Shown: positions 1 to 22,321 of the stretch, piece by piece | Layout: each line of letters opens with the position of its first letter | Numbering within the stretch: position 1 is the stretch's first letter | Source of the DNA: a virus | Reading direction: 5' to 3' (one strand) | DNA: 22,321 bases | Virus record (IMG/VR): IMGVR_UViG_3300020009_000048 | Coordinates: 1-22,321 of that record | The notes under the pieces: model-generated | What the model was told of the DNA's origin: nothing | Databases searched by the model: none | Seen by the model: only the letters and a program-made list of their open reading frames with translations | Translations under genes and position numbers: made by a program

Positions 1-45
1 AACGGACCCGATGCGCCACATCTGCGCTGGGAAAAGCGGGCATGA
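1..45 (+). CDS. Probable small terminase subunit, C-terminal end only (partial)
   Basis: The frame starting at base 1 is open and reads NGPDAPHLRWEKRA before a TGA at 43-45. That TGA overlaps the ATG of the large terminase gene as ATGA, a typical junction between translationally coupled phage genes. The small terminase normally lies immediately before the large one, so this is inferred from position and the coupling junction. The visible 14 residues carry no diagnostic motif. The other two frames are also open over this short stretch, so the frame choice rests on the junction. Confidence 0.45.
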   Translation, partial: NGPDAPHLRWEKRA

Positions 46-1601
46 CGGATGATCTGGCGCGGGCGGGCTTTTATTTTGACGAAAAGGCTGCCCAGCGCGT
101 GGTCGACTTCATCGAGGGCTTTTTGCGCCACTCCAAAGGCGTGTGGGCGGGCGAACGTTTCACGCTGCAGCCCTGGCAGGCGGCGATCATGCGCGAGCTG
201 TTTGGATGGAAACGGGCTGACGGCACGCGCCGCTACCGCTCCGCCTACATCGAAATCCCCAGGAAGAACGGGAAGAGCGCCCTGTGCTCGGCAATTGCCC
301 TGTATCTGCTGCTTGCGGACGGCGAGGCCGGGGCCGAGGTGTACTCGGCGGCGGCGGACCGCGACCAGGCGGGCATCGTCTACGAAGTGGCCAAGCAGAT
401 GGTGCAGGACAGCCCGGCGCTGTCGCGGCGCGTGCGCATTTTCAAGCGCAGCATGGTGGTGCAGAGCACGCACAGCAGCTACAAGGTGCTGTCGGCCGAG
501 GCCTATTCAAAACACGGGCTGAATGCGTCGGGCGTGATCTTCGATGAGCTGCACGCCCAGCCGAACCGCGAGCTGTTTGACGTGCTGCAGACCAGCATGG
601 GCGCCCGGGCGCAGCCGCTGCTGGTGATGATCACCACGGCCGGCTTTGACCGGAATAGTATCTGCTGGGAACAGCACGCACTGAGCACGGCCGTAATTGC
701 CGACCCGATGGTGGCGCCGACGCACTTCGGCTACATCGCCGCCGCCGGCGAAAGTGACGACTGGACCAGCCCGGCGACGTGGGCCAAGGCCAATCCGGGG
801 CTGGGCGTGACGCTGACCATGGACTACCTGGCCGAGCAGTGCAACCGGGCGCTGCAGACGCCCGGCTATCAGAACACCTTTCAGCGGCTGCACTTGAATT
901 TGTGGACCCAGCAGGATGTGCGCTGGCTGGACATGCGGCTTTGGGACCTGTGCGCGGTGGCGCCGGTCGACTTGACCGGGCGCGTGTGCTATGGAGGGCT
1001 GGACCTTGCGAACACCCATGATCTGGCGGCGCTTGCGCTGGTCTTTCCGCCAATCGAAGAGGGCGAGCCGTGGCATGTGCGCGTGTGGCACTGGATACCC
1101 ACGGCCGATATGCAGGCGCGCATTCGGCGCGACCGCGTGCCCTACGATGTATGGCAGCGCGAAGGGTGGATCGAGGCCACGCCCGGCGACGTGATCGACT
1201 TCGAGCGCATCATCGCGCGCATTGTCGAGCTGCGCGGGCTGTATGACATTGCGGAAATTGCCTTTGACCGCTGGGGCGCGCGGCAAATCCGCCAGCAGCT
1301 CGAGGACCAGGGCTTTGTGATGGTGGATTTCGGCCAGGGGTTTACCTCGATGTCGCGTCCGACTTCGGCGCTGGCGCGCATGGTGGCCAGCCGCGAGTTG
1401 GGCCACGACGGCAATCCCGTGCTCAGGTGGGCGGCCGACAATCTGGTGGTGCAACAGGACGCCGCCGGCAATGCCAAGCCGGCCAAAAACAAGAGCCGCG
1501 AGAAAATCGACGGGCTGGTGGCGGCGATTATGTCTTTGGACAGAGCCATCGTGAACCAGCAAGGGATGTCGCTCTATGACGAGGGGTTAATGGTGCTATA
1601 G
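42..1601 (+). CDS. terL: Terminase large subunit (HK97-type, ATPase plus nuclease)
   Basis: This is the motor that cuts concatemeric DNA and pumps it into the prohead through the portal. At 519 residues it is full length for the family. The N-terminal ATPase has a Walker A motif, PRKNGKS, at about 73-79, and a Walker B motif, VIFDEL, at 165-170 (D168, E169), followed by a coupling-like LLVMITTAG near 193-201. The C-terminal RNase H-like nuclease shows three spaced acidic residues: D321 in GLDLA, D409 in FDRW and D490 in KIDGLVA. The start is the ATG of an ATGA overlap with the preceding frame; a moderate GGGAA precedes it. The stop codon sits inside the Shine-Dalgarno sequence of the next gene. 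The family assignment is secure; the packaging mode (cos or pac) cannot be read from it. Confidence 0.97.
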   Translation: MTDDLARAGFYFDEKAAQRVVDFIEGFLRHSKGVWAGERFTLQPWQAAIMRELFGWKRADGTRRYRSAYIEIPRKNGKSALCSAIALYLLLADGEAGAEVYSAAADRDQAGIVYEVAKQMVQDSPALSRRVRIFKRSMVVQSTHSSYKVLSAEAYSKHGLNASGVIFDELHAQPNRELFDVLQTSMGARAQPLLVMITTAGFDRNSICWEQHALSTAVIADPMVAPTHFGYIAAAGESDDWTSPATWAKANPGLGVTLTMDYLAEQCNRALQTPGYQNTFQRLHLNLWTQQDVRWLDMRLWDLCAVAPVDLTGRVCYGGLDLANTHDLAALALVFPPIEEGEPWHVRVWHWIPTADMQARIRRDRVPYDVWQREGWIEATPGDVIDFERIIARIVELRGLYDIAEIAFDRWGARQIRQQLEDQGFVMVDFGQGFTSMSRPTSALARMVASRELGHDGNPVLRWAADNLVVQQDAAGNAKPAKNKSREKIDGLVAAIMSLDRAIVNQQGMSLYDEGLMVL

Positions 1602-1609
1602 GAGGCGGC

Positions 1610-2290
1610 ATGAGTCGAAAATCGGTCCCAACGACGGAAGAGCTGTTTTGGTCCAGGGTGGAGACACAAGAGGGTTGCTGGGGGTGGACAGGCGCGACGC
1701 AACGCGGAGGGTATGGCTGCCTGGGTGTGGTTAAGGATGGGAAGCAAACGACGATCGGCGCCCATCGATTCAGTTACGAGCTGCATTTCGGCTCAATTCC
1801 AGACGGGCTTTTTGTTCTGCATTCTTGTGACAATCCAGCCTGCACCAATCCTGAGCATCTACGGGTTGGAACCAATGCCGAAAACATGGCAGATATGCGC
1901 AGCAAGGGCAGGGAACGCAGTTTTGTCGGCGAGCAAAATCCGTCTGCAAAATTGACGCCCGCAAAAGTGCAGGAGATTCGGGAGAGATATGCACGCGGGC
2001 AAAGCGGCGAGGAAATTGCCGCCGCGTACGGGGTTGACTATTCGCTCATTCGCATGGTTGTTACCGGCAAGATTTGGGCGCATGTGCCCGGCGCCGATCC
2101 ATCCGCGCCGCGCCACGACAGAAAAGGCGAAGAACATCACAATTCAAAACTGACGAAAGAGGATGTGCGGGCGATTCGGGCGAAAAGCGCTGCGGGAATG
2201 TCTGCCGGTCAAATTGCACGGCTTTATGGCGTCAATCGAACCGCGATTGGTCGCATCCTGAATGGTATAACCTGGGCGCATGTTGAATGA
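1610..2290 (+). CDS. HNH homing-type endonuclease with two tandem HTH repeats
   Basis: This is a free-standing nuclease of 226 residues between large terminase and portal. The HNH core spans about residues 49-95: an HRFSYELHFG segment, then LHSCDNPACTNPEHLRVGT, the usual HNH_3 pattern with H, N and H positions and a pair of cysteines. After it come two similar units of about 50 residues, about 106-158 and 172-225. Each runs from a conserved SKLT/SAKLT through a helix-turn-helix (EIAAAYGV, QIARLYGV) to a final WAHV, so they look like an internal duplication giving sequence-specific DNA contacts. A strong AGGAGG overlaps the terminase stop. The gene appears less G+C-rich than its neighbours, which fits insertion as a mobile gene. 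It may help packaging, as some phage HNH proteins do, but the homing-type architecture favours a selfish element. Confidence 0.9.
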   Translation: MSRKSVPTTEELFWSRVETQEGCWGWTGATQRGGYGCLGVVKDGKQTTIGAHRFSYELHFGSIPDGLFVLHSCDNPACTNPEHLRVGTNAENMADMRSKGRERSFVGEQNPSAKLTPAKVQEIRERYARGQSGEEIAAAYGVDYSLIRMVVTGKIWAHVPGADPSAPRHDRKGEEHHNSKLTKEDVRAIRAKSAAGMSAGQIARLYGVNRTAIGRILNGITWAHVE

Positions 2291-2529
2291 CCGGCCACCG
2301 GCGCATGGTGGAGGTGCGCAGCGAGGACGGCAAGCTGTTGTGCCGGCTGACCAGCGACGGGCGCACGCTGGAGATTGTGCGGCGCGGCGTGCGCTATCAT
2401 GTGGCGCTGGCGGCCGTGGGCGTGGAAGAGGTGCTGTTTGTCTCGGCGCTGGTGGAACGGCCGGAGATGAATCTGGATGTAATGAGCGATTTCAATGCCT
2501 ATGACGGCGAAGAGCCGCCAAACGGTTGA
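2287..2529 (+). CDS. Small hypothetical phage protein
   Basis: This 80-residue frame starts in an ATGA overlap with the nuclease stop. It has no recognised domain. The first half, VEVRSEDGKLLCRLTSDGR, looks like short beta strands, and the C-terminus is acidic and probably flexible. A second possible start is the ATG at 2305 (MVEVRSEDG). The stop codon lies within the -35 hexamer of the following promoter. Support is moderate: it fills the gap tightly and has the codon bias of its neighbours. Confidence 0.6.
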   Translation: MTGHRRMVEVRSEDGKLLCRLTSDGRTLEIVRRGVRYHVALAAVGVEEVLFVSALVERPEMNLDVMSDFNAYDGEEPPNG

Positions 2530-2554
2530 CAGAAACGCACAATAAGCGCACAAT
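2526..2554 (+). promoter_or_regulatory. Sigma70-like promoter just upstream of a terminator
   Basis: A perfect TTGACA (2526-2531) is followed after 17 bp by CACAAT (2549-2554), which matches the -10 consensus at four of six bases. Initiation would be near 2561, only about 12 bases before the terminator stem. It is the best promoter-like sequence seen in the structural region. Confidence 0.5.
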
Positions 2555-2572
2555 ATCGCACAGAGCGCCGCG

Positions 2573-2615
2573 AGCGCCACCATGCCCAATCGGGCGTGGT
2601 GGCGCTTTTTCTTTT
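2573..2615 (+). terminator. Intrinsic terminator ahead of the portal gene
   Basis: The arms 2573-2587 and 2592-2606 form a 15-bp stem with one G-T wobble and the loop AATC. It is followed by an uninterrupted T5, then C and T4. This is a textbook Rho-independent terminator inside the structural operon. It shows that the open frame upstream of the portal ATG is not coding, and suggests that head-gene expression needs readthrough, antitermination or an undetected downstream promoter. Confidence 0.85.
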
Positions 2616-2630
2616 ATCCCAGGACAACTT

Positions 2631-4751
2631 ATGGGCTTTGTGGAATGGCTGACCGGCAAGCCGGCGCCGACCGTTGACACACGCGGAGCCGAGCCATTCT
2701 ATGACGCCGTGGCGGCCTTTGACGCCGGCGGTGTCGGCTGGGCGCCGTGGGTGTCGGAGGAATCGGCGCTGCGCGTGTCGGCCGTGCTGGCTTGCGTGCG
2801 GCTGCTGAGCGGCACGCTGGCGGGGATGCCGCTGCACGTCTACCGGCGCATCGAGGCCGGCAAGGAACGCGACTTCGCCACGCCGCTGGCGCAGGTGCTG
2901 AGCGTGCCGAATTCCTGGCAGACCGGCTACAAGTGGCGCGAGACGATCTGGATGTGGACGCTGCTCTATGGCAACGGCTGCAGCCGCATCATTCGCGACC
3001 GCAGCGGCGACCCCGTGGCGCTGGTGCCGCTCGATCCCAACAATCTTGAATTTGTCGACGCCGCCGACGGCGGGCTGGGCTACAAGGTGAACACCGGCGC
3101 CCAGCATGTGACCTACGGCGCCTATGAAGTGCTGCACCTGCGCGGGCTGTCCGGCGACGGGCGCATTGGCTACGGCGTGATCGAAAACCTGATGCGCGAA
3201 AATCTGGCGCTGGCGCTTTCCTTGCAGGGCAGCGCCGGGAGCTTCTACGCAAATTCTTCGCGGCCGGACGGCGTGCTGAATATCGCCCACCGGCTGACGC
3301 CCGAAAGCCGCACAACCTTGCGTGAGGAATGGCAGCATCTGCACGGCGGCCAGCGCAACAGCGGCCGCGTGGCGGTGCTGGAGGGCGCCGACAAGTACAC
3401 GCCGATCAGCGTGCCGCCTGACCAGGCGCAATTTCTAGAATCCAGACAATACAGCGTGCAGGAGATTGCCCGCGCCTTTGGCGTGCCGCCGCACCTGATC
3501 GGGGACCCGGGGGCGCAAAGCTACGCCAGCGCCGAGCAGAACAATCTGGAATTCGTGCAGTACACCTTGCTGCCCTGGGCGCGCAACTTTGAGGATGAAA
3601 TCTGGCGCACGCTGCTGCTGCCCAGCGAACGGGCGCGCTACTTTGCCGAGCACAGGATGCAGGGGCTGCTGCGCGGCGACACCAAAAGCCGCATGGAGAG
3701 CTACGCAATCGGCGTGCAAAACGGCTGGATGAATCGCAACGAGGTGCGCGCCCTGGAGAACTTCAACGAGGTCGACGGTCTGGACGAATTCCTGGCGCCG
3801 CTGAACATGACCACGGCGCCGGCATTGTCGGCCGAGGCCGAGGCGAAAATCGAGAATCCCGGTGCAGCGCCAGCGGCAATCCCACCGGCGCCTACACCAG
3901 CAGCGCGGGCGATTGGGCGCGTGTGGGGGGGGGCCGAATTGCCGGCGTTGCTGGTGCGGGCGACGGTGCCCGATCTGGACAGCGACTTTGAGGCGCCGCC
4001 GGAGGATGACGACGGGCCGGATGATGACGTGCTGACGGCCGCCCAGCATGCCGTGCGCAGAGATCGCCAGGAGCTGATCGCCACCATGCGCACGCTGTGG
4101 ACCGACGCCGCCGCGCGCCTGGTCAAGCGCGAGGCCGCCGATCTGCAGCGCAAGCTGGCAAACGTGGGCACGGACCGGGCGGCGTTTGAGGCCTGGCTGG
4201 TCGAATTCTACCGCGAGCTGCAGCCGAAAATCCCGGCCTATTTTGCGCCGGTGTTGACCGCAAGCGTGCGCGCCGCCGCCAATTCGGTCAAGGGCGAAGT
4301 GGGCGTGCCCGTGCCGCGCTCCTTTGCCGACTTTACGGCGGCATTCCTGGCGAATTTGAGCGCCGCCTGGGTGCTGGCCAGCGAAGGGCAGATTGCGGCG
4401 CTGCTGGGCGAGAACGAAGGCGCGGCGGGGCTGGAGGCGGTCGAGGGGCGCGTGGGCGAATGGGAAGAGAAACGCGCCGCCAAGGAGGGCATGCGCCAGT
4501 CGGTGGACAGCATCAACGCCGCCAGCATCGCCAGTTATGCGCTGGTGGGCGTGGCGGCCACGGTGTGGGCGGCCAGGGGCAAGTCGTGCCCATTTTGCCG
4601 CAGGATGCACGGGCGGCGCACGGCCGTGGGCGGCGCCTTTATCGAGGATGGCGTGATTGTCGACGCCGACGGCAACCAGCTGCGCATCCACGGCAAAAAG
4701 ACACACCCCGGCTTGCATCAAGGGTGCGACTGCGTTTGCGTCGCGGCATAG
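2631..4751 (+). CDS. Portal protein fused to a MuF-like minor head domain
   Basis: The product is 706 residues, far longer than the usual HK97-family portal of about 400. Residues 1 to about 425 are the portal: VSAVLACVRLLSG, PLHVYRR, the LLYGNGCSRI segment, HLRGLSGDGRIGYGVIE, and the AFGVPPHLIGD motif near 290. It forms the dodecameric vertex ring that receives DNA and the terminase. A proline/alanine and acidic linker follows. From about 480 to the end is a helical region ending in CPFC (C653, C656) and HPGLHQGCDCVC (H692-C703), as in the Mu F-like minor head family. A run of nine G (3925-3933) lies in the linker. The start is the ATG at 2631, with AGGA 7 bases upstream; the frame is open further up but runs through the terminator. 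Portal identity is firm, MuF-like identity likely. Confidence 0.93.
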   Translation: MGFVEWLTGKPAPTVDTRGAEPFYDAVAAFDAGGVGWAPWVSEESALRVSAVLACVRLLSGTLAGMPLHVYRRIEAGKERDFATPLAQVLSVPNSWQTGYKWRETIWMWTLLYGNGCSRIIRDRSGDPVALVPLDPNNLEFVDAADGGLGYKVNTGAQHVTYGAYEVLHLRGLSGDGRIGYGVIENLMRENLALALSLQGSAGSFYANSSRPDGVLNIAHRLTPESRTTLREEWQHLHGGQRNSGRVAVLEGADKYTPISVPPDQAQFLESRQYSVQEIARAFGVPPHLIGDPGAQSYASAEQNNLEFVQYTLLPWARNFEDEIWRTLLLPSERARYFAEHRMQGLLRGDTKSRMESYAIGVQNGWMNRNEVRALENFNEVDGLDEFLAPLNMTTAPALSAEAEAKIENPGAAPAAIPPAPTPAARAIGRVWGGAELPALLVRATVPDLDSDFEAPPEDDDGPDDDVLTAAQHAVRRDRQELIATMRTLWTDAAARLVKREAADLQRKLANVGTDRAAFEAWLVEFYRELQPKIPAYFAPVLTASVRAAANSVKGEVGVPVPRSFADFTAAFLANLSAAWVLASEGQIAALLGENEGAAGLEAVEGRVGEWEEKRAAKEGMRQSVDSINAASIASYALVGVAATVWAARGKSCPFCRRMHGRRTAVGGAFIEDGVIVDADGNQLRIHGKKTHPGLHQGCDCVCVAA

Positions 4752-4762
4752 GAGAAACCAGC

Positions 4763-6547
4763 ATGGAACGCTATCCAATCGTGATGCAGATCGAGGTGCG
4801 CGGCGAGAGCAATGCGCCCGTGATCGAGGGCTACGCGGCGGTATTCAATTCGCTGTCTGAGGACCTGGGCGGCTTTCGCGAACAGATCGCGCCCGGCGCC
4901 TTCAAGCAATCATTATCTGGCGACATTCGCGCCCTGTGGAACCACGACCATTCGCAGGTGCTGGGGCGCACCAAGGCCGGCACGCTGCAGCTTGAAGAGG
5001 ACGGCACAGGCTTGCGCGTGCGCATTACGCCGCCGGCGAGCGCCGCGGGGCATGTGGAGAGCATGCGCCGCGGCGACGTCGACCAAATGAGCTTTGGCTT
5101 TACGGTCGACAAGGACGCATGGGCCAAGACCGAAAGCGGCCCGGTGCGCACGCTGCTGGCGGTAAGCTTGCGCGAGGTGTCGGTGGTGCCCTTCCCGGCC
5201 TATGCCAACACGACGGCCAGCGTGCGGTCCGAATGGGGCGAATTGCCCGAAATACCCGAATTGTACCGGCGGGCGCCGGTCAAGATACAGCCGCAAGCGG
5301 ACCGGCGGGCGCCGGCTGCCCAGGGCAGACCAATTGCACACCGAGGGGGAACCAATACCATGATTGCAGACAAGCTGGCGCCCGTGGACATGCGCCGCAA
5401 GGCCGACTCCTACCTGCAGCGCATCGAGCAGCTGGACCAGATCGTAAACAATGAAAAACGCATCATGACCGAGGACGAGCGCGGCGAATACGACAATGCC
5501 CTGGCCGAACACCAGCGGCTGCTGGAATCGGCCGCGCGCGCCGAAACGATCCAGCAACTGCTGGGCCATGAGGAACCGGAACTGGATTCCGGACTTGCGG
5601 CGGCGACCGAGTATGCCGGGCGCAATCTGAATCTGCGCCGCGACCCGCGCTTTCAGGAAGAGCGGGCCATGGGCGCCTACATCCGCACCGGCGACCAGAA
5701 GCCGCTGCTGGACTACCGCGCATCCAATCCCGTGGACATGAAGCTGAGCACGCCCGCCAGCGCCGGCTATGCCGTGCCCGTGGGCCACTACAACCGCATC
5801 ATTGCCAAGCGCGACGAGCAGAACATCGCCGACAAGCTGGGCGTGCGCACGATTGCCGGCAAGGGCACGACGGTCAATGTGATCACCGAGGGCGCCGACG
5901 TGGAGCCTTTCAAGCTGACGCCGGAGCTGGGGCCGAAGGACAAGGACGCCCCGATCCTGGGCCTGGTGGCGATGACGCTTGCGACCTACAGCAAGTACAT
6001 CGACATTACCGAAGAGCTGCTGGCCGACGAGGATTCCAATCTGATGGCGTGGATCGAGGACTGGATCGGCCGCGCCATGGCGCGCACGCACAACCAGCTG
6101 GTGGTGGCGGCGGCCGAGGCGGGCGCCACGAATGTGCCGCTGGCGGCGGGCGCACTGACGCAGGCCGATATTCAGGCCATGTGGAGCGCGCTGCCCGACG
6201 AGTACGGCGACAATGCCAAATGGCTGATGCGCCGCGCCAGTCTCAACACGATCCAGACGATCCAGGGGCAGCCCTTTGTCTATCTGGACTCACCCCAGGG
6301 CAGCCGCAACGAACTGATGGGCGCGCCCGTGGTGACCACCGGCGCCGCCGATGCCGTGGGCACGACCAACAACCCGATCTTTCTGGGCGACTGGTATTTC
6401 ATGGGGAAGAGAGAAAATCCGGCGTTTAACTTCCTGCGCAACCCGTACATTCGCGACATTGAGGACGTGGTGCGGCTGCGCTACTTTTTCCGTGTCGTCT
6501 ACAAGGTGCTGCAGCCGGAGGCGATCCTCAAGGGCACCAAGGCATAA
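4763..6547 (+). CDS. Fused prohead protease and HK97-fold major capsid protein
   Basis: One uninterrupted frame of 594 residues holds two proteins that are usually separate. Residues 1 to about 160 are the prohead maturation protease: IEGYAAVFNS, APGAFKQSL, LWNHDHSQVLGRT (H61), MSFGF (S110) and REVSVVPFPAY (S140), the conserved blocks of the family. A basic, proline-rich joint (about 168-195) follows. From Met200 comes a helical delta-like scaffold region (about 205-275), then the capsid shell: KLSTPASAGYAVPVG, TITEGA-like VITEGADVEPF, and SKYIDITEELLADED. The protease should clip scaffold from capsid subunits in the prohead. GGAG lies 8 bases before the ATG. An internal ATG at 5360 has its own ribosome-binding sequence and could give capsid protein alone. 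Confidence 0.95.
   Translation: MERYPIVMQIEVRGESNAPVIEGYAAVFNSLSEDLGGFREQIAPGAFKQSLSGDIRALWNHDHSQVLGRTKAGTLQLEEDGTGLRVRITPPASAAGHVESMRRGDVDQMSFGFTVDKDAWAKTESGPVRTLLAVSLREVSVVPFPAYANTTASVRSEWGELPEIPELYRRAPVKIQPQADRRAPAAQGRPIAHRGGTNTMIADKLAPVDMRRKADSYLQRIEQLDQIVNNEKRIMTEDERGEYDNALAEHQRLLESAARAETIQQLLGHEEPELDSGLAAATEYAGRNLNLRRDPRFQEERAMGAYIRTGDQKPLLDYRASNPVDMKLSTPASAGYAVPVGHYNRIIAKRDEQNIADKLGVRTIAGKGTTVNVITEGADVEPFKLTPELGPKDKDAPILGLVAMTLATYSKYIDITEELLADEDSNLMAWIEDWIGRAMARTHNQLVVAAAEAGATNVPLAAGALTQADIQAMWSALPDEYGDNAKWLMRRASLNTIQTIQGQPFVYLDSPQGSRNELMGAPVVTTGAADAVGTTNNPIFLGDWYFMGKRENPAFNFLRNPYIRDIEDVVRLRYFFRVVYKVLQPEAILKGTKA
5343..5362 (+). promoter_or_regulatory. Candidate internal ribosome-binding site and start for the capsid half
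   Basis: GAGGGGGA (5343-5350) lies 9 bases before an in-frame ATG at 5360. Initiation here would give a 395-residue protein beginning MIADKLAPVD, close to the size of a stand-alone HK97-type capsid precursor. The site lies exactly at the joint between the two domains. This is read from sequence; whether it is used is inference. Confidence 0.5.
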
Positions 6548-6561
6548 CCTTACCAATTCCC

Positions 6562-6603
6562 GCGCGGCGGGTGGCAGGTACCCAGCAGCCGCCGCGCATT
6601 TTC
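6562..6603 (+). terminator. Hairpin terminator after the capsid gene
   Basis: GCGCGGCGG (6562-6570) pairs perfectly with CCGCCGCGC (6589-6597), and the stem is followed by ATTTTCT. The U tract is short, so termination may be partial. That would lower expression of downstream genes relative to the abundant capsid protein, a common arrangement after major capsid genes. Confidence 0.6.
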
Positions 6604-6631
6604 TGGGTACATTTGAGCAAAGGAGCTGGAA

Positions 6632-6904
6632 ATGGCAGCGTACAGGGCAATTCGAGGCGGGCCGGTGATCATCGCCGGAATGTCACGCGAGGTCAAGGAG
6701 GGCGAGATTTTCGATGACCTGAATCCGGGCGACATCGAGCTGCTGACGGCGCACGGCTGGATTGAAGAGGCGCGCGGCGAGAAATCCAAGCCGGAGAGCG
6801 CCGAGGCCAAGCGCCGGGCCGACGAAACGCGCGTGACCGACAAGGACGACGACGACGACGACAAGACCATGACCACCAAGAGCGTGCAGGGCCGGAAAGG
6901 GTAG
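6632..6904 (+). CDS. Small hypothetical head-region protein with acidic tail
   Basis: This is a 90-residue protein after the major capsid gene, with an excellent AAAGGAG (6619-6625). The N-terminal half contains EGEIFDDLNPGDIELLTAHG then WIEEA, and the C-terminal half is highly charged with a run of six aspartates coded by repeated GAC codons (DKDDDDDDK). No domain is recognised. Position suggests a head accessory role, but nothing shows it. Its core resembles that of the next gene product (an EGE motif, then a leucine-containing segment, then a G-aromatic-I/V-E ending), so the two may be distant paralogues. Confidence 0.7.
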   Translation: MAAYRAIRGGPVIIAGMSREVKEGEIFDDLNPGDIELLTAHGWIEEARGEKSKPESAEAKRRADETRVTDKDDDDDDKTMTTKSVQGRKG

Positions 6905-6906
6905 CC

Positions 6907-7134
6907 ATGTTTCGAGCATTGCAGACGATTGAACTTGCGGTGGACGGTCGCGACCTGTCACTGGTGGAGGGCGAACCCGTGGAGCTGACCGAAATCGAGG
7001 GCACGGCGCTGGCCTCCGGCGGCTATGTGGAGCGCGTGGAAGAGCACGCGCAAACCGAATTGCCGTGGGAGCAAGAGGACCCGCGCACAATCGATTCCGG
7101 CGATTCGGGCGTACAGAGGCCCGCACAGGGATGA
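6907..7134 (+). CDS. Small hypothetical protein, similar in layout to its upstream neighbour
   Basis: This 75-residue protein starts 2 bases after the previous stop and ends in an ATGA overlap with the next gene, so it is probably translated as part of the same coupled series. Residues 15-45 (LSLVEGEPVELTEIEGTALA and then GGYVERVEE) resemble residues 21-48 of the preceding protein. The rest is acidic and probably disordered. Function is unknown; a small head or head-tail accessory protein is a guess from position only. Confidence 0.65.
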   Translation: MFRALQTIELAVDGRDLSLVEGEPVELTEIEGTALASGGYVERVEEHAQTELPWEQEDPRTIDSGDSGVQRPAQG

Positions 7135-7547
7135 TCCGGCGCATTGTGCTGGTATTGGCGTTTGCGTGCGCTGTGGGCTGGAATTCCCAGCCTGCAGCGG
7201 CGCAGACGCCCTTCCCGGAACGCGTGGCGGCGCGCTGTGCGGGCGAGGCGCGCTTTGCGCTGCAGGAATGCGCCTGCGTGGTGCGCAACCGGCTGGCGGG
7301 CGGCTTTACGGAAAACACGGTCTTGCGGCCCTTCTTTGCGCCCGACCAGCCCGTGACGGCCGACGAGGTGGCGCAGGTCGAACGCGTGCTGAATGGCTAT
7401 TGGCCGTGTGATCCAAGAATCTGGTATATGTTTTCGGTGTCGGATTGCCGGCGGCTGGGGCTGCCCGAGGCGGAGGCCGTGCAGGTGGTTAATGGCCCAG
7501 GTCGTTGGCGAGTGCTCTTTTATGATCACGGGGCGCTGGATGATTGA
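7131..7547 (+). CDS. Exported cysteine-containing protein, possibly a cell-wall-hydrolase-like protein
   Basis: The start is the ATG overlapping the previous stop (ATGA), giving 138 residues. The N-terminus is a clear Sec signal peptide: MIRRI, a hydrophobic stretch to about residue 17, then PAAAQ with a predicted cut near A24/Q25. No lipobox cysteine is present. The mature part has five cysteines (C36, C47, C49, C93, C106), suggesting disulphides outside the cytoplasm. The segment AGEARFALQECACVVRNRL then AGGF faintly recalls the glutamate-containing region of SleB-type wall hydrolases (a GEA followed by a V-x-NR pattern); this is weak. An exported protein in the head-tail block is unexpected; superinfection exclusion, wall modification or lysis help are all possible. 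Its stop overlaps the next gene by 8 bases. Confidence 0.75.
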   Translation: MIRRIVLVLAFACAVGWNSQPAAAQTPFPERVAARCAGEARFALQECACVVRNRLAGGFTENTVLRPFFAPDQPVTADEVAQVERVLNGYWPCDPRIWYMFSVSDCRRLGLPEAEAVQVVNGPGRWRVLFYDHGALDD

Positions 7548-8127
7548 GCTGCAGATCGAGGTCGAACCAATTGACCAGGGCGTGACGCTTGCCGAGGCCA
7601 AGCAGCATCTGCGCGTGGAATTTTCCGACGATGATTTGCTCATCCAGTCTTTAATCATCGCGGCGCGCCAGCAGATTGAGGAATCGCTTGTCTGGCGCTC
7701 CTTTACGCCGCGCACCTACCGCGCCACCTTCGATACCTGGAATGGCAGTGAAGTGTGGCTGCCGATGCCGCCGGTGTCGGCGGTGCTGGTGGTGTCGGTG
7801 GTCGATGACGGCGTGCCGGCCGTGGTGGTCGACCCCGGCGGCTATGTGCTGGATTCCAATTTGGGGCGCGTGCGCTTTTACGGCGACGGCGTGAATGCCG
7901 GCGGGGCGGCCGGGCGGCTGCAGATCGACTATGCCGCCGGCTATGATGCGGCGCCGGGCTGGGCCAAGGCCGCGATCCTGCTGCAGGTGGGCAATCTCTA
8001 CGAAAACCGCGAGGCCGTGGTGGTGGGCGCCGGCGTGTCGGCAATCCAGATACCGCAGGCGCTGGAGGCGCTGACGCTGCCCTGGCGGGCGTACCCGCTG
8101 GAGCAGATGCCCAGGAGGGTGCGATGA
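7540..8127 (+). CDS. Head-tail connector protein (gp6-like)
   Basis: The 195-residue protein begins VTLAEAKQHLRVEFSDDDLL after a short leader, the classic opening of the HK97 gp6/connector family. It continues with helices (IIAARQQIEESL) and a beta-rich insert (VVSVVDDGVPAVVV, RLQIDYAAGY). It forms the ring that docks on the portal after packaging. The chosen ATG at 7540 gives MIELQIEVEP; an alternative ATG at 7522 would add six residues, and the further-upstream open frame runs inside the signal-peptide gene. The stop overlaps the next start (ATGA). Order (connector, adaptor, gp10-like, tail completion) is typical of this virion type. Confidence 0.88.
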   Translation: MIELQIEVEPIDQGVTLAEAKQHLRVEFSDDDLLIQSLIIAARQQIEESLVWRSFTPRTYRATFDTWNGSEVWLPMPPVSAVLVVSVVDDGVPAVVVDPGGYVLDSNLGRVRFYGDGVNAGGAAGRLQIDYAAGYDAAPGWAKAAILLQVGNLYENREAVVVGAGVSAIQIPQALEALTLPWRAYPLEQMPRRVR

Positions 8128-8456
8128 GGGCCGGCCGCCTCAACAAGCGCGTGCAGTTTCAGCGGCGCACGCTGACACAGGATGTGAGCGGCGCCACGGT
8201 GTCCGCGTATGCGCCCTTTGCGACGGTGTGGGCGTCGGTGCGCACGCCCGGCGGCTTTGAGCGGCTGGCGGGCGAGGTCGAATCGGTGCGCACGATTTTG
8301 ACGCACCAGGTGCAGGTGCGGGCGGGCAGCGTGACGCCCAAAACGTCGGACCGGATTGTGTGGGGCGGGCGCGTGCTGGAGATTTTGAGCGTGGCCGACC
8401 CGGACAACCACGGCGCCGGCTATTTGCTGAACTGCACGGAAATTGTGGACTCCTGA
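8124..8456 (+). CDS. Head-tail adaptor / head-closure protein
   Basis: A compact 110-residue beta-barrel protein beginning MRAGRLNKRVQFQRRTLTQD, which is the signature start of the phage head-tail joining family (SPP1 gp16-like). It continues with TVWASVRTPGG, ILTHQVQVR and DRIVWGGRVLEI, all in the expected order. It closes the packaged head and provides the surface for tail docking. It is coupled to the connector by an ATGA overlap and sits one base before the next ATG. Confidence 0.9.
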   Translation: MRAGRLNKRVQFQRRTLTQDVSGATVSAYAPFATVWASVRTPGGFERLAGEVESVRTILTHQVQVRAGSVTPKTSDRIVWGGRVLEILSVADPDNHGAGYLLNCTEIVDS

Positions 8457-8457
8457 T

Positions 8458-8973
8458 ATGGCACGCAAGCAGCGCACAAAAAATATCAGCCTGGCGTGGT
8501 TTGGCGATGAGATCGCCGCCACGATCAAGCAATACGAAGAGCCGGGGCTGTGGGCCATGGGCGAAGTGATCCTGGAGGACGCCACCGGGCGGGCGCCGCG
8601 CGCGTCGGGGCGGCTGCGCGCCAGCGGCTTTTTGCTCTCCACGAAGCGCACGACGCATACCAGGCAGAAGGGCGACCGGCGGCGCATGCCGCCCGCCAAG
8701 GCCGGCACGGTGCTGGTGGGCTTTGCCAGCTGGTATGCAAACCTGTTTGAGGATTCGGGCGTCAAGCGCCACGCCATTCCCTATGTGGGCCGGTCGGGCC
8801 GGGCGCGCAAGCGCAAGGCGCTGCAGATCGAGGGGCTGGGCTTTCGCAGCGCCGTGATGCACCCGGGCATGAAGCGGCGGCCGTTTCTGGCGCCGGCGGT
8901 GGACGCAACCAAGGATGAAGGGGCCGAGGCCTTTGCAAAGCTGGTGCGCGGCAAGCTGGAGCGCGAGCAATGA
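8458..8973 (+). CDS. HK97 gp10-like head-tail protein
   Basis: This 171-residue basic protein has the gp10-like pattern: an N-terminal helix, then ILEDATGRAPRASGRLRASG and a later VGFASWYANLFEDSG. The C-terminus has MKRRPFLAPAVD, the usual family ending with P-F-x-x-P. The insert around KRTTHTRQKGDRRRMPPAKA is strongly basic. It is part of the head-tail interface and may help tail attachment. The start ATG at 8458 is 2 bases after the previous stop; an upstream TTG at 8443 is possible but less likely. It is coupled to the next gene by ATGA. Confidence 0.87.
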   Translation: MARKQRTKNISLAWFGDEIAATIKQYEEPGLWAMGEVILEDATGRAPRASGRLRASGFLLSTKRTTHTRQKGDRRRMPPAKAGTVLVGFASWYANLFEDSGVKRHAIPYVGRSGRARKRKALQIEGLGFRSAVMHPGMKRRPFLAPAVDATKDEGAEAFAKLVRGKLEREQ

Positions 8974-9344
8974 ATCGCATCGAGGCGGCCATTTTTGAAC
9001 GCATGAAAGCATTGGTGGCGGCGCCGGTGTATCTGCGCGAGGCGCCGCAGGAAGAGGACGACGCCTGTGTGGTCTTTGGACTGAGTCTGAGCAGCGACAA
9101 CGAGGGCACGGCGCCCGTCTGGGCGGGCACGATTGCCGCCAGCTGCTATTCAAGCGTGTACGCCGACGCCGGGGCGCTGGCGGCGCTGCTGGCGGCGGGC
9201 ATGGAGGGCTGGCGCTACGGCGCCGCCGGATTAAGAATCGGGCCATGCGTGCGCGTGGCCAGCGATGCCAGTTACGAATCGGACTGGCAGCTGTACAGGT
9301 CGACGCTCAACTGGGCGGCGCAAATTGTGGAATGGGGGACATGA
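8970..9344 (+). CDS. Tail completion / tail terminator-like protein
   Basis: The 124-residue protein has an N-terminal helix (MNRIEAAIFERMKALV), a segment with proline and alternating beta strands, and an ending typical of the DUF3168-like tail completion group, with DWQLYRSTLNWAAQIVEW. Its place just before the major tail protein supports a role in terminating tube polymerisation. Sequence resemblance is modest, so the call rests partly on position. It overlaps the upstream gene by ATGA and ends 1 base before the next start. Confidence 0.72.
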   Translation: MNRIEAAIFERMKALVAAPVYLREAPQEEDDACVVFGLSLSSDNEGTAPVWAGTIAASCYSSVYADAGALAALLAAGMEGWRYGAAGLRIGPCVRVASDASYESDWQLYRSTLNWAAQIVEWGT

Positions 9345-9345
9345 A

Positions 9346-9930
9346 ATGGCTGCAAGCGATGTGCTGGTATCACCAGCGACAGTCTGGTATGCGCCGGTGG
9401 GCACAGCGCTGCCAAGTGCGTCCACCGTGCTGGCCGGGCAGGCCTGGCCGGCGGCGTGGACAAATCTCGGCTACACCCTGGAGCCGACCAATCTGAACAT
9501 GAATGTAACGCCCTTTGACCTGTATGTGCAGCAGCTGACGGTGCCGCTGCGCACGCTGCGCACCGAGGTGGAGGTGATGCTGGAGACCGTGATGGCCGAA
9601 TTTACGGCCAACACGCTCAAGCTGGCCACCGACGGCACGGTGGTCACCACGGCGGCCGGGGCGGGGGCGGCCGGGCGCGACGAGATCACGGTGCTGGCCA
9701 GCAAGGTGGACGTCAGCCTGTTTGCCTTTGGCATCGAGGGCATCCGCGTGCTGGACAACAATGCGCGCGTGCCGGTGCGCATCTTCATTCCGCGCGGTTC
9801 GGCCGTGATGAACGGGCCGATCACATTCGCAAAGGGCGAGGGTATCGGCATACCGCTGCAATTCAAGGCCTTTGCCGACAACACCGGCGTGGCCCTGATC
9901 ATCCACAACGTGACGGCGCTGGCGATCTGA
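9346..9930 (+). CDS. Major tail (tube) protein
   Basis: This is a 194-residue beta-rich protein: WTNLGYTLEPTNLNMNVTPF, then RTEVEVMLETVMAEFTANTL, then ITFAKGEGIGIPLQFKAFAD. The opening with DVLVSPATVWYAPVG and the pattern of a nominal tube subunit fit the major tail protein of siphoviruses, which stacks as hexamers around the tape measure. GGGGGA lies about 6 bases upstream of the ATG, a strong site suiting an abundant protein. The stop overlaps the next ATG (TGATG). The genomic position, immediately before the frameshifted chaperone pair and tape measure, is the strongest support. Confidence 0.88.
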   Translation: MAASDVLVSPATVWYAPVGTALPSASTVLAGQAWPAAWTNLGYTLEPTNLNMNVTPFDLYVQQLTVPLRTLRTEVEVMLETVMAEFTANTLKLATDGTVVTTAAGAGAAGRDEITVLASKVDVSLFAFGIEGIRVLDNNARVPVRIFIPRGSAVMNGPITFAKGEGIGIPLQFKAFADNTGVALIIHNVTALAI

Positions 9931-10310
9931 TGATCGCAATCGGCGGCGTGCCAATCGAGGTGCTGGGCGGCACGCTCAAGCGGCGTGTGGAATGGCGCCG
10001 CGCAATGGAGGCCACGCTGGCGCCGGTCACGCGCAGCACCGGCGAACCGGGCGCCGAGCACTTCGGCGAGTATGTGCGGCTGGCGGCGCGCAGCCTGTCG
10101 CCGAATGCCAAGCTGGACCTGATCCTGGCTTGGCAGCCGGCGCTGGGCGAACAGCTGGACACGCTGCTGGAGCAGGGCACGGACGAAGAGCTGGAGGCGG
10201 CGTTTGCGGCGCTGATTGCCGCCGCCTACCCTTTGGCCGCAGCGGCGCCACGTGGGGCGCCGATGAATGGGGCAGCGCCGCACTCGGCGCCGTCGAAAGT
10301 GACGAGTTAG
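9930..10310 (+). CDS. Tail assembly chaperone, short (unshifted) form
   Basis: The 126-residue zero-frame product corresponds to the lambda gpG role: it coats the tape measure during tail assembly. The body is helical (LAARSLSPNAKLDLILAW, EQLDTLLEQGTDEELEAAF), ending in a low-complexity alanine/proline tail that is translated only when ribosomes do not slip. The start overlaps the major tail protein stop. A slippery heptamer lies at 10229-10235. Position between major tail protein and tape measure is diagnostic. Confidence 0.85.
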   Translation: MIAIGGVPIEVLGGTLKRRVEWRRAMEATLAPVTRSTGEPGAEHFGEYVRLAARSLSPNAKLDLILAWQPALGEQLDTLLEQGTDEELEAAFAALIAAAYPLAAAAPRGAPMNGAAPHSAPSKVTS

Positions 10311-10513
10311 GGCTGGCGCACGGCTGGCCGGAATGGCTGGACGGCGCCGGCCGGGTGCAGCTGACGGCGGCCTGGGTGCGCAGAAAACAATTTGAGGCGC
10401 GCCTGATTGCAAGTGAAGTGGCGCGCCTCTTCGCGCCAGCACAACCAGTCAAAAGCCGCGCGGATGTATGGGCCGATCTGTTGAGTGTAGCCAGGGTGGA
10501 AGATGGCGATTAA
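9930..10513 (+). CDS. Tail assembly chaperone, -1 frameshift (GT-like) form
   Basis: If ribosomes slip back one base at CCCTTTG (10229-10235), the first 102 codons join the frame running 10235-10513, giving a protein of about 194 residues. The extension reads GRSGATWGADEWGSAALGAV and later GLAHGWPEWLDGAG, RRKQFEARLIASEVARLF and ADVWADLLSVARVEDGD. Without slippage these 92 codons have no good start of their own. The extension ends 11 bases into the tape measure gene. As in lambda, the T-like extension is expected to contact tail tube subunits. Confidence 0.78.
10229..10261 (+). other. Programmed -1 ribosomal frameshift site
   Basis: CCCTTTG lies in the correct phase (C CCT TTG), fitting X XXY YYZ exactly. 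Eight bases downstream a GGCGCC (10244-10249) can pair with GGCGCC (10256-10261) around a six-base loop, a usual stimulatory spacing. Both products end in the expected places. Confidence 0.75.
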
Positions 10514-11864
10514 GCTGGGCGATGCGCTTTTATATCTGGACGCTGACGACAAGGACCTGAAAAAGGGGCTGGAGAGCGCCGAGCGCCAAAGCAAGGGCTG
10601 GGGCGCCACCATGACCGGGCTATTTCAGGGCTTTGGCATGGGCATTTTTTCGGCCGTGGGCGGGGCGATCCAGGGCGCATTCAGCCAGATCGGCGAGAGT
10701 ATCGGCCTGGCGTCGGACCTGGCCGAAACCACCAGCAAAGTGAACACCCTGTTTGGCGACAGCGCCGACGAAATTGTGGCCTGGGGGCAGGCGGCGGCGG
10801 GCAGCCTGGGCATGACCACAGAGGCGGCGCTGGGCGCCGTGGGCACGCTGGGCAATATGTTTATGCAGATGGGGCAATCGAGCGAACAGGCCGCCGCCAT
10901 GAGCCAGAGTCTGGTGCAGCTGGCCACCGACCTGGGCAGTTTTCACAATGCCGACCCGACCGAAATTCTCGACAGCATGAACGCCGCCTTTCGCGGCGAG
11001 TATGACAGTCTGCAAAAGTATGTGCCCATGATCAACGCCGCCGCCGTGGAGCAGCGGGCGCTGGCCGACACCGGCAAGGCCGCCGCGGCGGAGCTGACGG
11101 CGCTGGAAAAACAGGCGGCGATCTATGCGCTGACGATTGAGGGGGCCGGCGCCGCGACGGGCGACTTTGCCCGCACCAGCGACGGCTGGGCGAACACCAT
11201 GAAAACGCTGAATGCTTACTGGGCCGAATTCAAGACGCTGCTGGGCGAAACGCTGCTGCCGATCCTGACGCCGCTGGTCGACAAGTTGAAGGACATGGCG
11301 GCCGTGGCGCTGCCGGCGATTGCCGACTACATCCGCGGCCATGTGATCCCGGCGATCGAGGAATGGGCGGCCAGCTTTGATTCGTGGTGGGCGGAGCACG
11401 GGCAGCCCTTCCTGGATGAAATCCAATACATGTGGGAGCAGATTGTGGAGGCGGCCACGCTGGCCATGGGCGACACCGAAACCGAATTTGGTCTGAATCT
11501 GGAGAGCATGGAGGCGCTGGCGCAGGTGCTCGGCCGGGAGATCGGCACACAGCTGGGCGAAAGTATCGGCGGCGCCTTTGCCGAGTGGGTGAGTGGCGCC
11601 TGGGGCGCCTATTGGGAGGGCTATCGCCAGCGCATGCAGGCCGATATCGACAATTTCAAGGCCACGCTGGGCGGGCTGTTTGGCTTTGGCGGCGGCGTGC
11701 CTACGCCGCAGATGGCGCCGCAATCGGCGGCGCCGGGCGTGCGCGCGCAGAGCATGCCGCAGGCCGTAAGCATTGCCGTGAATGTCGACGCCAGCAATCG
11801 CAGCGTGGCCGACGCCGCACGCGACGGCACGCTGGACGCACTGCGCGCCGCGGGGATGAGGTAA
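10503..11864 (+). CDS. Tape measure protein (short)
   Basis: The 453-residue protein is alanine/glycine-rich and largely helical. It begins IKLGDALLYLDADDKDLKKG, a common tape-measure opening. A hydrophobic segment follows (LFQGFGMGIFSAVGGAIQGA, about 39-58), then a helical domain with TEAALGAVGTLGNMFMQMG and DPTEILDSMNAAFRGEYDSL. The C-terminal region has repeated tryptophans and the glycine patch LGGLFGFGGGVPTP. It sets tail length and is ejected with DNA. It is short for this family. It overlaps the frameshift extension by 11 bases; an ATG at 10503 with GGTGGA upstream is the natural start. Confidence 0.92.
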   Translation: MAIKLGDALLYLDADDKDLKKGLESAERQSKGWGATMTGLFQGFGMGIFSAVGGAIQGAFSQIGESIGLASDLAETTSKVNTLFGDSADEIVAWGQAAAGSLGMTTEAALGAVGTLGNMFMQMGQSSEQAAAMSQSLVQLATDLGSFHNADPTEILDSMNAAFRGEYDSLQKYVPMINAAAVEQRALADTGKAAAAELTALEKQAAIYALTIEGAGAATGDFARTSDGWANTMKTLNAYWAEFKTLLGETLLPILTPLVDKLKDMAAVALPAIADYIRGHVIPAIEEWAASFDSWWAEHGQPFLDEIQYMWEQIVEAATLAMGDTETEFGLNLESMEALAQVLGREIGTQLGESIGGAFAEWVSGAWGAYWEGYRQRMQADIDNFKATLGGLFGFGGGVPTPQMAPQSAAPGVRAQSMPQAVSIAVNVDASNRSVADAARDGTLDALRAAGMR

Positions 11865-11867
11865 GCG

Positions 11868-12371
11868 ATGGCCTGGGTATGCTGGAGCTTTAACGGCGTG
11901 ATGCTGCCACGCTACAACGCCGTGGTGGATTTGAGCACGCCGACCGTGCAGGGCAGCGTGGTGGCCAGTCTGGGCGGGCTGTACGACACGCTGGGCGCCG
12001 CCGACCGGACCATGACGGCGGTGCACCAGTGGGAGATCAGCGGCGTGCTGGCAGGGGCGGGCTTTGGTGATGTGTTTGAGCCTGGCATTTGGGCCACCGA
12101 GGACGGCCGGCCGGTGGTGACGGCCGCCAGCCAGGGCAGCCGCCCGATCCTCTTCATTGATACGGGCGCCCAGGCGGAGGCCGAATTCAACCAGCTGAAA
12201 GGCCAGGTCGGCAAGCGCGGCGACATGGTGCTGCGCGACCCGGTGACGCTGGTCTACAAGTATCGCCAGGCGCGGCTGCTGCGCGTGCGGCGTGTGCAGG
12301 AACAAAAGCACGGCACGGGGATGATTGAGTGCTCGTGTTTGTTTGAGTCGCTGGCGCCGGACTGGACGTAA
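11868..12371 (+). CDS. Distal tail (Dit-like) or minor tail protein
   Basis: The protein has 167 residues and follows the tape measure directly. It is predicted beta-rich: VCWSFNGVMLPRYNAVVDLS, QWEISGVLAG, RPILFIDTGAQAEAEFNQLK and a final SCLFESLAPDW. No motif is decisive. A distal tail protein, which joins the tube to the tip, is expected at this position, so the call is from context. GAGG precedes the ATG, and the stop overlaps the next start as TAATG. Confidence 0.6.
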   Translation: MAWVCWSFNGVMLPRYNAVVDLSTPTVQGSVVASLGGLYDTLGAADRTMTAVHQWEISGVLAGAGFGDVFEPGIWATEDGRPVVTAASQGSRPILFIDTGAQAEAEFNQLKGQVGKRGDMVLRDPVTLVYKYRQARLLRVRRVQEQKHGTGMIECSCLFESLAPDWT

Positions 12372-15274
12372 TGGCGACGCTCGAGCTGACCAACAGCGCC
12401 GGCACGGTCACCGGCACAATCGACTTCCCGCTGGAAGTAACCTGCACCGACCGCGCCAGTGCGGTCGGCGAAATGGTATTCACGGTGTACGTGGGCAGCC
12501 CTGGCGCCGCCAGTATTGCACCGGGCGGCTATGTGCGCTGGACCGATGGCGCGTACCAATTTTGGGGCGTGGTCGAAACCGTCACGCGCAACGAGCAGCC
12601 CGACGGCACGGCCGTGCTGGCCGTAACCTGCAGCGACATTGCCCGCGAGCTGGTGTGGCGCACGGCCGCCGGGCTGGAGCTGGCCGAAACGCTGGTGCCG
12701 CTGGAGATTACGGTGCAGGTGGCGCTCAACCGCGTGGCCGCCATGGCGCCGGGCTGGACCATGACGGCCGGGGCCGACCTGGCGGGCGTGACGGTCTATC
12801 TGGCGGCCGACGGCGCCAGCGTGTGGACGCTTTTAGTATCGCTGGCCGACAAGCTGGGCGTGTTTGTGGTGCGCGGCGCGGGCCGCACGCTGACACTCAC
12901 CGGGATATTTACGGCCAGCGGGGTGACGGCGCGCAGCGTGTCGGGCGACAAGCCGGCGAATGTGGCGGCGCTGGTCAGTCTGGCAAACGATTTGAGCGGG
13001 CGCGAGCTGGTGACGCAAGTGGTGCCCTTTGCCGCCGGCAATGCCTACGTGCGGCTAAGTTTGGACCAGGCCACGGCGGCGCCGCCGGCGGGCTTTGCCT
13101 ATGTCACGGTGTCGTTTGTGACCGGCGAGGGCGCCCAATCCTGGAAGGGGCTGGTCAACAGCGCCGCGGCGGCAACGTGGGGCGTGCGGCAGCGTGTCGT
13201 GCAGTTTCCCGAAATATCGCCGCTGTCCAATTCAAAGCCGGACATTGTGGCGGCGGCGAATGCGCTGCAAAAGGCCGCCGTGGCCTGGCTGCGCGACCAC
13301 GCCGACGCCCAGCGCGTGCTGCGGCTGGTCATGGATGACGCCGACACGCTGGTGGGGCCGCTGCAGACCGTGGTGGTGCAGCACGGCGATCTGAATGCCG
13401 CCTACCGCGTGCTGGAGGCGGCGCACGTCTGGAAAGCCAACAGCGCCGTACAGTCGAGTCTGGCGCTGGTCGACGCCGGGCAGCTGCCCGCCACCGGCAA
13501 CGATGCGATTGTGACCAGCATCGAGCAGGCGCGGGCCTACCGGGCGCATGCGCAGCTGGCGCCGAATGTCTACCAGCTGGCATTCAACAAGCCGGTGGAT
13601 GCGCAGTATGGCGCCGATTTTCGCTTTCGTTTTGACACGGCGCTGACGCAGTTATTGTTCGTGGCGCTGGACGTGCAGCTCTTGCCGCTGCAGAGCACGG
13701 TGCGGGCAATCGGCGCCGAGGGCGTCAAGACAAGCACGCACACCCAGGGCAACCACGGCCACACCACGACGCTGGCGGCGCATACGCACACCGTGCCCAG
13801 CCACACGCACGATATAGTCTTTGCCGGCCATGCGCACACGGGGCCGAGCCATTCGCATGGTTATACCACGCTGGCGCATGTGCACCAGGTGAAATATACG
13901 GTGGTGTCGGGCGCCGACCTGGGCAGCGTGCGGCTGACCACGCCGCCGGCGGCGGCCGAGCTGCGCGTGTATGCGGGCAGCGGCGCCGGCACGATCCTGA
14001 ATGTGCCCACCGAATCGACCGGCGGCGGGCTGACGGAAACCGGGCTGGGCGGCACGGGCAGCACGGGCCAGGGGCTGATCGGCACATTTCCAACCCAGCC
14101 GCAGGGCGTGACGGCCACCAGCAGCGACGGGCCGAGCGGCGCTATCGCCAGCAACCAGGCGGGCGGCTTTGCGCACGAGCACACGGTCGACGTGGCCGTG
14201 AGTATGGAATATGGCATCTATCGCGAAAGCGCCGCCAACACCTTCGCCCTGGCCGATCTGGAATACCAGGTCAACGGCGGCGCCTGGGCGGCGCTGACCG
14301 GCGCCGCGGCGCTGGGCGACGGCTGGCACCGGCTGGAGATGACGGCGCTACTGTGCGACACGGTGACCTTTACGCCCAACCAATTGAGCAACCGCGTGAG
14401 CATCCGCTCGCTGGTGGCGGCGGCCAGCACTGAGACATTTGCTGTGGGCACGGTGGGCAGCGGTGCGCTGTCGCTCTGGAATGACGCCGGCACCTACACG
14501 CAGGGCATGGGCGGCACGGCCGTGCAGGCGCTGGCGCTCTCGCCGAATGGCTGGCTGTACCGGCTGCACAAGCTGGCGGGCGAAATCGAAATCTGGCAGC
14601 CAAACGCCGCCGGTGCGCTGGTTGTCTACAGTACCTGGGCGGTGGCGCCCAATACCTACAATGCGCTGGCGGTGGATGCGCGCAAGGGCACGAAGTGGTG
14701 GGCGGGCACGGGCGGGCTGGTCCAGAATGACCAGCAGTGGAGCAAGGCAATCGCCGGGGGGCCGACGCTGACGGCGATTGCGGCGCACGGCGGCAATGTC
14801 TACGTCACCGGCGCGACCAGTATCTGGCGCATCAACACAAACGACATGACGTGGCCGGTGACGGCGGCGGCGGCGGGCACGTCGGCCGGGCTGGGGCTGG
14901 CGGCGCTAAGTGACGGGCGCATTGTGCAGCCGTCGAGCAGCGCGGCGGCCTTTCAGCTGAAGGTGTGGGCGGCGGACCTGACCAGCAGCGTGCTGCACAC
15001 GCGTTCCGACGCCGGCAACGCCTGGACGCCGCTGAGTATCGCCAGCGGCGCCAATCTGGTGCATGTGGGCTGCAGTGACGGGCGCGTGCGCACCTATGCG
15101 CTGGAGGGTGTGACGGCCACGCTGGTCTGGACCAGCACGGGCACGCCGGGCGTGACCGGCTACCCGGCCAGCACGTCGCTGCTGGGCGTGCGCGCGGTGC
15201 TCTCCTCCAAGGCCGCCAGCATCGACGCCCAGCTGACCGTGCGCAGCGTGGTGCAGGCAATTGTGATGCAGTGA
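12371..15274 (+). CDS. Large tail-tip protein: Gp37/Tal-like hub, HxH metal-binding segment, propeller-like C-terminus
   Basis: The product has 967 residues in at least three parts. Residues 1 to about 420 look like a tail-hub (Tal or ReqiPepy6 Gp37-like) domain, with EMVFTVYVGSPGAA, YVRWTDGAYQFWGVVE and a DIARELVWRT segment. Residues 455-505 are packed with six H-x-H pairs (H462/464, 471/473, 478/480, 487/489, 494/496, 503/505). A seventh, HEH, comes later after a glycine-rich stretch. In phage fibres such H-x-H series bind iron along a trimeric needle. From about 690 onward are repeated short beta units (ALALSPNGWLYRLH, TAIAAHGGNVYVTG, LAALSDGRIVQ, VGCSDGRVRTY) that look like a beta-propeller. 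It probably forms the adsorption tip. No enzyme motif was seen. Confidence 0.82.
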   Translation: MATLELTNSAGTVTGTIDFPLEVTCTDRASAVGEMVFTVYVGSPGAASIAPGGYVRWTDGAYQFWGVVETVTRNEQPDGTAVLAVTCSDIARELVWRTAAGLELAETLVPLEITVQVALNRVAAMAPGWTMTAGADLAGVTVYLAADGASVWTLLVSLADKLGVFVVRGAGRTLTLTGIFTASGVTARSVSGDKPANVAALVSLANDLSGRELVTQVVPFAAGNAYVRLSLDQATAAPPAGFAYVTVSFVTGEGAQSWKGLVNSAAAATWGVRQRVVQFPEISPLSNSKPDIVAAANALQKAAVAWLRDHADAQRVLRLVMDDADTLVGPLQTVVVQHGDLNAAYRVLEAAHVWKANSAVQSSLALVDAGQLPATGNDAIVTSIEQARAYRAHAQLAPNVYQLAFNKPVDAQYGADFRFRFDTALTQLLFVALDVQLLPLQSTVRAIGAEGVKTSTHTQGNHGHTTTLAAHTHTVPSHTHDIVFAGHAHTGPSHSHGYTTLAHVHQVKYTVVSGADLGSVRLTTPPAAAELRVYAGSGAGTILNVPTESTGGGLTETGLGGTGSTGQGLIGTFPTQPQGVTATSSDGPSGAIASNQAGGFAHEHTVDVAVSMEYGIYRESAANTFALADLEYQVNGGAWAALTGAAALGDGWHRLEMTALLCDTVTFTPNQLSNRVSIRSLVAAASTETFAVGTVGSGALSLWNDAGTYTQGMGGTAVQALALSPNGWLYRLHKLAGEIEIWQPNAAGALVVYSTWAVAPNTYNALAVDARKGTKWWAGTGGLVQNDQQWSKAIAGGPTLTAIAAHGGNVYVTGATSIWRINTNDMTWPVTAAAAGTSAGLGLAALSDGRIVQPSSSAAAFQLKVWAADLTSSVLHTRSDAGNAWTPLSIASGANLVHVGCSDGRVRTYALEGVTATLVWTSTGTPGVTGYPASTSLLGVRAVLSSKAASIDAQLTVRSVVQAIVMQ

Positions 15275-15295
15275 TGGTGAATTGAAGGGGGAATT

Positions 15296-16063
15296 ATGAG
15301 CGGTGTTCCGATTACAGTCAATGCCTTGCCGGCGGTGAACCCGACCGGGCCGGACAGCATTCCGGTGTGGGATTTTGAAAGCGGGCTGCAGGGGCGCGTG
15401 ACGTTTGCGAACCTGATCGCCTTTCTGGATGACACCTTTCCGATTCTGGCGGGCGCGAATACCTTTTTGGGTATCCAGACCTTTGACAGCACGATTGTGG
15501 GCTATGTGATCGCCCTGAATCCGCGCGCCGCCGGCGCCGGCCAGCGCGGCTCCAATATCCTGCTGGGCATCAACACCACCGACGGGGCGCCCGGCACGCT
15601 GGTGTACCAAACATCGTCCGGGTCCGGCGGCACCAGCGCCTATACCTGGTCTGATGACAGCGGCGTGCTGCGCATCAAGCGCGGATTTTCGGGCGACTGG
15701 CCGACCGGCGCCAATCGCAACACCGACGGCGTGGCCGTGGGCACGCAAACATCCAGTCTGGACGCCAAGGATGTGCTGGAGGAGCTGACGCCGATCGACC
15801 AGGTGCTGGCCTTTGTGGCGGCGGGCGCCGAGGCGGTGCGGCGCTTTACCTACAAGTCGGGGCAAAGCAATTTTGAGGAATTCGAGGGCGTGATCGTCGA
15901 CTATGCCGGCCGCTACGGCACCGACCGCGACGAAGAGCACCCGCACGGCAAAAGCCTCAACACGGTCAACGCCACCGGCGATCTGCTGCGCGCCGTGGAC
16001 TGGCTGGTGTCGGAGAATGCCAAGCTGCAGGGGCGCCTGACGGCGCTGGAAGAGGCCACATGA
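15296..16063 (+). CDS. Tail fibre protein with S74-like self-cleaving chaperone domain
   Basis: The 255-residue protein has a short N-terminal attachment region (VNALPAVNPTGPDSIPVWD), a small beta section, and a C-terminal domain that looks like an intramolecular chaperone of the S74 type. S153 and K158 in SSLDAK have the Ser-to-Lys spacing of five seen in that peptidase family (SDxxLK). The later FTYK, EFEGVIVDYAGRYG, HPHGKSLNTVNATGDLL and coiled-coil end SENAKLQGRLTALEEA fit the family's trimerisation and release region. The chaperone would be removed after the fibre trimer folds. GGGGGAA lies 5 bases upstream of the ATG. It ends in an ATGA overlap with the holin-like gene. The family call is likely, and the exact cleavage residue is inferred. 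Confidence 0.72.
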   Translation: MSGVPITVNALPAVNPTGPDSIPVWDFESGLQGRVTFANLIAFLDDTFPILAGANTFLGIQTFDSTIVGYVIALNPRAAGAGQRGSNILLGINTTDGAPGTLVYQTSSGSGGTSAYTWSDDSGVLRIKRGFSGDWPTGANRNTDGVAVGTQTSSLDAKDVLEELTPIDQVLAFVAAGAEAVRRFTYKSGQSNFEEFEGVIVDYAGRYGTDRDEEHPHGKSLNTVNATGDLLRAVDWLVSENAKLQGRLTALEEAT

Positions 16064-16248
16064 ATCTTGAGGGCATGCTGGAGCTGCTGCTGTACCTGCT
16101 GCTGGGCGGCGGCGTGATCGCCGTGGTCTACTGGATTTTGGGCATGATCGATTTGCCGCCGGAGGTGCGCGGCACGGTGACGCTGATCTTTGCCGTGCTG
16201 GTGATCGTGTGGCTGGTCTACACGCTGGCGCCGTGGGTGACGGAATGA
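16060..16248 (+). CDS. Putative holin, two transmembrane segments
   Basis: The 62-residue protein has two hydrophobic helices, about residues 6-27 (LEL then LLYLLLGGGVIAVVYWILG) and 39-58 (VTLIFAVLVIVWLVYTL), joined by a short loop (MIDLPPEVRG). There is no signal-peptide cut. It is ATGA-coupled to the fibre gene upstream and to the endolysin downstream, exactly where a holin is expected. It would collect in the inner membrane and release the endolysin. The family cannot be assigned from sequence alone. A short tail-associated membrane protein is a less likely reading. Confidence 0.7.
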   Translation: MNLEGMLELLLYLLLGGGVIAVVYWILGMIDLPPEVRGTVTLIFAVLVIVWLVYTLAPWVTE

Positions 16249-17663
16249 ATCCGCTGAGTGTTTATTGGTCGCCGTGGCACCGGCGCCCGCAGGATTATGA
16301 TTACTTTACGGCGCTGCAGCCGGCCGTCGTGAAAATCATGAACGGCGGTCCGCCGGATTACGCCTGGGTGCGCGGCAATCTGCCCGGCGCCCTGGTGATC
16401 GCCCGCGACCACGCCATGAGCGAACAAAAGGAGGACATGCTGCGCGACCCGGCCGGCACGGGGCGGCGCCATGCGATGGAGTGGGACCAGAAGGTTAGTA
16501 CGCTGGGCTTTGACCGGGCGAATACGCTGGTACTGGGGATCAACGAGCCAGCGGTGTGGGATGCGGGCGTGATCCCGGCGCTGGTCAATTACACGATTGC
16601 CTTTCTGGACGAATGCGATGCGCTGGGGCTGCGCGGCGGGGCGCTGCAGCTCAGCGTGGGCTGGCCGGCGAATTCCGGCGGGGAATCGCCGCCAAACTGG
16701 GCGCCCTATGCCGGCGTGGAGGCGGCGATCCGGCGCGGCCAGCATGCGCTGGTGCTGCACGAGTATTGGGCCACGGGCGGGCCGGGCGACGGCTGGGGCT
16801 GGTATGCCGGGCGCTTCATGAAATGCCCGTGGGATGTGCCGATTGTGATCGGCGAATGCGGGCTGGACATGGGCGTGGTGCAGGACCCGGCCACGCTGCC
16901 CGGCAGCCGCGGCTGGCAGGGCAACGTATCGGCCATGACCTTTGGGGCGCAGAGTGGCGACTATGTACGGCGCTGCCAGACGGACCGGCGCTTCTTTGCC
17001 GCCACAACTTTTACAACCGACTACCAGAGCGGCGAATGGGAACCATTCGACACCGAGCCGGCGCGCCATGAGCTGGTCGCGCAGGCCAACAGTCTGGCAC
17101 CGGCGGTCTGGTATGGCGGCGGGGCGGGGCCAGGTCCGACGCCGGAGCCACCGGACCCTGGGCAGCCCGTGCCCATGCCCGGCAAGATTGTACACCCGCT
17201 GCCGGCGGGCAGCTACAGGATCACCCAGCATTTCAACCAGGGCGTGACCAATCCGCGCGGCCATGAGGGCACCGACTTCGGCGCCGGGCTGGGCACGCCG
17301 GTGCGCAGCATCGCCGACGGCGTGGTGGCGTGGGTGGACGTGGATCCTTCCTATGGAAATTACATTCGGGTGTACCATGAGGCGCTGGGCGTGTATTCGT
17401 TCTATGCGCACCTGTCCAGCCAGAGCGTGGGCCAGGGCGCCACGGTGCAGGCCGGCGCCACAATCGGCAAGGTAGGCAGCACCGGCAATTCGACCGGGGC
17501 GCACCTGCATCTGGAGATCCGCATTGCCAACGCGGCCGGCAATTACAGCCGCGTGGCGCCCAAAGCAAATGGCCGCTGCGATCCCGAAACCTGGGCGGCG
17601 CTGCTGGGCCTGAGCCTGAGCACGGGCGATTACTCGGCAATCCTGACGCCTGGCGGCGCATAA
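16245..17663 (+). CDS. Two-domain endolysin: glycosidase-like domain plus M23 peptidase
   Basis: The 472-residue product begins at the ATG of an ATGA overlap with the holin-like gene. Residues 1 to about 290 look like a TIM-barrel glycoside hydrolase: VLGINEPAVW (E101 as candidate acid/base), LHEYWATGG, and PIVIGECGLD (E204 as candidate nucleophile). A proline-rich linker (about 295-315) leads to an M23/LytM domain at about 316-430. It has GHEGTDFGAG (H340, D344), FYAHLSS (H389) and GAHLHLEI (H420, H422), the usual zinc and catalytic residues. There is no signal peptide, so export depends on the holin. The peptidase would cut peptide cross-links and the glycosidase probably glycan; the second activity is inferred from the clan-like motifs. 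A short conserved tail follows. Confidence 0.9.
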   Translation: MNPLSVYWSPWHRRPQDYDYFTALQPAVVKIMNGGPPDYAWVRGNLPGALVIARDHAMSEQKEDMLRDPAGTGRRHAMEWDQKVSTLGFDRANTLVLGINEPAVWDAGVIPALVNYTIAFLDECDALGLRGGALQLSVGWPANSGGESPPNWAPYAGVEAAIRRGQHALVLHEYWATGGPGDGWGWYAGRFMKCPWDVPIVIGECGLDMGVVQDPATLPGSRGWQGNVSAMTFGAQSGDYVRRCQTDRRFFAATTFTTDYQSGEWEPFDTEPARHELVAQANSLAPAVWYGGGAGPGPTPEPPDPGQPVPMPGKIVHPLPAGSYRITQHFNQGVTNPRGHEGTDFGAGLGTPVRSIADGVVAWVDVDPSYGNYIRVYHEALGVYSFYAHLSSQSVGQGATVQAGATIGKVGSTGNSTGAHLHLEIRIANAAGNYSRVAPKANGRCDPETWAALLGLSLSTGDYSAILTPGGA

Positions 17664-17715
17664 TTGCGGCGCCAGGCAACGCAAGTGCGCCGCTCCTAAT
17701 GGGGCGGCGCACTTG
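17648..17715 (+). terminator. Tandem hairpins ending the late operon
   Basis: The first hairpin (17648-17677) overlaps the endolysin stop: GCCTGGCG pairs with CGCCAGGC, and CGCA with TGCG inside. The second (17682-17693 with 17704-17715) is a perfect 12-bp stem with loop TCCTAATGGG. Only weakly T-containing sequence follows, so they may act together, or mainly protect the 3' end of the late transcript. Confidence 0.6.
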
Positions 17716-17717
17716 TG

Positions 17718-17749
17718 TGTAGAAAAGTTGTAGAAAAGGTGTAGATTGA
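17718..17749 (+). repeat. Three 11-bp-spaced direct repeats
   Basis: TGTAGAAAAG occurs at 17718 and 17729, and a degenerate TGTAGATTGA at 17740. The strict 11-bp period puts the copies on one face of the helix. They lie about 335-370 bp from the attachment core, so arm-type integrase sites or an operator are possible. The role is unknown. Confidence 0.6.
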
Positions 17750-17769
17750 CGCGATGCACAAATTAGCAC

Positions 17770-17798
17770 TTGCGCTGGCAATCGGAGCATGCTATTCT
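17770..17798 (+). promoter_or_regulatory. Promoter of the structured RNA
   Basis: TTGCGC (17770-17775) is followed after 17 bp by TATTCT (17793-17798), preceded by TGC, an extended -10. Predicted initiation is near 17805. It has no protein gene downstream before a strong terminator. Confidence 0.5.
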
Positions 17799-17804
17799 TT
17801 CCGC

Positions 17805-17943
17805 ACAAAAGAAGTGACCAGCACGACGCTTGCGACGCCTGCTGGTCATGGCAGCACCAGAAGGACACTGGTGAATGCGAGGGGCATTCTAGCATAACCC
17901 ACGCGCGCACCGTCAAACGGTGCGCGCGCTTTGTTTTGTTTCA
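17805..17943 (+). ncRNA. Candidate structured small RNA, about 138 nt
   Basis: Between the promoter above and the terminator at 17902-17943 there is no convincing protein gene, but there are three further hairpins in a row. Hairpin 1: TGACCAGCA (17815-17823) with TGCTGGTCA (17840-17848), a perfect 9-bp stem. Hairpin 2: CACCAG (17855-17860) with CTGGTG (17868-17873), loop AAGGACA. Hairpin 3: GAATGC (17873-17878) with GCATTC (17884-17889), purine loop. The loop of hairpin 2 holds an AAGGA that looks like a Shine-Dalgarno core. The layout (promoter, stems, strong terminator) is that of an independently transcribed small RNA. No known family was recognised. The RNA could regulate lysis or integration genes beside it; function is not shown. 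Confidence 0.5.
17902..17943 (+). terminator. Very strong intrinsic terminator
   Basis: CGCGCGCACCGT (17902-17913) and ACGGTGCGCGCG (17917-17928) form a perfect 12-bp stem with loop CAA, followed by CTTTGTTTTGTTT. The T tract is only on the plus-strand side, so it stops rightward transcription, including that of the candidate RNA and any late readthrough. Confidence 0.9.
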
Positions 17944-17974
17944 AGCAACGTTTGGCGACGGAAAGCGAAAACGA

Positions 17975-18017
17975 AAAGAGCCCGGGGCACAGGTTTGGCC
18001 GCCCGCCCGGACTCTTT
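17975..18017. terminator. Bidirectional terminator between late genes and integrase
   Basis: AAAGAG-C-CCGGG (17975-17986) pairs with CCCGG-A-CTCTTT (18006-18017), leaving one mismatch. A-rich sequence precedes and T-rich sequence follows, so the stem has a U tract in either direction. On the minus strand it would end the integrase transcript after the attachment core. Confidence 0.65.
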
Positions 18018-18083
18018 CCGTTTCCCTACGCACCTTAACAACCGAAGCAGTAAAGGTGAAAGCGACAGTTGGCGCCGCCGCTA

Positions 18084-18128
18084 TGGTGACCCACCTAGGA
18101 CTTGAACCTAGAACCCAATGATTAAGAG
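18084..18128 (-). other. attP: Phage attachment core: 3' half of tRNA-Lys(CTT)
   Basis: Read on the minus strand this is the 3' part of a tRNA: anticodon loop CTCTTAA (18128-18122), stem arm TCATT (18121-18117), five-base variable region, T stem-loop CTAGG/TTCAAGT/CCTAG (18111-18095), acceptor arm GTGGGTC (18094-18088), discriminator A and an encoded CCA (18087-18084). The 5' side is missing: CGAGC in place of a strand complementary to TCATT. Such 3'-half copies next to an integrase are the sequence shared between attP and a tRNA attB; integration rebuilds the host gene. The integrase 3' end is 33 bases away. Confidence 0.85.
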
Positions 18129-18170
18129 GCTCGCGGCAGACTTAAACGGATGACTGTAAATCATTGGGTT
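18112..18170. repeat. 12-bp inverted repeat spanning the attachment region
   Basis: AACCCAATGATT (18112-18123) is repeated in inverse at 18159-18170, 35 bases apart. The left copy is part of the tRNA anticodon arm; the right copy overlaps the integrase stop codon. Within the right copy, ATGA-CTGTAAA-TCAT (18150-18164) mimics a second anticodon arm with a 7-base loop, facing the first. Confidence 0.7.
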
Positions 18171-19093
18171 GACGAATTGCCCTTGCCTTGCAGCCGCTCC
18201 ATGGCGCTGTTGTAGGCGTTGCGGACGGCTGGCGCGAGCGTGAATGCGTAGTACATTTGCGTGACCTGGGTGCTGGTGTGACCCATTGCGGCGGCAATGT
18301 CGGAGAGATCGGCGCCGTTGTTGCGCATGGCCATGGCGAAGCCGTGGCGGAAAGCGTGGGCGCTGAATTGCTGAATCCCGGCCTGTTGGCAGCGCGCTTT
18401 CAGCATACTGCGCACACCTTCGGGTGTAAAGCGGGGGCCGGCATGGTAGAGCGGGCCACGCGAGGCCAGCAGCAGCGCCGGCGCATTGCTGGGCCGAGTG
18501 TAGAGATAGGCCAGCAAATCATGGCGAATATCAATCGTAGTGGGAACCATGCGCGGTTTGGCGCCCTTGCCACGTCGCACAAAGATTTCCAGCCGCTGCA
18601 CGTCAATGTCCGCGACCTGCAGCGCGCACAATTCCCCAAGCCGTAAACCCGAAAAGTAGAGCAACCGAAGAATCAAACGGTCCCGCTGGTCAATCCAGCG
18701 GTCCCCATTGATCGCGCCCAGGATAGCGCGCAAATCAGCGTATGCAACATAACGGGGGCGCTCTTTGGGGATGCGCGGCGGCTTGACCCAATGCACCGGA
18801 TTTTGTTCACGCGTGATAAAGCGGCGGCGCTCTGCGAAGTTGAGCACGGCCGCCAGCGCACGGTAGCGGGCATGCACCGTACGCGGTTTGAGACCAAGTC
18901 GCTGCTGGGCGGCAATAAAGGATTCGAGCACGCTTTCGGTGGGGAGGAGATCGGGGACGCTGAACCGTTCCCGCCACGCCTGGAAGATGCGCAGTTGTGA
19001 CGCATACCAGGCGATGGTGGCGGCGGAAAGGCCAGCGGCGGTGACTGACACCTGGTGCAGGTGCACCAGGGCGGTAAAGCTGTTTTGTTGCAT
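18161..19093 (-). CDS. int: Tyrosine recombinase integrase
   Basis: The 310-residue protein catalyses site-specific recombination between attP and the tRNA attB. An N-terminal SAM-like core-binding domain (about 8-100) has the pattern TIAWYASQLRIFQAWRERF. The catalytic domain has R151 (FSGLRLGELCAL), K176 (RRGKGAKPR), H246 and R249 (HAFRHGF), H272 (MGHTSTQ) and a tyrosine nucleophile at Y281 or Y282 (MYYAFT). All expected residues are present, so it should be active. The start at 19093 has GGAG about 6 bases upstream; the longer open frame above it runs through a dyad and a G7 run and is unlikely. The last codons overlap the attachment-region inverted repeat, so integrase and attP form one cassette. 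No excisionase was recognised nearby. Confidence 0.95.
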   Translation of the reverse strand: MQQNSFTALVHLHQVSVTAAGLSAATIAWYASQLRIFQAWRERFSVPDLLPTESVLESFIAAQQRLGLKPRTVHARYRALAAVLNFAERRRFITREQNPVHWVKPPRIPKERPRYVAYADLRAILGAINGDRWIDQRDRLILRLLYFSGLRLGELCALQVADIDVQRLEIFVRRGKGAKPRMVPTTIDIRHDLLAYLYTRPSNAPALLLASRGPLYHAGPRFTPEGVRSMLKARCQQAGIQQFSAHAFRHGFAMAMRNNGADLSDIAAAMGHTSTQVTQMYYAFTLAPAVRNAYNSAMERLQGKGNSSTQ

Positions 19094-19108
19094 GTTTGAC
19101 TCCAGACT

Positions 19109-19204
19109 ACCACCAATCGGTGGGGGGGTATGGTGGCAATCTGGTACGCCCGGAATGCGGACCAGTGTACAACATAGAGGCTGCACGCGCCACAGCGTGC
19201 AGCC
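19109..19204. promoter_or_regulatory. Divergent control region with three dyads
   Basis: The 148-bp gap between the divergent integrase and the rightward early genes holds three symmetrical elements. CCACC-AATC-GGTGG lies at 19109-19122, followed by a run of seven G. CTGGTACGC (19141-19149) faces GCGGACCAG (19157-19165) with 8 of 9 bases symmetrical and a 7-bp centre. GGCTGCACGC (19179-19188) pairs perfectly with GCGTGCAGCC (19195-19204) and lacks a T tract, so it is not an intrinsic terminator. These are candidate operators for a repressor or excisionase, the last possibly an RNA hairpin ahead of the first early gene. No clear -35/-10 pair was found in either direction. Confidence 0.5.
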
Positions 19205-19241
19205 CCACGAATAGCAATTTGATCGACGTAAGGAGCCGAGA

Positions 19242-19658
19242 ATGAGTAACGAAGTGAAGAAAACAGCCATGCACCCAGCCTGGCAATGTGCGCACCGCAA
19301 GCTGACCAATGTGGACCGCTGGAATGATTACGAGGACGGGCTGCCCGGCGGCTATTACGATTCGCAGATTGCCCTGGCAATGATCGTGGGCGGCTTTGGC
19401 GCTGACGTGGTGGTGACGGAGCGCGACGAGGAGGGCAACCCGACGGCGTATAAATTCCCTGACGTGTGGGTGACGATCAACGAGGACGCCGGCCGGCGCA
19501 TGGGGCCGTCGCTGCGCTTCATGCGCGAAGTGCATGGCGAATTCGACGCGCCCACGCACTTCCCGTTATCCGAGCTGCAGTATGTGCGTTCGATGCAAGC
19601 CAATGATGCCGACTATGCGCGCCAGCTGGCGCAAAGTGCGCTGAACGGCCGGAGGTAG
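19242..19658 (+). CDS. Hypothetical early protein
   Basis: This 138-residue protein is the first rightward gene after the control region, with a strong AAGGAG 8 bases upstream. The N-terminus has W, C and H residues (HPAWQCAHRK); a central beta section follows (GADVVVTERDEEGNPTAYKF, DVWVTINEDAG). The C-terminus is helical. No domain is recognised. Being first in the early block of a phage, it may be a regulator or host-takeover protein, but nothing in the sequence shows this. Confidence 0.75.
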   Translation: MSNEVKKTAMHPAWQCAHRKLTNVDRWNDYEDGLPGGYYDSQIALAMIVGGFGADVVVTERDEEGNPTAYKFPDVWVTINEDAGRRMGPSLRFMREVHGEFDAPTHFPLSELQYVRSMQANDADYARQLAQSALNGRR

Positions 19659-19668
19659 GACGCGAGCA

Positions 19669-20013
19669 ATGGAAACCACCGAGATTCCCGAACAGCAGGC
19701 AACGATGATGCGATTAAATATGGTCATGTCACACACGCGGGGCCGCGGCGCGGCAATCTTGATCATGTTTGAACTTGCCTGGCAAGCGAATGAGGAATGG
19801 AAGTGCATTATGGAAGATGCCGCACTGTGCAAAGAGACGCGTATCAAGTCTCTGCGCACAGTGCGCAAGCATGTGCGCAGGCTAGTGGAGGCGGGAGAGA
19901 TTGAGACCTGGCCGGTGGAACCTGGCTGCAATGGCTATCGGATTCTTGCCGCCGAAATGCTAACACGGGGACCGCGGCCAGGTATCAACGATTGGCAAAG
20001 GGGGCCGCAATGA
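19669..20013 (+). CDS. Small winged-helix-like protein
   Basis: This 114-residue protein lies just before the replication initiator and overlaps its start as ATGA. The region about 59-96 (RIKSLRTVRKHVRRLVEAGE then IETWPVEPGCNGYRIL) has the helix-turn-helix and wing pattern of a small winged-helix DNA-binding protein. An upstream helix (RGAAILIMFELAW) completes the fold. It may assist the initiator or regulate early genes. The assignment is by pattern only. The upstream ribosome-binding site is weak, so translation may depend on coupling. Confidence 0.65.
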   Translation: METTEIPEQQATMMRLNMVMSHTRGRGAAILIMFELAWQANEEWKCIMEDAALCKETRIKSLRTVRKHVRRLVEAGEIETWPVEPGCNGYRILAAEMLTRGPRPGINDWQRGPQ

Positions 20014-20819
20014 GCATGACTCATGTAGCGTGGGTGCGCGACTTTTCGCGCACTCACGGCGGCGCCCGCCTGGTGCTGTGGGCATTGGCAAGCAGGGCTG
20101 ACGACAAGTCTAACGAGGCATTCCCTTCAGTTACCACACTTGCGAAGGATGCTGGATTGCACCGGACCAATGTTTTCCTTGCCGTGGCCGAGCTTGAAGA
20201 GCTGCAAGAAATTACATGCGAACGGCGTAAGGGACGATCTACGATATACACGTTGACAATGGGCGAACCAGTAGTGCAGCACTACCAGTCGCAGAGCGCT
20301 ACCAGTAGTGCAGCACTACCAGTAGCGCAGCACTACCCGTCGCAAAACACTACAAAACTAGTAGCGCTGCACTACCAAACTAGTAGCGCAGCACTACCCA
20401 TAAAGTCTTTTAAAGATTATAAAGGGGAAAAGATAGATATATCCCCTGATGTTGATTTGGTTTCGGACGAAACGGCGCAAACAACACAAACCGACGATGA
20501 CGCCTACAAGCGCCAATCGCCTACCTGGGTGGACCCCAATCCGATCACGGCCGGCGCTTTGTGGCATGCAATCCAAACCGAGTGCGGGCTATCGCTGACC
20601 AATGGCGTACTGCACCACGTTTTGCAAACGCAAGCGATTGCCCTTGACGGCGATGCGCTGCGCGTCCGGGTGACTTCGATTTTTGCATTTGAGGCGTTGA
20701 AGGGGGCGCGCTTGCAGGCAGCTATGGACCGTTACGCGCATTCGCTTGCGGGCCGGCCGTTGACGGTCCGTTTCGAGCTGCAGGAGCATGAGTCGGAACT
20801 TTTACGGGTAAACCGTTGA
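20010..20819 (+). CDS. Replication initiator: winged helix plus DnaA domain I-like C-terminus
   Basis: The product has 269 residues from the ATG at 20010, which overlaps the previous stop and has AAAGGGGG upstream; a start at 19992 would add six residues. Residues 1 to about 85 form an HTH_36-type winged helix (GARLVLWALASRAD, FPSVTTLAKDAGLHRTN, LQEITCERRKGRSTIYTL) as in many phage replisome organisers. Residues about 88-130 are a low-complexity segment coded by a DNA repeat array (see the iterons). Residues about 180-265 resemble the N-terminal domain of DnaA, with ALDGDALRVRVTSIFAFEAL and then GRPLTVRFEL, which in DnaA contacts the helicase. It probably binds its own gene at the iterons and loads helicase, as lambda O does with P. 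No separate helicase or loader gene was seen in the window. Confidence 0.85.
   Translation: MSMTHVAWVRDFSRTHGGARLVLWALASRADDKSNEAFPSVTTLAKDAGLHRTNVFLAVAELEELQEITCERRKGRSTIYTLTMGEPVVQHYQSQSATSSAALPVAQHYPSQNTTKLVALHYQTSSAALPIKSFKDYKGEKIDISPDVDLVSDETAQTTQTDDDAYKRQSPTWVDPNPITAGALWHAIQTECGLSLTNGVLHHVLQTQAIALDGDALRVRVTSIFAFEALKGARLQAAMDRYAHSLAGRPLTVRFELQEHESELLRVNR
20271..20397 (+). repeat. ori: Iteron array, probable replication origin, inside the initiator gene
   Basis: Seven 15-base units start at 20271, 20288, 20305, 20322, 20339, 20361 and 20383, spaced 17,17,17,17,22,22. Five are GTAGYGCWGCACTAC (20271, 20305, 20322, 20361, 20383), a near-perfect palindrome with one central base. Two at 20288 and 20339 (GTCGCAGAGCGCTAC, GTCGCAAAACACTAC) are degenerate. 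In lambda the origin is likewise a set of palindromic iterons inside the O gene, followed by AT-rich DNA, as here. The array is fully translated, giving the repeated SAALPV/QHY peptide. Confidence 0.85.
20399..20456 (+). other. AT-rich stretch after the iterons (candidate unwinding element)
   Basis: This is the most AT-rich part of the window, with TTTTAAAGATTATAAA and AGATAGATATAT blocks in an otherwise G+C-rich sequence. It begins 2 bases after the last iteron and is in frame within the initiator gene. The place and composition fit a DNA unwinding element. Confidence 0.65.
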
Positions 20820-20860
20820 CGCGGCGCGCTATATTTGGCATAGTGACACAGGGACACTAT
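20816..20860 (+). promoter_or_regulatory. Promoter with overlapping operator dyad
   Basis: TTGACG (20816-20821) overlaps the initiator stop and is followed after 17 bp by CATAGT (20839-20844). ATAGTG (20840-20845) and CACTAT (20855-20860) form an inverted repeat covering the -10 and start region, with a GACAC direct repeat inside. It would drive the small gene and the HNH pair downstream and could be repressed by a dimeric protein. Confidence 0.5.
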
Positions 20861-20875
20861 CCCAAGGAGGCGAAC

Positions 20876-21184
20876 GTGATCGAGGAAATGGTACGGAGTA
20901 AACTCGCGATTATCCTGGAAGAGCTGGAAGAGCGCGCCCATGTGGACGGCGTGCCTGCATACCGCGAACTGCACCACGGGCTGAATATTCGCATCGAAGA
21001 GCGCGAAACGGGCTGGCAAGTGGCGATTGCGCGCGAATGGCCTTCGCTGCCCAGCGAGATCGAGGAGAGCACGGTACTGCGCCACCTGGCGCCGCTCTTT
21101 CATGGGCAGTGGCATAGAACCAACAAGCAGATTGGGCGCTATGGGCGGGTGTACAACGTAAGCAAGCTGGACTATCACCGATAG
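20876..21184 (+). CDS. Hypothetical small protein
   Basis: The chosen start is the GTG at 20876, with a very strong AAGGAGG 5 bases upstream; the frame is open up to a TTG at 20816, but that lies in the promoter. The 102-residue product has an N-terminal helix (IEEMVRSKLAIILEELEERA), a beta section (GLNIRIEERETGWQVAIARE), and a basic C-terminus with several tyrosines and histidines. No family recognised. Its own promoter and operator suggest regulated expression apart from the initiator. An ATG at 20888 is a second possible start. Confidence 0.72.
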   Translation: MIEEMVRSKLAIILEELEERAHVDGVPAYRELHHGLNIRIEERETGWQVAIAREWPSLPSEIEESTVLRHLAPLFHGQWHRTNKQIGRYGRVYNVSKLDYHR

Positions 21185-21192
21185 GGTATACC

Positions 21193-21558
21193 ATGCCACA
21201 ATCAGCAAAGCGGCCTTGCGCAGCAACGGGATGCGCGGCACTGGTGGCACGCCCGGACCGCTATTGTGCGGTGCACCGTAAGGAAAAGCGGGCGGCAATT
21301 GATCGGGGGCGGCTTTCCCCTTCTAAGCGTGGCTATGGGTGGGCCTGGCAGCGGCTGCGTTCCCATGTGCTACTGATGGAACCATTGTGCAGAGAATGCG
21401 GGGCGCATGGGCGTGTGGTGGCCGCCACCGACGTGGACCACATCACACCCAAGAGCCAGGGCGGAACGGATGACTTGAGCAACCTGCAAGCGCTCTGCCA
21501 TTCGTGTCACAGCGCCAAAACCATGCGCGAGATCAACGAAGCGAGAATCATTGGATGA
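21193..21558 (+). CDS. HNH endonuclease of the terminase-associated type
   Basis: The 121-residue protein has an N-terminal C-x5-C and C-x2-H zinc site (C9, C14, C25, H28) and a C-terminal HNH core: CRECG (near 69-73), VDHITPKSQGG, LSNLQALCHSCHSAKT. The DH-N-H catalytic residues and CxxC zinc pairs are all present. Small HNH proteins like this typically lie next to the terminase genes, and some help terminase cut DNA at the packaging site. Here the terminase begins at the other end of the window, which fits a circular or permuted genome. The start is the ATG at 21193 after a weak ribosome site. The stop overlaps the next start. Confidence 0.92.
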   Translation: MPQSAKRPCAATGCAALVARPDRYCAVHRKEKRAAIDRGRLSPSKRGYGWAWQRLRSHVLLMEPLCRECGAHGRVVAATDVDHITPKSQGGTDDLSNLQALCHSCHSAKTMREINEARIIG

Positions 21559-22271
21559 TGGTTAAAACCTGTGAGAGATGCGGCGCGGAGTTTGCACCCA
21601 AAACGCAATGGCAGCGCTTTTGTACAACAAATTGCCGGCTGGCCGTTCTAAGAAAACATTTGCAGAAAACGTGTCCGCAATGTGGCATATCATTTGAGAC
21701 AAGGCGCCTTGAACAATTGTATTGTGGAAGGGGTTGCGCCAGAAGAGCGGAAGTCGCAGCAAAGTATGAGGCAGGGCTGCTTACGCCGAAACGAATCGCT
21801 ACTTGCCCTCACTGTGGTACACCGAGCAAAGGCGCTCTAGCGTGTGCCGATTGCAGGCAAATGGTTGAAGCTGAACGCAATAAGCGTTATTGCAATGACT
21901 GTGGTGCGATTACAACGCGTTGGAAGTGGTACTGCGCAGCCTGTGCGCTGAAGCACAAGAAAGACGGAGCCATACCGAATCATTTCAATGCACGGGCTAG
22001 GCATTTGCTTCGCAAAGTATGGGGCGATGCATGGGGGGGCTTCTATGAGCCGCTCTCAAGTGGGGCGATTAGAGAGAGGTACAGGCAGCAGCATGCCCCT
22101 TGCGCGATTTGCGCTGATGCAATTGACTACGGGGCTAAGGCACCCGACCCCATGGCCCTGTCACTCGATCACATTGTCGCGCTTGCCAATGGTGGAACGC
22201 ACTACGAAGATAACATCCAACCAGCGCATTTCATTTGCAATTCGTACAAAGGTGCGAAGAGACAGGCATAG
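21555..22271 (+). CDS. HNH endonuclease with four tandem zinc-ribbon repeats
   Basis: The 238-residue protein starts at the ATG at 21555, in an ATGA overlap with the preceding HNH gene; a second ATG follows directly. Residues 1-130 hold four zinc-ribbon-like units with paired cysteines (C6/C9/C23/C27, C40/C43/C57/C61, C84/C87/C97/C100, C113/C116/C127/C130). Residues about 181-238 form an HNH core: CAIC (C183, C186), LSLDHIVALANGG (D205, H206), N220, and a final AHFICNSYKG (H225, C228). The multiple ribbons suggest DNA recognition by several fingers. Codon composition looks less G+C-rich than in the gene before, so it may be a later insertion, either homing or packaging-related. Confidence 0.88.
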   Translation: MMVKTCERCGAEFAPKTQWQRFCTTNCRLAVLRKHLQKTCPQCGISFETRRLEQLYCGRGCARRAEVAAKYEAGLLTPKRIATCPHCGTPSKGALACADCRQMVEAERNKRYCNDCGAITTRWKWYCAACALKHKKDGAIPNHFNARARHLLRKVWGDAWGGFYEPLSSGAIRERYRQQHAPCAICADAIDYGAKAPDPMALSLDHIVALANGGTHYEDNIQPAHFICNSYKGAKRQA

Positions 22272-22321
22272 CGCCCATTGGTATGGTGGGTCTTGGGTTC
22301 TGGTGTATGCAACTTCTGTAC

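Follow-up and report, generated by a model that had tools for sequence, protein, structure and literature searches.

We analysed the virus record IMGVR_UViG_3300020009_000048 from IMG/VR over its full 22,321 bases, referred to here as the window. The window encodes a large terminase subunit, a portal, a protease-capsid reading frame and a replication-initiation-like gene; the last of these contains an imperfect direct repeat at 20267-20399 (79% over ~80 nt), possibly a set of origin repeats. Protein searches with the terminase and the integrase found no near kin, and all matches were below 60% identity. A capsid search returned 28 loci, five of which (L011-L015) have at least 84% identity. Because all five come from a single metagenome, IMG 3300020020, they suggest a local phage population. 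Between the gene for an M23 endolysin and the convergent gene for a tyrosine integrase (int), a preliminary description had placed a phage small RNA next to the attachment site. The features of this region are collected in Table 1.

Table 1. Features between the endolysin and integrase genes, with substitutions relative to the one related contig where segments were counted
Feature	Position	Strand	Remarks
M23 endolysin gene	ends 17663	+	
Hairpin after endolysin gene	17679..17718	+	18-nt arms, 89% complementary; U-poor tail; probable end of lysis operon
Repeat stretch	17714-17753		4/40 sites differ from relative
11-bp direct repeats TGTAGAAAAGT/TGTAGAAAAGG and partial third	17718..17748	+	same repeat flanks insert in relative
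47-codon ATG frame	17754..17897	+	overlaps predicted RNA, stops just before terminator; probably no gene
Promoter-like site TTGCGC-17-TATTCT, TG before -10	17770..17798	+	both hexamers identical in relative; match alone at chance level
Predicted small RNA, ~131 nt	17805..17935	+	start inferred from -10 site
Stem-loop 1	17814..17849	+	arms 17815-17823/17840-17848 perfect; pair 17823/17840 A-U here, G-C in relative
Stem-loop 2, CACCAG-AAGGACA-CTGGTG	17855..17873	+	6 bp; loop AAGGACA exposed
Stem-loop 3, GAATGC-GAGGG-GCATTC	17873..17889	+	-7.8 kcal/mol alone; competes with extension of stem-loop 2
Intrinsic terminator	17902..17937	+	perfect 12-bp stem 17902-17928, 3-nt loop, T-rich tail
Tail and spacer	17929-17969		3/41 sites differ from relative
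Long hairpin, U-rich 3' arm on minus strand	17967..18025	-	minus strand of 17945-18030: -41.0 kcal/mol
Hairpin (segment compared)	17970-18026		0/57 sites differ from relative
Spacer	18027-18083		5/57 sites differ from relative
tRNA-Lys(CTT) 3' part, anticodon loop to CCA, 46 nt, attP core	18084..18129	-	annotated phage tRNA-Lys matches; 0/46 sites differ from relative
Tyrosine integrase gene (int)	18161..19093	-	convergent with predicted RNA; PF00589

The sequence of the claimed promoter is present as it had been placed, with TTGCGC starting at 17770, a 17-nt spacer and TATTCT at 17793-17798, and its hexamers are conserved. However, the match is weak and at chance level. It scores 3/6 and 4/6 (7/12) with an extended -10, and extended -10 matches of equal quality occur 12 times in the window versus 5.9 +/- 2.4 times in 30 shuffles. 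A standard promoter scan of the window (9/12) did not list the site. A transcript from this site would begin near 17805 and stop near 17935, and this predicted length comes close to the ~138 nt originally proposed.

All three of the hairpins described earlier lie at their places, but in the minimum-energy fold an extension of stem-loop 2 displaces the third. The perfect terminator was fully borne out and surpasses every other of its kind in the window. Its stem is followed by CTTTGTTTTG, and when we scanned for perfect 9-16-bp stems with loops of 3-8 and with 6 or more T among the 10 bases that follow, it was the only place on the + strand; the minus strand has one, at 19204. The fold of 17800-17943 has a z-score of -4.16, with 0/200 shuffles as good. 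Much of this value is due to the terminator, and the fold of 17800-17898 without it reaches a z of only -2.05. The AAGGACA loop of stem-loop 2 is among the most accessible parts of the predicted RNA, and its AAGGA, being unpaired, is therefore exposed and not occluded.

Could the same stretch encode a protein? The preliminary description saw no credible protein gene here. That judgement is fair but was incomplete, as a 47-codon frame, with atypical codon usage, is present. A gene for this 47-residue product with a short hydrophobic N-terminus would explain why the ATG frame is intact in both phages, why two of its three substitutions are synonymous and why its stop codon immediately precedes the terminator stem. 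However, its codon score of -0.28 per codon falls below 98% of 217 same-length windows from phage genes, its GC3 is 51% versus 81%, and a frame as long or longer arose in 157/2000 shuffles. By eye we saw no Shine-Dalgarno sequence at the usual distance from 17754, and Pfam, PHROG and phage tblastn searches with the product gave no match. The signal-like part of the product spans only ~12 residues, which is short for an export signal. We therefore consider this protein gene very improbable. We discarded a second frame, of 110 codons at 17789-18121, as a coding sequence: the relative has a 1-nt insertion after 17916 that throws it out of register, and each of the two changes inside the RNA is non-synonymous in it.

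The placement of the unit beside attP is well supported, since the 46-nt tRNA-Lys(CTT) 3' half, whose anticodon was read by eye, adjoins the tyrosine integrase gene. A tRNA search of the window found none, as expected for half a tRNA, and an exact 33-mer of the half was absent from the genome contigs scanned for a host tRNA. Some attachment regions in tRNA genes carry a tRNA 3' half and a terminator; our literature search for attP regions with both parts returned none. The window resembles this arrangement, with a hairpin on the minus strand that begins ~58 nt downstream of the end of the tRNA half. This hairpin is probably the terminator for the tRNA-Lys gene, which integration would rebuild with a 3' half and terminator supplied by the phage. 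Unlike such regions, the window additionally has a conserved unit for a predicted + strand RNA beyond the hairpin. Because the conserved block also holds the tRNA half and the tRNA-terminating hairpin, the RNA unit lies inside a conserved attachment module.

Several smaller repeats and hairpins lie around int. A 17-nt inverted repeat (88%; 18112-18128/18154-18170) has one arm in the region of the tRNA anticodon stem and the other at the 3' end of int, and its AATCATTGGGTT is kept in the relative. Opposite window position 18143, the relative (L004:7870-7930) has ~45 extra bases with a second copy of a AAACGGATGAC-like repeat, a candidate integrase arm site. Upstream of int, a strong minus-strand hairpin at 19177-19206 differs from the relative at paired positions (CACGC/GCGTG here, CATGC/GCATG there).

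The relative, IMGVR_UViG_3300020020_000201, is the only other contig with the region found in endolysin and integrase searches, and the integrase alignment search returned that contig alone. Aligned flanking segments are 78-82% identical between the two phages, versus 95% for 17714-18154. Fourfold sites differ at 51/159 in int, 47/232 in the endolysin gene and 118/500 in a tail gene (20-32%), and the intergenic stretch between int and 19242 differs at 29/142 sites. Over 17714-18129, by comparison, there are 15/416 substitutions and one 1-nt insertion, in the terminator loop (p 4e-9 versus the int-19242 stretch). On these fourfold-site and intergenic counts, the block is far more alike than anything else compared.

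Within the block, only 3/175 sites of the RNA unit (17754-17928) differ (Fisher p 2e-8 versus the int-19242 stretch): one in the promoter spacer, and two that are the partners of base pair 17823/17840. The predicted RNA up to 17928 thus carries only two substitutions, both halves of one pair that changes from A-U to G-C and keeps stem 1. The chance that two random substitutions would hit partners is 0.005. Covariation has no statistical power here because there are only two sequences, and 235/500 shuffles scored as high in the control. The compensatory pair could also come from mutation templated by the inverted repeat.

How much of this conservation reflects selection on an RNA? Coexisting phages may simply have exchanged the attP module recently. 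The edges of the similar block, a TGTGTGTAGAAAAG repeat and the tRNA anticodon loop, are both natural exchange points, and the single metagenome behind the five closest capsid matches points the same way. The spacers, too, differ at only 12/138 sites. They are more alike than the int-19242 intergenic DNA (29/142; p 0.007), which suggests that recent exchange, perhaps of the entire module, accounts for some of the conservation. However, exchange with no selection as RNA does not predict an uneven spread of substitutions. The elements carry 3/278 versus 12/138 in the spacers, with p 2e-4, or 0.003 when a cluster at 18047-18051 is counted as one event, both with bounds drawn after seeing the alignment; bound-free tests are weak, with p 0.38 when the longest run is taken and p 0.027 when the three longest are. 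Nor would mere exchange lead one to expect a compensatory pair in stem 1. As the sole cause of the conservation, we regard recent exchange as quite unlikely.

The lysis side of the region offers a second comparison between the two phages. Over 17664-17732, 9/69 sites are substituted in the relative, with paired stem changes seen by eye; in the hairpin after the endolysin gene, CAAGTGCGCC/GGCGCACTTG here corresponds to CAAAAGCGCC/GGCGCTTTTG there. The direct repeats at 17718-17748 may serve as integrase arm sites or mark a point of recombination; these TGTAGAAAAG repeats lie ~360 bp from the attP core, which is far for arm sites. In the relative, two minus-strand frames of ~1 kb (L004:6487-7355), flanked by TGTGTGTAGAAAAG copies, lie between the endolysin gene and the RNA unit. 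One is Rz-spanin-like (PHROG 214, E 4e-4) and the other is lipoprotein-like by eye; both are absent at the corresponding place in the window. In the relative the unit, INDEPENDENCE from the lysis operon, is intact behind the opposing genes. Expression of a + strand RNA there would therefore most simply need its own promoter. This separation fits an independent transcription unit and, of the indirect arguments, speaks most strongly for a separate gene.

It also bears on whether there is a separate gene at all. The hairpins and terminator could instead be a backstop at the end of the late lysis transcript that insulates attP, the tRNA-Lys gene and int, with conservation coming from the module as a whole. 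The terminator is strong and the promoter weak, the unit is on the same strand as the endolysin gene, the U-poor tail of the post-endolysin hairpin makes read-through plausible, and the terminator is oriented toward attP. However, the sequence from promoter to terminator shows almost the same degree of conservation as the terminator itself, a backstop has no need of the conserved hairpins 1-3, and ~1 kb of opposing genes parts the endolysin gene from the unit in the relative. On balance we find a mere backstop doubtful, but less so than exchange alone.

Homologues of the unit were sought widely. At the gathering score, Rfam gave 0 matches in the window, and permissive matches to CC1840, BSnc119 and ar35 were dismissed as resemblances of GC-rich hairpins far below the cut-offs. 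Exact-pattern scans of viral contigs for parts of the unit found no homologue beyond the known relative; patterns taken from the tRNA half, from the unit's 5' part and from the second hairpin each recovered that contig alone. A scan of genome contigs for a part of the unit gave nothing. A viral scan with the pattern of stem-loop 2 had 3 loci, two of which (L006 and L008) were rejected as chance, having nothing else in common with the window. In the whole records of 27 of the 28 capsid-search loci (all except L023), the conserved block was found in the known relative alone; its absence elsewhere means little because many of these records are fragments. Searches of phage and plasmid DNA gave short matches only, the best of them to the tRNA half. 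A likeness of the upstream TTAGCACTTGC to the CIRCE heat-shock element was dropped as partial.

Targets of the RNA were sought within the phage. The preliminary description had suggested looking for antisense matches to the starts of int, holin or endolysin. RNA-RNA interaction predictions with 29 phage start regions gave no extended complementarity and nothing above noise (best z -2.49). The longest Watson-Crick match to the predicted RNA elsewhere in the window is 12 nt, on the minus strand inside the capsid gene. A CsrA-type role for the exposed AAGGA loop was also considered as a possibility, though the RNA has one such loop only.

Known phage RNAs offer two points of comparison. The review PMC12197685 names Esr41, VpdS and PreS among the trans-acting small RNAs of prophages. 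The candidate is alike in being a short phage RNA, with a promoter-like site, hairpins and an intrinsic terminator; it differs in being known from sequence alone and in having no Rfam match at the gathering score. The same review names OOP, sar, aQ and PAK_P4as15 as antisense phage RNAs, the last associated with an endolysin gene (PMC12197685). The candidate is likewise a small phage RNA. Unlike these antisense RNAs as they are presented there, its unit is intergenic and has no extended complementarity to the phage start regions.

We tentatively favor a small RNA gene of the phage that has a promoter and an intrinsic terminator of its own and forms part of a compact attachment module, and we rank it above each of the alternatives. 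The original proposal of a phage small RNA stands in its anatomy, but the promoter is weak and no target was found. What favors an independent gene is conservation in the one relative, the compensatory pair in stem 1 and the separation from the lysis operon there. The RNA gene would sit where accessory genes related to lysogeny are placed, after the lysis operon and before attP, and the module would consist of this gene, the convergent tRNA terminator and the tRNA-Lys 3' half. Folding of the transcript would leave hairpin loops exposed, notably AAGGACA. Judging by the class of element, we infer that the RNA would act in trans in the prophage state, and pairing with mRNAs of the host or the phage is the most likely means. 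The strong terminator may also prevent + strand transcripts from extending antisense into attP, the rebuilt tRNA-Lys gene and int.

What would a phage gain from an RNA gene at this place? More speculatively, and with about as little confidence as we give to exchange alone, the attachment module may include a gene for a small regulatory RNA that moves together with attP and the tRNA terminator. It would be exchanged as a cassette among phages using the tRNA-Lys site and would tune integration, excision or lysogen physiology. Judged from its sequence, the candidate is a well-formed prediction and probably a small RNA gene. To our knowledge, most of the prophage small RNAs described so far come from a small number of model hosts. 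A candidate joined to an attachment module in an uncultured phage would broaden the picture of these RNAs, and it would offer a simple test case of whether attP cassettes carry regulatory RNAs.

Follow-up and report, generated by a model that had tools for sequence, protein, structure and literature searches.

The question raised by this locus is whether a fragment of a tRNA gene carried by an environmental phage is the attachment site (attP) of that phage and which host it points to. The DNA analyzed here (the window) is a viral record of 22,321 bp, and a sequence-only reading of it had proposed a 45-bp tRNA-Lys(CTT) 3' half as attP core, with the corresponding attB in a host tRNA-Lys(CTT) gene. 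Three features of the window are needed at the outset:

18084..18128, minus strand: attP core, tRNA-Lys(CTT) 3' half (from the sequence; 44/45 identical to locus L088, identical in contig L002)
18122..18128, minus strand: anticodon loop CTCTTAA, presumed 7-bp overlap (crossover) segment, at the left end of identity
18161..19093, minus strand: tyrosine integrase gene (int), about 310 amino acids from the ATG at 19093, XerD-like (PF00589, PHROG, PDB)

Read on the minus strand from 18128 to 18084, the 45 bp (CTCTTAATCATTGGGTTCTAGGTTCAAGTCCTAGGTGGGTCACCA) correspond without irregularity to positions 32-76 of a tRNA-Lys(CTT), with the anticodon CTT at positions 34-36. The half is composed of the 7-nt anticodon loop (CTCTTAA), the 5-nt 3' strand of the anticodon stem (TCATT), a 5-nt variable loop (GGGTT), a perfectly paired T stem (CTAGG and CCTAG) enclosing a 7-nt T loop (TTCAAGT), a 7-nt acceptor strand (GTGGGTC), the discriminator A and the terminal CCA. 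The earlier claim of such a half at this position, with complete T arm, acceptor 3' strand, encoded CCA and a break at the anticodon loop, was confirmed, and the strand, which had been left unstated, is the minus strand. ARAGORN detected no tRNA gene in the whole 22,321-bp record, indicating that the 3' half is present alone, and a search of Rfam around the attP site gave matches at chance level only.

The gene next to the half encodes a product that matches PF00589 with an E value of 9.3e-30 and the PHROG integrase family with an E value of 4.7e-45, as well as XerC-like and XerD entries in the PDB (4a8e, 1a0p). Residues 24-281 of the query align with residues 22-278 of E. coli XerD, nearly end to end, and with this nearly equal N-terminal offset no extra N-terminal domain is evident from the alignment. 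The stop codon of int is located 32 bp upstream of the tRNA half, and both are found on the minus strand in the same direction. The window also contains genes typical for tailed phages, namely those for TerL, portal, head-tail connectors, major tail protein, tape measure and an M23 peptidase. The integrase and early genes are located on one side of the half and the M23/tail module, which ends at 17663, on the other, an order also found in L002, a second IMG/VR contig whose main aligned blocks share 78-83% identity with the window. Three genes for HNH endonucleases are present as well (1610-2290, 21193-21558 and 21504-22271), one of them directly between the genes for TerL and portal.

In L002 the 45 bp are unchanged and identity breaks at the same base, the bases preceding C32 being different apart from one C. 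The left end of identity falls at CTCTTAA in comparisons with the host gene described below and also with L002 and with two further relatives, L011 and L012; the latter two carry a different Lys(CTT) half, also starting at C32, beside related integrases (32-33% amino acid identity over the alignment). The left core arm in the window attP is GAGC, a mismatch to the TGA arm of the tRNA. Further relatives were gathered by an integrase-profile search, and 14 members of the integrase family were examined, comprising the window, a contig from a Caldilineales genome and 12 further viral contigs. In all 14 a tRNA 3' half is located downstream of int and is broken at or next to the anticodon loop. The distance between int and the T arm of the half is 52-180 bp in family members and 626 bp in L051. 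The halves belong to tRNA-Lys(CTT) in six cases, to tRNA-Gln(CTG) in seven and to tRNA-His(GTG) in one. Because the window and L002, both of the Lys type, were grouped in the phylogenetic tree with the Gln-type contigs L049-L054 in a clade with support of 99/99, the target tRNA appears, as judged from these sequences, to have been switched within the integrase family, with the carried half changing along with the target. Insertion of such prophages at another locus had been named beforehand as an observation that would speak against the proposed attachment site; it was encountered in part and is harmless, as the close integrase relatives that use tRNA-Gln(CTG) each carry the matching Gln half. 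None of 249 genomes of the class contained the Gln half of contigs L015 and L016.

In the search for a host, an exact 37-mer of the half was absent from 84,980 genomes, and a degenerate tRNA-Lys scan gave 7 matches, with Caldilineaceae among a few lineages. An order-level set of 46 genomes was assembled around one matched MAG, and the order label Caldilineales was taken from the Caldilineaceae title of this central MAG. The best intact tRNA-Lys(CTT) gene was found in Caldilineales (Chloroflexota) at G664:C131 (locus L088), with 44/45 positions identical to the phage half, and the runner-up in genome G670 of the same order with 39/42. The match to G664 spans exactly 18084-18128, ends at C32 and at CCA and has an E value of 6.5e-16 against this 4.5-kb contig; together with the unchanged half in L002, this greatly exceeds what chance would give. 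When the 5' half of the G664 gene was joined in silico to the phage 3' half, ARAGORN recognized a complete, foldable tRNA-Lys(CTT), the sole difference being a G28-U42 wobble. The anticodon stem of the G664 gene is AGTGA/TCACT, in agreement with the xxTGA/TCATT-like stem predicted earlier. Thus, the layout, the sharp ends of the match to an intact host tRNA gene and the shared arrangement in 14 family members support attP with an attB in tRNA-Lys(CTT). The expectation that the half would link the phage directly to its host held for the order; as the exact sequence, including an intact tRNA-Lys(CTT) with this exact 3' half, occurred in no genome searched, the host is resolved to the order and not to the species. 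It is likely, not proven, on these sequence matches that the host is a member of the Caldilineales (Chloroflexota).

Further searches gave no match to the half within 3 mismatches in a class-level sample of 396 genomes, nor in 198 Actinomycetota and 198 Bacteroidota genomes, these being the phyla to which Microbacteriaceae and Ignavibacteria matches of the scan belong. A Microbacteriaceae tRNA fragment with 38/45 identical positions was set aside because ARAGORN sees no gene there and the intact gene in that genome differs; the absence of any match within 3 mismatches from the 198 Actinomycetota genomes weakens this candidate further. In the Microbacteriaceae MAG contig L009, positions 6874-6920 form a tRNA-Lys(CTT)-like 3' half that lacks a 5' half; an intact tRNA-Lys(CTT) is located 1.9 kb away.

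The genomes searched contained no prophage of the window phage itself. No integrase relatives at E <= 1e-40 were found in 301 genomes of the phylum, and a later search of the order Caldilineales itself revealed relatives that are at most 40% identical. One of them (39%), at G666:C180, has a Lys(CTT) 3' half immediately downstream that lacks its 5' half, so that for this relative integration at tRNA-Lys(CTT) is seen in a chromosome, with one junction only. Genomes G288 and G364 of the same order contain prophages with TerL and integrase genes that are located next to sequences of tRNA-Gln or tRNA-His.

Two elements with intact tRNA-Lys(CTT) genes at both ends, in the Caldilineales genomes G670 and G123, were considered as direct proof of attB use and were rejected, since their integrases form a separate clade and are located on the other side of the tRNA; they show only that tRNA-Lys(CTT) is an integration hotspot. 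The element in G670 (L085, G670:C2:33000-48500) is 10.8 kb long and is located with its own integrase gene between two intact tRNA-Lys(CTT) copies. The 20.9-kb island in G123 (L086-L087, G123:C24:336500-362000) is bounded by an 82-bp repeat that includes the whole tRNA-Lys(CTT), and contains an integrase gene together with large helicase-like and DNA-methylase-like genes (read from open reading frames only); it is possibly a defence island. In genome G342, a tRNA-Lys(CTT) 3' half accompanied by the stub of a truncated integrase (L090, G342:C366) shares about 257 bp at 95% identity with a locus where an intact tRNA is followed by an integrase gene (L089, G342:C19), and from sequence this pair resembles the remnant of an integration, with the break again at the anticodon loop.

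An attR would likewise show a displaced tRNA 3' half next to int, as in G666, and the half in the window might accordingly be a prophage end (attR or attL) on a contig cut from a host chromosome. Such an origin is very improbable, as phage genes flank the half on both sides in an order shared with L002 and no full tRNA is present, which argues for attP, and as the half is followed by an element on the P' side (described below) that likewise follows it in the other attP sites and is absent from the chromosomal junction in G666. The related viral contig L055, in which this element is lacking, was likewise considered as a prophage junction, and this was dropped because apparent phage genes flank its half as well. 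As tRNA genes are common in phages and also occur there as fragments, the half could be what remains of a tRNA gene, encoded or captured by the phage, that has decayed and plays no part in integration. This is the least credible of the alternatives: the window and L002 share all 45 bases, whereas the sequence surrounding the half differs by about 17-22%, and the position after int and the break at or next to the anticodon loop recur in all 14 family members.

A larger share of doubt concerns the host. The half could be an attP core of a phage whose host lies outside the Caldilineales, the 44/45 match then reflecting the similarity of tRNA-Lys genes in a lineage that has not been sampled; the exact match occurs in no genome searched, and the mismatch-tolerant search of other phyla covered samples only. 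Such a host is nevertheless unlikely, considering that the 44/45 match, the integrase relatives and the TerL relatives all come from one order, that the half of L055 is identical to the Caldilineales tRNA-Lys half in G666, and that no match came from the sampled genomes of two other phyla. We thus favor, with a probability of roughly 0.93, the reading that the 45 bp are the attP core and that the adjacent integrase recombines it with a host tRNA-Lys(CTT) gene, the host most likely belonging to the Caldilineales.

According to this preferred reading, the integrase would bind the anticodon-stem sequence of the core and would probably, by analogy with known anticodon-loop integrases, cleave at both edges of the 7-bp segment that forms the anticodon loop, and attP would recombine with the host tRNA-Lys(CTT) gene (attB). 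The host 5' half and the phage 3' half would then form an intact tRNA-Lys(CTT) under the host promoter at one prophage end, and the displaced host 3' half would mark the other end, next to int. What the sequences show is the anatomy of the site, its exact boundaries, a foldable tRNA restored in silico and the recurrence of the arrangement throughout the integrase family; integration by the window phage itself, its exact host and the cleavage positions are inferred. The mechanism is ordinary and well known: in anticodon-loop integration the 7-bp loop is the overlap, the stem provides the inverted core sites and the tRNA is rebuilt under the host promoter (PMC8371274), and the classes of tRNA integration sites defined by Williams in 2002 include an anticodon-loop class (summarised in PMC8371274). 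As in this class, identity in the window begins at the anticodon loop and a 7-bp loop is located between stem arms; a tRNA 3' segment reaching to the gene end, an adjacent integrase and a restored tRNA (computed) are all found. The class of this attP is thus a known one, and what is new is the phage group, with its likely Caldilineales host.

Mycobacteriophage Int-Y attP sites contain 30-45 bp of a tRNA 3' half as common core, such as the 43-bp core of Boilgate from tRNA-Lys-TTT (PMC10865867). The window resembles them in the tyrosine integrase located by attP, in a core starting from the anticodon loop and in a functional tRNA rebuilt at one junction, and differs from them in the host phylum and in the isoacceptor, which here is CTT. 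Mycobacteriophage Int-Y integrases also possess an arm-binding domain with flanking arm sites, whereas the window integrase shows no evident additional N-terminal domain. It is similar to XerC/XerD (PDB 4a8e, 1a0p) in its two-domain size, full-length alignment and short inverted arms around a small spacer; unlike these, it is encoded by a phage beside attP and its target is a tRNA gene and not dif. In tRNA-dependent lysogeny, a core of about 10 bp is combined with a phage tRNA gene of the same isotype, whereas the window has a 45-bp tRNA-restoring core and no tRNA gene.

Unlike the anticodon-loop class, the window has an additional inverted TGA-N7-TCA site at the stop codon of int. This site and an element on the P' side of the core are as follows:

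18148..18170, plus strand: second, inverted core-like site GGATGA-CTGTAAA-TCATTGGGTT, overlapping the int stop codon
18030..18042, minus strand: conserved P'-side element GTTGTTAAGGTGC, 10-13 of 13 bases kept in 12 of 14 family members
18050-18058, plus strand: inverted partial copy GTAAAGGTG of the P'-side element (from the sequence)

The right arm of the second site pairs with the tRNA half as a perfect inverted repeat of 12 bp, and the plan of the site, TGA-N7-TCA, is that of the tRNA core in inverted orientation with another spacer. TGA-N7-TCA occurs near the int stop in eight of the 14 family members against 0.15 expected, and in six it overlaps the stop codon. The figure is indicative because the test used the loci in which the motif had already been noticed and because close relatives are among the eight, which represent about five independent lineages. 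When spacers of 0-15 were compared, a spacer of 7 alone gave more than one locus, and of equal-sized control intervals six located upstream contained none and four located downstream at most one each. The spacer varies between relatives and the inner arms are kept; read in antisense, the spacer resembles an anticodon loop (YTNNNRA) in four of the eight. The P'-side element GTTGTTAAGGTGC is kept whatever the target tRNA and is missing at the chromosomal junction in G666, as expected of a phage-borne P' element; it is missing also in L055, though L055 looks like an attP. An arm or accessory site is one possible role of GTTGTTAAGGTGC, which together with the second site may constitute accessory sites of attP. 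We tentatively suggest, as a possibility that we consider rather doubtful, that XerD-like integrases of this family, in which an arm-binding domain appears to be lacking, use the second TGA-N7-TCA site and GTTGTTAAGGTGC in place of arm sites, the second site binding integrase without recombining with the tRNA core (the spacer differs) and setting the architecture or direction of attP or regulating int.

Full-text searches of a collection of papers found no reports on prophages or phage/tRNA links in the order or family of Caldilineales. The analysis connects this order with an anonymous phage from the environment and with about a dozen viral contigs whose integrases are related, and it turns the tRNA half into a testable prediction of the host. 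The att sites and integrases could become integration tools for Caldilineales bacteria. The inverted second core site, which might be the only part to surprise a specialist, poses a small and well-defined question, namely how simple tyrosine integrases control attP.

Follow-up and report, generated by a model that had tools for sequence, protein, structure and literature searches.

Taken as a whole, the repeat array at positions 20271-20397 is best explained as an origin of the lambda-O type that serves the phage's own replication, a reading of high confidence in which the initiator would bind the repeats and replication would start there. An iteron origin inside the initiator gene is a known kind. 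The new points are a two-block spacing common to unrelated iterons, stop avoidance written into the units and a C-terminus that resembles DnaA domain I in its predicted fold. Among phages known only from sequence, most have, as far as is known, no mapped origin. The window is the whole stretch of DNA analysed, the 22,321-base viral contig IMGVR_UViG_3300020009_000048, in which terminase and portal genes are present.

Near the right end of the record lie an integrase gene, a small HTH_36 gene and an O-like initiator gene. The features of the last two are as follows.

19669-20013, + strand: small HTH_36 gene, 114 amino acids (HTH_36 at 6e-4, below the Pfam cut-off; phrog_270 at 5e-5)
20010-20819, + strand: O-like replication initiator gene P0001, 269 amino acids (phrog_391 'replication initiation O-like' at 7e-13; HTH_36 at 1e-10)
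20010-20258, + strand: codons of the N-terminal winged helix, residues 1-83 (PF13730 at residues 18-65)
20538-20783, + strand: codons of the predicted DnaA-domain-I-like C-terminal domain, residues 177-258 (Foldseek 4tps_D, 4.1e-5)

By its phrog_391 and HTH_36 matches the N-terminal winged helix of the initiator belongs to O-like families, and the winged-helix matches in the model and PDB comparison cover residues 11-86. Residues 84-177 have a pLDDT below 50 in the model and form a linker that is predicted to be disordered. The next gene after the initiator had no Pfam or PHROGs match. The small HTH_36 gene contains an 18-nt inverted repeat at 19821-19865 and may be a leftover or a regulator. 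Beside the integrase gene, visual inspection of positions 18083-18131 on the - strand suggests a 3' tRNA half with a terminal CCA, an arrangement known from attP sites; ARAGORN found no complete tRNA there.

The array consists of seven 15-bp units with unit-to-unit spacings of 17, 17, 17, 17, 22 and 22 bp.

20271-20285, + strand: iteron 1, GTAGTGCAGCACTAC, codon phase 0
20288-20302, + strand: iteron 2, degenerate, in the frame where the consensus would give a TAG stop
20305-20319, + strand: iteron 3, GTAGTGCAGCACTAC
20322-20336, + strand: iteron 4, GTAGCGCAGCACTAC
20339-20353, + strand: iteron 5, degenerate, in the same stop-forming frame as iteron 2; closes the 17-bp block
20361-20375, + strand: iteron 6, 22 bp after iteron 5
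20383-20397, + strand: iteron 7, 22 bp after iteron 6; adjoins the AT-rich stretch

These start positions agree with the units and spacings given in the sequence-only reading, which had also called units 2 and 5 degenerate and placed the array between the two parts of the initiator. Both statements were borne out. Five of the seven units match GTAGYGCWGCACTAC exactly on the + strand, the other two being GTCGCAGAGCGCTAC (unit 2) and GTCGCAAAACACTAC (unit 5). The array starts just past the winged helix, which ends at residue 83, and the C-terminal fold begins near residue 177; the iterons thus lie within coding sequence, between the two domains. With at most one mismatch the iteron pattern had no occurrence outside the array in the whole 22,321-base record, and the backwards control pattern had 0 matches in the record. 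Allowing three mismatches on both strands gave 14 matches, 10 in the array and 4 elsewhere, the latter all at exactly three mismatches; units 2 and 5 were not among the 14. Shuffles had a mean of 1.98 matches at this limit and none of 100 reached 14. Exact 9-mer close self-repeat pairs numbered 52 in the initiator gene, against a mean of 1.8 and a maximum of 9 in 200 shuffles. No relatives of the window's iteron pair were found in the viral or genome contigs searched.

No 68-nt stretch of the 22-kb record is richer in A and T than the one directly after the array.

20398-20465: probable DNA-unwinding element, an AT-rich stretch with A or T at 46 of 68 positions

Only 12 of the 22,254 stretches of 68 nt in the record reach 46 A or T, and all of them start at 20390-20401, at the array end. 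The putative unwinding element thus lies beside the last iteron. Among 53 arrays compared, including those of the survey described below, 47 have a higher AT content in the 60 nt that follow the array than in the 60 nt that precede it. The GC-skew check that had been proposed was run and was uninformative on origin location: the skew stays above zero in all 1-kb steps across the window, and since it has no sign change there it says nothing about the origin and was rejected as origin evidence.

Near-palindromes bound by a winged helix are typical operators, and a second HTH_36 gene lies directly upstream. The array could therefore be mainly an operator by which the initiator, or the small upstream HTH protein, blocks its own gene at the level of transcription or translation, with replication starting elsewhere. 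This is very unlikely given that the array lies about 260 bp inside the gene, distant from its start, that the record's most AT-rich stretch follows it, that arrays occupy the same place in the surveyed O-like genes and that this place is the proven origin in lambda, as described in PMC4488673 and PMC7466680.

The initiator and its iterons can be compared with those of one relative, L090, a contig of IMG/VR sample 3300020020 reached through integrase similarity. The window and L090 have in common the local order integrase, upstream gene, initiator and downstream gene, and the ATG start of the initiator (MSM...). The C-terminal domains are 79% identical in amino acids over 105 codons and the winged helices 43% over 82 codons; at third codon positions the identity is 66% in the C-terminal domain and 34% in the winged helix. 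Amino acid and third-position identities are 69% and 59% for the upstream gene, 86% and 71% for the downstream gene and 86% and 68% for the integrase. The L090 initiator has different iterons at the same place as the window's array, with spacings of 17, 17, 22, 22 and 22 bp.

19529-20445: stretch without blastn match to L090, read as exchanged between the two; covers the small HTH gene, the winged helix and the iterons

The blastn matches stop at 19528 and resume at 20446, past the array and within the AT-rich stretch, and the two flanks are 83% and 81% identical. The small HTH_36 gene, directly upstream of the initiator, is within this segment; L090 has a different short gene in its place.

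The simplest reading of this one pair is a recombinational exchange of winged helix and iterons. The joint exchange of the two suggests that they belong together and, as the C-terminal domain is kept, that DNA-binding domain and sites changed as one cassette; the array would illustrate how a DNA-binding domain and its origin can be exchanged in this way. One close relative was found, so the cassette exchange rests on a single pair. The joint change of the iterons with the initiator's own DNA-binding domain also argues against a partition, packaging or incompatibility site that uses the linker of the gene as room, as does the fact that no partition gene was recognised among the neighbours scanned with Pfam and PHROGs. 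Palindrome arrays also serve as centromeres, and one VIA structure match was to the centromere-binding AspA (rmsd 7.3); even so, a site of this type is highly improbable.

The searches for further relatives were as follows. No relatives of the whole initiator were found in viral contigs. A profile search with the C-terminal domain gave only L090's contig among the viral contigs, and 0 of 61 stretches were confirmed in the genome contigs; the profile of the winged-helix pair likewise gave L090's contig only. With tblastn in phage records the window's initiator gave 66 records, the best with 36% query cover and an E value of 2e-3, and L090's initiator gave 1 record. PF13730, searched for in 40 of 80 TerL-related records, was found in 4 of the 40 at E 0.01, 2 of them above the cut-off, so those records are mostly without this initiator, or are fragments.

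The units of the array are read in different codon phases: units 1, 4 and 6 in phase 0, units 3 and 7 in phase 1, and units 2 and 5 in phase 2. Because 17 and 22 are not multiples of three, the array is a DNA-level repeat read in all three frames and not a protein repeat. The consensus, which begins GTAG, yields an in-frame TAG solely in phase 2, and exactly units 2 and 5 carry TCG at the TAG position. By arithmetic, the chance that the two weak units of seven are the two stop-frame units is 1 in 21. The sequence shows a link between degeneracy and frame: with the array in a coding region and steps that do not divide by three, some units come to lie in the TAG frame, where the consensus is forbidden, and these are the degenerate ones. 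Stop avoidance does not account for the other mismatches that units 2 and 5 have outside the TAG position.

In L090 the unit GTATCAGAGTGACAC contains TGA, which is in frame in phase 0 only. Its phase-0 units 1 and 5 have GGA and CAA at the TGA site and units 2 and 3, in other phases, retain TGA; unit 4 has lost TGA although stop avoidance does not require it. A perfect array would meet a stop in 4 of the 53 arrays examined. The unit GTGACAGAGAGTCAC in an O-like gene of a Vibrio phage (L092, 1745-1834) also contains TGA and none of its 4 units is in the frame where TGA would be read, another route to stop avoidance. Stop avoidance in iterons was not named in the titles and abstract openings returned by a full-text literature search. 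The array shows protein-binding DNA sites written over a reading frame, with the stop-forming units weakened.

The same frame shifts bear on a further reading, in which the linker repeats exist at the protein level or as low-complexity sequence and have no role as DNA. The repeats do sit in a linker predicted to be disordered; set against this, each 17- or 22-bp step changes the frame, which makes one DNA word read as different peptides, and the repeat lags in the survey described below have no excess of multiples of three (remainders 0, 1 and 2: 119, 159 and 164 in set 1; 66, 130 and 96 in set 2), the backwards control being 0. A protein-level repeat was rejected on the frame shifts between units, and this explanation as a whole can practically be discounted.

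The spacings were surveyed in two sets of O-like genes close to their queries. Set 1 was drawn from the best 80 of at least 562 confirmed genes (77 complete, 45 after dereplication) and set 2 from the best 80 of at least 538 (78 complete, 33 after dereplication). In set 1 the linker had 442 exact repeats of at least 8 nt at lags of 10-70, the HTH part 9 and the C-terminal part 22; in set 2, too, repeats were few outside the linker. At this 8-nt criterion, lag 22 was found in the linker of 43 of the 45 set 1 genes (absent from 2) and lag 17 in 29 (absent from 16). All 33 set 2 genes had lag 22 in the linker and 1 of 33 had lag 17. The shuffle control had at most 2 genes in any of 100 shuffles. 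The 17-bp block is thus not general. Together the lags of the two sets make 22 bp the common step and the 17-bp block an addition in some subfamilies, this lineage included.

The order of the two spacings is constant in set 1. Each of the 34 arrays that combine the two spacings starts with the short block, against 6.0 expected if the order were random; at a stricter limit this was so in 25 of 25 (4.9 expected). Eight genes were added to this count (the window's, L090, L092, L093, L100, L101, L102 and L104); five of them (the window's, L090, L100, L102 and L104) have both spacings, which brought the count to 39 of 39 (6.7 expected). The expected counts take no account of relatedness among the genes, and as the set 1 genes are related the 34 arrays are not 34 independent cases. 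In set 2 the short spacing preceded the long in 7 of 13 arrays at up to four mismatches and in 2 of 2 at up to three; in the six exceptions the last step is 18 bp and leads to a site with the maximum number of mismatches allowed. The histogram of steps has two peaks, with 96 steps of 16-17 bp, 7 of 18-20 bp and 104 of 21-23 bp, and the short and long classes were defined after its inspection. Many words chosen by the array finder are palindromic at only 8 of 15 positions; its iteron words are therefore rough, and the spacings were relied on.

Genes from plasmid records were examined for repeats as well. Among 14 genes, picked non-randomly from 22 records, 10 exceeded all 200 shuffles in repeats and L095, L096, L098 and L103 did not; together with the window's gene, L090, L092, L093 and L086 the count was 15 of 19, L087 being left out. 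L086 (1709-1942), an HTH_36 gene of a TerL-related phage, has three 78-bp (26-codon) linker repeats with AAAGGTGACAT-like sites.

The change from 17 to 22 bp, which was unfamiliar in the sequence-only reading, recurs in L090 and in one surveyed O-like subfamily, the 34 set 1 arrays, and its uniqueness was rejected. At 10.5 bp per turn a 17-bp step rotates neighbouring sites by about 223 degrees and a 22-bp step by about 34 degrees, and this switch in helical phase may, as had been suggested, mark two binding registers. A rule can be put forward tentatively, with somewhat less than even confidence: in origins of one broad kind of O-like phage initiators, a block of about 17-bp spacing would come first and one of about 22 bp would lie next to the DNA to be unwound, independently of iteron sequence; each block would have a job of its own, and in the present lineage a DnaA-domain-I-like domain would replace a separate P protein in helicase recruitment. 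Under this rule the 17-bp block may be a helically winding loading block and the 22-bp block a co-facial opening block. No such 17/22 rule was named in the titles and abstract openings given by full-text literature searches. If true, a spacing rule across unrelated iteron sequences would make such origins findable by sequence alone and would pose a testable question, what 17-bp and 22-bp steps do differently.

The part of this rule that assigns two roles competes with a less probable though substantial alternative, in which the array is a true O-type origin and the spacing blocks are functionless remnants of array growth by in-frame duplication. Units 1-3 resemble units 4-6, a distance of 51 bp separates unit 1 from unit 4 and unit 2 from unit 5, and the combined lengths keep the frame (51 bp for three 17-bp steps, 39 bp for 17 + 22). 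A duplication accounts less well for the short-then-long order in 34 of 34 set 1 arrays with both spacings, and in the window and L090 besides, when the winged helices of the latter two are only 28-38% identical to those of 12 sampled set 1 genes.

The C-terminal domain of the initiator resembles DnaA domain I by predicted fold. Its fold order in the model is helix-helix-strand-strand-helix-helix-strand, and DnaA domain I is the top match in both Foldseek and VIA, with models of modest confidence (mean pLDDT 51 for the full initiator and 65.5 for the C-terminal domain alone). With the full model VIA gave 4tps_B (Z 12.1 over 81 residues) and 2wp0_D (Z 9.7 over 77); with the domain modelled alone Foldseek again placed 4tps first, weakly (3.3e-3). 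Sequence searches with the domain gave no Pfam match and no relevant PDB sequence match, one alphaREP chain appearing at E 0.7, and NCBIfam had nothing for the window's initiator and one below-cut-off match for L090's. No phage initiator with a DnaA domain I was named in the titles and abstract openings from full-text literature searches.

In neither the window nor L090's contig, both possibly fragments, was a gene P (PF06992), a DnaB gene or a DnaC-like gene found (0 of 2 each), so the strict lambda O-P module, with gene P beside the initiator, was found in neither. In two phage records examined, the next gene after the O-like one codes for a DnaB-like helicase or a primase/helicase. The predicted fold, together with the lack of P, DnaC and DnaB in the fragment, indicates that helicase recruitment probably differs from that of lambda, and the initiator likely calls the host helicase directly. 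The domain I of E. coli DnaA helps to recruit DnaB via Glu21 and Phe46, and that of B. subtilis DnaA has no known helicase-binding role, as described in PMC5448010. The lambda-O-style layout first proposed is well supported, with a winged helix, linker iterons, an AT-rich stretch and a C-terminal protein-interaction domain; the part that probably departs from lambda is helicase recruitment.

The preferred reading, an origin of the lambda-O type, suggests the following mechanism. Dimers of the N-terminal winged helix would bind the seven 15-bp near-palindromes. On the units 22 bp apart, near the AT-rich end, the bound dimers would lie nearly on one face of the helix and form a core complex which, by analogy with lambda, would strain and open the adjoining AT-rich stretch. 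The upstream units, 17 bp apart, would wind around the helix as an accessory loading or regulatory block. The C-terminal domain, with its predicted DnaA-domain-I fold, would recruit the host helicase without a phage P protein. The sequence itself shows that, in an array placed within coding DNA, the units in the TAG-creating frame are degenerate, and that in the one pair of related phages compared winged helix and iterons have changed together while the C-terminal domain has stayed.

Among known origins, that of lambda lies inside gene O and comprises four iterons and an AT-rich part of 49 bp, as described in PMC4488673. Lambda O and its origin resemble the window in the DNA-binding N-terminal half, the iterons in the initiator's own gene and the AT-rich stretch alongside, according to PMC4488673 and PMC6022878. 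The lambda iteron starts are 20, 24 and 23 bp apart, the shorter first as in the window. Lambda differs in that there are four units and the 17-bp block is absent, the C-terminus binds P and gene P is adjacent, whereas the window has seven units, a 17-bp block, a C-terminus predicted to be DnaA-domain-I-like and no P found. DnaA domain I itself (4tps, 2wp0) is like the C-terminal domain in predicted fold, but here it would be fused to a winged helix and not to AAA+ and DnaA's own DNA-binding domain.

Phage-inducible chromosomal islands, as described in PMC6092414, also have an initiator gene, a cognate iteron origin and an AT-rich stretch; there, however, the origin lies 3' of the initiator gene and two iteron sets flank the AT-rich stretch. 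The phrog_391 O-like initiators of Pseudomonas- and Massilia-type elements (set 1; for example L104, L127 and L192) have the 17-bp block, then the 22-bp block and an AT-rich stretch after it. They differ in iteron sequence, and their wHTH domains are 29-37% identical to the window's (12 of 45 compared); the C-terminus of L104 differs by eye from the window's.

The O proteins of Stx phages with six-iteron origins, as described in PMC7466680, are alike in having the extra iterons on the side far from the AT-rich stretch, but have lambda-type iterons and an O-P module, and the two extra iterons add 13 residues (39 bp). According to the same source, the four near iterons are bound efficiently and the two far ones weakly, yet an origin plasmid reportedly needs the far ones in order to transform. 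By analogy with these far iterons, the 17-bp block may be an accessory block.
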